64,000 bases of DNA, taken from positions 1-64,000 of the forward strand of contig CAMXCT020001791.1 of NCBI GenBank assembly GCA_947184155.2, given 5' to 3'. The stretch is from Cladocopium goreaui (taxonomy: Eukaryota > Sar > Dinophyceae > Suessiales > Symbiodiniaceae). Of the stretch, positions 1 to 64,000 are shown in pieces; positions within the stretch are counted from its first letter, which is position 1, and each line of letters begins with the position of its first letter. The notes beneath the pieces are model-generated. The model was not told the DNA's origin. It did not search any database and worked only from the letters and a program-made list of their open reading frames with translations. Position numbers and translations under genes: made by a program.

Positions 1-38
1 GACACCAGGGTATCACTATGTATCACTTAAGTGACCTG

Positions 39-165
39 TCACCACTTGGCCCAAGACTCCGGAATCTTCTCTCCCATGACAGTGAGGAAATTCCGATGCT
101 TCACCTTCAGCAAGCAGAGCCTTGGACGCAAAAAACGCCGTGGATCATCCCATCGTTGTGTCGTA
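39..165 (-). CDS. putative host exon, family not recognised
   Basis: A GC-richer island reads on the minus strand as a basic peptide containing KVKHRNFLTVMGEKIPESW, followed by TGA at 39-41. It is either a terminal exon or is spliced just before that stop. It agrees in strand with all other coding islands here. I do not recognise the family. A MITE begins about 50 bases upstream of it (at 218). Confidence 0.35.
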
Positions 166-217
166 AACCATCCGTAGCATTGTGGTTCCAAAAGCCAAAA
201 AAAAATGAACTGGCAAA

Positions 218-320
218 TACCCTCTGGTAAACTAACGTAACTATGGAAAATCACCAATTTAATGGGTTAATTCCACTATAAATGGCCATTTTCAATAGCT
301 ATGTTAGTTTACCAGAGGGG
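218..320 (+). mobile_element. MITE family A, copy 1
   Basis: Non-coding palindromic element of about 100 bp. The termini are CCCTCTGGTAA and its complement, usually flanked by TA on both sides, which suggests a Tc1/mariner-like TA target duplication. The core contains GGAAAATCACCA on one arm and GGCCATTTTCAATAGC on the other. The right end has decayed to GAGGGG. Confidence 0.85.
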
Positions 321-555
321 AACTGGCAAATACAGGGAGAGAAGGCAAATTCCAAGGCAACCGTCCCATATCTGTCATTTACTGAGCCAAAATTCTGTAC
401 CCAATTTTGACCTTTCCCGAGATTATCATGTGGTTAGGGATGTCTTATTTTCAGCCGGTTTCCCCATTGTGGGATACATGTACCCTGCAATAAATTAGGA
501 TATGTGGGTTTCCATTCATGGGGGTACCCCCAAATGGATGGTTTATAATGGAAAA

Positions 556-663
556 TACCCTCTGGTAAAGTAACATAGCTATTGAAAATGGCCATTGAAA
601 TAGTGGATTTTCCCATTGAAAATGGTGATTTTCCATAGCTATGTCAGTCATTACCAGAGGGTA
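556..663 (-). mobile_element. MITE family A, copy 2
   Basis: Complete copy with both CCCTCTGGTAA ends and flanking TA. The core is inverted relative to copy 1 (TTGAAAATGGCCATT comes first). It sits inside a family G element. Confidence 0.9.
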
Positions 664-686
664 CCATGGATGATTTAGGACACATC

Positions 687-794
687 TACCCTTTGGTAAT
701 TTAACATAGCTATGGAAAATCACCATTTTTAATGGTAAAATTCACTCTTTCAATGGTCATTTTCAATAGCTTTTTGTATGTTTACCAGAGGGTA
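687..794 (+). mobile_element. MITE family A, copy 3
   Basis: Complete copy starting TACCCTTTGGTAA and ending TTACCAGAGGGTA. It carries the AGCTTTTTGTATG variant of the right arm that recurs in copies at 11702, 14591 and 21829, so it defines a subfamily. Confidence 0.88.
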
Positions 795-881
795 TCATGG
801 ATGGTTTATAATGGAAAATACCATGAAAATGGATGATTTAGGAAACATCAATATCTTTAATGGTTCAACCATTTCAGAGAT

Positions 882-980
882 CAGGCGTCCTCCGATGATG
901 CACCAACCACGCAACGCGTAGATGACGTTGGCCACGCTCTGGCTGTTGGCCTCATCCAAGCGCTGGGCGAGGATGTCGCC
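882..980 (-). CDS. host exon: FASTK/RAP-like helical repeat protein (partial)
   Basis: The minus strand reads GDILAQRLDEANSQSVANVI followed by YALRGWCIIGG. The pattern of SVANVIYAL resembles the repeated helix pairs (consensus like L-A-N-x-x-W-A-L) of FAST-kinase-like/RAP and related organellar RNA-binding proteins. A possible acceptor, TGTCAG, precedes GCGACATCC. The exons at 2135 and 4425 carry similar repeats, so they probably belong to one gene read right to left. Family membership is inference from motif shape only. Confidence 0.5.
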
Positions 981-1007
981 TGACACGCGAAAACATGGTG
1001 GATGGAC

Positions 1008-1243
1008 GCAAGGTGGTGCGCCCCCCCCAGTTATAGATGGCTTAGAATCCCATGAAAACCATAGAGAATCCCATGAAAACCATAGATAATCCCATGAAAA
1101 CCATAGATAATCCCATGAAAACCATAGATAATCCCAGTTATATCCCCAGTTTTGAATTAACTATAGATATATCACCAACAAAAACCATAGTGACATTGGA
1201 CTTATTTGCACCAACTTGGCTAACTATGGGGCACCACCCTGTG
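1008..1243. mobile_element. MITE family C with internal tandem expansion
   Basis: Terminal inverted repeats are AAGGTGGTGCGCCCCCC at the left and GGGGCACCACCCT at the right. Between them a 21-bp unit (AATCCCATGAAAACCATAGA) is repeated about four times at roughly 1047-1133. Relatives occur at 8084 and 9838. Confidence 0.6.
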
Positions 1244-2130
1244 GGATAGAACCCCTAAACGGAGGTCTGATGGAAATAATTGGGATGCTCCTCGCGCTGT
1301 TCATACATAGACTTAAACCTGTAAAACATCTTAGAACCTTAAAGACTTTAAACTGTGATCCAAAAATAGAACCAAACTGGACACATAATCTGGGTATAGC
1401 GGGATATAGTGGGGATGTGATAGGGATATGTTGCAAATTGCTGCTACGATAGCAAACTATGTTGCGGAGTCGACACATAGCCACTACCTGTATGGAGCTG
1501 AATCGGAAAGCCCCACCTATATGAAGTTAAATCGTTGACCGTTAAGCCACCAAAGCACGGTATGCACGCTTGCAAACTTGGAAGAACGTGCAGAGATCAC
1601 TATATAATCATATTGAAATGGACACATTGCCAGCAAAACTTGGGGTTCGACGATGCTAAACAATCCAGTCCAGGAGCTTCAAAACGATTCAAACGACACG
1701 GGTCTCTCTAAAAAATCACATCAAACCAGGCGGCTATTGGAAGTCTGTACATTTCATCATATTTCGATATTTACTATGAGACCCAGTGCGGTCTGAATAC
1801 AAACAATGGGCCCTTTCACTAAAACAGCAAAATGGATCAAAAGGGTGCAACCAAGCAGTCACACCTCCCACCTCCCACCTCCTTTACCTCCCATCTTTCC
1901 TGTATCATTAATATAGCATAATATAGCGCCATTCATGGGATGGAATGCCTTTACCACCCAAACGTAGGACTTAAATCCTGCTTTCTTCCAATTCTTCGCT
2001 TCATTCTAGATACATCTTCACTCTAAAACCAACAACTTGAGAAAAATCCAACAAAAAAACAACAAATTGAGAAAACTATGAAAATCCATGGATTTTATCC
2101 GGATTTCCATCCAGCTTCCCTTCCCCCACC
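1244..2130. other. intergenic or intron sequence, no feature seen
   Basis: AT-rich single-copy-looking sequence with no convincing exon, RNA gene or repeat. ORFs at 1216-1484 have no coding character. Confidence 0.4.
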
Positions 2131-2134
2131 CTTC

Positions 2135-2245
2135 CCCATCCCCGCGGCACAGAGCGCGGGCACCGCGTCGCGGTGCTGCAGCAGCGCCAGACCATAGACC
2201 ATGTTGGCTAAGTCGCGACAGGTGAAGTGAAGGATGCGACCTGGC
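2135..2245 (-). CDS. host exon: FASTK/RAP-like helical repeat protein (partial)
   Basis: The minus strand reads RILHFTCRDLANMVYGLALL then QHRDAVPALCAAGMG. The LANMVYGLALL segment is the same kind of helical repeat as in the exon at 882-980. The island is strongly GC-biased against its AT-rich surroundings. Splice borders were not resolved. Confidence 0.55.
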
Positions 2246-2611
2246 ATGCCTGTCATGGTCAAGTGATAAAATATGATACAATGATATGGAAACCATGGGA
2301 AATGGAAAACTTTAACTTCTTGACAATGTCATTTTATACTTTTTCCGTTGTTTTTTTACGTAGGAACCGGGAATACGATGCCGTGGCCGAGTGAATTGGG
2401 ATTTGGGGAACAGTCATTGGGAATTTTGCTGGGAATATAGCTGCAATCTAATGGGTATAGAACTGATTTGGCCAAGTTAATATGATCCATGGACAATTGG
2501 AGCTTTGCTAGTAACTCCTAGTATTTCTGGACAACACCTTTTTCAGGTTGGTTTGAACCCATCCCAAGAATATGCTCTTCATCTCAATGAATAATTCAAG
2601 ATGAAACATAT

Positions 2612-2712
2612 GGGTATGGGTCAATACCTATAGATACATTTTTAGTGGGATGAACATCCATAAATCCCAGCTATTTTGATGTGAACTACAGGGGTACTAT
2701 TGGTTTTGACAC
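2612..2712 (+). repeat. left arm of a 1.1-kb inverted repeat pair
   Basis: Starts GGGTATGGGTCAATACC and includes GGGATGAACATCCAT and CCAGCTATTTTG. Its reverse complement occurs at 3684-3779 with scattered differences. The arms could be two opposite insertions of one repeat or the ends of one foldback element. Confidence 0.6.
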
Positions 2713-2784
2713 ACTGCCATATTGGAACCCCCCAACCAGTTGCTCTAAAGAACTCTGAAACCACCATCGTTCACCGGTTTTTGA

Positions 2785-2865
2785 ATCACACCATCTTCGG
2801 GAGCCTGGAATCCGTTGACAAAGATCCTCCAGAAGGTCCTGGGAAGCAGGAGGAAGGAGGGCAGT
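2785..2865 (-). CDS. possible small host exon
   Basis: The minus strand reads PPASQDLLEDLCQRIPGSRR. It is a coding-like island on the right strand, between two FASTK/RAP-like exons, and could belong to the same gene. The ATG further upstream in the same frame lies in repeat-like sequence and is probably not a start. Confidence 0.35.
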
Positions 2866-3017
2866 TGCCATAACCATATGGAAAAACCATGGGAAAACTA
2901 TGGGAAAATCATTCTCAGTTGATTCATCCATTTATAAAATCTAGAGACCCTGACCTGGTCAGGACAGATTTATTTCGGAAAGCTGGGATATCACCGCTCA
3001 GAAGTGTATTACAACCC

Positions 3018-3345
3018 GTTTATCCTCTGGTAAATGAACGTAACATGTAACTATGATTAACTATGGAAGATGGCCCTCTTATAGATGATTTACGTTGATT
3101 TACCATGATTCACCTATGAGAAATGGTGGGTTTTCCAGTTTGACATGTTAAATCACAAGAGGCTGTGCAGGCGTGGCCACGTTGCTTCGATCAACACATT
3201 TTGCTCAAGGCCACTGGCTCAAACCAACCAGCGGGGTCCTTCAGCAACTACCCACGGGTTATGACTAACATAGCCATGGTATAGATGGCCCATAGAAATA
3301 GATGGTTTACCTATTAAAAATGGTGATTTTCCGTTACAATTTATT
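3018..3345. repeat. degraded MITE family A fragments
   Basis: TATCCTCTGGTAAATGAACG at 3018 and a core-like stretch at 3268-3345 (CATAGCCATGGTATAG, then AAAATGGTGATTTTCC) are remnants of family A without matching partners at full length. Confidence 0.5.
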
Positions 3346-3683
3346 CGATTCTTCAAGTACTGAATGTATGTTGTCACGGCCTATCTTTCAATAACTTGCA
3401 GGGCAGCACCTTTTTGCTTTAAAAGTAAGTATCAAAGAATGTGTATATATTATATATGTATTAATTTCAAATAATTATATAATTATATATAATTATATAT
3501 ATAGTGGCCAAAACTACTCACCCAAGGTTTGCCCAGTTGTGGTAGACACATTCCCAACATACTTTCCCAAAAGTAGAATCTACCAATCCATATAGTTATA
3601 ATAAGTCTCAAAACGAGTTTTAGAACATGTATGAATACAGTATCTCAATTTTGAATGATTTTACCAGCATTTTTTAATGGGGA

Positions 3684-3779
3684 TGGGTCAAAACCCTGGT
3701 ACCTAGTGAACCCCAAAATAGCTGGTAAATGGATGTTCATCCCGCTAAAATGTATCTATAGGTATTGACTCATACCCTA
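3684..3779 (-). repeat. right arm of the inverted repeat pair
   Basis: Reverse-complement match to 2612-2712 over about 95 bases. Shared blocks include AATGTATCTATAGGTATTGA and GGATGTTCATCCCGCTA. Confidence 0.6.
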
Positions 3780-3929
3780 ATCAGAATTCCACATTTTTCT
3801 GCAGTACTACCACGGTGGTGGGGAAACTCTGATTGAATCGCTGCCCCTGGCTCCCCATAGCTTTGAACCGCTCCCTCCGAACCACCGGATTTTCGGTTTT
3901 GTCCCAAATGCGAGGGATCAGTTGATTCG

Positions 3930-4023
3930 TATCCTCTGGTAATGGAATAGATGGTCCATTTATAGATGGTTTACCTATTATAAATGGTGATTTTCCATGG
4001 CTATGTTAATTAACCAGAAGGTA
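3930..4023 (-). mobile_element. MITE family A, diverged copy
   Basis: Starts TATCCTCTGGTAATGG and ends AACCAGAAGGTA. A further terminal piece, TTTACCAGAGGGATCC, follows at about 4054-4069. Confidence 0.65.
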
Positions 4024-4158
4024 AGACCTTTCTATTTTCAGGGTCTATGTTAATTTACCAGAGGGATCCGGAGGGTATATAGGCTAGCACAACATGTGGT
4101 ATAACCTCCATAACAATCAACAGGGGTTTAGCCACTGCTCAACTGAAGATCAAACAAC

Positions 4159-4400
4159 CTTGACCTTCAGGAGAATATATATATATGTGGTCATATAATC
4201 ATGTATATATATATATACTTATAATAGTCATACATACATATGTATATAACATTATATAGCCGTATAACCTTTGCATAGTCATATACATACGTATATAACC
4301 ATATATATATCATAACCATATATCATAACCACATATATATATATATATATATCACATATATACGTATATATATATATATATATATCACATCTAATATATC
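4159..4400. repeat. AT/TATA-rich simple repeat tract
   Basis: Long runs of alternating TA with ATATAC/GTATAT interruptions. Confidence 0.8.
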
Positions 4401-4424
4401 CTTCCCAATTTAACGTCCTTCTCC

Positions 4425-4497
4425 TTCACCTTCAGCTTGCCCCAGGCCCACAGCACGCATGCCAGGCTCTTAGCGTCGAAGTCACCCGCCTCACCGG
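4425..4497 (-). CDS. host exon: FASTK/RAP-like helical repeat protein (partial)
   Basis: The minus strand reads EAGDFDAKSLACVLWAWGKL then KVKEKD. DAKSLACVLWAWGKL is a typical helix-pair unit of FASTK/RAP-like or OPR-like RNA-binding repeat proteins. It fits with the exons at 882 and 2135 as parts of one minus-strand gene. Confidence 0.55.
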
Positions 4498-4539
4498 TAA
4501 GCCCCAGAAAAAGAACAGCGGTTCATCACTTTTTTAATA

Positions 4540-4684
4540 GGTAAACCATCTATAAATGGGCCATTTTCCATGGAAAATCACACATAACTAACATAACTAT
4601 GGAAAATCACCATTTTTAATGGGAAAACTCACTATAAATAAATGGGCCATTTTCAATAGCTATGTAACAAATTACCAGAGGGTA
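4540..4684 (+). mobile_element. MITE family A, partly duplicated copy
   Basis: The right end TTACCAGAGGGTA is intact at 4684. The left side lacks the CCCTCTGG terminus and instead shows duplicated core pieces (GGTAAACCATCTATAAATGG, then a normal core). Confidence 0.65.
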
Positions 4685-5284
4685 GTGGGATTTGACTTTT
4701 TCTATATTTTTTTTTGGGTAAGTATAGGTTTATGGATGTTTATGGTATAGATTTTTTTTTAGATATAAATGATAGAACCCCAAAACGTTAGCCGGCTTTA
4801 TACGATTCTACCGTTATGCCCACTCATTTTTTGGGGTGGCACCACCTTGCAGCTTTATACGCGGTGAGATATGCATATCTTTTTCCAACCAATAATCAAT
4901 TGGGTCGACCTTAAAGTTTCATCTTGGTGATCTGTGACGCCTTACTCGGCCACCACCCTGGGTATCATTCCAATATATTTTACATGACTTGTGCATAAAT
5001 TGGTACGTACGGATGATGGTTATGAGTATGAACAGTAGTAGCTAATAGATTTATCATAACTATTCAATAAAACGATATTTCTAGCTCTTTTGATGATGAT
5101 TTCTTGTTTTTTTTGGATCATTATTTTTCATGTCACTAAAGATGCGATGGCAATTCATCCATGTTTTCGATGGTCAACTGCAGATGGTTTCTTCGTGAGT
5201 TCAGCATATGAGTAGCAGCCAGTGAGTTGGAGATGGTGGAAACACCCGGCCTGGTTATGACGAACAGTTCGCCATGGGTTAAGA

Positions 5285-5444
5285 TCCACCATTTTTAATA
5301 GGTAAACCATCTATAAATGGACCATTTTCCTCTGGTAAACTAACATAACTATAGAAAGATCCACCATGCTATTAAGAACGGTACACCATTTATTTCTATG
5401 GGCCATCATTTTCCATGGCGAACTGTTAGTCATAACCAGAGGGT
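5285..5444 (+). mobile_element. MITE family A, nested or rearranged copies
   Basis: A core fragment (GGTAAACCATCTATAAATGG) runs into TCCTCTGGTAAACTAAC and a diverged copy that ends AACCAGAGGGTA at 5444. Confidence 0.6.
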
Positions 5445-5607
5445 ATATTTGTATATACTATCTCATCATCATCTATCATCTTGCCATTATGGATCCAGGT
5501 CAAAAATCTCAGCCAAAAAGGTGGATGCTTTAATCGTGACCAGCCGTGAATGCCACGGACATGAAGGAGCTCGAATCGGCCGGGCTCCAACACCACGATA
5601 AAAGGAT

Positions 5608-5705
5608 ATGGGGGGTTCCATAGTCATGGGGATATCCCAAAATGGATGGTTTATAGTGGAAAATCCTATTAAAATGGATGATCTAGGGGTACCATTCTAG
5701 GAAAA
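5608..5705 (+). mobile_element. MITE family G copy
   Basis: Contains TCCATAGTCATGGGGATATCCC, ATGGATGGTTTATAGTGG and GGGGTACCATTCTAGG, matching the family at 505, 14473 and 17466. Confidence 0.5.
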
Positions 5706-6087
5706 CTCCTACAACATCCTAAAACCTTTTTACGATTGTGAAATCTCCTTTGCAGAACTCATCAGTCATATCAACCATAATTTCTTGGTCAGAACCACAA
5801 TTTTGATGGTGTACATCGATATTTGACGATGAAATCCATGCACCAGGGATTTCGAAACTCTTGGTAATATCAATGTAATATCATTGGTTATGTATCCCAT
5901 TGTATCTGCATTTATAATTTTGGTTTTATCAGGTTTCACACCTCCTTTTCTAAGGCGAAACCGCCATTTATACAGTCATGTTCTTCTTAAATCACCATCA
6001 AATCCTATGAAAACCATCATTTTTCCCCATAAATATCCACACATATCCATAAATTCTCAAGAATGTCCTCCTGTCCATACAAAAATG

Positions 6088-6215
6088 TCCTCCAGTCGCG
6101 CCTTCCCCATCCGTTGCCGCTGTTGCGCCACCAGCAGCCCCAGACAGCGGGAGAAACACTTGGCGTCGTCGCGGCTCACTTTGGCCGTGCGGTGCCTCGG
6201 CGATATCAATGTGGC
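6088..6215 (-). CDS. host exon, helical-repeat-like, family uncertain
   Basis: The minus strand reads RHRTAKVSRDDAKCFSRCLG then LLVAQQRQRMGKARLEDIF. The DDAKCFSRCLGLLVAQ segment has the spacing of the helical repeats in the exons to the left, so it may be part of that gene. GC content is high relative to flanks. Confidence 0.45.
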
Positions 6216-6261
6216 ATCCCATCCAGGTTCTGTTGAAAGATGGAGATGGATGGATATATAG

Positions 6262-6420
6262 ACAGATTCTATGTAATCTATAGATGTCATGTCATTTAAC
6301 ATAATCTATAGATAATGTGATCTATAATCTATAGATATCATTATTCTATAGTCTATATATTACATTATAATCTATAGATATCTATAATCTATAGACAGAT
6401 AATCTCATATAGATTGACAA
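6262..6420. repeat. clustered ATCTATAGAT palindromes
   Basis: The 10-base palindrome ATCTATAGAT or near variants occurs about six times in 160 bases, within TA-rich sequence. Confidence 0.6.
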
Positions 6421-6521
6421 TCTTGCTGTTTGAAAGATAGATATCCAGTTGAAATGTAACCTATATATTTCAACATATTTAACATCATATCTCAGTTTCA
6501 GCAAACTCAGCCTTAAATATA

Positions 6522-6644
6522 TCTGCTTGGTGGTTTATTTTAACCATCTTGAAAAATGATGGAGTTCGTCAATGGGTTCCGGATGACATCCCATATTAAT
6601 GAAATGGAACATAAAAGCCAGCCATGTTTGAAACAGCCAACCAG
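6522..6644. mobile_element. MITE family D copy 1
   Basis: Family D is about 100-120 bp with ends CTGGTTGGTGGTTT and AAACCACCAACCAG, and a conserved CTTGAAAAATAT block. This copy ends GAAACAGCCAACCAG. A second right end (TTTGAAACCACCAACCAG) lies about 120 bases further on. Confidence 0.65.
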
Positions 6645-6769
6645 TAATCACCATTAATCATTATTAACCATTATTAACCCATTACAATCCCCATTCATCA
6701 CCATTAACTATCACCATTAAATCACCATTAAATCCAGCCATGTTTGAAACCACCAACCAGATATAGTGA

Positions 6770-6865
6770 GATCAGCACCCACAATAATTTCGCCACAGTG
6801 GCCATGCTGCTGCCAAGTTCGTCCCATCCCAGGCTTCAGAGGTGCTCCTCAGCGCCTGGCCATGC
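6770..6865 (-). CDS. possible host exon (weak)
   Basis: A GC-rich island; one minus frame reads STSEAWDGTNLAAAWPLWRN. No splice signal or family supports it firmly. Confidence 0.2.
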
Positions 6866-7639
6866 GGAGTCAACGGATCATCATCTTCAGCCATGACAGA
6901 ATTCAAACTAAGCTTGTAGATCTTTGTAGTGAAAAATTGAAATGCGGGATTGGATGCATGTTTTCCCTTAAGTGCAGCCATGTTGGTCTTCAATCCCTAC
7001 TAACATGTTGGTGGTTCGACTCTTGGATTTGGGGAGTCTCACGTACCGGAAGGCTGTTTTCCAGAACTTGGGGCAGTATGTTGAAGGGTGGCTGCTATTG
7101 TGTTGTTTCACTGCCCAACTAAAGAATGCCAAACCTGGAACAAGTCAGAAGCCAATGTGAATGCCAAGTGGTTATGCTGCAGTATGCCTTCTATATGTTT
7201 TCTATGGTGCACATCGTCCATCATTGTGTTACATATCATCAGGGTGTTCTGCGCTCACCCTGCTTGTCCTTGCCCTTGAAACACTCAGGTGAAGCGGACA
7301 TCTGAACGACACGGCTTTTCACTCACTGAACGAATTGTGCCCTAGAATTCAAACCTCAGCTTATTTTTCAGAGACTATAGTTCTAAAAGTTTTAGTTCTA
7401 GGTCTGCAATCACCACTCAGCCCGTTGAAATCTATACAAATCTGAGCTAAGAAGACGATTCTGCTCAATCTCAAAAACTCTTCCAATCATTTTCTTCAAA
7501 GCTTTCATGAACAAGCTGATATCCCTCGTAAACACTGTGGTTTTTAGAAACATGGTGGAAACCCAAGAAAAGACTCAGGTAAATTCAGGATGTGACAAAA
7601 AACTGGTTACACCACGAAATGGACATGTCAGTACGGATG

Positions 7640-7915
7640 ATAGATGATACTAGTATATAGTAGATAATTAACCATGTGGATCATTACTAACCATTATTAA
7701 TCATTAAAAAATACCATTCATTATTGACCTTCATTAGCCATCATTAACCATCATTATTAACCATCATTAGCCATCATTAACCATCATCACTAACAATCAT
7801 TATTAACCATCATTAACCATCATTAACCATCATTAACCATCATTAACCATCATTAACCATCATTATCAACCATTATTAACCATCATTAACCATCATTAAC
7901 CATCATTAACCAGTG
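7640..7915 (+). repeat. CATTAACCAT-type tandem repeat
   Basis: About 25 repeats of a 10-base unit close to CATTAACCAT. The same unit reappears sparsely at 6650-6730 and 8640-8760. Confidence 0.85.
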
Positions 7916-8083
7916 TGGATGGAAAAAGGAGGTTACCACCAAAGCCAAAAATCAAGTTTCCCCGCCACCATCTCTCCATGGTGCTGGGTCCACACACACC
8001 CTCTATGTCTCCATGGTGATAGCCAAATATCCCCAGTTTTGTAAATCTGGGGCATTCCGATCCTCAAAAAATGCATGGTTTAT

Positions 8084-8205
8084 ACAAGGTGGTGCCCCCA
8101 AGATAGCTAAGTTGGGTTATAACTCCAATAACTATGGTTTATAGGTGATATATCTATAGTTAATGGACTTATAAACCAACTTATAACTGGGGGGCACCAC
8201 CTTGT
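8084..8205. mobile_element. MITE family C copy 2
   Basis: Terminal inverted repeats are ACAAGGTGGTGCCCCCA and GGGGGCACCACCTTGT, with matching inner arms (TAAGTTGG...CCAACTTA). TAT and ATA flank the ends. Confidence 0.75.
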
Positions 8206-8824
8206 ATAACTCATCTGCGAACCATGGTGCTGGTATATAAAAACCTACAAAACTGGATGATTTTGTCGGAGCAAATGTTGGTTTGCATATTCCAGCACCA
8301 CGGAGTATATGGGTATAGTGATTTATATTAGAACAATGATCATTCATGGCGATTTAATCACTATCATTTGGATCAAAACATATTTCGCCATGGTATATAT
8401 GTACACTATTATATTAAGATATTAAGATATCGTGTACTTTTTCCAAGGTTATATGGGCAAATTTGAGATCATCATGGTATATAGTACACTATAGTACACT
8501 ATTATAGTAATGGGAAGTTTACGATGTTCAAATGATCACTTGGGGTTGGGCGCCATGACTAGATGGACACCTCCACCATTAGTCCGGAGTCCATAAAAAG
8601 ACTGGTCACTGGGTGACTGTTGTTGACCACGAAAAGAATGACATGGATCATTAACCATTATTAACCATTAAAAAAAACCATGGTTGATCATTATGGACCA
8701 TTATTAACCATGATTAACCATTATTAACCATCATTAACCATTCAAAAAACCATCAAAACTACCTTGTTGATCAAAATGTAACCATTATTTTTATTAGCCA
8801 TTCATTGATCATACGGTGACCTGC

Positions 8825-8905
8825 CACAGCGCTCGCGCCGAGGTCAGTCTCGCGAGTTGATTCTGCAGTCCTCGGTGTGGTTCTGCTGCACGGTTTGGGC
8901 TATTT
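8825..8905 (-). CDS. possible host exon (weak)
   Basis: GC-rich island inside AT-rich DNA. A minus-strand frame reads AQTVQQNHTEDCRINSRD before a stop. It could be a short exon; no family was recognised. Confidence 0.2.
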
Positions 8906-8940
8906 TGGCTACCCCGAAATGGTGGATTTACTGACGATTT

Positions 8941-9046
8941 TACCCTCTGGTAAACTGTCCCATAGCTATGGAAAATCACCATTTTTAATGGGAAAACTCA
9001 CTATAAATGGCCATTTTCAATAGCTATGTTAAATTACCAGAGGGTA
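8941..9046 (+). mobile_element. MITE family A, complete copy
   Basis: TACCCTCTGGTAAACTG at the left, AAATTACCAGAGGGTA at the right, standard core orientation. Confidence 0.9.
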
Positions 9047-9092
9047 GGGTGATTCAAAGGTGCTTCATAGAGATTTTATGGGAGTTTTGAAA

Positions 9093-9212
9093 TTTTGTGA
9101 TGAAAAAAAATGACTTTATGGGATTTTATTGGATGTTATGGTGACTTTATCGTTTTGTGATGAAAAAAAATGACTTTATGGGATTTTATTGGATGTTATG
9201 GTGACTTTATCG
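9093..9212 (+). repeat. exact 60-bp tandem duplication
   Basis: The unit beginning TTTTGTGATGAAAAAAAATG occurs twice, at 9093-9152 and 9153-9212, with no difference seen. It adjoins a family A MITE. Confidence 0.9.
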
Positions 9213-9264
9213 TGATCCAATAGGGATTTAACCACCAAAAACCAGTATATTCATGGGAATTACT

Positions 9265-9360
9265 GTACCCTCTGGCGTCATCAAACATGGCTGGCTGGAA
9301 AATCCCCGAACTAAATGGAGGTTTCAATGGCGAAAACCATAGGAAAGTATGGAAAACTTA
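9265..9360. mobile_element. MITE family B piece
   Basis: Starts TACCCTCTGGCGTCATCAAAC, with AACTAAATGGAGGTTTC inside. Complementary-looking ends occur near 57430-57478 and 62490-62550. The outer bases equal those of family A, but the core differs. Confidence 0.45.
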
Positions 9361-9664
9361 TAAATACAAAGGTTTGAGTGGCAAAATCATCGAACTAAAG
9401 AGGTGATGTTTGGATTGCGATCCCAGGGGATGCAGCTTGGGCTTCAACAACGATCCATTAAGCTCTGCCAAGTGGCTTAGCCCATATATATATAATAAGT
9501 GAGTATGTATGGAATATAATATAGTATGTATAGCATATATATATATAGTATGATTAGCTAATATTAGCTATATATATATATAGTATGTATAGAATATAAT
9601 AAGTGAGTCACACCTGGTACGACGATGATTTATGATGATTTATTCACTACTTACGGTGGTATTC

Positions 9665-9800
9665 CTCCAACTTTCCACATCTCTTCTTCTTTTTCGCACC
9701 AAAATTGTGCCGCCCTTCCTCAAAGCGTCGGCTCATCTGACGGCCACATGGAGCGCAGCTTTTCTTTGAGAGGAAATGGCTGGCTGAACAATGCGCGCGG
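9665..9800 (-). CDS. possible host exon
   Basis: The minus strand reads AHCSASHFLSKKSCAPCGRQ then MSRRFEEGRHNFGAKK. The basic, cysteine-containing peptide sits in a GC-rich island. No family was recognised. Confidence 0.3.
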
Positions 9801-9837
9801 GAAATCCTGGATGCTAACACCAGACCAGTTCTACATG

Positions 9838-9955
9838 GTGGGCCCCCCCTAGATAGCTAAGTTGCTTGATAACTAATGTATACGTATAACTAGCATCTAG
9901 GGTAGCTATATCTATAGTCACGGGGGGTTATAACCAACTTACAACTAGGGGAGTT
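9838..9955. mobile_element. MITE family C copy 3 (diverged)
   Basis: GGTGGGCCCCCCCTAGATAG at the left and ACAACTAGGGGAGTTTCC at the right, with inner arms like copy 2. Confidence 0.5.
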
Positions 9956-10063
9956 TCCTTGAATTTCTAGAGGTAAACGTACCCACCGTCAAACCTGTAG
10001 TGTTGCATGAAACCATCATGGTCAATCTCAGAGACCCTGCAACAAACTCAATTAGCAAAGAAG

Positions 10064-10168
10064 TACCCTCTGGTAAACTAACATAGCTATTGAAAATGGC
10101 CCATTTATAGTTGATTTACCCATTATAAATGGTGATTTTCCATAGCTATGTTAGTTTACCAGAGGGTA
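10064..10168 (-). mobile_element. MITE family A, complete copy
   Basis: Near-perfect copy in the inverted core orientation, with both TACCCTCTGGTAA ends. Confidence 0.92.
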
Positions 10169-10532
10169 GATATTAATATCTCCATTTTCTGCAATCAAGT
10201 TGTACTAAACATTACTAAACTATCCATCGAAAGCTGGTTTCCCCACTTAAAATCCCATGAAAATCCATTATTTTCTGGTTTTGCATCGCCATTAAACTAG
10301 TTAAATTGCTGGTGGTTTATATCCCCAATATCTACACCAATTTTGTGTTGGCTATATCAAATTTCTTTGGGCTGATTATAGGAATATTCTACAGTTTTTT
10401 CTTGACTGGTGGTTCATATCATGGGTTTCCCATCTGCATCTTGGTGGTTCACCCATTTTTCAGTGGTTGAATCCATTCCCAGTCGTTTTCCTAACTGTAA
10501 CTGAATATCGCATTCATATGCATTTACATCGA

Positions 10533-10633
10533 CTGGATGCTGGTTTGAACCATCTTGAAAAATATGAAAGCCAATGAGAAGGATTATCCCATATATTATG
10601 GAAAATAAAAGCCATGTTCCAAACCACCAACCA
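10533..10633. mobile_element. MITE family D copy 2
   Basis: CTGGATGCTGGTTTGAACC at the left, the CTTGAAAAATATG block, and CCAAACCACCAACCAG at the right. Confidence 0.7.
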
Positions 10634-10856
10634 GTCGATTATATATTGCATATTTCAAATAACCCATTACATAAACAATAATTCAATCCATTGAGGTTTA
10701 TTGTTATCCCCAAAATCATCCCAATCACATTCTATTGTGGTAATACGGTGCAGTGGCAGTAAACTAACAGAGATATGCAACAACCAGCCATGAAACTAGA
10801 TCACTTCCGAACGGTAAACATGGTAAAGAACCATACTTTGCCATACAGCAACTTCT

Positions 10857-10990
10857 AGGTTTTTGTGGAGGTTCTTCCCAACTCCCTCGTCAACTGGCGT
10901 TCCTGGAGCAAGGAGATGTTCGCCGCCGGACCGGCCGGACCGCGGCCGGCAAAGCCCTCCTCGGAGCGGATGCGAAAACCGCTGATGGCA
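10857..10990 (-). CDS. host exon, family not recognised
   Basis: The minus strand reads AISGFRIRSEEGFAGRGPAG then PAANISLLQERQLTRELGRT. It is a strongly GC-rich island in AT-rich sequence. The island is open on both strands, but strand agreement with neighbours favours minus. Confidence 0.4.
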
Positions 10991-11249
10991 TGGCAGATGG
11001 CATGGATTTTCGAGGCAAACACTACATTAAAACATGAAATATATGGAGAAACAAATATGGACATATTGTGGAATTCAAATTGGAACCTAAGATTGTTCCA
11101 AGCAAAAACATGGAAACAAATGATGATACCTATGACTTTTGTCCTAACCACAGATGGGAGATCTCACCAGCATGAATTTGTACCAACATCAAAAGTGTTG
11201 GTAGAAATACAGAAAGTACCCCCATTGGTAATCAAAGGTGGCAATTGAA

Positions 11250-11700
11250 CATCTAACACAAACAAATGTTTATAGTTGTGAATATCTGTAAACGGTGAAT
11301 TTTCCCGCAAACCACGTTTGATTACCGGAGAGTATATTAATTGTCATGGTGGAAAGCCTTCCAATTGACTGTTGCTCTAACTTTTTCAGGAAATGCGAGA
11401 ACACATAGAAAAACAACCCAAAAAGATAGAAAGAGAGAACCAAAGCAACAGCAATAACAAGCGTTCTCTTGTGCTTATTATTTGCCAGCCTTCATCCTTT
11501 TTCATGCAAGAAATGTAAAGAAATCGAACATGATAATGCCCTTGTGCCGCGATCATGTGACATAACAAGTTCCAAACAATGCAACAGCTTGACGTTCACA
11601 TCACTGGCATTGATCACTCAGTTCTGCTAGTTGCGACTGCGACTACTTTTCTCCTTGGTTTGAACAAACACTTAAAATTGCTGATTGTATGAGAAAACAA
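11250..11700. other. AT-rich non-coding sequence
   Basis: No exon or recognisable repeat seen, apart from a possible family A end remnant near 11300-11335. Confidence 0.35.
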
Positions 11701-11701
11701 A

Positions 11702-11817
11702 TGCCCTCTGGTAATTTAATATAGCTATGGAAAATCACCATTCTTAATAGGTAAACCATCTATAAATGGCCATTTTCACTAGCTTTTTGATGCTTTTTGT
11801 ATGTTTACCAGAGGGTA
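11702..11817 (+). mobile_element. MITE family A, AGCTTTTTG subfamily
   Basis: Left end TGCCCTCTGGTAATTTAA, right end TGTTTACCAGAGGGTA. The right arm has a partial duplication of GCTTTTTG. Confidence 0.87.
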
Positions 11818-12174
11818 CCAGTTTGACATCAATGTCGTTGCGTAAATGGCTCAAATCCATAGTAACTTCCCTCTGGTAATTTGTGCCTTAGCTATGGAAC
11901 TTCACCACGAGTTGTAAGTCGGTAAATCATTGAACCCATGGCAACATGTGAAATGATGGTACATTGTCCCATTCATATACCCATGATTGAACTATATGTT
12001 TGTTGGTTAATCCCTATTCATCATAAAATCCGCAAAGTCCAGAAAAAAAAACACCATGAAGACCAGGGTAGTTCCATTAATGAACCATGATTCACCATGA
12101 TTCACCAGGGTATCATAATTGTCATTCTTACATTTTAGTGAATCATCAGGATGTTCCCATTAAAACCCGCCATG

Positions 12175-12250
12175 TCTTAGCTGCTCAGCCACCGCTACGC
12201 GGCTCCGGGATAAGAGGGCCGGGGCCTCAAAGGTCAACACAACATGGGCG
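12175..12250 (-). CDS. host exon, family not recognised
   Basis: The minus strand reads DAAHVVLTFEAPALLSRSRV then AVAEQLRHG. It is a GC-rich island with alternating hydrophobic and charged residues consistent with folded protein. Splice borders were not resolved. Confidence 0.4.
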
Positions 12251-12298
12251 GCATCTATGGCTATCTGATATCTTCCCTATGTGGAAAACAAAGTGGGG

Positions 12299-12406
12299 TA
12301 CCCTCTGGTAAACATACAACAAGCTATTGAAAATGGCCATAGAAATAGTGCATTTTCCCATTAAAAATGGTGATGTTCCATAGTTATGTTAGATAACCAG
12401 AGGGTA
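12299..12406 (-). mobile_element. MITE family A, complete copy
   Basis: Inverted core orientation. The left arm carries AACATACAACAAGCTATTG. Confidence 0.9.
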
Positions 12407-12609
12407 TATGATGCTAGATGCTTAGTACAACATCAATCCAAAGATGTTCAAAAACAGGATTGCAAACGCAATCCGTCATCATTATCATCATTGAAGCACA
12501 TCCAAATTCGCTATGGATCAAATTTTGATCACCAAAGACTGGAAGGATCACTCATAAAACATCTATATCTTTTTGCACTCAGCTGTGGGTTTCAGTTTTG
12601 ACCCAGTCT

Positions 12610-13690
12610 CGCTATCACCATTATGATGATTGAAGGGAAGATCTCCACAGGAAATCAAAGTTTTTTTTCATGAATTATAGCGGGTAATCCCTGCCCCCCT
12701 AATTCTAATTCCCCAATTGAATCTAGGCTTAGTAAATCATATACTAAATCCGATTTCCCCTTGGTTTAGTGTTGGTTTAGTATTCTAAACATTTCCGGAT
12801 CGAGCCACTGTAAAAAGACGCCTATCCCATCTCCTGAAATACGAGGGTGTTCTTCTAGGTTTCCGTACTATGGGTTATCACAATCCCCAATCAATGAGCT
12901 AAGTCCCAACAAATTCATCAATCCAGGGTATTCTTCCCCAATTGACGCCCCCTAATAAATTGTGATCATCCCATATATCATGGTTAGTCATAATCGGTTT
13001 GCCCCAATAAATGAGCTACATGTAGTTTTGCGATAATGCCTTGTAATCTGTATATAATGGTTAGTTATATATATATATATACATAATATATATATATTTA
13101 TACCCCAACTGTCCTAGGGAGCTTGAATATCCCTCTGTCATTCCATTATACTGGTTGGTTACTAGGGATTCCCGGTCATGACTTGTGATAATCCCATATA
13201 TACTGGTTAGTGTAATCCCCTAATCCATTGGGATATATCGTCTCCTATAATCCGTAACATTGGTATAACCCAAAATCATTAATATAAATTAATATAAATT
13301 AACATAAATTAATATAAATTAATATAATGAATTGATATGAATTGTATGAAATCGTTTTAATCCCCCCTTTTTTAGTCGTCATCCTTTTTAAAATACTAGC
13401 CATTATCATTAGTGGATGAGTATCATCCAGTATCCAATAGATTCCACCATAACCATATAGTAAACTCCAATAGTATAATGTCTAATTACTATTATCCATT
13501 AGCATTATACTACTATTATATCATAATAAAATCCAATACTACAATCCAAAACTATAACCATATAAATTAGTAAAATCCAAGAGTATCATGTATAATTGCT
13601 ATATACTCACCATCCTACATATATATATATGATTAACAACCATATACTAATTAATATACATATACCATCCTATACACTAATCATTAGTAT
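12610..13690. repeat. non-coding, repeat-derived AT-rich block
   Basis: Contains TATA tracts (about 13060-13100, 13615-13635), a TTAATATAAA short tandem repeat (13280-13325), and a family E-like stretch at 13131-13215 (CCCTCTGTCATTCCATTATACTGGTTGG) that also occurs at 42309 and 63668. No exon seen. Confidence 0.5.
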
Positions 13691-13709
13691 CATCCAATAG
13701 CAAGGGCCC

Positions 13710-13805
13710 CGACCACAGCACCATTGCCCACCTTGGCTGGCGCCGGCGCCTTGCGCTGCACCGCGCCAGCACCACCCGGCCTACCGGTAGGGAGCGGGAG
13801 CGCAT
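13710..13805 (-). CDS. possible host exon, Ala/Pro-rich linker
   Basis: Very GC-rich island. The minus frame reads ALPLPTGRPGGAGAVQRKAP then APAKVGNGAVVGAL. The plus frame is also open, but strand agreement favours minus. The composition is that of a disordered linker. Confidence 0.3.
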
Positions 13806-13965
13806 TTGTTTTTTTTTTTTCCGCAGAATATCTGGCTAATTATCATTTAAATACATGTGTCGATGTCAAAACATGTATGTATGTATGTATGCATGTATGT
13901 ATATATATATTATATTCTGTATAAATAGCTATATATATATTACTATGATAATATCACTATATGCA

Positions 13966-14040
13966 GTATATTACAGTATATTACAGTATATTACAGTATA
14001 TTACAGTATATTACAGTATATTACAGTATATTACAGTATA
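13966..14040 (+). repeat. 10-bp tandem repeat TTACAGTATA
   Basis: About seven perfect units of TTACAGTATA in a row. They follow an ATGT/GTAT tract. Confidence 0.95.
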
Positions 14041-14472
14041 TATTTATATACATATACTATATCATATAGATATCATATAGAGCACCTGCAGATTGCACAT
14101 GAACCCTACTGAATCCCTACTTACATGGCTAAGCCTTACTGACTTGAGCTTCAATTAGAGAGGTAAATGACTCCATTTGACACACCTGAAAATCTTGGTG
14201 CCTTGTTGATCCCTAAGTTGGCTTCATGTTTAGTATATATAAATATACATATGCATAATAATATATATATACATATATAAATTATATATATACATATATA
14301 TTAGTTGGCCATGTAAATCCATGCCCCAAAAAGTCAACAAAAACTCGAACATGGATCCAGGTTCAACCACACACCAATTGAGAATCCCTGGGAGAAGCCT
14401 GGAGACGGATTTTAAATCTCCGATTTTCCCAAGATCAGATGATTAATCCTCAGACCTGGATCTGGGAGTTTC

Positions 14473-14588
14473 CATAGTCATGGGGGTACCCCAATAGCTG
14501 GATGCTTTATAGTTAGGAAATGTTAGGAACATCCTATTTTTCAATGGATGAGAACTGGGGGTACCTCCATTTTAGGAAACCCCCATAC
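14473..14588. mobile_element. MITE family G copy
   Basis: Left TCCATAGTCATGGGGGTACC, right GGGGGTACCTCCATTTTAGG. The next element (family A) begins immediately after. Confidence 0.6.
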
Positions 14589-14590
14589 AA

Positions 14591-14696
14591 TACCCTCTGG
14601 TAAACTAACATAACTATGGAAAATCACCATTTTTAATGGGAAAATCCACTATAAATGGCCATTTTCAATAGCTTTTTGTATGTTTACCAGAGGGTA
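14591..14696 (+). mobile_element. MITE family A, AGCTTTTTG subfamily
   Basis: Complete copy with flanking TA on both sides, inserted between a family G element and an exon. Confidence 0.92.
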
Positions 14697-14704
14697 TCCC
14701 CCAA

Positions 14705-14815
14705 AGATTTCGCGAAGATCTTCCCGGTTGAATCGAACAAAAACCGCCTCGCCCATTCCGGCGGCGTCTCGGTGAAGCGCCGGGAGGCGGCGTTGTAGTC
14801 CTGGCCTGACAGCTC
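14705..14815 (-). CDS. host exon, family not recognised
   Basis: The best minus frame reads NELSGQDYNAASRRFTETPP then EWARRFLFDSTGKIFAKSL. A second minus frame is open too but is Arg-rich and looks like a shadow. A family A MITE lies only about 10 bases from its downstream end. Confidence 0.45.
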
Positions 14816-14869
14816 GTTTCACTGGGGTTTTCGGGTGGAGGTAGTTCACATTGGTTACCTATATAATTA

Positions 14870-15000
14870 GCTAGTGGAGCTAAGAATCATAATGATCACT
14901 ATATAATCACTATATATATAATCACTATATATATAATCACTATATATATAGTCATGTAATTATAGTCATGTAATTACATCTTATTCATATTTTATTGCTG
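14870..15000. repeat. AATCACTATATATAT simple repeat
   Basis: Short tandem run of a 16-18 bp TATAATCACTATATA unit, about four copies. Confidence 0.7.
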
Positions 15001-15627
15001 GTACATCTTGTTACACATGTGCTGTAATTTGTGACAATGTTCAAGTCAACACGCGTAACAATATGGGAAGGTCATCCTAAAATAACCAATCTGCAGGCTA
15101 TTCGAAGGGGTGTTGAATTTCTCCCTCTTCACCAGAGATAACCTATTCAACGGATGCAAAAAAATGATTTGTTCACCAACAGATCAACAGTATGTTTTCC
15201 CATTTTTGATCACCATTTTTTGTTGGTGAAACTCCCAATTCGCTGTGGCGTTCAACTGTAAAAAAAACCCAATTCTACGGATTCACCTTGCAATTTAACA
15301 TGATATTCAAAGAAACAACACGGCCATAAGTTGAGGGCTGTTCCCCCTCTTTTAACACGACCAAATGTCATAGTACGTGTTGGTGTCTATCACACAAGAT
15401 ACGCATTTCCAGTCTGCCCGCGGTTGGAGTCTCTCGGAGAGAAAAGAGGTATATCCCCCAGGTTCAGACCTACCCAACTCTTGCTCGTTGTGGTCACTGG
15501 GACTCATCCCTAAAAATGAAATCTGAAGCATCTGAACTTGAAAAAAACACATGAAATCACCAGAATTGAGTGTATAAGACCCAACCCTCAGCCTTCCCCC
15601 CCTTTTCACGCCGTTTTCCGCCCTTAC

Positions 15628-15828
15628 AGCTCCCGGGCACCGCCGTTGCCCAGCATGGTGGCCACGGTGGCCGTTCCCATGGCCGCGCGGTGCAGCATCG
15701 CCAGGTCGTCGAAGGTCTCGTGGCGGTGCTGGCGGAAGCCCAGTTCCCGGGACCCGGTGCGGACGGCGTTGATGACGCGCTGCTTGGGGCTTGGCTGCCA
15801 CAAGTCGCCCCAACTGATGTGGCTCAGC
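15628..15828 (-). CDS. host exon with clear GT-AG borders, family not recognised
   Basis: The minus strand has the acceptor ATCCCAG before the exon and the donor GTAAGG after it, giving a 201-base exon. It reads SHISWGDLWQPSPKQRVINA, VRTGSRELGFRQHRHETFDD and LAMLHRAAMGTATVATMLGN. If the donor is not used, the frame ends at TAA in the same place. The well-mixed composition indicates a folded protein. I do not recognise the family. Longer ORFs in other frames over this island are Arg/Pro-rich shadows. Confidence 0.6.
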
Positions 15829-16448
15829 CTGGGATGATGGCTTTGAAGGGAAAGAGAGGTTGGAGAAACTGTGTTTTTTTGGGGGGGAAGTGGAGGTTGG
15901 ATGGTTTTTTAGGAGCACGGGTTAATATTTCTGTGGAATTCTGCTGATATGTTAAGAACAACGTTCTTTTTTTAGCCTTCTTAAGTGTCTAATCAACTTT
16001 CTCGTGGACAAATAAATTCCACTTACACTTACACTTTGCACCAAGCAAAATCCATGGGTATCACGCATGGAGCATCTGTCCAAGAAAAGGTTGATGTAAA
16101 TGAATTACAGTCGTCCTGGACAAAGGATGTTTGAAAAATATGTAAAACATATTGAGTCACTTGCAAATACCAGAGTGGACAGAACCTGTTCAAGATATCC
16201 CCGTTATATTTCCATTAAACATATGAAATCGTGCACTAGTTCACATCAAACAGGAACCCCATATTATTGGTTATGTGTATAATGTATAATAAATATGTAT
16301 ATATATAAATATGTATATTATATATGTAGATCACTTCCGCACCGCATGAAATAAGATTCCCCATGAACCAACGCTCACTTAAGCAAACAAAACTACTGTT
16401 GACACATATGTTTATTCATTTGATACTCGTCCCAACCATAAAATCAAT

Positions 16449-16554
16449 TACCCTCTGGTAAACTAACATAGCTATGGAAAATCACCATTTTTAATGGGTA
16501 AATCCACTATAAATGGGCAATTTTCAATAGCTCTGTTAGTCATAACCAGAGGGT
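16449..16554 (+). mobile_element. MITE family A, complete copy
   Basis: Both ends intact, standard core, TA on both sides. Confidence 0.92.
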
Positions 16555-17084
16555 AACCCCATCAGATCTCCGTAAAAAGATCTTCCTCATCCCATCCCTT
16601 TTCGGTCCCTCCCATTCTCAATCGATATGAAAAACCAGAAAGGCTTGGTGCCTGCGTCAAACCTACCAATTGTTTGTATATATGCAATGGTTTCTTGTAA
16701 ATATATTGCATGATCTTAAGCAATCTTGGCTTCTCATTTTCCATGCACAAACTTTTTAATGGAACACAACTTAAACTGTTTGAAACCACACACACACACA
16801 AAAAAAACAAAGAAACCAAAAACATCAATGTCTTCCAGACTAGTCTGAACATAGCTAGATCAAAGTAGTCCCCAAAATATCTGTTATTCCTTTGTTTTTG
16901 GTTTCTTTTGTTTTTTTCCCGATGTTTTGATCCTGGGAATCCACATTCATCCTTAAACCAACTCTGATTCATCTTGCTGAGGCTTGCCATCTGTTTCAAA
17001 TGCTTCACAACCATCTCCCCATCACAAACAAACCATCTCCCATCTCCCCATCTCCCCATCTTCCCATCCCTGCGGACTCCTGCC

Positions 17085-17240
17085 GTTCCCGTTGCCGCGG
17101 CGCCAGAACTGTTGGAAGATGCTCCGCTGCAGCATCGCTGCATCCTTTGGCAGCGCTGCGCGAAGAAGCTCCTGGCGTTTCGCCTCCACCGACTCGAAGG
17201 TGGGCAGAAAGTCCTCCTTCACCGCGTTCCTCGGAGGCTT
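17085..17240 (-). CDS. host exon, family not recognised
   Basis: The minus strand reads RNAVKEDFLPTFESVEAKRQ, ELLRAALPKDAAMLQRSIFQ and QFWRRGNGNG. The charged, helix-rich peptide is coding-like. The same bases are open in two plus frames, which are Ser/Pro-rich shadows. Confidence 0.5.
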
Positions 17241-17465
17241 GGGGGGTTGGGATGATGATTATGGGATTTATAAATGTATTTATATATGTATTTATATTGG
17301 TATATAGTTCCCAGGTTTACAACCTGTCTATTGGGGGTTGCTATATTTAAAACGACACATTTTTGGCACTTAACCCTCAAACTCTTGGAATCGGAAGGAG
17401 CTGGGGGAAAGAAAACAGTGGAGACAGGGTGGAGTTGAGTAGCAAATGTAGTGAACATGGACATT

Positions 17466-17675
17466 CAGGGTACCCCCTAAATCATCCATTTGAATAGGAT
17501 TCTCATACCCTCTGGTAATTTAACATAGCTATGGAAAATCACAATTTTCAATGGGAAAACTCACTAGAAATGGCCATTTTCAATAGCTATGTTAGTTTAC
17601 CAGAGGGTATACTTTCCCTTATAAACTTAAACCATCCAGCTATTGGGGTACCTCCATTTATGGAAACCCCCACAT
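17466..17675. mobile_element. MITE family G copy split by a family A insertion
   Basis: GGGTACCCCCTAAATCATCC lies on the left. The family A copy at 17506-17609 comes next, and then AAACCATCCAGCTATTGGGG and TACCTCCATTTATGG follow. The two halves join into a normal family G element once the insertion is removed. Confidence 0.65.
17506..17609 (+). mobile_element. MITE family A inside family G
   Basis: Complete copy with TACCCTCTGGTAA and TTACCAGAGGGTA ends, nested in a family G element. Confidence 0.92.
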
Positions 17676-17874
17676 GAAATCAGTTGAACATGGGACAAAC
17701 CATAGGACATGCACATGGCATGATGGTGATATGTGATCTACAGAAAAACAAAACAACAGTGGCTTATTTATCCTCCGAATTGACCCAAGCAGGGGTCGCC
17801 TGCCAGGTTGGGCAATGATAAGTGTCACTCTGTGTCACTTGGATTCCCGGGGCGGAAAACATACATGGAACATA

Positions 17875-18015
17875 CATGGAACATGCGTGGAACCCATGCG
17901 CCCAGCGTCTTGTAGAACGCATCCAACGTAGCGCTTGCCACGACAATCCGCAAGCATTCCAGGGCAAAACCACCTGGCACGTGGGCCTCATTGAAAACCC
18001 TTGGGATGATGTTCT
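17875..18015 (-). CDS. host exon, family not recognised
   Basis: The minus strand reads FNEAHVPGGFALECLRIVVA then SATLDAFYKTLGAWVPRMF. The hydrophobic helix ALECLRIVVASATLDAFYK suggests a folded helical domain. It lies between other minus-strand exons. Confidence 0.5.
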
Positions 18016-18159
18016 TGGTGAGATTTGGTGAGGGTGACCTAGGAAGTAGTTTCAGCTTCTCGCCCACGAGCCGTGTTCGACTTCACGTGACCATTCGCAA
18101 GTCTCCCATCCCCCATGTGAGTCACATCTCCCGTGATATGATGTGATAACTGATAACTA

Positions 18160-18258
18160 ATTGGAAGTTTAACATAGCTGTTGAAAATGGTGATTTATAG
18201 TGGATTTACCCATCGAAAATGGTGATTTTCCATAGTTATGTTAGTTTACCAGAGGGTA
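18160..18258 (-). mobile_element. MITE family A, left end diverged
   Basis: The right end TTACCAGAGGGTA is intact; the left starts TAATTGGAAGTTTAACATAG. The same AACTAATTGGAAGTTT string recurs right after the element, suggesting a local duplication. Confidence 0.75.
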
Positions 18259-18259
18259 A

Positions 18260-18900
18260 CTAATTGGAAGTTTTATATGGTATTATCATGTATTGTCCCA
18301 ATGTGTATAATGATCCCAAATTCATTCCGAGTAGAGATTCATCCAAACAAGTGAACGTATATTTTTTTTACCTTAATCCAAACCTTTCCTAACCATCAAC
18401 TAGGTAATCTCCCATTATAATTCATCCATAATGATACATTTACATGTTTATCATATTCCCATTTATCCAACCCCGATTTATAACCATTATTTGTTCTCAA
18501 TTATTCTCATTCATCATAAATCAGCAATAGAAACCATGATTCATATCCTATAATGGCCACAGCTAATCTATTACATCCAACTCCACACCTGAATTGATGA
18601 TTGTTGATTATCAACAAACAATCTCATTACTGGTAAAGAATCATAAGTGCTCATAAACAGCCCCTATATAAATCTGTTGATTCATCAAACAATGTTAGTC
18701 TAGTAGCATTTCCCCTAGTCCACAACTTTCACCCCCACGGTTGACCGCCTGGGTTGATGGTCCTGTTAACCGTATCCCCATGAGATTCCTTAACTATACA
18801 ACCACAAACAACCCATCACATCTCCCCCTGCCCTCCGTCAAATGATGATGTTGATCAACAGAGTTGATGATGTTCAATGATGTTCATAATCTTATCCCAC
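18260..18900. other. AT-rich non-coding sequence
   Basis: No exon or clear repeat seen. Confidence 0.4.
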
Positions 18901-18903
18901 CTA

Positions 18904-19019
18904 TACCCTCTGGTAAACTGTCCCATAACTATGGAAAATCACCATGCTATTATATAATGGGAACATCCACTATTTCTATGGCCATTTTCAATAGCTATGT
19001 AACAAATTACCAGAGGGTA
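18904..19019 (+). mobile_element. MITE family A, complete copy
   Basis: Complete, with a diverged core (ATGCTATTATATAATGGG). Its right half is duplicated about 130 bases downstream. Confidence 0.88.
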
Positions 19020-19093
19020 TATTTGTATATACTGAACATATTGAATTATGATATTCATATTATCCCACCTTATTATCAATGATCTTATAATCA

Positions 19094-19149
19094 AATCCAC
19101 TATTTCTATGGCCATTTTCAATAACTATGTAACAAATTACCAGAGGGTA
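19094..19149 (+). repeat. duplicated right half of the preceding MITE
   Basis: AAATCCACTATTTCTATGG through AATTACCAGAGGGTA repeats the right half of 18904-19019, including its private changes, so it arose by local duplication. Confidence 0.8.
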
Positions 19150-19165
19150 TATCCCATTCATATCC

Positions 19166-19315
19166 TATTAAATCACTATAAAATTCCATTAAATCACTAT
19201 AAAATTCCATTAAATCACTGTAAAATCCCATTAAACCACTATAAAATCACATTAAATCACTGTAAAATCCCATTAAATCACTATAAAATCCCATTAAATC
19301 ACTATAAAATACTAT
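19166..19315 (+). repeat. 20-bp tandem repeat
   Basis: About seven or eight copies of AAATCACTATAAAATCCCATT with small variations. It gives a spurious ORF with a repeated LNHYKIP peptide. Confidence 0.85.
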
Positions 19316-19342
19316 AAATTCCCACCTATAATCATATCCCAC

Positions 19343-19520
19343 CTGAGTTGATGATCTTCAGCAGAATCTGGCGACTGCTCCAGCGGATCAGCAGCACTTT
19401 GTCGCTCACCACGAAGGCCCTGGGCCCCACAGGCTGCATGGCGTGGACCACGCTGCTCTGCCCCACAAAGGCCATCAGGGCGGGGCCGTCCAGGAAGTAG
19501 CCCGCGTCCAGGGTGATGTC
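19343..19520 (-). CDS. host exon: cyclic-nucleotide-binding-like domain, C-terminal part
   Basis: The minus strand reads DITLDAGYFLDGPALMAFVG, QSSVVHAMQPVGPRAFVVSD and KVLLIRWSSRQILLKIIN. It has the layout of the second half of a cyclic-nucleotide-binding fold: a glycine turn, a small helix, two beta strands, then a hydrophobic final helix. The acceptor CCGTTAG and the donor GTGGGA border it cleanly. The exon at 20155-20245 supplies the typical FYYIVHGRV strand just before it. The usual phosphate-binding G-E-x-A-L appears as DGPAL, so ligand binding is uncertain. Confidence 0.6.
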
Positions 19521-20154
19521 CTAACGGCTGGGGCGGTTGAGACGTTGGGGATGTGGATATCATGGTTAAGATGTGGTTAAGACATGGTACATACATGGTA
19601 AATACATGGTAAATGAACACCGATGCGTATTGATGATGCTTGATGATGGTTGATGATGATTAATGATGGTTGATGATCAATGTACTAAACTATGATACAT
19701 TGCCGTAACACACGGTGAGGTCACCATACCGGTGAGTCTATCTGGGTAAACTGTACCAACTCACAAAGCCGAATTAAGGCTATTTTGGGAATGGTTAGTA
19801 TAGCCTTAATTCACCTTTGGGATCTTTGGGTAGAGCCTCACTGGAATCATGGGCAGTATAGCCAACTCACCGGTATCACATGGTATCACTATACCAACTC
19901 ACTAACCATGATTCCAATGAGGGAGAACAGGGTTCGGTCGTTGGCCTCGTTGGCCTTGTTGGCCCCTCAGAGGATACTCTTTCAGTGCACACCTTTACCT
20001 GTCAGAAAAAAAACACCTCATGTGGGTAAAACAATACTAAACCATCCCCCATATCACCATAAATTTTATAAATAGGTGGTATAAACATGTATAAACCATT
20101 CCCAGTCATGGCTGGTAAAAATGGCATTGTTTTACCCACATTATGTCTCACGAC

Positions 20155-20245
20155 CCCTGGTCCCCTCGGTCCCCCTTTCCTTGATGCCACTCTCAGACGC
20201 GGGCTTCAACAAGACCCTGCCGTGGACAATGTAGTAGAAGTGCTC
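20155..20245 (-). CDS. host exon: cyclic-nucleotide-binding-like domain, middle part
   Basis: After the acceptor GCCGGCAG the minus strand reads EHFYYIVHGRVLLKPASESG then IKERGTEG. EHFYYIVHGRVLL closely follows the F-Y-x-I-x-x-G-x-V pattern of cyclic-nucleotide-binding domains. It precedes the exon at 19343-19520 in the same gene direction. The downstream splice site was not resolved. Confidence 0.6.
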
Positions 20246-20820
20246 CTGCCGGCGTCACGCGGTCCGTGGAGCATATGTGCCAGTTTTTAGTGGGGTCCAT
20301 CAGTTTGTTTCCATGGACGGTAACAGATATTTGGGTATTGATATGTATTGATCAATAATAGATTTTCCGTTGGGCAAACAATATGGGTATGAATGAGAAT
20401 ACAGTACCCCAATAGAATGTGCAGCCGTGTGGAAATATCATGCCAGCTTAAGAAGTGGGTTGAACATCGAACATATGGTTGCAGTGGCTCACAATTATTA
20501 CCAGGTGGTGCCCGAAAATTTTGTCTTTGGGTTCTTGATTCACTCCATTCACGTTCACGTCCACTAACTATGGTTGCATCTACCATCCTAGTTGTTTCAT
20601 GTTGTTTCAACCAACTTAGCTCGCGCACTGGGGCACCAAAAATGGCATCGATTCCCAAGCATGGCATCGTCATTTTGGCCAATCATTGCCATGAATAATC
20701 CAAAATGGGCCAGTTAGTTCAAAATATTTGTTTGAGATGGGCCAGTTAGTTCAGTAGTAGATGGGTCATAACATGTCATAACCCATATTTTAGATATAAG
20801 GAATGATAGATTATGGTAAT

Positions 20821-20933
20821 CTGGTTGGTGGTTTGAACCCCTCTGAAAAATATGACTTTGTCAGTTGGGATGATTATTAATTATTCCCAATATGGTGGGA
20901 AAAATCAAAGCCATGAACCAAACCACCAACCAG
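20821..20933. mobile_element. MITE family D copy 3
   Basis: CTGGTTGGTGGTTTGAACC at the left, AAACCACCAACCAG at the right, with the CTGAAAAATATG block inside. Confidence 0.8.
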
Positions 20934-21082
20934 ATAATAGTGGGACCATAGTTGGTTTGATTATGGTATTAACTATGGTTATTATGGTTAATTACTATAT
21001 ATCCGCCGACCCCAGCGAAAGCACGGGGGAGCGCGTCAGATTTATGATTCATGGTTAACCAAAATAGTTATGATTATAGTCA

Positions 21083-21165
21083 ACTAACTAACATAACTAT
21101 GGAAAATATTGGAAAATCACCATTTTCAATGGGCAAATCCACTATAAATGGATATAAATGGCCAT
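21083..21165 (+). repeat. MITE family A core fragment
   Basis: ACTAACATAACTATGG and the ATCCACTATAAATGG core are present, but both CCCTCTGG ends are missing. Confidence 0.6.
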
Positions 21166-21194
21166 TAATATCTACAAACGAAAGGCCATTTGGG

Positions 21195-21335
21195 AAAGAT
21201 TCCACAACGACGAACTCCACGGCCCCACGTCCACCCAGATCTCCCAGATCTCCTCTTCGGCCTCCATCTCGGAGCCATCGCTGGAGCCATCGCTCGAGTC
21301 TTCAGCCTTCAACCTGGGGAAAAACCCAAGGACCG
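21195..21335 (-). CDS. host exon, acidic linker
   Basis: The minus strand reads RLKAEDSSDGSSDGSEMEAE then EEIWEIWVDVGPWSSS. The acidic Ser-rich stretch with a short hydrophobic IWEIWVDV patch looks like an interdomain linker. It lies between the exon at 22300 and the cyclic-nucleotide-binding exons. Confidence 0.45.
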
Positions 21336-21485
21336 AAGCGCCGAAGCGACCTTTAAAAGGACCATCAGCATACCGGAAGCTGGTCACTTTGAAGTATCGT
21401 TTTTGTTGGGATGTTTAACTGGGATGTTTAATATGAAAACTGGGATCACCATGGATTAGCAATATTCAGAAATTACTGGTTGATA

Positions 21486-21609
21486 CTGGTTGGTGGTTGG
21501 TACGCCTACCCCTCTGAAAAATGATGGACTTAAAGTCAGTTGGGATGTTATTCCATTCCCAATGTGATGGGAAAGTCATAAATAAAACATATTCCAAACC
21601 ACCAACCAG
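21486..21609. mobile_element. MITE family D copy 4
   Basis: CTGGTTGGTGGTTGG at the left, CAAACCACCAACCAG at the right. Confidence 0.75.
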
Positions 21610-21828
21610 ATTATAGTTGGACTATAGTTGGTTTGATTATGGGTATTATGGTTATTATGGTTAAAAAACACCAACCAGTAATCATATTTTGTTCACTTTT
21701 CTCAAACAAAAAATATCTGTTTCTGACTGTTTCTAACCTCCCAACAAAAAATGATATCGTGATATACCGCGTATCAGCGCTAGGGATGGACACAAAACAA
21801 TCAGGGACCGCCAAAGACCGATTGCGGT

Positions 21829-21941
21829 TACCCTCTGGTAAACTAACATAGCTATGGGAAAATCACCATGCTATTAATGGGAAAATCCACTATTTCGACT
21901 GGGCCATTTTCAATAGCTTGTTGTATGTTTACCAGAGGGTA
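21829..21941 (+). mobile_element. MITE family A, complete copy
   Basis: Both termini intact. The right arm carries AGCTTGTTGTATG. Confidence 0.9.
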
Positions 21942-22299
21942 TATCCTTCATCTTTGCTGATCTCTTATCTTTTGGTTAAGAGATGCAATACTTCAAGCAT
22001 AATAAGCCTAAAAAACATAGGAACACATAATGGTCTACTGAAACTATGTTGAATAATTTCCAACACATCCCACAAAAAGTCTGATGAAATGTGTTTCTAA
22101 TCTTCATTCATCCGTCAATTTATAGATGATGTTCTTAGCAGATAAATAACTATTTATGGTTAAACTAGCTAACTATTCTTAGCTAATGATTATAGTTATG
22201 ATTATCACCATTAATCACCATTAATCACCATTAAATCACCATTTTCCTATGGTTTTCCTATGGTTTTCCTATGGTTTTCACCAATTTATAGACCTCCAT

Positions 22300-22386
22300 G
22301 GCTTGTGACAAAACCGATCCTAGCAGCTGCAGCTCGGTGCCCTGGACACTTTCAAAGAACTCGCCGGCGTCCAGGATGTCCTGGGC
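22300..22386 (-). CDS. host exon near the retroelement, possibly before the cyclic-nucleotide-binding domain
   Basis: The minus strand reads AQDILDAGEFFESVQGTELQ then LLGSVLSQAMEV. A helix of the type ELQLLGSVLSQAM is common just before a cyclic-nucleotide-binding barrel, so I place it in the gene with exons at 20155 and 19343. It lies only about 50 bases from the retroelement end at 22436. Confidence 0.45.
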
Positions 22387-22435
22387 AGGTCTTCCGAATC
22401 AGCGGATAGATCATGGGTGATCCATGGTTCATAGT

Positions 22436-22530
22436 TGTTTGACAGGCGAAACAGCCTAAAGACTACAGCAAGTGCACGCTTGTTTCTTGAGCCATAAGCA
22501 CAGTATAGTATGGATGAATTAAGGTATATG
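22436..22530 (-). repeat. left terminal repeat of the retroelement (3' LTR end)
   Basis: On the plus strand it starts TGTTTGACAG, then AAACAGCC and CGCTTGTTT-CTTGAGCCATA, and matches 36942-37020 block by block at about three quarters identity. Seen on the minus strand it would end in CA. A full LTR might extend to about 22810, where a purine-rich minus-strand stretch (GAAAGGAATGG) could be the polypurine tract. This is inference. Confidence 0.55.
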
Positions 22531-23081
22531 TACAGTAGTATACATGAAAAACACCCCCCGCCGCCCGCAGATTTCCGCGGAGGACGGAAGGCTAACCACG
22601 TACGCCAGAAGTGACCTGAGAGCGGACGGGTTGAAACAAGACATCACTGTACATGATTACCTACCATCTGTGCTATGTGGTCTCAGCTCGAATGCATGAG
22701 GCAAAATGAGAAAAGGTCGGATGCATTAACTTTTCAATCCATGGCAGGGCACGTGCTTGAAGAGACACAAAAGTGAAGTTGGCCTGGCTTCCGCCAAGGC
22801 ATAGGAACATTACCATTCCTTTCAATTGCCTTTGGTTCGGAAACTACTGTATCAGGCTAACCTACACGGCATCTGTACACGTGCAACTACCGCAGAGGAT
22901 CGGATGCTGGTGTCAATCTCATTGAATCAATTGAGAAAAGTTTTTCAAGTTAATCAAGTTGGAATTTCAAGTTTTGGAAATGTGTGCAATTCGATTGAAC
23001 TGAATGACCATGGGTCAGCTTTCATCCAATCGGCCAAACCTTCCGGTAGGCATAAAAATCATGGCACAAGATGTGAAACAT
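22531..23081 (-). other. retroelement 3' untranslated region
   Basis: The stretch between the last ORF stop and the terminal repeat holds no open frame. A weak match to the recurrent coding motif (ACCTTCCGGTAGGC on the plus strand) lies at about 23038. Confidence 0.45.
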
Positions 23082-26000
23082 CTACCAAGATTCAAACTCT
23101 ACCGTCCCATCATTGTAGGTGCGCTTGAAGTGCGGCTGGCCGTTGATCTCGCAGTACTCCTCAGCAATCACAACTGGTGCACGAGACACCTGTCGTGGAG
23201 GCTCTGTTGCAGGAGCTGATCCAGAGGCAGCTTGGGCAGAATCGCCAGCAGCTGGTGTTGTGTCAGGCACAGGCGTCGCTGTTGATGGTGGCCGCACTGG
23301 CTCCGGAGGAGCTGCCGAGGAGCTTGATGCTGTAGATCTTCCCCAAGGATCAGCAGTCCAACCTCGGCCAGAGTAGCCCTGATTCCAATTCCAGCTTTGC
23401 CATTGGGCCTGCCCTCCCGAGCGGCTTGAGTAAGATCCATACGAACCCCACTGTTGCCCTCGGTTCCATCCACTGCGGCACTCAAAGGATTTGTGGCCAT
23501 ACTGACCGCACTTCCAGCATTCAATGGCCTGCTGAAAGATTGGTCGCTGTTGTTGACCGTAGCCCTTGCCTTTGCCCTTGGCTGGCTTCTGAATCGGGTC
23601 AAAATGACGCCGGTATCCTTCTCGCCCTTCGCCAGTACCCGTCTTGGAGGACCTTGCCAATGGAAAATCAGCCACATCTGATGCAGTGGCTTCATCCACG
23701 AAGGAGTGTTCTTCACCCTTGATGTTATTGTATTGTTCCTTCCACTGCCTCTTTGCGAAATCGACGAGGTCGAAGAAACAATCTTGGGCTGACCCTTGAT
23801 CCACAGGCATCATTGAGCCAGACCAACCAAATAACATCGGCGTGGGTTCCCCCCTCGCTTTCAGCAAGTCCGCAGCAAGAACAGCAAATTGTGGGAGTGT
23901 AAAAACTCGTGCATGATGTGCAACCATGGCTTCCTTTGTAACGTCCAACGGGAGTCGGATGTCTCTGTTGAAGTCTGGCATGAAAATCAAACGAGTGCTG
24001 ACACCTGTTCCCAGCTGCTTTTCTCGCTTCTCTCGGGTACGGCCGACATCAGGGGCAATGCATTTTGCCAAGTCCTCCAAAAATTGGCAACAGTCGGGAG
24101 TGATCTGGCCGACCGCATTGTTAAACAAATAAAATGGGTCCTTCTCCATGCGGTCCTGGATCGACTTGAAGCCGAGCTTCGTGTATCTTCCCGCATGTGT
24201 CTGAGCAGCGTCCTTGAGATTTCCGAAATTGCTTCGTCCAGCTCGACGTTGATCTGCTCGGGTGCGGTCGGAGACTCGCTGAGCTCGAGGCTGCTTCTCA
24301 AAATCGATTTTGTCCAGAGAAAATACCTTGTTGGTTTTCTTGGCCGAGATTTCCATCCGGCATACCTCTGTCGCAATTCTTCCATCCGACCAAGCAATCA
24401 GCCATTTGAAGCACGACTGACATTTGTGGGTGCCCTCAATGTTCTGTTCGCCGCAGAAGTGGCATCGGACCTGTTGCATCTCAATCTTTGAGCTGTAGAT
24501 GTAATCCTCAGCATTTGTTGAGCGCTGGGCCTGCCCTCCCGGGCGGCTTCCCTTTCCCTTGCCTTTTCCCCGGCCCTTGCCTTTGCGAATGGTTTCGGCA
24601 TTGGACAAGGCACCAAAGGAGGCCATCTTCAACGTCACTTTGTCCTCAAAGGGTCCTGAAGTTCCTTCACGTCGACGAAGAAGTGGGGGAAGCTCTTCTG
24701 GAGAGTCGGTCACCTGCATCTGGCCGGGTCGAATGGACTTGCCGCTCATGAGGTAGGCCTTCAAACTGTCCCTGGCGTTGGCATACGGGCTCTTTGACAG
24801 TGCTTCTCTCTTCGGAGTGTCCTGGTCCTTGTGGGTCTTCATTTTGTTGTTGTACCCCACACGCGTGATCTCATAGGGGCGATTCACCCAGGCAAACTCC
24901 CTGTTGACAGCATCATATGTGCAAATGATGTTCTCGTTGGAGATCCAGTCAGGGCTTATGATTGCTTCGTCTGTACGAAACAATCGGCAGCCGCTTTGGA
25001 CGATGAGCTCGGTGTCAAAGGCAATGTAGTATTGCTTCCCGGCTCGCGTTCCCGCGAGCTTTCTGCCACCGACTGAATCATCCCATGGATGTGACGCAAT
25101 AAAGAAATTATGCGCCCTTCCTGTCCTTTGGGGCCAGCCACCTGGGATGAGACCATGTTCAACTATCTTGTCCATAGCGAGCCTGTCGCAGCTATGGTAG
25201 ATAACCCTTGGAAGTGCAGCCAGCATCTCCGGCACAAGGTCTGGACGAAGATTTGTCCTTGGCAACTTGGGCGTGTCGAGGTCGGCCTTGGTAAAGGTTG
25301 GATCCAAAGTAAACACTTCCTTCACCAGCGATGAAATTTTGGCATTTTCCACCACTGCACGGTTGTGTCCTTGGACAGCTCTGATGGCGACAACCTTCCA
25401 TGGCAAACCCTTCCAGGTTGCATCAGGCAAATCGGGCTGAGCCACTTTCACCTGAAAGCGCCTGGTGTCACTGTTGCGCACGATGGACAGGACCTCACTG
25501 ATCTTCGGGTAGGAGACGTAGTGGGCCATCGTCTTCATCACCGCCTCGAAATCCATCGAAAGATCCATGGGATCGATGTCTGGGCTGCGAGCACCATAGC
25601 TCAATGCGTGCCCCCGGAGAACATAAGATAACTTTGTGGAAAGAAATCTCAGTCGCCCTTGGCCGCAATACTCCTTGGGAATCCTGTTGATCATGTCATT
25701 GGGGTCCAACCATACTGATCCCTCTTGGCGTTCCGTCGCTTCTTCCAACTTGCGAAGGGCTGCATCAGCTTCGACACTGAGTCGTGGCGCTTTCTGTCTG
25801 GGCTGCGCTTTTGACTCTGGTGCCTTTTGCTTTTCACTCTTCGGCATTTTCTTTTCGGCCGGCTTTCCAACTGGCTTGTCAACCTCCACCTTCTTCTCGG
25901 TCTTGGTCAGGTCGACAATGGCAGTCTTGTCAGCAGGCTGTTCGGAAGAAGCAGAAGCCTCAGGAACTGCAGCATCAGTCGGCACACCCTCCCGGGCAGC

Positions 26001-26153
26001 ATCAGCACCTTCCTTCTTCTCAGAGTCAACGTCCATGGCAGTGGCTTCAGATCCACCAACCTCGGTCCAAGTTGAGATCCTGGAAGAAGTCATGTCGCTG
26101 GGCTTGGATTCATCACCACCAACCACACTCCATGTGGAAATGTCCCCCTCCTT
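23082..26153 (-). CDS. retroelement ORF4: KptA/Tpt1-like RNA 2'-phosphotransferase with zinc fingers
   Basis: The open frame runs from 26339 to the stop at 23082 (up to 1085 codons). Its first 60-odd codons only shadow the end of ORF3, so the real coding part likely begins near 26153 by frame change. A poorly conserved N-terminal part contains two STWxxVGG repeats. Residues about 225-460 match RNA 2'-phosphotransferases. LSTKLSYVLRGHAL fits the L-S-x-x-L-S-Y-x-L-R-H site, with H one position late. DTRRFQV holds the second Arg; PRVIYHSCDRL fits the P-x-x-x-Y-H-G site. GTRAGKQYYIAFD and RTDEAIISPDWI fit the last conserved blocks. Residues about 622-642 have a CxxC...CxxC finger (RCHFCGEQ, HKCQSC). 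CWKCGQYGHKSFEC at about 940 is a CCHC zinc knuckle, followed by a Gly/Gln/Tyr/Trp-rich tail. Known family members remove a splice-junction 2'-phosphate from tRNA with NAD+. A role on element RNA is inference. Confidence 0.8.
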   Translation of the reverse strand, partial: KEGDISTWSVVGGDESKPSDMTSSRISTWTEVGGSEATAMDVDSEKKEGADAAREGVPTDAAVPEASASSEQPADKTAIVDLTKTEKKVEVDKPVGKPAEKKMPKSEKQKAPESKAQPRQKAPRLSVEADAALRKLEEATERQEGSVWLDPNDMINRIPKEYCGQGRLRFLSTKLSYVLRGHALSYGARSPDIDPMDLSMDFEAVMKTMAHYVSYPKISEVLSIVRNSDTRRFQVKVAQPDLPDATWKGLPWKVVAIRAVQGHNRAVVENAKISSLVKEVFTLDPTFTKADLDTPKLPRTNLRPDLVPEMLAALPRVIYHSCDRLAMDKIVEHGLIPGGWPQRTGRAHNFFIASHPWDDSVGGRKLAGTRAGKQYYIAFDTELIVQSGCRLFRTDEAIISPDWISNENIICTYDAVNREFAWVNRPYEITRVGYNNKMKTHKDQDTPKREALSKSPYANARDSLKAYLMSGKSIRPGQMQVTDSPEELPPLLRRREGTSGPFEDKVTLKMASFGALSNAETIRKGKGRGKGKGKGSRPGGQAQRSTNAEDYIYSSKIEMQQVRCHFCGEQNIEGTHKCQSCFKWLIAWSDGRIATEVCRMEISAKKTNKVFSLDKIDFEKQPRAQRVSDRTRADQRRAGRSNFGNLKDAAQTHAGRYTKLGFKSIQDRMEKDPFYLFNNAVGQITPDCCQFLEDLAKCIAPDVGRTREKREKQLGTGVSTRLIFMPDFNRDIRLPLDVTKEAMVAHHARVFTLPQFAVLAADLLKARGEPTPMLFGWSGSMMPVDQGSAQDCFFDLVDFAKRQWKEQYNNIKGEEHSFVDEATASDVADFPLARSSKTGTGEGREGYRRHFDPIQKPAKGKGKGYGQQQRPIFQQAIECWKCGQYGHKSFECRSGWNRGQQWGSYGSYSSRSGGQAQWQSWNWNQGYSGRGWTADPWGRSTASSSSAAPPEPVRPPSTATPVPDTTPAAGDSAQAASGSAPATEPPRQVSRAPVVIAEEYCEINGQPHFKRTYNDGTVEFESW
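23405..23430 (-). repeat. recurrent GC-rich motif, copy in ORF4
   Basis: The minus strand has AGCCGCTCGGGAGGGCAGGCC, translated as SRSGGQA. It is one of five close copies found only in the retroelement ORFs. Confidence 0.6.
24527..24550 (-). repeat. recurrent GC-rich motif, copy in ORF4
   Basis: Minus strand AGCCGCCCGGGAGGGCAGGC, translated as SRPGGQA, the same frame as the copy at 23405. Confidence 0.6.
25981..26000 (-). repeat. recurrent GC-rich motif, copy in ORF4
   Basis: Minus strand GCTGCCCGGGAGGGTGTGCC, translated as AAREGVP, a different frame from the two copies downstream. Confidence 0.6.
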
Positions 26154-27591
26154 GGTCAGCCTTTGCGGGTGCATCTTTTGCAGCAGCAGGGTCATCGGCC
26201 GACGTTCCCGAAGGCTTTGCCTCAGTGGATGTGATCTCGATGATCTTGTTGAGATCTTCAACCTCCTTGGCTCTTTCCTCCGAGATTTCATCTTCCTTGA
26301 CCTTCTCGTCATGGGGATTGACAATGATCTTCTCATCAAGGATCACGTCCCACTCATCAAACTCGGGAACGACTTCAACATCATCATCGACATCAGTGTT
26401 CTCCGGATTGATCTCGATCGACTCAATGGTTGTAGTTGAGAAACCATCAGCAACGGCCTGATTCAAATCTTCTTGAAGGTATTGTCGGGCCCTGACTTCT
26501 TCGGTTTCGTAGTCCTCGATCGAAGGGTCAATTGGGACGATGGAGCTGATCTCTTCATCAGTGAAAGCAGTGGGCATCGGCCTTCCCTCCCGGGTGGCTT
26601 CCTCGTTGGCCTCAAGAATTCCTGCATGGACCCACATGAGGATCTCCTCATCTGCCTCGTCGAAGACCTGGGCAGGGGTTGCCGTTTTCTTCTCGGTGGA
26701 GACGGCTTCCATGACTTCTTGAGTGCCGAGCAAAGCCAAACGAAATTGAACCATCGTGGGGAAGAGATGGACCGCGGCCACACGATCTTGCTCGTTGCTG
26801 ATGAACTCCTTCACAAAGTATTTGAGATCGTCCTTCTTCGACATGAGCTCAACATATTTGAGGTGGAAGGTGATGGCTCCTCTCAAGAAACGATAGACCA
26901 GTTTCCGATTAAATTGGTGGTCATGAAGGTGGTAATTGTCGTATTTCCCACCCTGAGCGAGCATAGTGGAGTTCACACATTGGATGCCACGCTCTGCCAG
27001 CCAATTGATGTGCTTGCCCATCTCACGGTTGTAAGATGGCGGCAATGAGTATCCGGAATGGTCACCGTTCCCGATGACTTGCACAGACATGACACGGGGG
27101 TCCTTGGAAATCTCAACCAGTCCTTCCAGTGATCGCTGCACCTTCTTGTACTGCTTGTCGACGTACTCGGCAGCGACCTTCCGGTCGGCTTCTGATTTCG
27201 TGAGATTGGATTGGTGAATCCATGTACACCCTTGGTATCCAAAGTCCCCGTGCACATCGTTCCCCGCCCATCCGACGACGACCATGATCGGGAGTGTAGC
27301 TCTGTCAAGAAGGCGATTCTCTCGCTCGACCTTCTCAATCAGCTCCCAGATCTGGTGGTTGATGGCGCTGAGGCCCTTACCCCATTTCAGTCCTGGGTAA
27401 ACGGACCTGATCTGGCCAATGGCATACTCCTTGCTCTGCAGCAGTTCACCAAAGGAAAGCCTGGAGCAGAGCACAGGGTTGTCGTGGTTGGCCACAAGTG
27501 CGAAAGATGAGTCACCAACAATGATCAAGTCGGCCTCACCTTCCGGTGGGCATTCAACGGCACCAAACAAAGCAGCAGGGATGTCCTTCAC
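26113..27591 (-). CDS. retroelement ORF3: SGNH/GDSL hydrolase domain protein
   Basis: 492 codons. The first codon is GTG and overlaps the previous stop (GTGA), so initiation may be by frame change or re-initiation rather than at an AUG. IIVGDSSF gives the block I Gly-Asp-Ser at residues 26-28. VGWAGNDVHGD gives the block III Gly-x-Asn-Asp at about 110-112. YDNYHLHDHQFN near residue 217 gives the C-terminal Asp-x-x-His. This is the full catalytic signature of SGNH esterases/lipases. The second half is an acidic, poorly structured tail. It overlaps ORF4 by 227 bases in another frame. CR1-type LINEs are known to carry an SGNH esterase in ORF1; its presence in an LTR element is unusual. Substrate unknown. 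Confidence 0.75.
   Translation of the reverse strand: MKDIPAALFGAVECPPEGEADLIIVGDSSFALVANHDNPVLCSRLSFGELLQSKEYAIGQIRSVYPGLKWGKGLSAINHQIWELIEKVERENRLLDRATLPIMVVVGWAGNDVHGDFGYQGCTWIHQSNLTKSEADRKVAAEYVDKQYKKVQRSLEGLVEISKDPRVMSVQVIGNGDHSGYSLPPSYNREMGKHINWLAERGIQCVNSTMLAQGGKYDNYHLHDHQFNRKLVYRFLRGAITFHLKYVELMSKKDDLKYFVKEFISNEQDRVAAVHLFPTMVQFRLALLGTQEVMEAVSTEKKTATPAQVFDEADEEILMWVHAGILEANEEATREGRPMPTAFTDEEISSIVPIDPSIEDYETEEVRARQYLQEDLNQAVADGFSTTTIESIEINPENTDVDDDVEVVPEFDEWDVILDEKIIVNPHDEKVKEDEISEERAKEVEDLNKIIEITSTEAKPSGTSADDPAAAKDAPAKADQGGGHFHMECGWW
26579..26600 (-). repeat. recurrent GC-rich motif, copy in ORF3
   Basis: Minus strand GCCACCCGGGAGGGAAGGCC, translated as ATREGRP. Confidence 0.6.
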
Positions 27592-28799
27592 CAGTCGACA
27601 ATGTCATAGTAGGTCCTCTGCGTTTCGTTGGTGTCCTTCCCGACGAGACCATCAATCACGTCACCAATCGGGATTTGCCCACTTCCAATCTTGTTTGCAC
27701 CTTCATAGCCATCAGGAAAGATGCATGCCACACATGAGCCTCGAATTGTAGCCAGTTTCTTTTCCCATTGGAGAATCCTCTCATAGATCGTCAAGCGAAA
27801 CTCCGGAGCGATCTGCTCCACCTGGAAGTTCGCATCCTGGCGCCAATTGGCATGTTCCGAACCTGGCCGACCTTCCGGAAGACGTACCCCAGCTTGAGCT
27901 GCTTCCGTCACATGAGGAGGAAGAGACACCGAAGCGGAAGTAGCATCCAACATCACGGCAAAGACAGGCAGGTCGGAGACGGCGGTCAAAGCACACGCGA
28001 ATGTTCGAGCAGATTGAGCTGCCCGGTCAAAAGCTCTGTGCACACAATCAGTAAAAGGGTATGAGTAACTCTCAGTTTCTTTGAGTGGCTTGCCTCTCCC
28101 TTGCACGTGGTCATGTGACTCGTCGCATTGGTATTGTGACAATTCCAAACCAATTTCATCAACTGTAGTAGCGACAGTCCAGGGCTTTTTGATAGGAATC
28201 CCTTCGTGGTCTTTTGTGCCGAGCATACATCCATGGAAATCATATCTCTTTAAGGAGAATTCATGGATAAACTTGAGTACTCTCGGGAATTTCCAGTACC
28301 GACAATTTTGAGGCCATTCAATTGCAACTTCAAAGTCTCTGGTTAGCCGATGAACAAATCTTTCAAAAGCTTTCCATAACTTTTTCATAGTCTTGACATG
28401 TTTCATGACCTTCTTAGCGGCACTTGGGATTTTCAAGTTCACATGAGACCACGATGTGCCCCCCGTGCAAGGGAGGCTCAGCCACAAAAGGACATCTTTG
28501 GACACTGGAAAATCGTTCACAATGCTTGCAACATACAGTTGATAATCTTCGTCCAACAGGCTGTGTTTCTCGGGAAATTGAATCACTCTACATCCAACGG
28601 CGGCTTCTCTGGAAACATCACTCAACTTGGACATGGGACTGCAGCAGATTTCCACTAGCAATCGATTGGGGTTCAGGCTGGCTCTCGGTTCCCCGGAGCT
28701 TCGACTGGATGCCATAGCCTTGGGCCGTGGGGTACCAGTCGTCGCACGATTAGAACCGGATGAGCTGGTCTTACTATCCTTGGGTGCTACGTGGGACAT
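27588..28799 (-). CDS. retroelement ORF2: methyltransferase-fold-like protein
   Basis: 403 codons starting ATG inside the end of pol (13-base overlap) and ending TGA overlapping ORF3. The N-terminal 45 residues are Ser/Arg-rich. LLVEICCSPMSKLS (about 47-60) resembles the SAM-binding motif I region. WLSLPCTGGTSWSH (about 106-119) resembles the Pro-Cys loop of C5-cytosine methyltransferases, and VAIEWPQNCRYW (about 158-168) resembles their Glu-Asn-Val region. The Gln after Pro-Cys and the Asn-Val are missing, so cytosine methylation is not demonstrated. Retrotransposons with captured DNA methyltransferases are known from Symbiodinium; this may be a distant relative. Alternative: an unrelated Rossmann-like protein. 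Confidence 0.5.
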   Translation of the reverse strand: MSHVAPKDSKTSSSGSNRATTGTPRPKAMASSRSSGEPRASLNPNRLLVEICCSPMSKLSDVSREAAVGCRVIQFPEKHSLLDEDYQLYVASIVNDFPVSKDVLLWLSLPCTGGTSWSHVNLKIPSAAKKVMKHVKTMKKLWKAFERFVHRLTRDFEVAIEWPQNCRYWKFPRVLKFIHEFSLKRYDFHGCMLGTKDHEGIPIKKPWTVATTVDEIGLELSQYQCDESHDHVQGRGKPLKETESYSYPFTDCVHRAFDRAAQSARTFACALTAVSDLPVFAVMLDATSASVSLPPHVTEAAQAGVRLPEGRPGSEHANWRQDANFQVEQIAPEFRLTIYERILQWEKKLATIRGSCVACIFPDGYEGANKIGSGQIPIGDVIDGLVGKDTNETQRTYYDIVDW

Positions 28800-31700
28800 G
28801 AGGGCCAGGGCAAACCGCCATTTCTCTGCATTATAGTGAAAGGCTTAGTCAAGATGTCTGCAACCTGCATTTTCGATGGTCCGTATGTCAAATCATACCA
28901 TCCCCTCTTATACTGCTCTGATAACCATGACAAGTTGATCCGTTGGGTTTTGTCTGTATGACGAAACGATGGTGACTTACCGTTTTCCAAGATTCTGATG
29001 GTGGCTTGGTTGTCTTCGACGAAGATTCCACGGATGCTCTTGGGAGGGAAGAGTGACACCATATAATCACCCATTTTCTCTTGCCCTACAAATTCAAAAT
29101 CAGTAAGTGCTTCCCGGACTTCCGATGATTCAACTTCATAATCACTATCATAGGGTCCAAAAACACGGAAGAAGGTCTTTCCGGTCCATTGTTTATCAAC
29201 AGGTCTTGTTCCACGTCTTTTCCAATTGTCCTGGATGAAGTCCATCATTCCTGAAGAAATAAAAATAGTTGTTCTGGCATATCCAATGCGCTTGATTGGG
29301 ATTGGAATGGTCTTGGACTCAGTCGGATTGAAAAGGTGGGCCCTGTTCTTGGGATGAACACGGACAAGCAATCTTCTGTCTCGTAAAAACTCCCAGTACT
29401 CACCGTTACCCTCAGGTTGGGTCTTGATACTTTCTCTTGGCAAACCTCCCGGAGTGCTTGATCCCCCCCCCGCGTTCTGGAGGTAGGCCCATAAACCGGA
29501 TGAAGGCAGTCCTACAGCGCGGAGGGAAATGTTTGCAGCAACTACTTCGGCTTCAGTGCTAGAAACTGACACTGATGTTTGCTTCTTAGAGAATGCAGTG
29601 AGTGGGAAATAAGTATTGGGACCTATTAGGACTAAGAAACATCCAGTGGTACTTTTATTGTCGTACTCACCGGCATGATCGGCGTCGGCAAAACACCAAA
29701 GTTTGCACTCTTGAATTCGATCGCCAACGAAGGCTTTGAGCTTGTGATCCAATGTAGAATGTATGTAACAAATTAATCTATGCAATGCCTTATCGCAATC
29801 TACTGACCATTTTGTTACTCTAGCTGCTAGTCCTTGCACGGCTCTAAGCAAGTCATATCTTGCCATACGGGCGGCAAATAGGATCTTCATCAAAACCCTT
29901 GCAGCTATTGGAGCAAGTGCACCTTTCGGCTCGGACTCCCCTTCCAGAGGTCTTGCAATCCTCTCTTCATGAAAAGGAGTGGATACCTGCTTGAGGGGTT
30001 TGGCGTCTTTACCGGCAAGTGACTGGTATCGGTCAATACATGATTGCAAAAAGGGTTGCATATCATATGTCATCACATTCACTGGCTTGGACATACAAGG
30101 TTGATCTTTGAACAATTGGTCCATGTATCTGAAACCTTGAGCTCTTGCTTTCTTCTTGGCATCGTTTTTATCTCTTTTAATTGATGCAACTGCAATTTTG
30201 GGATCTTTGCATGTCTTGGTAAATAGGTAAGTGGCACCTACCCATAATGCAGGCTTTCTCTTCCCTTGTGCATAGCCCCCCGTTTCGTCAAGGTACTTGT
30301 CCCATTCAGAAACGGCATCGTCTTCCGACGTGCTTTGCACAAAGTCAGTAAACCTAACATCAGTCAAGTTACATGCAGTTATGATTTCTTCGTCTGGAAC
30401 ATAAAATCCCTTTCTTGGTTGACAGTGATGTCTGATGTAGACTCCTTTGGATGCGTCAACTTCCCAAAAGTCCTGAGTCCTCTCCGCTGCTGCGGCCTCC
30501 TTGGCGGCGGGATCAGGAAGGGACTTGTCGAAGAGGTGAGCGAAAGGGTGATCATGAACCGTCAGCTTAACTTGAAGTTCTTGAACATGATCACATCCAA
30601 GATATCGACCAATGTCAGTGGGGACATCCATATCGATTCTGGATCCAACTAACTCCCATCCTTTCGACATCGACTCTTTAGGACCTGACATTTTGAAGTC
30701 ATCTACATACACTACCAAGAGGAGCTTCAATTCAGGATGAAAGAACACCGATGGCCACCCTTCCGGGTCAGGCATTATGAACCCCACCGCTATGAGCATT
30801 CTTTCGCAGTGAATTTCCCAAAGTCCCCCCGAGTCAGGGTGACCATATAAGGCAATGCGAAGGAGTACAACGGGGCGTCTGTACTTGCCTACCCAATGTT
30901 TGGGCCATCTATCAACTGGAAGTTCCACCCAGGTTTCAATCCCTTCCATTAGTGCTTGAGTATATGCTTGGACACCGTCATTCTGTTGAGTTATGTGTCC
31001 GGGTTGAGAACCATATGCATCCACGGCTTTACCAGCCTCCATGGTTGCAGGCGATGAACCTAGCTCGGAGAAAAGAGCGACATCGGCGTTCTCATCACGG
31101 ACATTGTTGCCCTGGAATACCGTTCTACCCTTAAATTTCCTAAGCTTGTGGCCCACTGGAAGTTCACTACCCTTTTCAACACAAATTTCAAACACTTTTC
31201 CAACATGTACTTTCTTCCCTTTCTTTTTGGCACCATCGGAGACTACGCTCCACTCTTGTACGGTATCGTACAACCAGGCAGTTTTCTTGACGAGCTTATT
31301 CCACTCAATGTCAAGAGATTCCTGAGCTTTAGGGTTGGATCTTATCTCCTTCTTGTTGACTGGCCGGGCCACAAGAGTGTTGATGATCTTTTCCCCGCTC
31401 ATTATACTAACCCGGGCGCACTTAACCCGATGCCTATCTTGGGAATACTTACAAGTGGGCATGGTTGGAAAATCATCCTCTGAGTGATATGCATGATGGA
31501 GTTGATTGATGATACTTGCAACACCCTTCTTGGATTTCTCAAGTCTTGCAAGTTCTTGTTCGGCTCTAACGGCTCGTTTCTTCTCAGCTCCATCTCTGGC
31601 TAACTTCATTTGTTCTTCTCTGATTGCTTCTCTTCTGGCTTTCACAGACATGGACTGCCAGACAAATGATGGGATGTCAATCGGTTTACTTGATCCCTTG

Positions 31701-34700
31701 TACCTTCTTGTTTTGAATCCGTCTGCACTATAATACTGTGGGTCATCTCTTCTTATTTTCTCAACATCACCGGTGGAAGGATTGATGACTTCGATTAGAT
31801 CCTTATCCTTCGGATCATCCCCAGGGATAGCTTCATCTACTGTGATTTCCGGCTCCGTCCTCTCGCGAAGGTCAATGATGTCCTTATGGAAGATCGTGAG
31901 CATGACCTCACATGGAGCGATGGTCTCGTTCCAGGCCTCGTATTTTGGCCAGAGGATGAAGTTTTGGTCTAAGATGAACCAGGCATCGTCCTTCCTATGG
32001 CATGTTGTCCGATAGGGATACTCTTCAGTCGAAATCTTGCTGTTGGGAGAAATGTAATGGTCACAATCTCTTCTCACATTAACGTGGCAATCAGCATATT
32101 CGTACCATCCCTCTCGGTCTTTTATATGTCTCATGAAAGGTAGCCATGTTTCATCATGGACAGCATGGGCAGTAGATAGTTGGAAACTTTCTTCCTGGGA
32201 TTCTTCATCATCGTCATCCATTTTAGCATCCTGATCCTCCAAAGCCGGCTCTTGGTTCCCCAGAGCTTCGGAAAGTCCCGGGTCATCTTTCCCAAAAGTC
32301 GTTCGGCCTTGAAGAGGAAATTGCGTATCACTCGGTTTGTTGATCTTGATTACCCGCAAGATTGATGCAGTACCATTGGATTCATTCTCAATAAGATCCT
32401 TTGTAGGTACAACCATGAATTCTTTTCTCCACATGAATTCGGGGTGAATGGCATAGCCAAGGAATAAACCAGGGCTCGATGTTGGGTCGAAACGAAGTCC
32501 CTCTTTGTTCTTCTTTCTCGGACCATTCCAATAGTCAATAAGACAACCAAAAGGAATGAGGGGACCATCAAATCTCGATCCAAAACGTAGCTCCCATGGT
32601 GATTTGTCTCCCCCCATTGCGATGACATTCTGCATGAAGCACCAATGTCGGGCAGCATGTGGCCAGTGCCAATGATTCAGACCTGCTTGGAGCAGATTGA
32701 CACGAGTGCCTTCAAGGACTGACCGGACTGCTCTCTCAGCTTGGGCGTTGGACTTGGATATGTAATCTCTACTTAAGACATGACGGCACTGAAGGATCTT
32801 CATTGCTGAGATTAACTCAGGTGCATTGTCACTGTAGAAGACTCCTATCTTATCTTCATGTCCAACGAAGTGTTTAATTGCCAAGATAGCAGCATTGGTG
32901 GTTCGTCTGGCATTGGGGTAGACATACATAAATCCTGTTGCTATGTCCTTCACGACGAGTGCACTTTTCTCATCATCGATTCCCAACTCATCTTCATCTC
33001 TGGTGACAATAAAATCAGCAGTGATGTGGTCACCAAATTTCTCAGCTTTAACTTTGGTTGATCCGCCTACAGCTCTTGAGGGTGGCTTGAACATCTTAGC
33101 TCTGGTACATATGTCGCAAAAGGGGTTCTTAGGGATGTGAGTCAGCATATGTCGAATGGACTTAGCTTCTTCTTTCAATTCCTTTTCCCCAAGTGACCTT
33201 TTGTGAGCACCATCGTCATGGAAGTTACTACTGCTACCCTTGGATCCTTCCACAGGCGGCTCAACCTCCCGGTCGGCATCAGGAACATCAACCTCCTCAA
33301 CCTCCAAGGGCTGGGGCTCCGGTAAGTCAACGTTAATACCCATGGGGTCATCACCAATGATTTCAATGTCCCCATCGGGCTCCGGAGATTGTTGAGCTTC
33401 ATCTGATGCCGGGGTGGCAATACTTGGTCTAGGCTGAGTTGATGGAGTGGAAATCGTCTTTGAATTATTTGCAAAGTAGGGTACGTAATCTCTGACAACT
33501 AACTCAATGCGTTCTCCATTTGGTTTAACCATGTAAGGAGGTTCACCTTTGGAGCCTCTCCATATGAAGTCGTAACCATCATCAATGCATCTCATCCCGA
33601 CTGAAATGACAGGAGGTGAGCTTCGAACAAGATATGGGTCAATGGTCTTGCCTAACTTTGGAACAAATACTTTTCCTTGTTTCGATGACGAACTTTCACC
33701 ATTGGCAGTAATCATGCGAATGGGATTGTTGGAGTAGTATCCATAGTCATCTGGCAATTCACTATCATTGACAAGATCTTGAGCGCTCCCCGTATCTGCA
33801 ATCCAGTCAAGTTCGAGGTCGATCGCTCCCTTCACGTCTTCTCTACATTCCGCAGGGGTGGCTTTGATTCCCTTTGGGATACATTCATTGCAACCAAAAT
33901 CTGTGTCACATAAATAGGCACATTTGCATTCTATTCCCCGAAGACAATTGGAAACAGATTCTGCCAACATGGTACCGGTCAAAGCGGCATCATTCACAGC
34001 AAGTTGATCAACTTCAAACTGATGTCCCCATGGAAAGGTAACCTTATCCTTGGTGACTGCGTTTCCAATTGGCCTCAAGTTCCCTCGGACTTTAACATGA
34101 GATACGTCCGGCGAATCATCAAAACGAATCGATGGACAAAATACTCTTGGTTGAGGGATACAAAATGCCTGAGACACGGATGCAAGCATGGATGCAACAA
34201 GACAAACTGCGGCAGGAGACGGCTTAGATGAACTGGCCCCGGATCCTTTAGACTTCGGGGATTTCGGGCTCTTGGGGCTCTTAGAGCGGCTAGAGCTTCG
34301 GGATCCCTTCCTTTTCGGGTTCTTGGGATTTCTCTTTTTATTTTTGCTTTCGCTACTGGCCGAACGGGCAGGAGTAGCTTGTCTTGGTTTTCCCACTGAA
34401 CCCTCATGAAGGAATTTGCAATCAGCTCCTCTATCGCAACGTCCCTGTTTCCAAAACTTGCAAATCTTCTTACCTTTCCCCTTTGGTCTGGGAGAACCAG
34501 AACGTTCATTTGAGCGACCTCTGGTTTTGCTGGGTTTGCGACTTCTATCACGTGGCTTGGGGACTTCATGCTTGTAAGTACAGTTGTCCTTGCTACAGCC
34601 CCCCTTATTCCATGCCACACAATACCCCTTGGGGATGAATCCTGTCTTGCCCTCGACTGCGGGAGCGGAGGGGCGACCGGAACCCGAAAGACCTTTGGCA

Positions 34701-36904
34701 ACTCGATCACGATTTGCCTCCAACCTCTCACGGTCAAGGTGGCGTCGCACGGCAGAAACAAGGAAACTGTAGTTTCGTTTTTCGGTTCCTTCATCAGCTC
34801 TATGATACTCATTCATGTCGTGTTGGATGGCCTTACAATTCTTCACTTGTTTGTAGAAGAGTGTCTCCAATACACTTTCATCAGGAGTCTGGACGATACC
34901 AGCCAACACTTGATCCCAGTTCGAAATGAAAGACTTCAAATTCTCCCCACGCAATTGGACACTGAACAAATCTTGAAGGGCATAGGTTGCTCCGTGCTTG
35001 ATGTTGGTACTAAAGTGGTCGTGCAACATGAACAACACTTGTCTCCCTCTTACAATCCGTCCAGCGGTGGCTTCAGTCTCTTTGAAGGTATCTACCTTGC
35101 GGGCGAAGTCACCAGTGATAATATTGGTGAGTGCAGAAAGTAACTTTGCATCAAGTGTCGCAAACGGCGCAACCTTCCGGAGCGCTTCAAGGGTCTGTTC
35201 TTCTTTCCAAGAATCACTAATCCACTTGAAAGCACTATCGGGATCGGTTGATGCTGCTACAACTGCTTCTCTAGTCTTAATTCTCCAATTGCGATAGGTT
35301 TCTGCCAATGGGAATGCTGGGATCTTGATGGTGTCAGCTTCCTTGACCTTGGGTTTGTCATCATGCCTTGGATCAATGTAGCCACCTAGAAACTTGATCA
35401 TCCTTCGCCTGAACTTCTCATCATCATCATCATCGGGATCATCATCACCGTCATCCCCACCGTCAGGAGGATTGGGACCGGCCCTAGCTTTTCTGGGTGC
35501 CTTACGGTTCTTATCCCCTTCAGGTTTATCGATTGGATCAGGTGGTGATGGCGGTCCACCTCCCCCGTTCCCTCCGTTGCCATCTCCTCCATCCCCTGGA
35601 TCGTTCCCATCAGGCGCATCATCGCCCCCGGGCTCGAAGTACTCCATCTCATCTGGGCCTAGTTCGGTCGGGGCATATTGATTGGTCGGCGCAGGGGAAT
35701 TGACACTATCCATGGAATGGTTATCTCGGCGTCGATTATTGGCCTCTCCTCCCGAAGGGCGTTCCTCAGCGGAAGACCTTGCAATATCCGATTCCTTCTT
35801 CACTTGTACTGGGACTCGATATGATGGATCATGATAAATAATCTCAATACCATCCTTTTCATAAGTTTCAGTGCCAGGTGAAGTAAAGTTAATCGGCGTT
35901 CTTGCAATTGGAGGTCGGGCTACATTGGTTGGAGGTGCTGCGGGTGCAGCCTTGCGGGTCGGTGGAACAAACTCGAAATTTGGAATCTCCGTTGATGCAT
36001 GGGTTCCGGCTGTCATAGTCATGGCGGCAGTCTCGACAATAGGACTTGGACGAACCTGAGCAAATTGGGAATCGAGCATACTTTGCAGTTTCAGATTGTG
36101 TTGCATCTGGGCTTGTACCATGTGTTCAAGCTGTGTAATGCGTTCATTCTGAACCCTTCTCTCTTCCTCAGCTGCTCTTCTCAATTCAAGGATCTCTTGC
36201 TCCTTACTTGATAGTGAGTGTCGATGGTTAGCATCAATGACACGCTGATATGCCTGAATTTTCTCATTCATCTGAGCTTCACGGAACCTTACGTGTTCGT
36301 GCGCCTCATGCTGTAAGTTCTCTTTATATTGGGCACCCGCATTTAAAAGTTCTTGTTCTTTGATTCTGATAGCATCTAGGGCCCTCTGACTTTCAATGCC
36401 CTCGCGGACTCGCAGAGCTTCCTTCAACTCCTCAGTCTTGGCTGTGTGGACGGCTTCGGCCTGAGCTTCGGTGTGAGCCAACACCTCACGATGACGGAGC
36501 TCGGCCGCTGTTTCCACAAGGCTTGTCACTGCAGGGTCATGTGAATGGACATGCAAGTTCTGCTCGACAAAATTGACTTGAGGATTATCCATCTGCACAT
36601 TGTGATGAAATGTATTGTGAACATTCATTTGGTTCAACTGGCGAGTCGGCGGCCCACCCTCCCGAGCGGCTTGGGGAACACAACCACGGTGGTTGAAACC
36701 CACATGGGAAGGCACAATTGCGTTACCCATGGGTGGGAAGTGGCGGCGTTCCCTTAGGCTTCGTGACTTATCGGAAGATGGTGGGATGCTTATATCAAAA
36801 TTAAATGGGGTGTTACTTATAGGCAAGTTACCGGGATTAGCCATGGCGGCGTCAGAGGACATGCGCCCGGTGCCCTCGGTGGAAGAACCCGAGGGGGCAG
36901 ACAT
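28787..36904 (-). CDS. retroelement ORF1: Gag-Pol polyprotein, Ty1/copia type
   Basis: One uninterrupted 2705-codon frame from ATG at 36904. Residues about 125-285 are a long coiled coil and 408-511 an acidic Gly/Asp-rich linker. A Gag-like region follows (about 525-710), then two CCCH fingers: YCVAWNKGGCSKDNCTYKH near 760 and ICKFWKQGRCDRGADCKFLH near 813. A basic SR/KSPK tail comes next. Protease Asp-Thr-Gly in LDWIADTGSAQ lies near 1033. Integrase has an H/C zinc region near 1250-1270, then ITADF, SDNAPE and NAQAER. Reverse transcriptase shows QNDGVQAY, LYGHPDSGGLW and YVDD near 2067. RNase H shows FADADHAG, SSTEAE, VEDNQA and ADILTKPF. The length exceeds usual copia polyproteins by about 1000 residues. 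The AUG follows a strong splice-acceptor-like sequence by a few bases. Confidence 0.95.
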   Translation of the reverse strand: MSAPSGSSTEGTGRMSSDAAMANPGNLPISNTPFNFDISIPPSSDKSRSLRERRHFPPMGNAIVPSHVGFNHRGCVPQAAREGGPPTRQLNQMNVHNTFHHNVQMDNPQVNFVEQNLHVHSHDPAVTSLVETAAELRHREVLAHTEAQAEAVHTAKTEELKEALRVREGIESQRALDAIRIKEQELLNAGAQYKENLQHEAHEHVRFREAQMNEKIQAYQRVIDANHRHSLSSKEQEILELRRAAEEERRVQNERITQLEHMVQAQMQHNLKLQSMLDSQFAQVRPSPIVETAAMTMTAGTHASTEIPNFEFVPPTRKAAPAAPPTNVARPPIARTPINFTSPGTETYEKDGIEIIYHDPSYRVPVQVKKESDIARSSAEERPSGGEANNRRRDNHSMDSVNSPAPTNQYAPTELGPDEMEYFEPGGDDAPDGNDPGDGGDGNGGNGGGGPPSPPDPIDKPEGDKNRKAPRKARAGPNPPDGGDDGDDDPDDDDDEKFRRRMIKFLGGYIDPRHDDKPKVKEADTIKIPAFPLAETYRNWRIKTREAVVAASTDPDSAFKWISDSWKEEQTLEALRKVAPFATLDAKLLSALTNIITGDFARKVDTFKETEATAGRIVRGRQVLFMLHDHFSTNIKHGATYALQDLFSVQLRGENLKSFISNWDQVLAGIVQTPDESVLETLFYKQVKNCKAIQHDMNEYHRADEGTEKRNYSFLVSAVRRHLDRERLEANRDRVAKGLSGSGRPSAPAVEGKTGFIPKGYCVAWNKGGCSKDNCTYKHEVPKPRDRSRKPSKTRGRSNERSGSPRPKGKGKKICKFWKQGRCDRGADCKFLHEGSVGKPRQATPARSASSESKNKKRNPKNPKRKGSRSSSRSKSPKSPKSPKSKGSGASSSKPSPAAVCLVASMLASVSQAFCIPQPRVFCPSIRFDDSPDVSHVKVRGNLRPIGNAVTKDKVTFPWGHQFEVDQLAVNDAALTGTMLAESVSNCLRGIECKCAYLCDTDFGCNECIPKGIKATPAECREDVKGAIDLELDWIADTGSAQDLVNDSELPDDYGYYSNNPIRMITANGESSSSKQGKVFVPKLGKTIDPYLVRSSPPVISVGMRCIDDGYDFIWRGSKGEPPYMVKPNGERIELVVRDYVPYFANNSKTISTPSTQPRPSIATPASDEAQQSPEPDGDIEIIGDDPMGINVDLPEPQPLEVEEVDVPDADREVEPPVEGSKGSSSNFHDDGAHKRSLGEKELKEEAKSIRHMLTHIPKNPFCDICTRAKMFKPPSRAVGGSTKVKAEKFGDHITADFIVTRDEDELGIDDEKSALVVKDIATGFMYVYPNARRTTNAAILAIKHFVGHEDKIGVFYSDNAPELISAMKILQCRHVLSRDYISKSNAQAERAVRSVLEGTRVNLLQAGLNHWHWPHAARHWCFMQNVIAMGGDKSPWELRFGSRFDGPLIPFGCLIDYWNGPRKKNKEGLRFDPTSSPGLFLGYAIHPEFMWRKEFMVVPTKDLIENESNGTASILRVIKINKPSDTQFPLQGRTTFGKDDPGLSEALGNQEPALEDQDAKMDDDDEESQEESFQLSTAHAVHDETWLPFMRHIKDREGWYEYADCHVNVRRDCDHYISPNSKISTEEYPYRTTCHRKDDAWFILDQNFILWPKYEAWNETIAPCEVMLTIFHKDIIDLRERTEPEITVDEAIPGDDPKDKDLIEVINPSTGDVEKIRRDDPQYYSADGFKTRRYKGSSKPIDIPSFVWQSMSVKARREAIREEQMKLARDGAEKKRAVRAEQELARLEKSKKGVASIINQLHHAYHSEDDFPTMPTCKYSQDRHRVKCARVSIMSGEKIINTLVARPVNKKEIRSNPKAQESLDIEWNKLVKKTAWLYDTVQEWSVVSDGAKKKGKKVHVGKVFEICVEKGSELPVGHKLRKFKGRTVFQGNNVRDENADVALFSELGSSPATMEAGKAVDAYGSQPGHITQQNDGVQAYTQALMEGIETWVELPVDRWPKHWVGKYRRPVVLLRIALYGHPDSGGLWEIHCERMLIAVGFIMPDPEGWPSVFFHPELKLLLVVYVDDFKMSGPKESMSKGWELVGSRIDMDVPTDIGRYLGCDHVQELQVKLTVHDHPFAHLFDKSLPDPAAKEAAAAERTQDFWEVDASKGVYIRHHCQPRKGFYVPDEEIITACNLTDVRFTDFVQSTSEDDAVSEWDKYLDETGGYAQGKRKPALWVGATYLFTKTCKDPKIAVASIKRDKNDAKKKARAQGFRYMDQLFKDQPCMSKPVNVMTYDMQPFLQSCIDRYQSLAGKDAKPLKQVSTPFHEERIARPLEGESEPKGALAPIAARVLMKILFAARMARYDLLRAVQGLAARVTKWSVDCDKALHRLICYIHSTLDHKLKAFVGDRIQECKLWCFADADHAGEYDNKSTTGCFLVLIGPNTYFPLTAFSKKQTSVSVSSTEAEVVAANISLRAVGLPSSGLWAYLQNAGGGSSTPGGLPRESIKTQPEGNGEYWEFLRDRRLLVRVHPKNRAHLFNPTESKTIPIPIKRIGYARTTIFISSGMMDFIQDNWKRRGTRPVDKQWTGKTFFRVFGPYDSDYEVESSEVREALTDFEFVGQEKMGDYMVSLFPPKSIRGIFVEDNQATIRILENGKSPSFRHTDKTQRINLSWLSEQYKRGWYDLTYGPSKMQVADILTKPFTIMQRNGGLPWPSCPT
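36650..36674 (-). repeat. recurrent GC-rich motif, copy in ORF1
   Basis: Minus strand GCCGCTCGGGAGGGTGGGCC, translated as AAREGGP near residue 80 of Gag-Pol. Confidence 0.6.
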
Positions 36905-36926
36905 TGCCTACAAAAGAGAAGTTAGC
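36905..36926 (-). promoter_or_regulatory. candidate (trans-)splice acceptor before Gag-Pol
   Basis: Just before the AUG the minus strand has CTAAC, a pyrimidine run TTCTCTTTT, then GTAG followed by GCA and ATG. This is a branch-point, pyrimidine tract and AG arrangement. In dinoflagellates spliced-leader addition uses such sites, so the translated mRNA may receive its leader here. Confidence 0.5.
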
Positions 36927-36930
36927 TTAC

Positions 36931-36941
36931 GGCTGATAACC
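36931..36941 (-). other. candidate primer-binding site
   Basis: The minus-strand sequence GGTTATCAGCC directly follows the CA end of the terminal repeat. GGTTAT also starts the half-initiator-tRNA primer site of Drosophila copia. The tRNA cannot be assigned here. Confidence 0.4.
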
Positions 36942-37045
36942 TGTTTGACAGATTAAACAGCCCAAAACCACCAGCATACAAACGCTTGTTTTCTTGAGCC
37001 ATACATGACGAGTATAAGCAGTGAGACCTATGAAAAACAAATCCA
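36942..37045 (-). repeat. right terminal repeat of the retroelement (5' LTR end)
   Basis: Plus strand TGTTTGACAGATTAAACAGC, then CGCTTGTTTTCTTGAGCCATA and GAGTATAAGCAGTGAG. It is similar to 22436-22520. Similarity fades after about 100 bases, where a small inverted-repeat element begins at 37072. Confidence 0.55.
36993..37001 (-). promoter_or_regulatory. spliced-leader-like 3' end (TGGCTCAAG) in the right terminal repeat
   Basis: TGGCTCAAG equals the last nine bases of the dinoflagellate spliced leader. It also occurs in the left terminal repeat (22486-22494), in both cases within TATGGCTCAAGAAA. Nine bases alone could be chance; conservation at both ends makes it notable. Confidence 0.4.
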
Positions 37046-37071
37046 AATGATCCAATTTGATCCAATACTTG

Positions 37072-37179
37072 GTGGCTCATCTCAGTTAGTAACTGGGCTA
37101 TAACCCCGGTTATAAGTAGGGTTGGTAGAATTAGTCCAGTTATGATTGCGTTTATAATTCACTAACGGGGATGAGCCAC
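37072..37179. mobile_element. 108-bp terminal-inverted-repeat element beside the retroelement
   Basis: GTGGCTCATCTCAGTTAGT at the left pairs with ACTAACGGGGATGAGCCAC at the right, 17 of 19 bases. No open frame. It is a small MITE of a family not otherwise seen in the window. Confidence 0.75.
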
Positions 37180-37820
37180 GAAGTAGGCTGCAAGAGTCTC
37201 GTGAATTATCTCCCCTATCTTGACCCCAGGCGCTGGTAGCCGGTTCAGAACCAGCTTCGAAAAGCAAAGTTTTAAATCACTTCGTCCAATTCAGCTGCAT
37301 CCAATAATGGGTCATCATACCTCACAGCACCGTGACATGTGCCAAGGCATGTCCGTAGTCAGTGAGCACACTCCGATACACAGGAACAAACAGGACTGCC
37401 TGGTGGCTTCAACATCAAAAATATCGAAAATAATCACTGATACGCTTGAGTGAGCATCGTCCCATGTTTGGAGATGTAGCTTACACGAAAAAATGACCCG
37501 ATATGAGGCGATCTGAATGTTTAAAATAAGTGGTTTTCCAAGATCCATTTATCAACACACATCATGATGTTGGAGCATGTGAATCCAATGTGTTTTTCCC
37601 GTTCAGCCTGCCATACTTCCGTCCACAAGTTGGTTGAATAACCATCCCACAATCGAAGCTCATCCTCCACAAGCTACACAAGGTTGTCAAGATCGGTCGA
37701 TGTTGCTTTAACATAATTGTCAAGTTTGGCTCTCTTGACAGATCAATAACATTTATATAGAACTAAGTAATATGCATGTTGGTGTGGATGGGAGGTTTAT
37801 TTATCTTTTTTATATTAATA

Positions 37821-37917
37821 CTGGTTGGTGGTATACCTACCCCCCCTGAAAAATATGTTCGTCAGTTGGGATGATGACATTCACAATACATGGGGAAAAA
37901 TCATGTTCCAAACCAGG
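37821..37917. mobile_element. MITE family D copy 5
   Basis: CTGGTTGGTGGTATACC at the left, CCTGAAAAATATG inside, TTCCAAACCAGG at the right (shortened end). It is followed by a 26-base tandem duplication (CGCAGGGAAACCA...AACCCAACAGA). Confidence 0.6.
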
Positions 37918-38109
37918 AATCTACGCAGGGAAACCAATTTGAAACCCAACAGACGCAGGGAAACCAGTTTGAAACCCAACAGAAGTGCCCGAACAAAATC
38001 ACCCAGTTTTGTAAGTAAATATACCAAACATGGAGCATATGGGATATATATCATAATTACACGTTTTATGTACGCCATGGTTTTCGAGAATTCATGTCAC
38101 GAAAACCAT

Positions 38110-38181
38110 TTTTCCCCTGCGGTGAGGCACAGGTGGTAGACGTCAATGGAATCGCCCAAGTGTTTTTTGTAGTCCACGTTC
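38110..38181 (-). CDS. host exon, family not recognised
   Basis: After the acceptor CGTGCAG the minus strand reads NVDYKKHLGDSIDVYHLCLT and AG. It has the appearance of a structured domain piece. It is the first host exon to the right of the retroelement. Confidence 0.5.
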
Positions 38182-38389
38182 CTGCACGTGGAAACGTCGT
38201 CAAAAGGTGGGAAATCATGGGCAATCCCGGAACTACATGATATGAATGGGGAAATCTTCGAGCTGAATCGTGGATCTTCCAGCATGGAAAATTACCAGTG
38301 GGAAGTTGTGAATATCACCCACAATATGGCAATATGGGCTAGTTACTTCTGCTTAGAGATGAAGTTTATATGACAAAGAACGGTGATCA

Positions 38390-39540
38390 TGGGACATAAC
38401 ACATGATATGGACATATCTTATGGCGATGTGTTTATAAGGGATAGAATAGAAGTGAATTTAATAATTAAGGAAAACAATGATATGTGTTTGGGTACATTC
38501 AGTTGAATGTTATTTTTTCTATGTAAACAATGAGGCTTTGAAGCGTATTTTTTTTGGGTATCATATTTTCAGACAAACTCAATCGATCCGTGTTTTGGAA
38601 GCACAAGATGAGGATTAACGATGCAAATTGGGGGAGGGAAACATTTTTGGCAGATTATTTGCCAAATGAAATTGGTAACTTCTGATTGGGAGGTTGCAGT
38701 AGATTGTCAATGGTAATTTGCCACAAGGGTTACGTATAGTTTTTGGCCATCCAAAATTCAAGGTACCCAAATAGACTCCAGCAATCACACATTGCCGGCT
38801 GGAAAAAACATAAATTTACACGTGTTTTTTTCTCTCAAGCATGTGCAGTGTCATGTACAAATGCCATTGCTATATGACGCTATAGGCTATATGACGATAT
38901 AGGCTATATGTTCTTTTGCCGGAAAGCCAGGTTTGGTCCTTGAAGTACGTATTACTTCATGCATCATGGCACGTTGACAAGTTTGATGGTTTCTTCACTG
39001 AGTTGTTTTCAGGGAATACCTACAGGAAACCATTAGTTCTCTCATCAAGTATAAGGTGTTCCTGTATTGTTGCTCCCTTGAAAAAATAAAACTATATTAA
39101 CTTACATTAAATCATACTAATAAAAAAACGGTATTAATTAACTAAATCATATTGAAGTCAATTATGTTATATTGAAGTTTGTTAAAGTATATTCAATCAT
39201 ATCAGATTATATTGTGTTATGTTTTGTGAAATCAAATGGAAAACTATACTACACTATATATTCTATATAATTATGTTATATTCAATTTTGGTAAATAAAA
39301 TTATATTATATACATTAAACTAAATAGTATTCATTTGTATTTTAAAACTTTATAACATATATTATGTTGGTCTTCTAATAAATAATTATTACAATTTTTT
39401 TTTAACTTATATCAAAATAAGTTATTATATAGATATATATGATAATACTGGGTGTAAATACTATGAGTGATAATAAATATATATATATATATATATGGAA
39501 AGTATATAATATCATATGATATGACACTCGTGTTGTCATT
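38390..39540. other. AT-rich non-coding sequence
   Basis: No coding island. ATATTAAATCATATTGAAGT-like near-repeats around 39090-39330 and short TATA tracts. Confidence 0.4.
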
Positions 39541-39559
39541 ATCTATACTAGGCCCCGTT

Positions 39560-39645
39560 GTCATCCAAGCATCAGCCGTCGCAGAATTCCATCCGCCGGA
39601 GAGAAAACCATGGCGTGCACTCGCGGCAGCGCACCTGCGTTGTGT
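39560..39645 (-). CDS. host exon, family not recognised
   Basis: The minus strand reads ALPRVHAMVFSPADGILRRL and MLG. GC-rich island in a very AT-rich setting. Two other frames are also open, so the frame is tentative. Confidence 0.35.
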
Positions 39646-40129
39646 GTGGAAAATCTTTTGCCCTGGATGAGAAGGAAAACCCCTTTGGGAAACCCATGAT
39701 ACACATGCATTTTGAAAGATTTTCGAGATGAAACCTGGCAAACTGGCAACGTTTTACTTTTCATTCTCCCTTTGACCAAGCTGATAATCCATCAACCTGC
39801 AAAGAATGAGGAAGGAGTCCTGACTTTCTCAGCAGCCAATGGTTAGCTTTCCGTAAGCAATAAACACTACGGATAGGCACCTAACAACTGGCAATTTCCA
39901 AAGAAATTGCTGGCGATTCCCGAAGAAATTGCTAAGTCAAAGGAAATTGTGGCCGGATAAAACACCAAAGAAAGTCAAATAAAGCACGCAAACTAGCGCC
40001 ACAAAAGGGTATACTTCCTCATCTAAGGAAGGCAAATCACTCAGGCTGCAACTATTGTGCATCTCAGCTGTGTATGCCTATGCAAATGCAGGCAAATACA
40101 TTTGGCGATACAATCGCATTGGTGTTATG

Positions 40130-40463
40130 GCCGGGATACTCCTACATGTATATCTACACATAGAGATACATGTATATATATATATATATATACATATACA
40201 TAAAAGACATATATATATATATATATGTGTGTGCGCTTGAATGAAAGTCAATTGCGTGCATGTTGTATGTATAGTAGTGCCTTTCTCTCTATCTCTTTCT
40301 CCCGTTCTCTGTTTCCAACTTCATCTATGTGTGCACTATGATTTTTATCGCGCTGTCAAATGCAATCATTTATAATGAAAAACATCATTCAGTATGTATC
40401 ACTATTATATGTTTTGAGAGTACATATTGCATATGTACATATGGATATTCTTGTATACATATG

Positions 40464-40494
<31 letters not shown>

Positions 40495-40610
40495 TTTAAA
40501 AAATGTATATTATGTATGCAGACATATATATATATACATATGTATACATGCATACGTACATATACATATACAAATAAAAACATACATAAATACACGTATG
40601 CATATACAGC
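40130..40610. repeat. TATA/CATA simple-sequence region
   Basis: Long ATATAC, TATG and CATA tracts. The ORFs here are low-complexity Tyr/Ile/His strings on both strands and are not genes. Confidence 0.8.
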
Positions 40611-41076
40611 TTGAGTATTGTGCAAGAATTCACTGTATAAGAATTTGAGGGGCTCGAATCCAAGGCGGGCTATATATTTTCAGATGTACTGAACACATAG
40701 GACTTGAAGAATTTGAGGGACCCTGGAATAGGATTGCCAAATTCTTAAGTTACTCCTTATACGTGAGGTTTGCAATTCCCCTTTGCGTTTCTTTTTTTTT
40801 GCGGCGTGATCCTTTATATGGACTTATGGGATGAAATCGGGTTTTGCAGAAAAACAACTTTTCAGGCTCGATTTTTCGCGCATGCTTGGACTGCTTCCAA
40901 TCCACACAAAATCAATATGTGGGTAGACTTGGGGACCTGAAATATTGTTTTCTTTAATAATTTGAAGAAAACTGAGGCTTTGCAGAAAAGCTCCGAAAAC
41001 TTTTTTTTCGCGCATGCTTGGAGTGCTTCCAATTCGGACCTGGAACATTGTTTACCAGAAAACCCGGTCCAAAGGA

Positions 41077-41152
41077 CGATGCCGGGAATCGAGCCCGTGA
41101 CCCCAAATCCTCAGCCCAACACGCTACCAACTGAGCTATGGGATCTTGGCCT
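41077..41152 (-). pseudogene. degenerate tRNA-like sequence, possible SINE head
   Basis: The minus strand has a good internal A box (TAGCTCAGTTGGTAGCG) and B-box/T-arm (CGGGCTCGATTCCCG). The would-be anticodon stem pairs only by G-U, and the acceptor ends mostly do not pair. The anticodon position reads GAG. This looks like a tRNA-derived relic rather than a working gene. Confidence 0.6.
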
Positions 41153-41199
41153 CCTTTTCCATAAAAAATGCAATCAACAACAAGACTAGCTAGAGTAAG

Positions 41200-41540
41200 C
41201 GAAAAAACAACTTTTAAGGCTCTTTTTTTTTGCGCGCTAACCTTATGAAACTCAGACTAGCCCAGCTTTGCAAAAAAACAACTTTTGAGGCTCTAAAATA
41301 TTTTTTTTGCACACTAACCCTTTGAAACTCAGACTAGCCCAGCTTTGCAAAAAAAACAACTTTTGAGGCTCTAAAATATTTTTTTGCACACTAACCCTAT
41401 GAAACTCAGACCAGCCCAGATTTGCAAAAAAACAACTTTCAGGTTCTAAAAAAATGTTTTTTGCACACTAACCTTATGAAACTCAGACCAGCCCAGCTTT
41501 GCAAAAAACAACTTTTCAGGCTCTAGAAAATCATTTTTTC
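41200..41540 (+). repeat. 72-78-bp tandem repeat
   Basis: Four to five units containing GCAAAAAAACAACTTTTGAG, then a T run and TTTGCACACTAACC, then CTATGAAACTCAGAC. A related unit with CGCGCATGCTTGGA lies at 40845-41040. Confidence 0.85.
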
Positions 41541-42004
41541 GCATTCTTCTTCTCAAATCTGCCAACTCCACCTTGTTACCTCACTTTTGCTTGCTCCAAA
41601 TTATGCAGATGCCTGCGATACAAAACTAAGAATGCCCTAAGAATTTGAGGGACCCTCAACCTGTTGTGGTGTAAATTTGCCCGCATTGAAAAATAAGAAT
41701 TTGAGGGACCCTGGGCCTCAAGCTTTCGGATTCTTAACCAGCGCTCGGGCTGTATTTGCATGTATGCGTACATGCACACACACACGTAAATATATATATA
41801 TATACAGTATATAATATATATATACACAGTATGTAATAGCATATATATATATATGAGTTAATATGTATATATATATACATGATTTAATATGTATATTTAT
41901 TTATATATATATATAATTTAATAAATATATATATATAGTTTAATATATATATATGTATGCATTTTGTGTGTATGTGTATATGTAAATGTATCGGTATGCC
42001 CAAA

Positions 42005-42118
42005 ACAAATGCCCCCGAGTCCGTCATCCCAGCTATCCCAGCTATCCAAGTGACATCCAAACTCTTCGATGCGCGATGCCGTGTAGCGTCGGCGTCTTTG
42101 GATGTCACCTCGAGGTTC
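42005..42118 (-). CDS. host exon, family not recognised
   Basis: The likely minus frame reads EVTSKDADATRHRASKSLDV then TWIAGIAGMTDSGAFVLG. Repeated AGCTGGGAT units within it suggest local duplication. Flanks are TATA tracts on the left and AT-rich sequence on the right. Confidence 0.45.
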
Positions 42119-42300
42119 ACCCATAAGGTGTGCATAATTCCGAACGTTGGTTGTTGAGTTAATGGGTTAGCTGATTTTAGTTGTTGGAGTTGTGGTGATT
42201 GTAAGATATTGTAACTATGGTCCATGAATTTTGTTAATCCCATGTCCTTTAATGGCAACGAGCCCTCTGCTGGTATTCACTTTTAAACATCTGAAGTGTT

Positions 42301-42420
42301 CAAAACCCTCTGTCATTTCACTATACTGATTGGTTTACAAGGATTCCCAGGTCATAGATAATGATAACCCGAATTTGGGTAGTATATAACCCCCCTATAA
42401 TCATTAACCAATAAGGGGTT
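42301..42420. repeat. dispersed repeat family E
   Basis: CCCTCTGTCATTTCACTATA, GATTCCCAGGTCATAG and AACCCGAATTTGGG recur near 13131 and 63668-63900. Confidence 0.5.
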
Positions 42421-42429
42421 TGGACGCTG

Positions 42430-43255
42430 CTCACGTCTTAGCCCAGAAGTAATAAATAAACCACAAGTTTTGCTCATCAAAAACTAGGTTTATAGAAAAC
42501 TTGTTCATTTGTAGAAACCCACAAGTTTTGTTTATGCTGTTCACAATAAATCAACGCAATTTCTTGATGCTGGATTGACGTTCGTGTGCATACTGGGGTC
42601 GGTTTTGGGATTAAACAATCTGATACGGATTGCAACCAACCTTTCCGTATATGCACAAACCCAGCTGAAATTTGTAATTAGTACACAAACATTGTATAAA
42701 TGTCAACACACCACTTTGGATCGTAATCAGAGGTAGGGCATGAACCCACCAACCAGCAACATATGCAGGTGTGACTGAAGAAGACAAGGTTTAACCCCCA
42801 AACCCAATCTTTCATTAAAAAAAACATGAAAAACGGCAACTGAGGGTCAACACCAGTTCTGGTGTAAACCCACATGTGCGATCATGTGCGTATATTCAAT
42901 TTATTGATCCAGCTCCATGGTTTTGTGTCAAAGTTGGGCCAAAAACCCTGGATCCGTGATCCCCAACGACAAGCTTGGGAGGATTTCTCTCTTTCAACCA
43001 ATGTTTTGTTGAGTGATGGGTAGCCTGTTGTGTTTTTAAAAAAAAGTGAAACTCGTTCGAATGTAAGTCGACTTATCTGCCAGTCTTCCGTTACTCATGG
43101 GATCTCCGGTCTACAGAATCTCTCTGTGTGTTCTCAACAGGTGGGAGCAAAACAGGAACTGATTCATAGGATCCATGGTGCTGGTATATTAATGCTAACA
43201 TAAAGGGGGTATATTGATGGGATCCATGTTACCGTATATAGCAGCACCATGGATC
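42430..43255. other. AT-rich non-coding sequence
   Basis: Nothing recognised except a short duplication of ACAAGTTTTG at 42460 and 42522. Confidence 0.35.
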
Positions 43256-43261
43256 CGTCAT

Positions 43262-43400
43262 GGGATATGTACCGGGGCCTCTCTTCATCTCAACAGCTGC
43301 TTTTCGGAAGAGCTCCCCGCAAAAAATCATGAGAGCTACCGTTTCCACTCTCCCGTTCTCAAAGTATGTGGCCCTTTCGGATGCCAAGGCAAAGGCAAAT
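43262..43400 (-). CDS. host exon, family not recognised
   Basis: The minus strand reads VSGFAFALASERATYFENGR, VETVALMIFCGELFRKAAVE and MKRGPGTYP. Hydrophobic and charged residues alternate as in a helical domain. The plus frame is also open but disagrees with all neighbours. Confidence 0.45.
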
Positions 43401-43653
43401 CCAGAAACTATGTCCAGCGGTCACCAGCTGCGATCACCAACGACATAGCAATCACCACATTTTTTATCTGAAAATTGGATACACGGATATCGGATAGGTA
43501 CTCAAACGTGGCAATGGAGACTCCCCCATTAACACATGATTTAAATCAGCCATTTATAGAATATTTAATACCCCCTATGATAAATGAATAACACCATTTA
43601 TGGTTAGTTTTCATGGTTGGTTTAATCAGTGGAATACTCGCTATAATTAACTA

Positions 43654-43759
43654 TACCCTCTGGTAAACTAACATAACTATGGAAAATCACCATTTTTGAT
43701 GGGAAAATCCACTATAAATTGCCATTTTCAATAGCTTTTTGTTAGTTTACCAGAGGGTA
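43654..43759 (+). mobile_element. MITE family A, complete copy
   Basis: Both ends intact. The right arm is AGCTTTTTGTTAG. Confidence 0.92.
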
Positions 43760-44124
43760 AATGGTGTTATTCCATTGCCAGGTTTGACCAGGGGAGGATT
43801 CCCAAATCCACTGATTCAGAATCCGTTTCCCTCTGGAAAGCTGGGAAACTGAAAATGGATGGGTCAAATCCGAATCTTTTTCAGACACCTTAAATCTTAT
43901 TAACCCCATAGAAAACCATAGAAAATCACTATTAAACCACCATTAACTACAAAAATCTCACATATTTAGGGCTGAGCATTTCCCGTTCTATTCCTGTACT
44001 ATCCCATTTGTTTATATTTGTTTTACATTCCACTTTCAAACACACCCAAATATCAGTTGCTTACATACAATATACCCCATGAAATATCACATGTCTATCA
44101 TCACACCCCACGATATATGCCCAC

Positions 44125-44245
44125 CCAAAGCAACATATCCAGCTGCGATTTTTCCACCGCCAAGCCGCTGGTCTTGAAAAGGTTGAGGCACTGCTCAATG
44201 ACATTCAGCTCAACCATCCTCTTATGTCGCTCATCTGGACCTACA
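44125..44245 (-). CDS. host exon, armadillo-like helical repeat
   Basis: The minus strand reads AVGPDERHKRMVELNVIEQC then LNLFKTSGLAVEKSQLDMLL. HKRMVELNVIEQCLNLFK has the amphipathic helix pattern typical of armadillo/HEAT repeats. Assignment is by pattern only. Confidence 0.5.
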
Positions 44246-44269
44246 GCTGGAGGGATATGGGAATATATT

Positions 44270-44407
44270 AATGGGAATTTCAGGATCCTTAAATGGAGGT
44301 ACTGTACCATATAAGGCCATATTTTGTGGTGATATTCGCTTACATAGGCCTTATATAGGCCTTATATATGGTAGGTACCTTCATTTTAGGATCCTGAAAT
44401 TCCCATT
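44270..44407. mobile_element. palindromic MITE family F, copy 1
   Basis: AATGGGAATTTCAGGATCC at the left and GGATCCTGAAATTCCCATT at the right. Inner arms are TACCATATAAGGCC and GGCCTTATATATGGTA. A second copy is at 61895-62033. Confidence 0.85.
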
Positions 44408-45418
44408 GAATATATGGAGCCCCGGAACACAAACATAAATGTGGGCATATGGGTTGGGGACATGTATGTGAAACACTATACTAGGGCATAATTATGTGGG
44501 TTAATTTTGGGAATGGCACCAGTGTCAAGTAAATCGGTAACACTGTTGAAAATTATGCGTGTGTATACATATATATATATGTGTGTGTGATATTTCAAGC
44601 CACTTGTTGATCTCAAACCCGAAAGAACACAAACAACTTTACCACCCCGGGGTCCATCAACTCTTGCCATATACATGAATGATACAAACAAAACAGTGTG
44701 TATATAATGTACAGTATATCATATATATAAGAGTTCCAATCACAAGTGGCGCACCCCGTTATTATAGAAGCCACGGATTTATGACACCTGGATTACATAA
44801 ACCTATTTTCGCAAACCATGCCCAATTTACCATATTTAATTCTTTGGAAGGAACTACGAACAATATATCAGCATGGGGTTAATAGCTATGAGTTTAGCAT
44901 GGTTTACCACATATTGGTCTATAAATGAGATAATTACACCGCATTACACCGCTGTGCGCATGTATATACATGATTATACATGCATATTTCACAATACTTG
45001 ACCATATTTCTAGATACTGTATGCGCTTTACTAGCAGTTGATTGGAGAACTCCAATTTGAACTGCTGCACTGGTGGGCTTTTAGCAAAAAGTCCCTTGAA
45101 AAAGGGCGGGAGGTGATATCCTCCGGCCAAGCACGGCCATGGAAAACATCCCATTTATATAGTTCGATGCTTTACCCACCCATAAATCCATTTAGTTCGG
45201 GGATTTCCCATTGCCGTGTAAATCGATTAAATCACCGTTTGTATTCTATAAACCCCATGGCTCGCGACACATCGTGCATCCCATCATCCCATTTGTCATA
45301 CCTATGTCATATCAAATCTCCATTGCCATGATCATTGTTGGTTCAATGATGTTGCATAAATCACTGTATGTTCTGAGGTTTTTCCATGTGTTTCCATACT
45401 TTTCCACACACACACATA

Positions 45419-45697
45419 CATATCTATCTATCTGTCTATCTATCTATCTATCTGTCTATCTATCTATGTATCTATCTAGCTATCTATCTGTATGTCTATC
45501 TATCTATCTATCTATCCATCTATCCATCTATCTATCTATCTATCCATCGATCTATCGATCTATCGATCTATTGTTCTATCTATCTATCTATCTATCCAAT
45601 CTAATCTAATCTATCTAATCTATCTATCTATCTAATCTATCGATCTAATCTATCTACCTATCTATCTATCTATCTACCTATCTATCTATCTATCTAA

Positions 45698-45729
<32 letters not shown>

Positions 45730-45883
45730 ATATCTCTCTCTCTATCTACCTATCTATCTATCTGTCTATCTATCTATCCATCTGTCTATCTATCTATCTA
45801 TCTAATCTAATCTAATCTAATCTAATCTAATCTATCTATCTATCTAATCTATCTATCTAATCTATCTATCTATCTCTATCTAC

Positions 45884-45926
<43 letters not shown>

Positions 45927-45983
45927 CCTATCTATCTGTCTATCTATCTATCTATCTAATCTATCTATCTATCTATCTATCTA

Positions 45984-46016
<33 letters not shown>

Positions 46017-46245
46017 ATCTATCTAATCTATCTATCTCTATCTATCTAATCTATCTAATCTATCTAATCTATCTAATCTATCTAATCTATCTAATCTATC
46101 TAATCTATCTAATCTATCTAATCTATCTAATCTATCTATCTATCTATCTATCTGTCTATCTAATCTATCTATCTACCTATCTATGTATCTATCTATCTAT
46201 CTATCTCTATCTATCTATCTATCTGTCTATCTATCTATCTATCTA
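45419..46245 (+). repeat. ATCT microsatellite array with AATCT variants
   Basis: About 825 bases of near-uninterrupted (ATCT)n with blocks of (AATCT)n and of the 9-base unit ATCTATCTA. It gives an artefactual Tyr-Leu-Ser-Ile ORF. Confidence 0.97.
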
Positions 46246-46363
46246 TGTTAGGTTGCTTAGCGTGTTTAGGCTTGGGCATGGATCTTGTTTTAAAGATCTT
46301 GCCATCTTTGAAAGATTTTGCCATCTTGTGGCAAGCCAAACTGCTGTTGGCTAAACAAAATCC

Positions 46364-47040
46364 CTAAAGGAAGTCGGCCATGCTTCTCTGTTTCTTCTTG
46401 TCCACCTCCTTTTTCTTTGTTTTTTTCTCTTTTTTCTCCTTCTCGGTCTTCTCAGGTTTCTCCTGTTTTTCATTCTTGTCCGGCTTGGACTTTGTCAGCT
46501 TCTCCGTTGCCGTTGCTGGCGCTTTTCTTTTTCGTCCTGTGGCTGGGTCAGCTGAGGATGCTGGCTCCGGCTCCAGCTCCATCTCATCCTTCTTCTCATT
46601 TGTCTCCGTCGCATTCATAGGTTCCACCTGCTCCTTGTCAGCCGCGGAGGAGGTGTCCATCGTCTCAGGCTGTTTGGCTGCCTCAGGCTACAACGACATC
46701 GCCTCAGACTGCAACGGCACCGTCTCAGGCAAAGTCTCATCAGGTTTCTTCTCAGGCACAGGCATCATCTCTGGCTGCTTCACCTCAGGGCTCGGGTCAG
46801 GCATAGAGGATACCTCCATCTCCATCGTCTCAGTTGTCTTCTCCACCATCTCGGCTGCCTGTTCTGCCATCTTCATATCAACCTTCTCATTACTTTCACT
46901 CTTTTCATTCTTCTCATCCTTCTCAACCTCCTCATCCTTTTCATCCACAGCCGATGTGTGCTCCATTGGGTTCTTCTCCTCAGGTATGGCTCCAGTGGTG
47001 CCCGTCTCATCCATGGCGGTAGCCTCCATTGTGCTCTGAA
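46364..47040 (-). pseudogene. Lys/Glu-rich ORF with C-terminal PIP-box-like motif and one in-frame stop
   Basis: Two minus-strand frames, 47098-46688 and 46660-46364, are in the same register and separated only by a TAG at 46688-46690 and a few codons. Joined in register they would be a highly charged Glu/Lys/Met-rich protein whose last residues are KKKQRSMADFL. QRSMADFL fits the PCNA-interacting pattern Q-x-x-hydrophobic-x-x-aromatic-x. The charged body and terminal PIP-box recall the tail of the DNA polymerase delta third subunit, but no globular domain is visible. The TAG may be a real lesion or lie at an unrecognised splice site. Confidence 0.5.
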
Positions 47041-47451
47041 CTTGTTCAGGTTCATGAGCATTAAACATATAAACATATTTCACATGGGTATGGGGCAACG
47101 AAAAGAAACCGGATTCGTACTAGTATAAACTGGTAACCACGCAACAGGGCTGTTGACGGACAATGGATTACGAACTACTCTAAGGACAAAGATCCAAGGG
47201 TCGTTGTTTTCTTTTGTGCATTACGGTTGACCTGATCTGATCATCACATTGATTTTGGATTAGTTTGTATTCCCGACCACAAACCCAAATCCAAATACCC
47301 ACACGCCCAATCCCAATCCACGATTCAGAGTCGGCCCAGTGACAACAAGGGACTTCCGGGCGCCACACATATAAACATTGTTTTGAATTTGCTTGGGAAC
47401 CACAATCATATTTTATTAGCAATACAACATCCCATTGGGCCCACTGATCCA

Positions 47452-47541
47452 TCACGGCACGGCGGCTGTGGCAATAGCTGACAAAGTCCTTGAAGAATTC
47501 GGAGCTTCATCTTCATCAGATATCACTTCAACCGAATCGGC
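47452..47541 (-). CDS. possible terminal exon with SUMO-interaction-like motif
   Basis: After the acceptor AAGCAG the minus strand reads ADSVEVISDEDEAPNSSRTL then SAIATAAVP and TGA at 47452-47454. VEVISDEDE matches the hydrophobic-plus-acidic SUMO-interacting pattern. It lies downstream of the SNF2-like exon at 48889 and could end that gene. Confidence 0.4.
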   Translation of the reverse strand, partial: ADSVEVISDEDEAPNSSRTLSAIATAAVP

Positions 47542-47559
47542 CTGCTTTGCTCACTGGCG

Positions 47560-48840
47560 GAGCAATTTCACCAAGCAGTCTACATAGATGGTGTCCTGAT
47601 GATGAGTCGTTGTTACGGGGTAACAATATCTAATTGCAAAAATAATATCAGGATCCATCTATGTAGATTTTCCTGGCTGGACAGGACCAGAACTAGATTG
47701 TGGGATTACTTATTGAAGTTATTTCGATGTATGATGTTGGTTCCGTAATTCCGTAAATTCCCTATCCGTAAATTAGAATATTTTGAAATGGTTATCAACA
47801 ATCCAGTCGATAGGGCCCGGCCGGGCCCCATTAATGAATCATTAAAGTCAAGATAGATTAAGATTATTATTAGGCCCCTGGCCCCTGGAGCTAACTTGCA
47901 ATCATGCCCCCTCCATGACTTAACTGATTACTAGTAACCATATTTGAATCGTATCCGTATTTGAACCAAACTCATCTGGATGGTATGGTTAGTCTGATTT
48001 GTCCCTGCACTGTTCTTTGAAACTGTAATGAACTAAAATAGATTGAACATTGATTAGAATGACCAATTGAATAATAATTGGCTATCAAGTTCTAAATTCC
48101 ATGAGTTGTTTGGCAGGTTGGCAAATTGGCAATGCCAATGCCAATGCAAGTGGATTGGCCAATGAAAACACTAATGCTGACACAGTACACATTCCTTCAA
48201 ATTCCTACATTTACAGATCGGACAGTTTGGCTGGACCGGGTTGGTCGGGTTGGATAGTGCTCGAAATACGAGATTAACACTATCAATGACCCGGACTAGG
48301 ACTATTGTTGGCTATCTACTGATGCCATCACTCATACCGCCTACTTCTGATCAAGACTCTGATTGTTTCTCATTTGATCCAAATTGGACAATGGGTCCGC
48401 AGGTCCTCTAGGTTGGGGCTATTACTATCGTCTATTGTGTTCAGTTTATGAATATACTTATTCACTTATTATTCATTCAGAATCCTAAATTCTAATTGTG
48501 AATCCTGAATGAATCCTGAACCCTGATTCATGATTCACGATGCCTCATGATGCAGGACCAGGATTATGTTAACTAAGACAACATTGAATTGAATATATAA
48601 CTGAATAAATAATTTTGAATTTGATCTGATTGAGGCTGATTGATCTGATTCTGATTTGAATACCCCGGATTCGATTCGATAATAACCTGATCTATCAATA
48701 ACCTTTCAATCTGTCAATAATCTTTCTGACATGGCATTGTCATTAATTCTCAGCTGAATCAGCAAATGCGATCATCGCCGAAGTAGGTTTGCGAACGCCT
48801 TCCACGTGCTGGAGATATGGCAAAATTGCCAGAGCCGATC
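47560..48840. other. non-coding sequence
   Basis: GAATCC/TGATTC-rich short near-repeats (48480-48560), no exon seen. Confidence 0.4.
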
Positions 48841-48888
48841 TCGTAGACCAGTTTGGCCCACGCTCTGTGGCCAAAGCTGTGCCACGGT

Positions 48889-49024
48889 GTCATGCCTGGG
48901 CATCTATCGCTGGGTTGTAGCACCAGTGAAGGTGGATCACGTGGGCCGCAGCTGTCAAAGGCAAATTGATGCCACCAGCGAGCAGTCGCTGAATCATCAC
49001 CACACCACAGTGCGAGATCTCAAT
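48889..49024 (-). pseudogene. SNF2-family helicase C-terminal fragment, broken frame
   Basis: The minus strand reads VVMIQRLLAGGINLPLTAAA and HVIHLHWCYNPAIDAQA, then TGA at 48889-48891. This follows helicase motif V (A-G-G-x-G-x-N-L-T-A-A) and the W-N-P-x-x-x-x-Q-A block of SNF2 ATPases. Two extra residues sit between N-L and T-A-A. The expected D-R-x-x-R-x-G-Q motif VI does not follow in frame. It may be a decayed copy or an exon with an unresolved splice site. Confidence 0.5.
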
Positions 49025-49215
49025 GTTCCAAATACCATCTAATGGCAATTTGTGGATTTATTTCGGGCAAACATTTAAACTATAAATCCCGTTCCCTTTA
49101 GAATCAAAAAAGGTGAGAAATTCAATTGAATCTAAATTAAATCATCACAGTCGCAGCCACTGCCCAGACTGCCCAAATCCCCGGTAAAATAACATCACCA
49201 TCTGTCCCTAAAATC

Positions 49216-49258
49216 TCTAAATCAAATCTATCTATCTGTCTATCTCTCTATCTATTAC

Positions 49259-49290
<32 letters not shown>

Positions 49291-49336
49291 CTCTATCTAC
49301 CTATCTATCTATCTATCTATCTCTCTATCTATCTAC

Positions 49337-49406
<70 letters not shown>

Positions 49407-49468
49407 CTCTCTCTCTATCTACCTATCTATCTATCTGCCTGTCTGTCTATCTATCTCTCTATCTATCG

Positions 49469-49505
<37 letters not shown>

Positions 49506-50108
49506 CCTATCTCTCTATCCCTCTATCTATCTATCTATTTACCTACCTATCTGTCTATCTATCTTTCTATCTATCTATCTATCTATCTATCAATCTATCA
49601 ACCAATCTATCAATCAATCTATCTATCTGTCTATCTTTCTTTCAATCTATCAACCAATCTATCAATCAATCAATCTATCTGTCTATCTATCTATCTATCT
49701 ATCTAACTATCTATCTAACTATCTATCTAATCTATCTAATCTATCTAATCTATCTAATCTATCTAATCTATCTATCTATCTATCTATCTATCCATCTATC
49801 TATCTATCTATCTGTCTATAGTATATCTATCTATCTATCTGTCGATCTGTCTACCTCTCTATCTCTCTATCTCTCTAATATATCTCTATCTCTCTATCTA
49901 TCTATCTATCTATCTATCCATCCATCTATCTATCTATCTATCTATCTATGTCTATCTATGTCTATCTATGTCTATCTATGTCTATCTATGTCTATCAATG
50001 TCTATCAATGTCTGTCTATCAATGTCTGTCTATCAATGTCTGTCTATCAATGTCTGTCTATCAATGTCTGTCTATCAATGTCTGTCTACCAATGTCTATC
50101 AATCACAA
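49216..50108 (+). repeat. ATCT microsatellite array, second block
   Basis: About 890 bases of (ATCT)n, with (AATCT)n and an end section of TGTCTATCAA repeats (49950-50100). It gives an artefactual YLCLSMS ORF. Confidence 0.97.
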
Positions 50109-50374
50109 TAATCATCATCATTATCATCTAGATTAATTCCCGTTGAACTGATGTGACGTGAGACGTGGCATGGTCATTCATCCGCTAACTGGAATCTAAT
50201 GCGAAACCATGTCACGATGTGTGTTTTGTTGGACTGGTTAATCTTCAGGACACTTTTGATGATTTGATTTGATACTTTTAACGTAGTTATTGCTACTACT
50301 GTGCTACTACATCACATCTGAAACCAAAGCAATCCCATTTACAATTCAAACCTCAACCCGCGCTACCCAAAACC

Positions 50375-50475
50375 AGGTCACCATCGAGGGTCATATCATT
50401 GTGAACTTCGCACAGGGTCTTCAAGTTTGCCAACTGCCAGAGAGTTTGGCTTGTGTACCGTCCACTAGACTAGGG
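50375..50475 (-). CDS. possible host exon, leucine-rich
   Basis: One minus frame reads QTLWQLANLKTLCEVHNDMT then LDGDLV. The LWQLANLKTL stretch resembles a leucine-rich repeat. Weak evidence. Confidence 0.25.
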
Positions 50476-50499
50476 CAATGGTTCCAGGATGGTGTAACT

Positions 50500-51390
50500 T
50501 AGTAATATTGCTGCCCCTAATATGATTTCCAACCTTTAGTTATTACAACCCTTGGCCTTAGCCGTGGTGGAATGTGGAACTTTGAATATTTGAATTCCAG
50601 TAAACTGTTGAACGGACCGATGGATTGATGATCTCACATCTGATCTAAACTGATTGTAATTGATCCGGGATACTCTCGGACTTTGGAATCACCCTTAATG
50701 GAACCATATACATATCCCATCCCCCGCCAAAAAAAACATCCCGCAATCAAGACGGGACGGTCGGGATCAACGCCACTTCACCATTGAATTCAATCATGGC
50801 TCCTAGCAACCATAGTTTTGCGGATTGTGGATGTATTTACTGCCAGGGGGAAGGGAAATATGTATTATTATGTTTTATATTTTTTTGGGGACTGGGGAAT
50901 TTGGGGGTTACTGTCGTCGCCAACGTACAGTTTACAGTGTATTGTACTAAACTACTACTTATCTTTATTCATCATCATCATCATCATCGAATTTATGGAA
51001 TAAAAATATTCAGCGGATCCAGCCCACCCAGTCTCTTAGGGAATTGGGGAATCCGGAACGCGACACAACATGACTGACACGACACGACACGACACCGACA
51101 TGTCCGACAATATCATCAGCTTCAATTATCACTGATGAACCGAACATAAATAACATTTCCGAACCCGAGTGTGGGAGTCTAAGCAAATGGGATCGGTGCG
51201 AATGTGATACTCAGCTCTGGGTTGTTTGGTGGTGATGGTGAAAATAGTGAACCAATGTTTTCAAGTCCAAGTCAAGTCGTTGTTTCTTTTACTTCAAAGT
51301 CATTATACAATGCTGTTGTAATGAAATGAAACATTAAAAACCAGATCAGCACGTCCGCCGTGGAAATGAATGTCGAGGTAATCGTCCATA
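50500..51390. other. non-coding sequence
   Basis: Includes a (CAT)n run at 50972-50990 and a (GACAC)n run at 51060-51100. No exon seen. Confidence 0.35.
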
Positions 51391-51397
51391 TTCTCAA

Positions 51398-51690
51398 TCT
51401 GGGATGCCCTCCGTAAATTTGCCGCCGATCCGTTTCAGCTTCGATGGCATCGAACAGCGTCTGTGTGGGGGCGGTGGACTTCGTCCGCCAAGACTGTCGT
51501 CGGCTCTGGCAGACCGCATGAGCTGTTGTCGTAGCTGGTCTCGAACCTGCCGCAAGTGACCCGCACCGTCAACCATTTCCCATCCATCACACAAGGCAGG
51601 CCACTGCTGGCCGAGGTGGTGTCACCACACGAAGTGGTATGCGGCATCATCCAAGATCTTGCGCCAGACTGCAGGTCCAACTGCAGTCTC
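51398..51690 (-). CDS. host exon(s), family not recognised
   Basis: The minus frame ending at 51394 reads CDGWEMVDGAGHLRQVRDQL then RQQLMRSARADDSLGG, and upstream WRKILDDAAYHFVW before one TGA. The break at the TGA could be a short intron or a lesion. A second open minus frame covers the same bases. Composition suggests a helical protein. Confidence 0.4.
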
Positions 51691-51899
51691 AAAGTCAAGT
51701 GATTGGCAATCCAAGGCCAGGCCAGTGCAGTCCAGTTATATAGTTCATTGGTTAGTTAAGACTATCAGTACTATCGGATCCGTCCAATCCAATCATATCG
51801 CACTTAACTTAGTACCACTTAGTTACTCCGGCCAAACCTCCGTCCATAAGGCCTGATCCCAGGATTCAAGTGAATCATACACACCTCAGCCACGGATTG

Positions 51900-53280
51900 A
51901 CAAAAGATTCTGTTTATGCTGTTTATGTGGGTGGGATGGGGCCGGGGACTAGGTACAGAAGGAACATTACACAGAAAAAGCAACTGTAGTTCCTGGCCAG
52001 TGAATGTGGTAGGGAGAACATATTTTTTTTAATATTTTTTTTTAATCACGGCCCCTTTGATTGTCAACAATTGTCGTTATTGTATCCCACCTGTTTTATA
52101 TATTTATTTAGTTTATTTTGGCATGGTTGGAATACCTGTCAGTCATGGTTGGAATACCTGTCGGTCGGGTTGGGATGCCAAATGTATTCTATTTAATGCT
52201 GCTTCTTTGTCAACAGATAATCGATAAATTAAGATAATTGATATTCGATAATCGATGACCGATGGTTTATTTAGTATTTAAGTTAATAAATCAGTCATGA
52301 TCAATATCAATTCAATTTAAATCAGTCAATAATCAATATTCATTACATAGAAAAATCATTTTAAATCTAAACCAATAAATAATCAAAATCAGAATCAGAA
52401 TCTGGAAACAGAACAATCAAGCATGACTCATTCATTTCATGTCATTTTTGGAATTTCATTTCATTCATCTAAAAAAACCAATGGTTAAAATCTTTGTAAG
52501 TGTATTTGAATCTGAGTCTGGATCTTTATCTGAATTTAAAACCCAGGTCCAGGTCCCAAATCTTTTGGTGGTTTATAGATTGGTCACCCTCCAGTGAGCA
52601 AAACAATGAGCATGATTATTCAAGTATTCAAGAATGATACACTGATAAACCGTCGTTTTCACCGTTTATTATCATTTAATTAGCTGTCACCAATCTACTG
52701 ACAAAATCCTACCTGACCACATCCCAGTTTTCATTTCGGTGTCTTATATAGATTGGTCATCCTTACGTGATTTATGCTTTTGGTGATGGGGTCCCCTTAC
52801 AGCATGTTCCATACCCAAGTGCTGTTGTACACTATGTTTATGACTATGATAATGCAAGGAGAACTAGATTTCTCCACATGGGCCTAGCGGGCCACAGGTT
52901 CTGATTCTGATTCTACCTGGGTAGATCTTGATCAATCAATGATATATAATATATAATCAAATTAATATGTATATAAATATATAGCTATATTTATTCATAA
53001 CATACATTAAAGTATATCTCATAATAAAAATGATACTATAGAGAAAACACTATTTATATTATTTTAGATGATATTATATTATATTATATTATATGATATT
53101 ATATTATATAATATTACATTATATAATATTATATTATATTACATTCATGTATATATATATATATATATACATAGGTGATCATAGGTGTGTATATGTATAT
53201 ATGACATTGAATATATACACATTACAATAGTCGATAAAATTCAACCATAAAGGACTGTATGCAAGTCTTATTTCCCCACC
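51900..53280. other. AT-rich non-coding sequence
   Basis: Includes a short duplication (ATGGTTGGAATACCTGTC at 52125 and 52146), AATCAGAATC runs and a TATTATATTA tract at 53065-53150. No exon seen. Confidence 0.4.
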
Positions 53281-53444
53281 TGCCAGGTGAGGGTTGTTAG
53301 ATTTTATCAGAGCTGTTCTCTTCCTCCTCGACTAGCTCTCCTCCTCCTTCTCCTCCTCCTTCTCCTCCTCCTCCAGTTTCTCCTCAACCATGTCTGCATC
53401 AACTTCCACCTTTACTTCCGCCTTGCCAACTCTTCGCCAAGCTC

Positions 53445-53650
53445 TTCGCCAACTTCCGAGCTCAGTGCGCACTGCTGGACCTCAACCTGGGACCTTCCCA
53501 GCTCAGTGCGCACTGCTGGACCTCAACCTGGGACCTTCCCAGATCAGTGTGCACTGCTGGACCTCAACCTGGGACCTTCCCAGCTCAGTGTGCACCGCTG
53601 GACCTCAACCTGGGACCTGCCCAGCTCAGTGTGCACCGCTGGACCTCAAC
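53445..53650 (+). repeat. 41-44-bp minisatellite
   Basis: About five units containing GCTCAGTGTGCACTGCTGG and ACCTCAACCTGGGACC. Open in several frames, so the ORFs are not evidence of a gene. Confidence 0.9.
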
Positions 53651-53652
53651 GG

Positions 53653-53985
53653 CCAGATAGAATGCCAGAAGATATGCCAGATAGAATGTTAGAAGATATG
53701 TCAGATAGAATGCCAGAAGAAATGCCAGATAGAATGCCAGAAGGTATGCCAGATAAAGTGCCAGAATGTTTGCCAGATAGAATTCCAGAAGATATGCCAG
53801 ATAGTGCCAGAAGATATGCCAGAACATATTGCAGAAGATATGCCAGATAGAATGTCAAAAGATATGCAAGAAGATATGCCAGATAGAATGTCAGAAGATA
53901 TGCCAGATAGAATGCCAGAAGATATGCTAGATAAAATGCAAGAAGATATGTCAGATAGAATGCCAGAAGATTTGCCAGTAACAAA
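53653..53985 (+). repeat. 24-bp minisatellite
   Basis: About 13 units of GATAGAATGCCAGAAGATAT and variants with length 24 or 12. The plus frame repeats MPEDMPDR and the minus frame repeats a hydrophobic AYLLAFYL. Length in multiples of three keeps all frames open. Confidence 0.9.
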
Positions 53986-54219
53986 ACGTTAAAATGTCAT
54001 GGTGGGGATAACTCGAATAAAGTAATTGTATCCATGTCCTCGAAGTTCATCTCAGCTGTCAAGCTTCGCCGTAGCTTCATAGGGAAGCATGTGCAGGAGG
54101 CACACCAACGCGATGTCGTCATTTTGCACTTCAGATCATCTCACGGTGGCGCTCGTGGGCTCCATCAAGTGCTTTGCTGGCCATGCCAGCGGGGCGGAAG
54201 TTTCGATTCGCGATCAAAC

Positions 54220-54335
54220 ATGTCCGCGAGCACCGCGATGAGGTGGAGCATGACGAAGTCGTAGTCGACTTTCTCCGTTCCCGACTCTGCCTCCAAGTCC
54301 AATGCTCGCTGCCGTTGCGTTTCTCTCAGACTAAG
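54220..54335 (-). CDS. host exon, armadillo-like helix
   Basis: The minus strand reads LDLEAESGTEKVDYDFVMLH then LIAVLADMFDRESK. A long amphipathic helix follows an acidic segment. It may join the helical exon at 58890 in one gene. Confidence 0.5.
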
Positions 54336-54599
54336 GTTCTGAGATTCTGAGATTCCGATCCCCGATGATTTATCTATCCCCAAATGATTTATCTATCCCC
54401 AATGACTTATCTTTCCCAAATTTAAATTTCGAACCCCGTTTTTTCTGGCCGGGCTTCAGTCTGCATTGGGGTCTGAAAGCACGCCACACCAGCGAGCAGC
54501 TTGCAAGCGAGGCAGCGGCCGCCATTCGGCCGGAAAGACTGTCAATCAACTGTCCATTGGCTATATTATTCTATATCTATATGCCGTAGTGTTTCGTGA

Positions 54600-55235
54600 T
54601 ACCATTTAGCCATTTACTATTATCACAGGTACCTATATATAACTAAAGTTTGGCCTGAAGTTTGGTTTCAGTTTTAATTATATTGTATATGAGTAAACTG
54701 ACTCAATTAGCTATTTACCCAGTGATGTTCAAATGTTTGGTCAACAAATTAGATAGTAGTTATCAGTTATCTCATGTCACCCCATCAATATAGTACTAAG
54801 TTCCATCCTCTTAAAATGATGTGTTATCAGGGTAGTTATCCATACTTATTCAGCCTTCAGCCTTCAAATATATAATTATATATATATATGTTAATCCATT
54901 TATTACAACCCTGGTCTTGACCTGGTCGATCCTCGACACCACGGCCGCGCGAGTAAGGCAGGCAGCAGGGGTTTGTATATATAAGGGGTATGTAAGGGGT
55001 TATGTATACATAAGGGTTATATAAGGATGCATTGTATATTAGTATGTATGGGATAGTACCTCCAATTGGGTTAGTTTGGATGACCAACTATTTGAATGAA
55101 AATTTGGAAGAAGCGTTTTTCCATAAAAATACAGATCCTATACCCAACAAGCGTTTTATACTTTGCTCCCTAATGAATGACAAAACGCTTCTTCCAAACC
55201 GAATCTACATTACCCTCTGAAACACAGCCCGCAAG
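54600..55235. other. AT-rich non-coding sequence
   Basis: Contains an inverted pair of GGAAGAAGCGTTTT (55107) and AAAACGCTTCTTCC (55183), possibly a small decayed inverted-repeat element. No exon seen. Confidence 0.4.
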
Positions 55236-55239
55236 CAAC

Positions 55240-55475
55240 TTAACATCTATCTATCTATCTATCTGTCTGTCCGTCTATCTATCTATCTATCTATTTATCT
55301 AATCTAATCTAATCTAATCTAATCTAATCTATCTATCTAATCTAATCTAATCTAATCTAATCTAATCTAATCCTATCTATCTATCTATCTAATCTAATCT
55401 AATCTAATCTAATCCTATCTATCTACTATCTGATCTAATCTAATCTAATCTAATCTAATCTAATCTATCTATATG
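55240..55475 (+). repeat. AATCT/ATCT microsatellite, third block
   Basis: About 235 bases dominated by (TCTAA)n with short ATCT runs, followed by a GTAG run to 55515. Confidence 0.97.
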
Positions 55476-55584
55476 TACGTACGTACGTAGGTAGGCAGGT
55501 AGGTAGGTAGGTAGGTATGTATATGTATGTGTGTGTTCATATGTTTTTGTGTGTTACATGGTTCGCGGCGATGGTTCATGAATC

Positions 55585-55735
55585 CCGTCCATGTCGTCAT
55601 GATCGTCGCGAGCGGCATGGCTTCGCCGAGCATCAGTCGATGGCGTCCAGCTCTTCTCGATGCAGGCGGTAGACATCTCGGATCCTGAGGTGCGCCGGAA
55701 ACGAGGCCGGGATTGAGACTTTTCGGCCAAGACAA
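55585..55735 (-). CDS. possible host exon
   Basis: One minus frame reads VSIPASFPAHLRIRDVYRLH then REELDAID and TGA; another is open but Ser/Arg-rich. The first looks more protein-like. Confidence 0.3.
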
Positions 55736-56149
55736 GGGGTGATTTCTGGGACATAAGAACTACATAAAACCTACAATACACACATGTATCATGTATATAT
55801 ACAGAAAAATATATATATATATATGTATATACACATCAAAAATTAAATCATACCCACTTGTTTCCAAGAACTTCCAATGAACTTCTTGGCTGTTTAATTG
55901 TGCATACTTTATATTTGATGTACTGTACATATATATATAGATATACATTTCATGGATGGATACATGGACACATGGACGGATGATCCGTGAGGGATGGCTG
56001 GATGCATGGATGGATGGAAGCTGCACACTGCGGCCTGAATTTGATACCATCGATGGATCAATAATGGTTAAACATACATGCCTATATGCTTGATATGCAT
56101 CGCATCTATAGTCATCCTGGAGCAAATAGAATATTCTGGGAGGGTTCTA

Positions 56150-56225
56150 TAGTCATGGGGGATCCTCAATAGCTAGTTAGTTCCATTCAAAACATGAAGA
56201 ATTTAGCGGTACCCCATGACTTAGG
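56150..56225. mobile_element. MITE family G, diverged copy
   Basis: TCTATAGTCATGGGGGATCC at the left and GCGGTACCCCATGAC at the right. Confidence 0.4.
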
Positions 56226-56464
56226 ACAATCCACATATCTGTGTCATTTTCAAGCATAAACATATCTACCCCAGGATGGTTTATAACCCCCATGAACTAC
56301 AGATATATATTGTATGCATATTCCCTATAATACCATAGTTCACCAAATTATCAATTACAGACCAACTCATATAGTTATCATAAACCAACTAATTATCATA
56401 AATCAGCTATAAACCAACTTAGCTATCATAAATCAGCTAAAAAATCACATGAAATCACCATATC

Positions 56465-56555
56465 GGGGTGGCCAAGGCGCCCTGAGAGCCAGCTCTCCAA
56501 AGGCAGGGCGTGATCCTTCACAGAGCAGGCCGCCTTCACACCACCACCTGGCAGG
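56465..56555 (-). CDS. host exon, family not recognised
   Basis: The minus strand reads LPGGGVKAACSVKDHALPLE then SWLSGRLGHP. Clear GC-rich island, right strand. Confidence 0.45.
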
Positions 56556-56699
56556 AAGTGACTGGAACAGCCTGGAACTTGCTGATTTCATGGGATGTTC
56601 ATAGGATTGTCATGGGCATGTGGGATTTTGATGGGATTTCATGGGTTTTGATCAGATGCAAATGGATGTGCAGCAATAGGATTTTGATGGGATTCTTAT

Positions 56700-57430
56700 G
56701 GGATTCATAGTGCCCCCATAGCTGCCTGAGTTGGTTTAGTTCACTAACCTTTCATTAGGCTTAGGCTAGATATATCGCACTAGTCAATGGGGCAAGACTG
56801 GGTTGCTATATTCTCTCTCTCTCTCTCTATCTAATCTCTATCTTTATCTCCTTCTCAAGGAATTCAGCAGGCCTAAAGGTTGCTATTCCACTATATTGTT
56901 GGCCGATGTTGGCCGTATTATTGGCAATTATGGAGAATGATAGTGGTAATAATAATTGGTAATAATAATTTCAGAGGTAGACATAGTTTGTTATTGTTGT
57001 ATCTCTCTCTCCCCATCGTTCCTGCTTTTTGGGACCACCTGGTGGTGTTCTTTTTGGGGCTTGGCTACGCACACACTGCTGATCCCCACACACCACATAC
57101 GTGCGAAAACATCTCGTCTTCCTTAGGGATCTGCGAAAACATTGCGGTTGTGATTGCAAGGGCTGGTGGTTGACCTGTAGGAAGAAACTGCGTGCTATAT
57201 CCACCCATCAAACATTCACCCCAGTCAAAAATCCATGGTCACCTGCTGTTTAGTATGGAAAAACTGGTTATGCAACGCTATGGCTTATTGCCTAGTTATC
57301 ATCTATGCTTAATCATCGGCTTCTCACCCATAGCCTTGTGGTATGGCATCCCCACATACCCTTCGTTAATCAAACATGGCAATGGAAAACGCCCCATATC
57401 ATTTACAGATGATTTCCCAGCTTTGAACCT
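56700..57430. other. non-coding sequence
   Basis: (CT)n run at 56810-56830. No convincing exon. Confidence 0.35.
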
Positions 57431-57904
57431 CCATTTATAAGGGGTTCTCAATTGCCAGATTTGATGACACCAGAGGGTATACATATCCATCATATCCATC
57501 ATCCAAGACCAGTTGACATCCCCAATTCTTCATAGACCAGATCCCAGATCCAATAATCCAACCGACTGAACCCAGTCGAGCAGCAATCATAGTGGCCACA
57601 GACCTCATGGGGCTGATGGTCTGTGGCTGCTGGCTGATGGTTGAGCCCCAAGAAAATGAGGCTGTCTTCACATCATACATACATATCATGTAATGTAATT
57701 CTCCAGGTTCAAAATCGACCAACAAATCCTGGTACAAATGCTGGAGCAATGAAAAAGAAGGCAAAAAGGGTGAACAAAGCTAACACACAGCAAACTGAGG
57801 CTGTTGTCGATTAGATGAGTCCAAGGACGAATTTCTAAGAAAACCCCAGTTTTACGTCAAGCGAAAAAACTGGTTTCCTGCCGATGTTCCCCTTACCATT
57901 GTCC

Positions 57905-57995
57905 CAACGACGTTGGTTCTCAGATGTTCTCAGCATGCGGGACAGCCCGGACAGCCACCACAAAAAGGGGGTTATCCTCCTCTGGGACGGACTGT
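57905..57995 (-). CDS. host exon, family not recognised
   Basis: The minus strand reads SVPEEDNPLFVVAVRAVPHA and ENI. Short GC-rich island with a hydrophobic strand (LFVVAVRAV). Confidence 0.4.
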
Positions 57996-58039
57996 GATTT
58001 CTGAAACGAAATCTCCTTGTTTGATGTATCCAGTATCCA

Positions 58040-58152
58040 CTAGGGCAATAACTAACATAACCATGGTATAGATGGCACATAGAAATAGATGGTTTACCTA
58101 GCTATAAAATGGTGGATCTTTTCATGGCAAACTGTTAAATAACCAGATGGTA
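58040..58152. repeat. degraded MITE family A copy
   Basis: The core AACATAACCATGGTATAG and AGAAATAGATGGTTTACC are present. The right end is AACCAGATGGTA. The left end is missing. Confidence 0.55.
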
Positions 58153-58889
58153 TATCCCACTAATATTCCCATGATTTTCCCATATAAAACCATATAAAAC
58201 CTCCATTTCTGGTGGATAAACAACATACTTCCACCCAAAATGAATAAATCCCAGTGGGGATTTTTTGGCGGTGACTTCATGGAATCTCAAGGACTGCCAT
58301 TTTGGCCCATGTTTCGAAGGGACGTGGAAGGGCCAACAGAAAGCAACAAATTCAGTGTGGAAAGTGTCGCAAATGTATGCATATATAAACATGTGTGTGT
58401 ACATATATATATATATAGTGTTTTATTTATTTATTTATTTGTTTATTTATTTATTTCATATACGCATGGTGTTGAATAATTCAATAATACAAACATATCT
58501 AATTAGATATATATGTACATTTCCTGATGTATATATATATATATTTATATATATATATATATGTATGTGTGTGTACATATCTCCTGTGTCTGTATGCATG
58601 CGTGTATGTCCGCACATGCATCTTGAGGGTGACGCTGTTTGGATCTTGGCCCCGAAAGCCATGATCCCTGAAGCCATGCTTACTTGTTGCTATGTGGCAT
58701 TGAGCAGCCATGACAGAAGATATATGTGGCAAACCCAAATAAAAACATGTAATAAACCCAAAATTTCGGGGTATGACCACTGATTTTCAAATGGCACCAA
58801 ATTGGTAACATGGGGACAATAAGGATGTGGTTGATTAAGTTAGATTCATATGTACACCACCTTACCATTTGTTTCCCCTCCACGCCAGC

Positions 58890-59045
58890 TGGCGATGATG
58901 TGTCGAACTTGAAGCACATCTACAGCATATTGCAGTACAGATCGGAGGTTCGTATCAGTGGCCACGACCATGTTGGCGATGTTACCTGCAGCGGAACTCA
59001 ACCACAGGAGGAACTCAACCAAACCACGCGGTATTTTTTTTTGTG
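58890..59045 (-). CDS. host exon, armadillo/HEAT-like helices
   Basis: The minus strand reads LVEFLLWLSSAAGNIANMVV, ATDTNLRSVLQYAVDVLQVR and HIIASW. The helix pairs have the spacing of armadillo-like repeats. It may belong with the exons at 44125 and 54220 if the gene spans this far. Confidence 0.5.
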
Positions 59046-59439
59046 GAGATGCAGTTGGCGCTTCATGTTTTGACACGTGTATATATATATATAGTATATA
59101 TATATAAACATGTGTGTGCTATATACATGTTCCTATAATTGATGTCATGTTTGTCTTTTTTGGGATTGCATTCTTTCAGACATGCGCACCATATGAACAA
59201 ATGATTTCACTCCCAAGGTGTAGGATTAGACGACTGGCTGTTAAGGCCCACCTCATTCCATGTCATTTTATGTTTCTACAATTACAGTGTATGATCATCA
59301 AAGAGATGCCAGAACTATAAATATGTATGTAAATATTGCAATAATAAACTCGTATATGTAATCATACTCATTATATACTGTATATATGTATATATATATA
59401 TAATGATATATACATCATATTATGTAGGAGAAACGCCAG

Positions 59440-59570
59440 CACGTTTTCGCATGTTTTCTTCGAGAAAAGTTGCGATGGGTGAACAACTCTCCCGGATTCC
59501 CGCCGATCAAATTCTCCGCGGCCACGCGGCTGTCGGCGCCTTTTGGTGTTTCAGAAGGGAACCCCAAGGT
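59440..59570 (-). CDS. host exon, family not recognised
   Basis: The minus strand reads ETPKGADSRVAAENLIGGNP then GELFTHRNFSRRKHA. GC-rich island in TATA-rich surroundings. Confidence 0.45.
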
Positions 59571-59822
59571 GGTATGGCTATTGGATGGTTATACTTAAAT
59601 CATATATAACCCATTAAAAAAACACATGTATAACTAAGGGGAATTGTTAATAATATGGTTGTATATGGTTATTGAATCGTTTTTTGATGTGGATAAAACA
59701 CTGTCATTTTTACCACCCATGACTGGAAATGGTTGGAATCCCGGCTATTCCCAAATGCTGATTTGGGGGATTGCTTATGGCCTTGTTTTACCCACATTAT
59801 TTGGTTTTTATTGATAGCGGGT

Positions 59823-59929
59823 TACCCTCTGGTAAACTAACAAAAAGCTATTGAAAATGGTCCATTTATAGTTGATTTTCCCATTAAAAACGGTGATTTT
59901 CCATAGTTATGTTAGTTTACCAGAGGGTA
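59823..59929 (-). mobile_element. MITE family A, complete copy
   Basis: Inverted core orientation, both ends intact. Confidence 0.92.
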
Positions 59930-60459
59930 TACCACCTAATGCTTTTTTGGTGATTATGATTAGTTTACCCTCCCGCAATTAACCATTGCGTGCTGGAAAA
60001 TACCGATGTGTATGTAGATTCTTTTCCCATTTGGACCTACAGTCATGCAGATTGCTAGGGGATTTCCAATTGCCATGTTTGATTACCGATTGCCATGTTT
60101 GATTACCGGAAGGTAATCCAGCAAAATTATGGAAAAAAGGGTGGGACCTGAACATATCCAATTCAATTTCATGCTCCAACATTATATGATTTTATGTGTT
60201 TAGCTAGTATTAGGTTTTTGCCATAATAAGTTTACAGTATTTCTTTTGTGGGAGCTGCAGTGTTAATTGCGGCTATCCTTAGTGTAGGATTGCACCAACA
60301 TGTGCCAATGGTAGATCCACCCCTCGAGACAAACAACATGCATCATTTTTGTGTATTATATCGATACAAAATGGCAATTATGGTAGAAGGTCAATAATAT
60401 TCTCTATGAATCTTTAGGTTGTATATGCAGATGTTAGATGCATTTATGTATAGACAATT

Positions 60460-60540
60460 CATAATATATATATATATATATGGTGCATATATATAAATAT
60501 ATTATGTATATATATATATATATATATGCACCATATATAC
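60460..60540. repeat. TATA palindrome with GCACCATATATA arms
   Basis: TATATGGTGCATATATA and TATATATGCACCATATATA face each other across a TA tract. Confidence 0.6.
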
Positions 60541-60577
60541 AATAAATGTAGATAAATAAAGTACAATATAGTCGTGT

Positions 60578-60668
60578 TGAAACTTGTTACTGGCGGCCCT
60601 TGGCGAAGCTGAGGCACATCCAATCCACAAATACTTCGGTGCTTGGCCCTGGCGATGGAACATCCACA
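60578..60668 (-). CDS. host exon, family not recognised
   Basis: The minus strand reads PSTEVFVDWMCLSFAKGRQ followed by TAA. It may be terminal or spliced before the stop. Confidence 0.4.
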
Positions 60669-60789
60669 ACGTCCATCGCTACTAACCAGGAGAAAATCTA
60701 TGAACACTGGATTGAGAATGAGCTGAACATATCTGAACTAGATATAGATTCTTCTAGATTGTCATATCTGAACATATCTGAACTAGAAT

Positions 60790-61680
60790 AAGATAGTCTT
60801 CAAGATCTAGATTCTTCATGATTCTTCTAGACAGATTGACATGTCAGTAGAAAAAGCTGAACATAGCTGAAGATGAGACATGCATAGATATGCTACTGAC
60901 TACTCACTACAATAAGCTTGGCCATAAGCCCTAAGAAAACTTTATTCGATTGACCTTCAGTTCTGTACGATTCAGGATCCCAAGGTGGTCGATAATGGTT
61001 TTCAATAATTCATGTGGTCAAGCCAATTTCATACACCATCCCCAAGTCAGACTGCCAATTTAATGCTGTTCGTACGGCAACCATCCCCAAGTTTGGGACT
61101 TGTGAGTTGTTGGCAGCCAGGGTTTCCCAGTGTTTCCCACCCAAAGTAACCCTTGCGCCTGCCCAATACGTTTGAAAAACCTCAGGTCAAACTTGGGTGG
61201 CTTGCTTAGCCTGCTTAGCAACAGTAAACAAAAAACAAGTGATCAAGTGATCCAAACAAAATAGCCAACCTTAGGCACCCAACAAAAATGTGTTATATTG
61301 TGTTTTAATTATAGTTATAGTATAGTTATAGTTATAGTATGTTATAGTGTGTACATCTCTTATATATATACACAAATCATAACATCTCTCCATTGCCATC
61401 CCAGGAAACATTTGCAAAAACATGCCGATTGCCTTCAGACAAAGTCTCTCAGCCATATACATATACACAGAAATTATGTCTTAAGAATGTATATATATAT
61501 GCTAATGTGATCTAATGTGCATGTACAGTAAGTTTCAAAGTCTCGAAAAAGCAACTTATGTTGCTTGACATCATATCACCCGTTATCAAGCCTGAATCAT
61601 ATCACCCGTCAGCAAATTATGTTGTTCTAAGATACACTTCTGATCTGCATCACATAACTGACATAATCTGCTTGACGGCA
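60790..61680. other. non-coding sequence
   Basis: ATTCTTC/AGATTGAC short repeats, a (TATAGT)n run near 61313-61345, no exon seen. Confidence 0.35.
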
Positions 61681-61697
61681 CAACAGATCACAGCGCC

Positions 61698-61755
61698 TTT
61701 TTTACCCTCCCAACATCTCCGGCGGAGATCTCCGGGTTCCATGACGCTCCCGCGG
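61698..61755 (-). CDS. possible small host exon
   Basis: The minus strand reads SVMEPGDLRRRCWEGKKGAV. Short GC-rich island. Confidence 0.3.
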
Positions 61756-61809
61756 GCTCTAAACGACATGAAAAGAATTTTTATTGAACATATCATCTGC
61801 CAAAAATAT

Positions 61810-61877
61810 TTATAGTTGATTTACCTAGCTATAAGATGGTGAATTTCCAGTTCGCTATGTTAAATAACCAGAGGGTA
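61810..61877 (-). repeat. half copy of MITE family A
   Basis: Only the right half remains, ending AACCAGAGGGTA. The family F element begins 17 bases later. Confidence 0.65.
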
Positions 61878-61894
61878 ACTTAAACCATATGATC

Positions 61895-62033
61895 AATGGG
61901 AATTTCAGGATCCTAAAATGGAGGTACTGTACCATATAAGGCCATATTTTGTGGTGATATTCACTTACATAGGCCTTAAAAAAAGGCTTTATATGGTAGG
62001 TACCTCCAATTTAGGATCCTGAAATTCCCAATT
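61895..62033. mobile_element. palindromic MITE family F, copy 2
   Basis: AATGGGAATTTCAGGATCC at the left and GGATCCTGAAATTCCCAATT at the right, with the same core as 44270-44407 (TTTTGTGGTGATATTC). Confidence 0.87.
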
Positions 62034-62054
62034 GATATCATCTGCCATACCTTA

Positions 62055-62142
62055 GCATATCTCCATTTCCAACACATGGCCGCCATGGCCTCTAGGCCCT
62101 GGCTCGCTGGCTCCCCTAGCTCCCCAGGGCCTATCATCCCAA
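62055..62142 (-). CDS. host exon, family not recognised
   Basis: The minus strand reads GPGELGEPASQGLEAMAAMC then WKWRYAKVWQ. GC-rich island directly beside a family F MITE. Confidence 0.45.
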
Positions 62143-62556
62143 TAGTAAAGCACATATGGGGATTGGTTGAAATCCAGCCCTTTTCTGACACATTTGCATT
62201 GGGATGTATTGGGTATGATTTGTGTCTTTGGGATTCTTTGGGTTTAAAATCGTAGCTCCCAAAGCAGACATAAATCATATTGCGGATGATTTTCCTTACT
62301 ACTTGTATGTGCATCCCAGTTAGTACTAGTAAGTGGGTCACAACCATATGAAAGCCCAATTAAATATGGAGTTAAATGTGGAATAGACCCGCAATTATAT
62401 TATGTCTTCTCCACTTTCTAGAGACCATCCGGAAATCAGACGTGGCAATGTTTTCAACCCCCCATTTAGTTTGATGATTTTCCATGATTTTCCAAGCTAT
62501 GAACCTCCATTCAGTTCGGGGATTTTCCAGCCACGTTTGATGACACCGTACCGGCT

Positions 62557-62670
62557 ACCCTCTGGTAAACTAACATAACTATGGAAAATCACCTTTTTTA
62601 ATGGGACAATCAACTATAAATGGCCATGTTCAATAGCTATGTCGCAGCTATGTTGAATTACCAGATGGTA
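62557..62670 (+). mobile_element. MITE family A, complete but diverged
   Basis: Left TACCCTCTGGTAAAC, right AATTACCAGATGGTA, with an internal duplication of CAGCTATGT. Confidence 0.85.
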
Positions 62671-62684
62671 AGTGGGAGGCACCA

Positions 62685-62790
62685 CTGACCGAGACACTCT
62701 GGGTCCTGCTTCAGGGTCTCTTTCTGCCAGGCTTTGTTGCGATCGCCCAGCTCTCCAATCTGCACCAACGTGGCGACTGGTTCTGAAAAC
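62685..62790 (-). CDS. host exon, family not recognised
   Basis: The minus strand reads EPVATLVQIGELGDRNKAWQ then KETLKQDPECLGQWCLP. Well-mixed composition. The MITE at 62557 lies within about 15 bases of its downstream end. Confidence 0.5.
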
Positions 62791-62799
62791 AGGGGTTGC

Positions 62800-63545
62800 G
62801 ACCTGTCTGACATTAAACATCAACCAACAACTGTATGATGTAATGTTATAATCTAAGAAATGTTTGAAGGTGATATTCACAATAAAAAACGACAGTTACA
62901 TACATTTACCACTGTGAAATGGTGAAGCAAACGTTGCATGTTAGCAATTACACCCATGGAAACAAAATAAAACAAATGAGTCGTTTGGATCATGTTCTAA
63001 TCCCATCCCCCAATATTGCACATACACATTCTATGGTCCCAATTTTTTGGGGTGCCATGAACGTGGTATTTTCGCTGGGTCAACTTGAGACCGGATTACA
63101 GATGTTGGTCGTGTTTAGGATTACAAATGCCATGTGTTTAGCATCCAATCTTCGGGGTACCGAATGAGTTGACTCATAAACAACTTATCTTGCTGGTGTT
63201 ATATACTGTTACAATATTCACTGCATTTGCTCCGATAAAATGGTTGGGTTTGGCAATGCTTTCAACAAGACCCATTGTATACCATTTATACTCCCGCTAA
63301 ATTCTCATTTTGTGTTCAGCATTCTGAACCCTACCCAACCAATGGGTTTCTATCATTATCCATATCCATACCGTACCATCATTCCCCAATATGATTACAT
63401 CATCATCATCATTATTATACCATGTTTCTTATCACCATAAATATTGAACCATACACAACCATACCAGCCTTATCTTTTTTGTGGAACCACATTAGACCAT
63501 TCAACAATTCATGTACCGTGATTCTCCCCAATAAAAATTGGTTAG
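62800..63545. other. non-coding sequence
   Basis: No exon seen; (ATC)n run near 63395-63420. Confidence 0.35.
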
Positions 63546-63548
63546 TAT

Positions 63549-63645
63549 CTGGTTGGTGGTTTTAACCATCTTGAAAAATATTAGTCAATGGGAAGGATTG
63601 TTCCATATATTATGGAAAATAAAAATGTTTGAAACCACCAACCAG
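63549..63645. mobile_element. MITE family D copy 6
   Basis: CTGGTTGGTGGTTTTAACC at the left, GAAACCACCAACCAG at the right, and CTTGAAAAATATTAG inside. Confidence 0.8.
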
Positions 63646-63659
63646 GTATAGTCCTCATT

Positions 63660-63935
63660 AATCCCCCGTTATTCCATTTTACTGGTTGGTTCATGAGGAT
63701 TTCCAGGTGATAGATCTGGCTAAGGGATCATTCCCCTTCCAATTCCCATCATGGTCGCGAGGAGAGGTCCCTTTCATTTGGATGATGATTTAACCGTCTA
63801 ATTATGTACATTATCATCCATATAGTATATTACCGCTTGTATTAAATGGTTAACCCACTAATTTGACCCACTAAGATTAGGATGATAACCCAAATTTGGG
63901 AAATAAAATCCCTTACCATCACCAAGCAACAGGGT
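63660..63935. repeat. dispersed repeat family E, second copy
   Basis: TTCCATTTTACTGGTTGG, GATTTCCAGGTGATAG and AACCCAAATTTGGG match the block at 42301-42420 in order, with a longer middle. Confidence 0.5.
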
Positions 63936-63944
63936 TTTTGAACA

Positions 63945-64000
63945 CTACTGCGCCTCAGCGTCCGCTTGCTTCGCAGCGTTGGTGCGCTCCATGGTGTCGT
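63945..64000 (-). CDS. host exon cut by the window edge
   Basis: The minus strand reads DTMERTNAAKQADAEAQ and then TAG. The charged helix enters from beyond the window. It may be terminal or spliced. Confidence 0.35.
   Translation of the reverse strand, partial: DTMERTNAAKQADAEAQ

Follow-up and report, generated by a model that had tools for sequence, protein, structure and literature searches.

The window, i.e. the whole 64,000-nt stretch of Cladocopium goreaui DNA that was analysed, carries on its minus strand a Ty1/copia-type LTR retrotransposon of 14,604 bp (positions 22436–37039), with ends taken from the LTRs and from comparison with other copies. An earlier note on this DNA gave 22436–37045; its left end stands, while the right end lies close by at 37039. 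The features are collected in Table 1. The motif order gag, protease, integrase, reverse transcriptase (RT), RNase H is copia-like, as had been described, and in this family (F1) the integrase is encoded before RT-RNase H. In family F3, a motif scan for the SDN and NAQAER patterns of the integrase did not find them. The 21-nt spliced leader is present in the genome as 172 exact copies (control, 0), in agreement with the assignment to a dinoflagellate element.

Mechanically called frames on the minus strand are 36904..28787 (2705 codons), 28799..27588 (403), 27591..26113 (492) and 26339..23082 (1085, counted from a TTG, with ~1000 codons beyond the overlap). The frames of 2705, 403, 492 and about 1000 codons reported earlier thus do exist. 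In the third frame the first ATG comes no earlier than codon 103, and the GTG reported as its start overlaps the stop codon of the second.

Table 1. Positions in the window of the retrotransposon and its parts
Feature	Positions	Strand	Basis or remark
LTR retrotransposon, family F1	22436..37039	-	LTRs, primer-binding site, frames, comparison with copies; frame-broken
5′ LTR, 98 bp, TG..CA	36942..37039	-	same sequence as both LTRs of this insertion on C4565
Spliced-leader relic TGGCTCAAG in 5′ LTR	36993..37001	-	sequence match
Primer-binding site GGTTATCAGCCGTA	36928..36941	-	directly after 5′ LTR; same 14 nt in F3 (C1693) and F4 (C2768)
Pyrimidine tract + TAG, 3′-splice-site-like, just before gag ATG	36908..36920	-	sequence
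Gag-pol part of polyprotein	28787..36904	-	frame and motifs
Gag CCCH zinc fingers (Torus / zf-CCCH)	34403..34546	-	Pfam E 1.2e-8 and 3.6e-5
Protease DTGS	33785..33796	-	motif
Integrase HHCC and DDE-type motifs	32732..33220	-	motifs
Reverse transcriptase, YVDD	30560..31141	-	RVT_2 E 1.4e-4, 22 bits against gathering cut-off 31.6; YVDD motif
RNase H motifs DADHA, SSTEAE, ADILTK	28844..29686	-	motifs
ORF2 domain, fold unassigned	27588..28799	-	34–43% identity over core in four other families; pN/pS 0.18
ORF3 domain, SGNH-like motifs	26113..27591	-	GDS 26–28, GN 110–111, DxxH 218–221; pN/pS 0.09
ORF4 part of polyprotein	23082..26339	-	frame; pN/pS 0.10 on part tested
KptA/Tpt1-like domain	24960..25643	-	PF01885 E 1.5e-6, 28.8 bits, cut-off 26
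CCHC zinc knuckle	23475..23522	-	PF00098 E 0.0012, 19.3 bits, just under cut-off 20.8
G-rich tract adjoining 3′ LTR	22554..22568	-	sequence
Spliced-leader relic TGGCTCAAG in 3′ LTR	22486..22494	-	sequence match
3′ LTR as assembled, 118 bp, another LTR type	22436..22553	-	100% to right LTR of C3375, 99% to that of C1657

LTRs, spliced leader and primer-binding site

The LTRs of the window lineage hold the last 9–11 nt of the dinoflagellate spliced leader. This relic is present in 19 of 19 LTR ends of ten copies that were picked by ORF4 similarity, the relic not being demanded. Over 86 LTR rows the match is 9 nt in 69, 10 nt in 16 and 11 nt in 1; it stops exactly at the 3′ end of the leader, is constant while the LTR flanks vary, and occurs in two LTR classes. 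The pattern from relic to primer-binding site has 160 sites in the genome (control, 0); the genome patterns and the wider LTR set required the relic and are thus no measure of how frequently it is absent. The relic is not general to the clade, since the LTRs of F3 (C1693) and F4 (C2768) are without it.

LTR sequences on the two sides of the relic are shuffled between copies exactly at this point, with correlations of 0.11–0.15 across the relic and 0.40–0.72 within each side. Where U5 is ≥95% alike (13 pairs), U3 falls below 80% in 11 pairs; where U3 is ≥95% alike (13 pairs), U5 falls below 80% in 9. The controls gave 0/10 inside U3 and 0/13 inside U5, as against 7/10 for neighbouring halves across the relic (the pairs share loci and are not independent, and the counts carry no significance value).

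The 17-mer ACAGGTTATCAGCCGTA, which contains the common primer-binding site, has 1,074 exact genome sites (control, 0). The primer RNA would be one ending in TACGGCTGATAACC. No tRNA was found in two loci examined for the primer. A half-tRNA primer found no support: the anticodon-arm pattern (≤2 mismatches) gave 4 matches versus 8 in the control. The pyrimidine tract with TAG is found in 11 of 11 F1 leaders (10 insertions; C5754 is not included); none precedes gag in the F3 and F4 leaders.

The following mechanism is proposed from these sequence features. The genomic RNA of the element would be trans-spliced to the host spliced leader, and the 3′ end of the leader would serve as the R repeat for first-strand transfer. 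Minus strong-stop DNA would jump to the matching 9–11 nt in the 3′ LTR, often that of another co-packaged RNA, and transfer at the relic would swap U5 against U3 there. This is probably how the window lineage is copied. A dependence of LTR-element reverse transcription on host trans-splicing was not found in the literature searched, which took in few subscription journals and no preprints.

Alternatively, the 9-nt match may be an ordinary encoded R where transcription starts, with the likeness to the leader due to chance. Any LTR element should show U3/U5 shuffling at R, a 9-nt match (69 of the 86 rows) is short, and F3 and F4 manage without the relic. Against it stand the exact end of the match at the leader 3′ end, its persistence while the flanking LTR varies and its occurrence in two LTR classes; moreover, dinoflagellate retrogenes are known to bear such relics (PMC12014239, available text). 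The ordinary R is regarded as possible but is not favoured over the trans-spliced leader.

The two LTRs of the window copy are unequal (98 and 118 bp) and so dissimilar that an LTR search confined to the window found no pair. The left flank, ATAGT, is the sequence that follows the right LTR of C3375. The window's insertion is also present on C4565, where its two LTRs are identical and AATCC flanks it at either end. Identical LTRs with 5-bp target duplications are present at 6 of the 11 loci with both ends, and the window copy as assembled lacks these. At 11 of 12 left ends the LTR is followed on the plus strand by CCCCCC; in C6159 it is followed by CCCCCTTT. Most likely the left part of the window copy was joined from another insertion in assembly, with the switch between 22832 and 24616, as judged from these comparisons. 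True recombination between two insertions would be permitted by the near-identical cores, and ends are unmatched at 5 of the 11 loci, but long near-identical cores mislead assemblers too, and on C4565 this right flank goes with matched LTRs and a duplication; recombination is an unlikely source of the unequal LTRs.

Cargo domains and reading frame

The cargo order, ORF2 domain, SGNH-like, KptA-like, is common to five families, four of them known from one locus each. In C1693 (F3) and C2768 (F4) a single open stretch spans the parts for RNase H, ORF2, ORF3 and KptA; in C282 ORF2 to KptA share one stretch, and in C1335 they share a frame that follows the one with RNase H. The proposal of a distinct lineage is supported in that the cargo order is kept beside related pol genes between families within this genome, although for the fifth family it was read from a piece that begins in ORF2, with pol outside that piece. 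The cargo may have been captured as a module. Over 21 copies pN/pS is 0.06 for the RNase H end, 0.18 for ORF2, 0.09 for ORF3 and 0.10 for the part of ORF4 tested; by these ratios the cargo is under purifying selection. From its order in divergent families together with this selection we infer that the cargo would serve the element's own cycle.

In ORF2, the motifs PC.GG..W and E...NC.YW are invariant across F1, F3, F4 and F5. ORF2 has no significant match in Pfam, PHROG or PDB sequences, and no relatives were confirmed in viral contigs or in bacterial/archaeal genomes. The methyltransferase-like fold suggested earlier thus found no significant support in these searches or in a profile comparison with C5 methylases (E 0.064, probability 0.9%). 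ORF2 might still be a degenerate C5-type DNA methylase that would methylate element cDNA, as proposed for SymbioDIRS-Dnmt3. Its PC motif is invariant and in the best profile register aligns with the PC of Dcm, but with that profile score and no Pfam methylase match this identity is improbable.

SGNH hydrolases display the blocks GDS, GxND and DxxH in order. In ORF3 the Ser, Asn, Asp and His are kept in SGNH order in F1, F3, F4, F5 and F6; GDS reads SDS in F3, F4 and F5, and block III has A, S or F in place of its first Gly. The TesA profile used for comparison has GDS and GGND; the comparison was not significant, and ORF3 has no Pfam or PDB-sequence match. The SGNH hydrolase of the earlier note is a candidate identity, with a partial motif set and no family profile in its favour.

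The KptA-like assignment within ORF4 is supported: the PF01885 match lies above the curated cut-off, and L066 reaches 48.6 bits. A first look at the genome gave 1,496 KptA candidates, 150 of which were scored. In our alignment, which leaves out F6, the three Arg of the Arg-His-Arg-Arg tetrad are kept and the His is replaced by Gly in F1, F3, F4 and F5. The tetrad His of KptA/Tpt1 has been called essential (PMC6333775). A doubtful suggestion is that both the KptA-like and the SGNH-like domain act on RNA ends, e.g. of the primer or of packaged RNA, as processing enzymes.

Twenty-nine other loci cover ORF2–4; one, C4565, is the window's own insertion, leaving 28 that are not necessarily all distinct insertions. 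The pol end, ORF2, ORF3 and ORF4 lie in one frame with no indel over 4.4 kb at 21 of these 28, and 7 have private indels. Of 381 candidates 87 were scored, and some of these matches are two parts of a single copy; 11 of the 87 fall within an open frame of ≥4,600 codons, a TAG being recorded for one of them. The relatives have one open frame of about 3,900–4,700 codons, and the motifs in it run Gag with CCCH fingers, protease, integrase, RT, RNase H, ORF2, SGNH-like, KptA-like and zinc parts. This frame is about three times the usual Ty1/copia frame length.

The description of the cargo as three additional frames, all intact, therefore does not hold. That ORF2–4 are separate genes after pol, reached by frameshifting or reinitiation, has next to no probability and is ruled out for the family by the single-frame copies. 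The frames overlap tightly in the window and recur in C4565, but C4565 is the window's own insertion. For the same reason the frame breaks common to C4565 prove no mobile broken sublineage, which was likewise ruled out. The locus is best read, with a probability of about 0.88, as a large Ty1/copia-type LTR retrotransposon whose single polyprotein has the cargo as its C-terminal part, the window copy being frame-broken with a joined left end.

A wider scheme is put forward tentatively from the sequence features, with a chance somewhat short of even: R would be handed to the host leader, trans-splicing would set the RNA 5′ end, U3 and U5 would reassort freely, the conserved acceptor that lies between primer-binding site and gag ATG could yield an mRNA for translation only, lacking R, U5 and primer-binding site, and the SGNH-like and KptA-like domains would form a pair that processes RNA ends.

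Relationship to known systems

The element resembles Ty1/copia (Pseudoviridae) in having integrase before RT, YVDD, RNase H, TG..CA LTRs, 5-bp target duplications and a single gag-pol frame, and differs by the CCCH fingers in Gag, the C-terminal cargo and the spliced-leader relic in the LTR. According to the available text of PMC5890265, SymbioDIRS-Dnmt3 and SymbioLINE-Dnmt of Symbiodinium are likewise dinoflagellate retroelements that carry an enzyme domain beside RT and evolve under purifying selection, but they belong to other element classes, and Copia is said to have no DNMT domain; KptA and phosphotransferase are not mentioned in the main text of that paper. The available text of Alexandrium and review papers contains nothing on such elements, and a heat-activated copia in S. 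microadriaticum is cited in PMC11453091 (partial text).

The likeness to KptA/Tpt1 RNA 2′-phosphotransferase consists of the PF01885 match and three of four tetrad residues; unlike that enzyme, the domain sits in a retroelement polyprotein, with the tetrad His replaced in the copia families aligned. Embedded KptA is also found in polyproteins of positive-strand RNA viruses, for which RNA-end repair has been proposed (PMC9503650, available text). These viruses are not retroelements, and the main text there does not mention retrotransposon, retroelement or dinoflagellate. Cer1 of C. elegans is an LTR element with an SL1 trans-splice acceptor; unlike in the model proposed here, its 8-kb gag-pol RNA is not trans-spliced at that acceptor, and the available text mentions no leader relic in its LTR (PMC3315495).

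To these systems the present element would add a large, apparently recently active copia class with conserved enzyme cargo. If the leader does serve as R, reverse transcription of an LTR element would depend on host trans-splicing. This would also bear on how leader-tagged retrocopies fill dinoflagellate genomes, because the element's own chemistry would recognise leader-tagged RNA.

The element and its reading frame

The element on the minus strand of the window (family F1) is 14,604 bp in length, in agreement with the ~14.6 kb of an earlier note, and a mechanical frame listing displays the four frames described there. Protease, integrase, RT and RNase H motifs follow Gag in the order of copia, as had been claimed. 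A Pfam search shows CCCH fingers in Gag and a weak match to RVT_2, under the gathering score. The host is a dinoflagellate, because the 21-nt spliced leader is present in 172 exact copies in the 1.17-Gb assembly (control 0); the leader sequence used agrees with that printed in PMC12014239.

Behind pol are ORF2 (a domain without an assigned fold), ORF3 (SGNH-like) and ORF4 (which includes a KptA-like domain). The earlier note took these to be three additional frames, all intact. Twenty-nine loci besides the window cover ORF2–4, and with C4565 (a contig of the same assembly) set apart, 28 were compared. The pol end, ORF2, ORF3 and ORF4 share one frame without an indel relative to the majority in 21 of these, and private indels are found in seven; the one-frame loci rule out ORF2–4 as separate extra genes. 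Nor is the window copy intact: it carries four indels, three in common with C4565 (99.5% identity), and at the place of the fourth, a 17-nt deletion, C4565 has a 23-nt deletion. The ORF3 protein as query gave 381 first-look candidates; the 87 of them that were scored all matched, with a single copy in some cases split over two matches. Of the 87, 11 lie in one open frame 4,600 codons or more in length, one of these listed with an internal TAG.

The right flanks of the C4565 copy and the window copy are alike (99.4% over a piece including ~600 bp of flank), thus the two are the same insertion. LTRs are 97–119 bp where both borders were cleanly parsed. Among 11 loci with both ends, counting the window copy and C4565 although they are one insertion, six (C4565, C1657, C1488, C302, C5893, C622) have identical LTRs and 5-bp duplications, and five (window, C3375, C435, C6159, C5982) have non-matching ends; the C6159 ends were judged by eye, its right border not being parsed by the script. 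ATAGT at the left flank of the window copy is the sequence after the right LTR of C3375, and AATCC flanks C4565 on both sides. On its left, the window copy therefore continues into sequence of a different insertion, a join most likely made during assembly. Given the unpaired LTR ends, joins or exchanges within near-identical elements seem to be common in the assembly. The dispersed repeat listed below also adjoins other copies of the element.

Locations of the element, neighboring repeats and two further KptA loci
Feature	Location	Strand or orientation
Copia-type element	window 22436–37039	minus
Dispersed repeat, ~105–110 bp	window 8940, 10064, 14590, 16448, 17505, 43652, 59823	both
Long TATC/ATCT tetranucleotide arrays	window 45421–46246, 49226–49989	
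L065, second, unrelated retroelement	G000:C2057:362200–371200	
L072, KptA domain within a 701-codon open stretch	G000:C5927:55200–60200	

A match to the spliced leader in the LTR

Both window LTRs contain TGGCTCAAG, which corresponds to the 9-nt 3′ end of the spliced leader and is here termed the relic (U3 lies before it, U5 after). It is present in 19/19 LTR ends of ten copies picked by ORF4 similarity (the twentieth end piece stops short of the LTR), and an LTR alignment built without requiring it shows the relic kept and its flanks variable. In 13 distinct LTRs the nine relic columns are invariant, compared with 29 of 118 other columns, an invariance by construction since the script located LTRs through the relic. 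Genome-wide, TGTT-relic-PBS (PBS, primer-binding site) gave 181 matches, inflated by overlapping starts, and relic-PBS gave 160 (controls 0); both patterns require the relic. The leader match is 9 nt in 69 of 86 LTR rows, 10 nt in 16 and 11 nt in one.

U3 and U5 similarities were compared in 46 loci with both sequences printed. There is almost no correlation between the two (0.15 for one LTR class, 0.11 for another), and halves within U3 (0.42, 0.72) and within U5 (0.46, 0.40) correlate. Thirteen pairs have U5 at least 95% alike, with U3 below 80% in 11; another 13 have U3 at least 95% alike, with U5 below 80% in nine. A like half-test gave 0/10 inside U3, 0/13 inside U5 and 7/10 across the relic. 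Pairs share loci, so these counts are descriptive and imply no significance. The switch point between U3 and U5 is the relic. In LTR elements generally, template switching at R shuffles U3 against U5, and the data thus place R at the relic. R was probably derived from the trans-spliced leader.

Conservation and identity of the cargo

Four further cargo-bearing families were compared, one locus each. A single open stretch of C1693 encodes RT (47%), ORF2 (36%) and KptA (1.3e-12); its ORF3 part, weak in blastp (E 0.30), was recognized through alignment. Between RNase H and KptA the order is unchanged in C2768, where a single open stretch holds all of it, and in C1335, where RNase H is in a different frame from the parts that follow. 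Conservation of cargo order beside a related pol, as the earlier note expected, thus holds in these three, all from the same genome. C282 also keeps the cargo order (ORF2 43%; ORF3 27.5%, E 2.7e-26; ORF4 23.5%, E 5e-35) in one 1,785-codon stretch, in a piece that begins within ORF2 with pol outside it; its LTR is a member of the second relic-bearing class. In C1914, ORF3 (83%) is in frame with the beginning of ORF4. In the 21 indel-free F1 copies, of which at least four have an internal stop, pN/pS is 0.06 for the RNase H end, 0.18 for ORF2, 0.09 for ORF3 and 0.10 for the ORF4 part. These sequences lead us to infer a function of the cargo for the element itself.

ORF2 had been assigned a methyltransferase-like fold; it gave no match in the databases compared, and its PC motif, which resembles that of methylases, is no more than suggestive. 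An SGNH hydrolase had been claimed for ORF3. Ser (GDS or SDS), Asn (GN(D/E)) and DxxH are kept in order in five families (the Ser of C1693 in one of two comparisons), a partial SGNH pattern. In block I, C1693, C2768 and C1335 have Ser in place of the first Gly; the first Gly of block III varies among families, and Pfam, PDB-sequence and TesA comparisons gave no profile support. The KptA-like domain of F1, C1693, C2768 and C1335 keeps an RxxQGH stretch and, from the Arg-His-Arg-Arg tetrad, every residue except the His. The consulted part of PMC6333775 terms the tetrad essential, and reports only a threefold slowing of step 2 when the corresponding His of the Runella enzyme was mutated.

Of 1,496 KptA candidates, 150 were scored; three resemble cellular enzymes, and several of the non-cellular-looking matches lie in frames of 2,400–2,760 or ~4,020–4,040 codons. 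The KptA genes on C1 (L077) and C5523 (L076) look bacterial, and C1, 7.38 Mb in length, may come from a bacterium that contaminates the assembly. In L065 a strong KptA domain (2.6e-25) occurs together with RT/RNase H features that look DIRS-like by eye; a further stretch, likewise judged by eye and unmatched in Pfam, may be methylase-like. With L065, KptA is joined to two retroelement classes in one genome. The L072 stretch gave no blastp match to the other families (E up to 0.01).

Primer-binding site and relation to known elements

C1693 and C2768 share the PBS GGTTATCAGCCGTA with F1; the relic is absent from their LTRs. The complement of this PBS resembles an anticodon arm that has been cleaved behind position 40, by analogy with Drosophila copia, which uses a half-tRNA primer. 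A genome pattern search and the loci fetched yielded no tRNA with such an arm. Were a cut tRNA the primer, a phosphate would have to be removed from its 3′ end, a hypothetical role for the KptA-like enzyme. All 11 F1 leaders printed, from 10 insertions, have a pyrimidine tract and TAG just ahead of the gag ATG; this could be a trans-splice acceptor that gives a translation mRNA.

The literature searched, consulted in part, yielded no description of the element, of the KptA domain in its cargo or of an R derived from the leader. In Symbiodinium, DIRS and LINE elements carry a DNMT and Copia elements are without one, according to the consulted part of PMC5890265.
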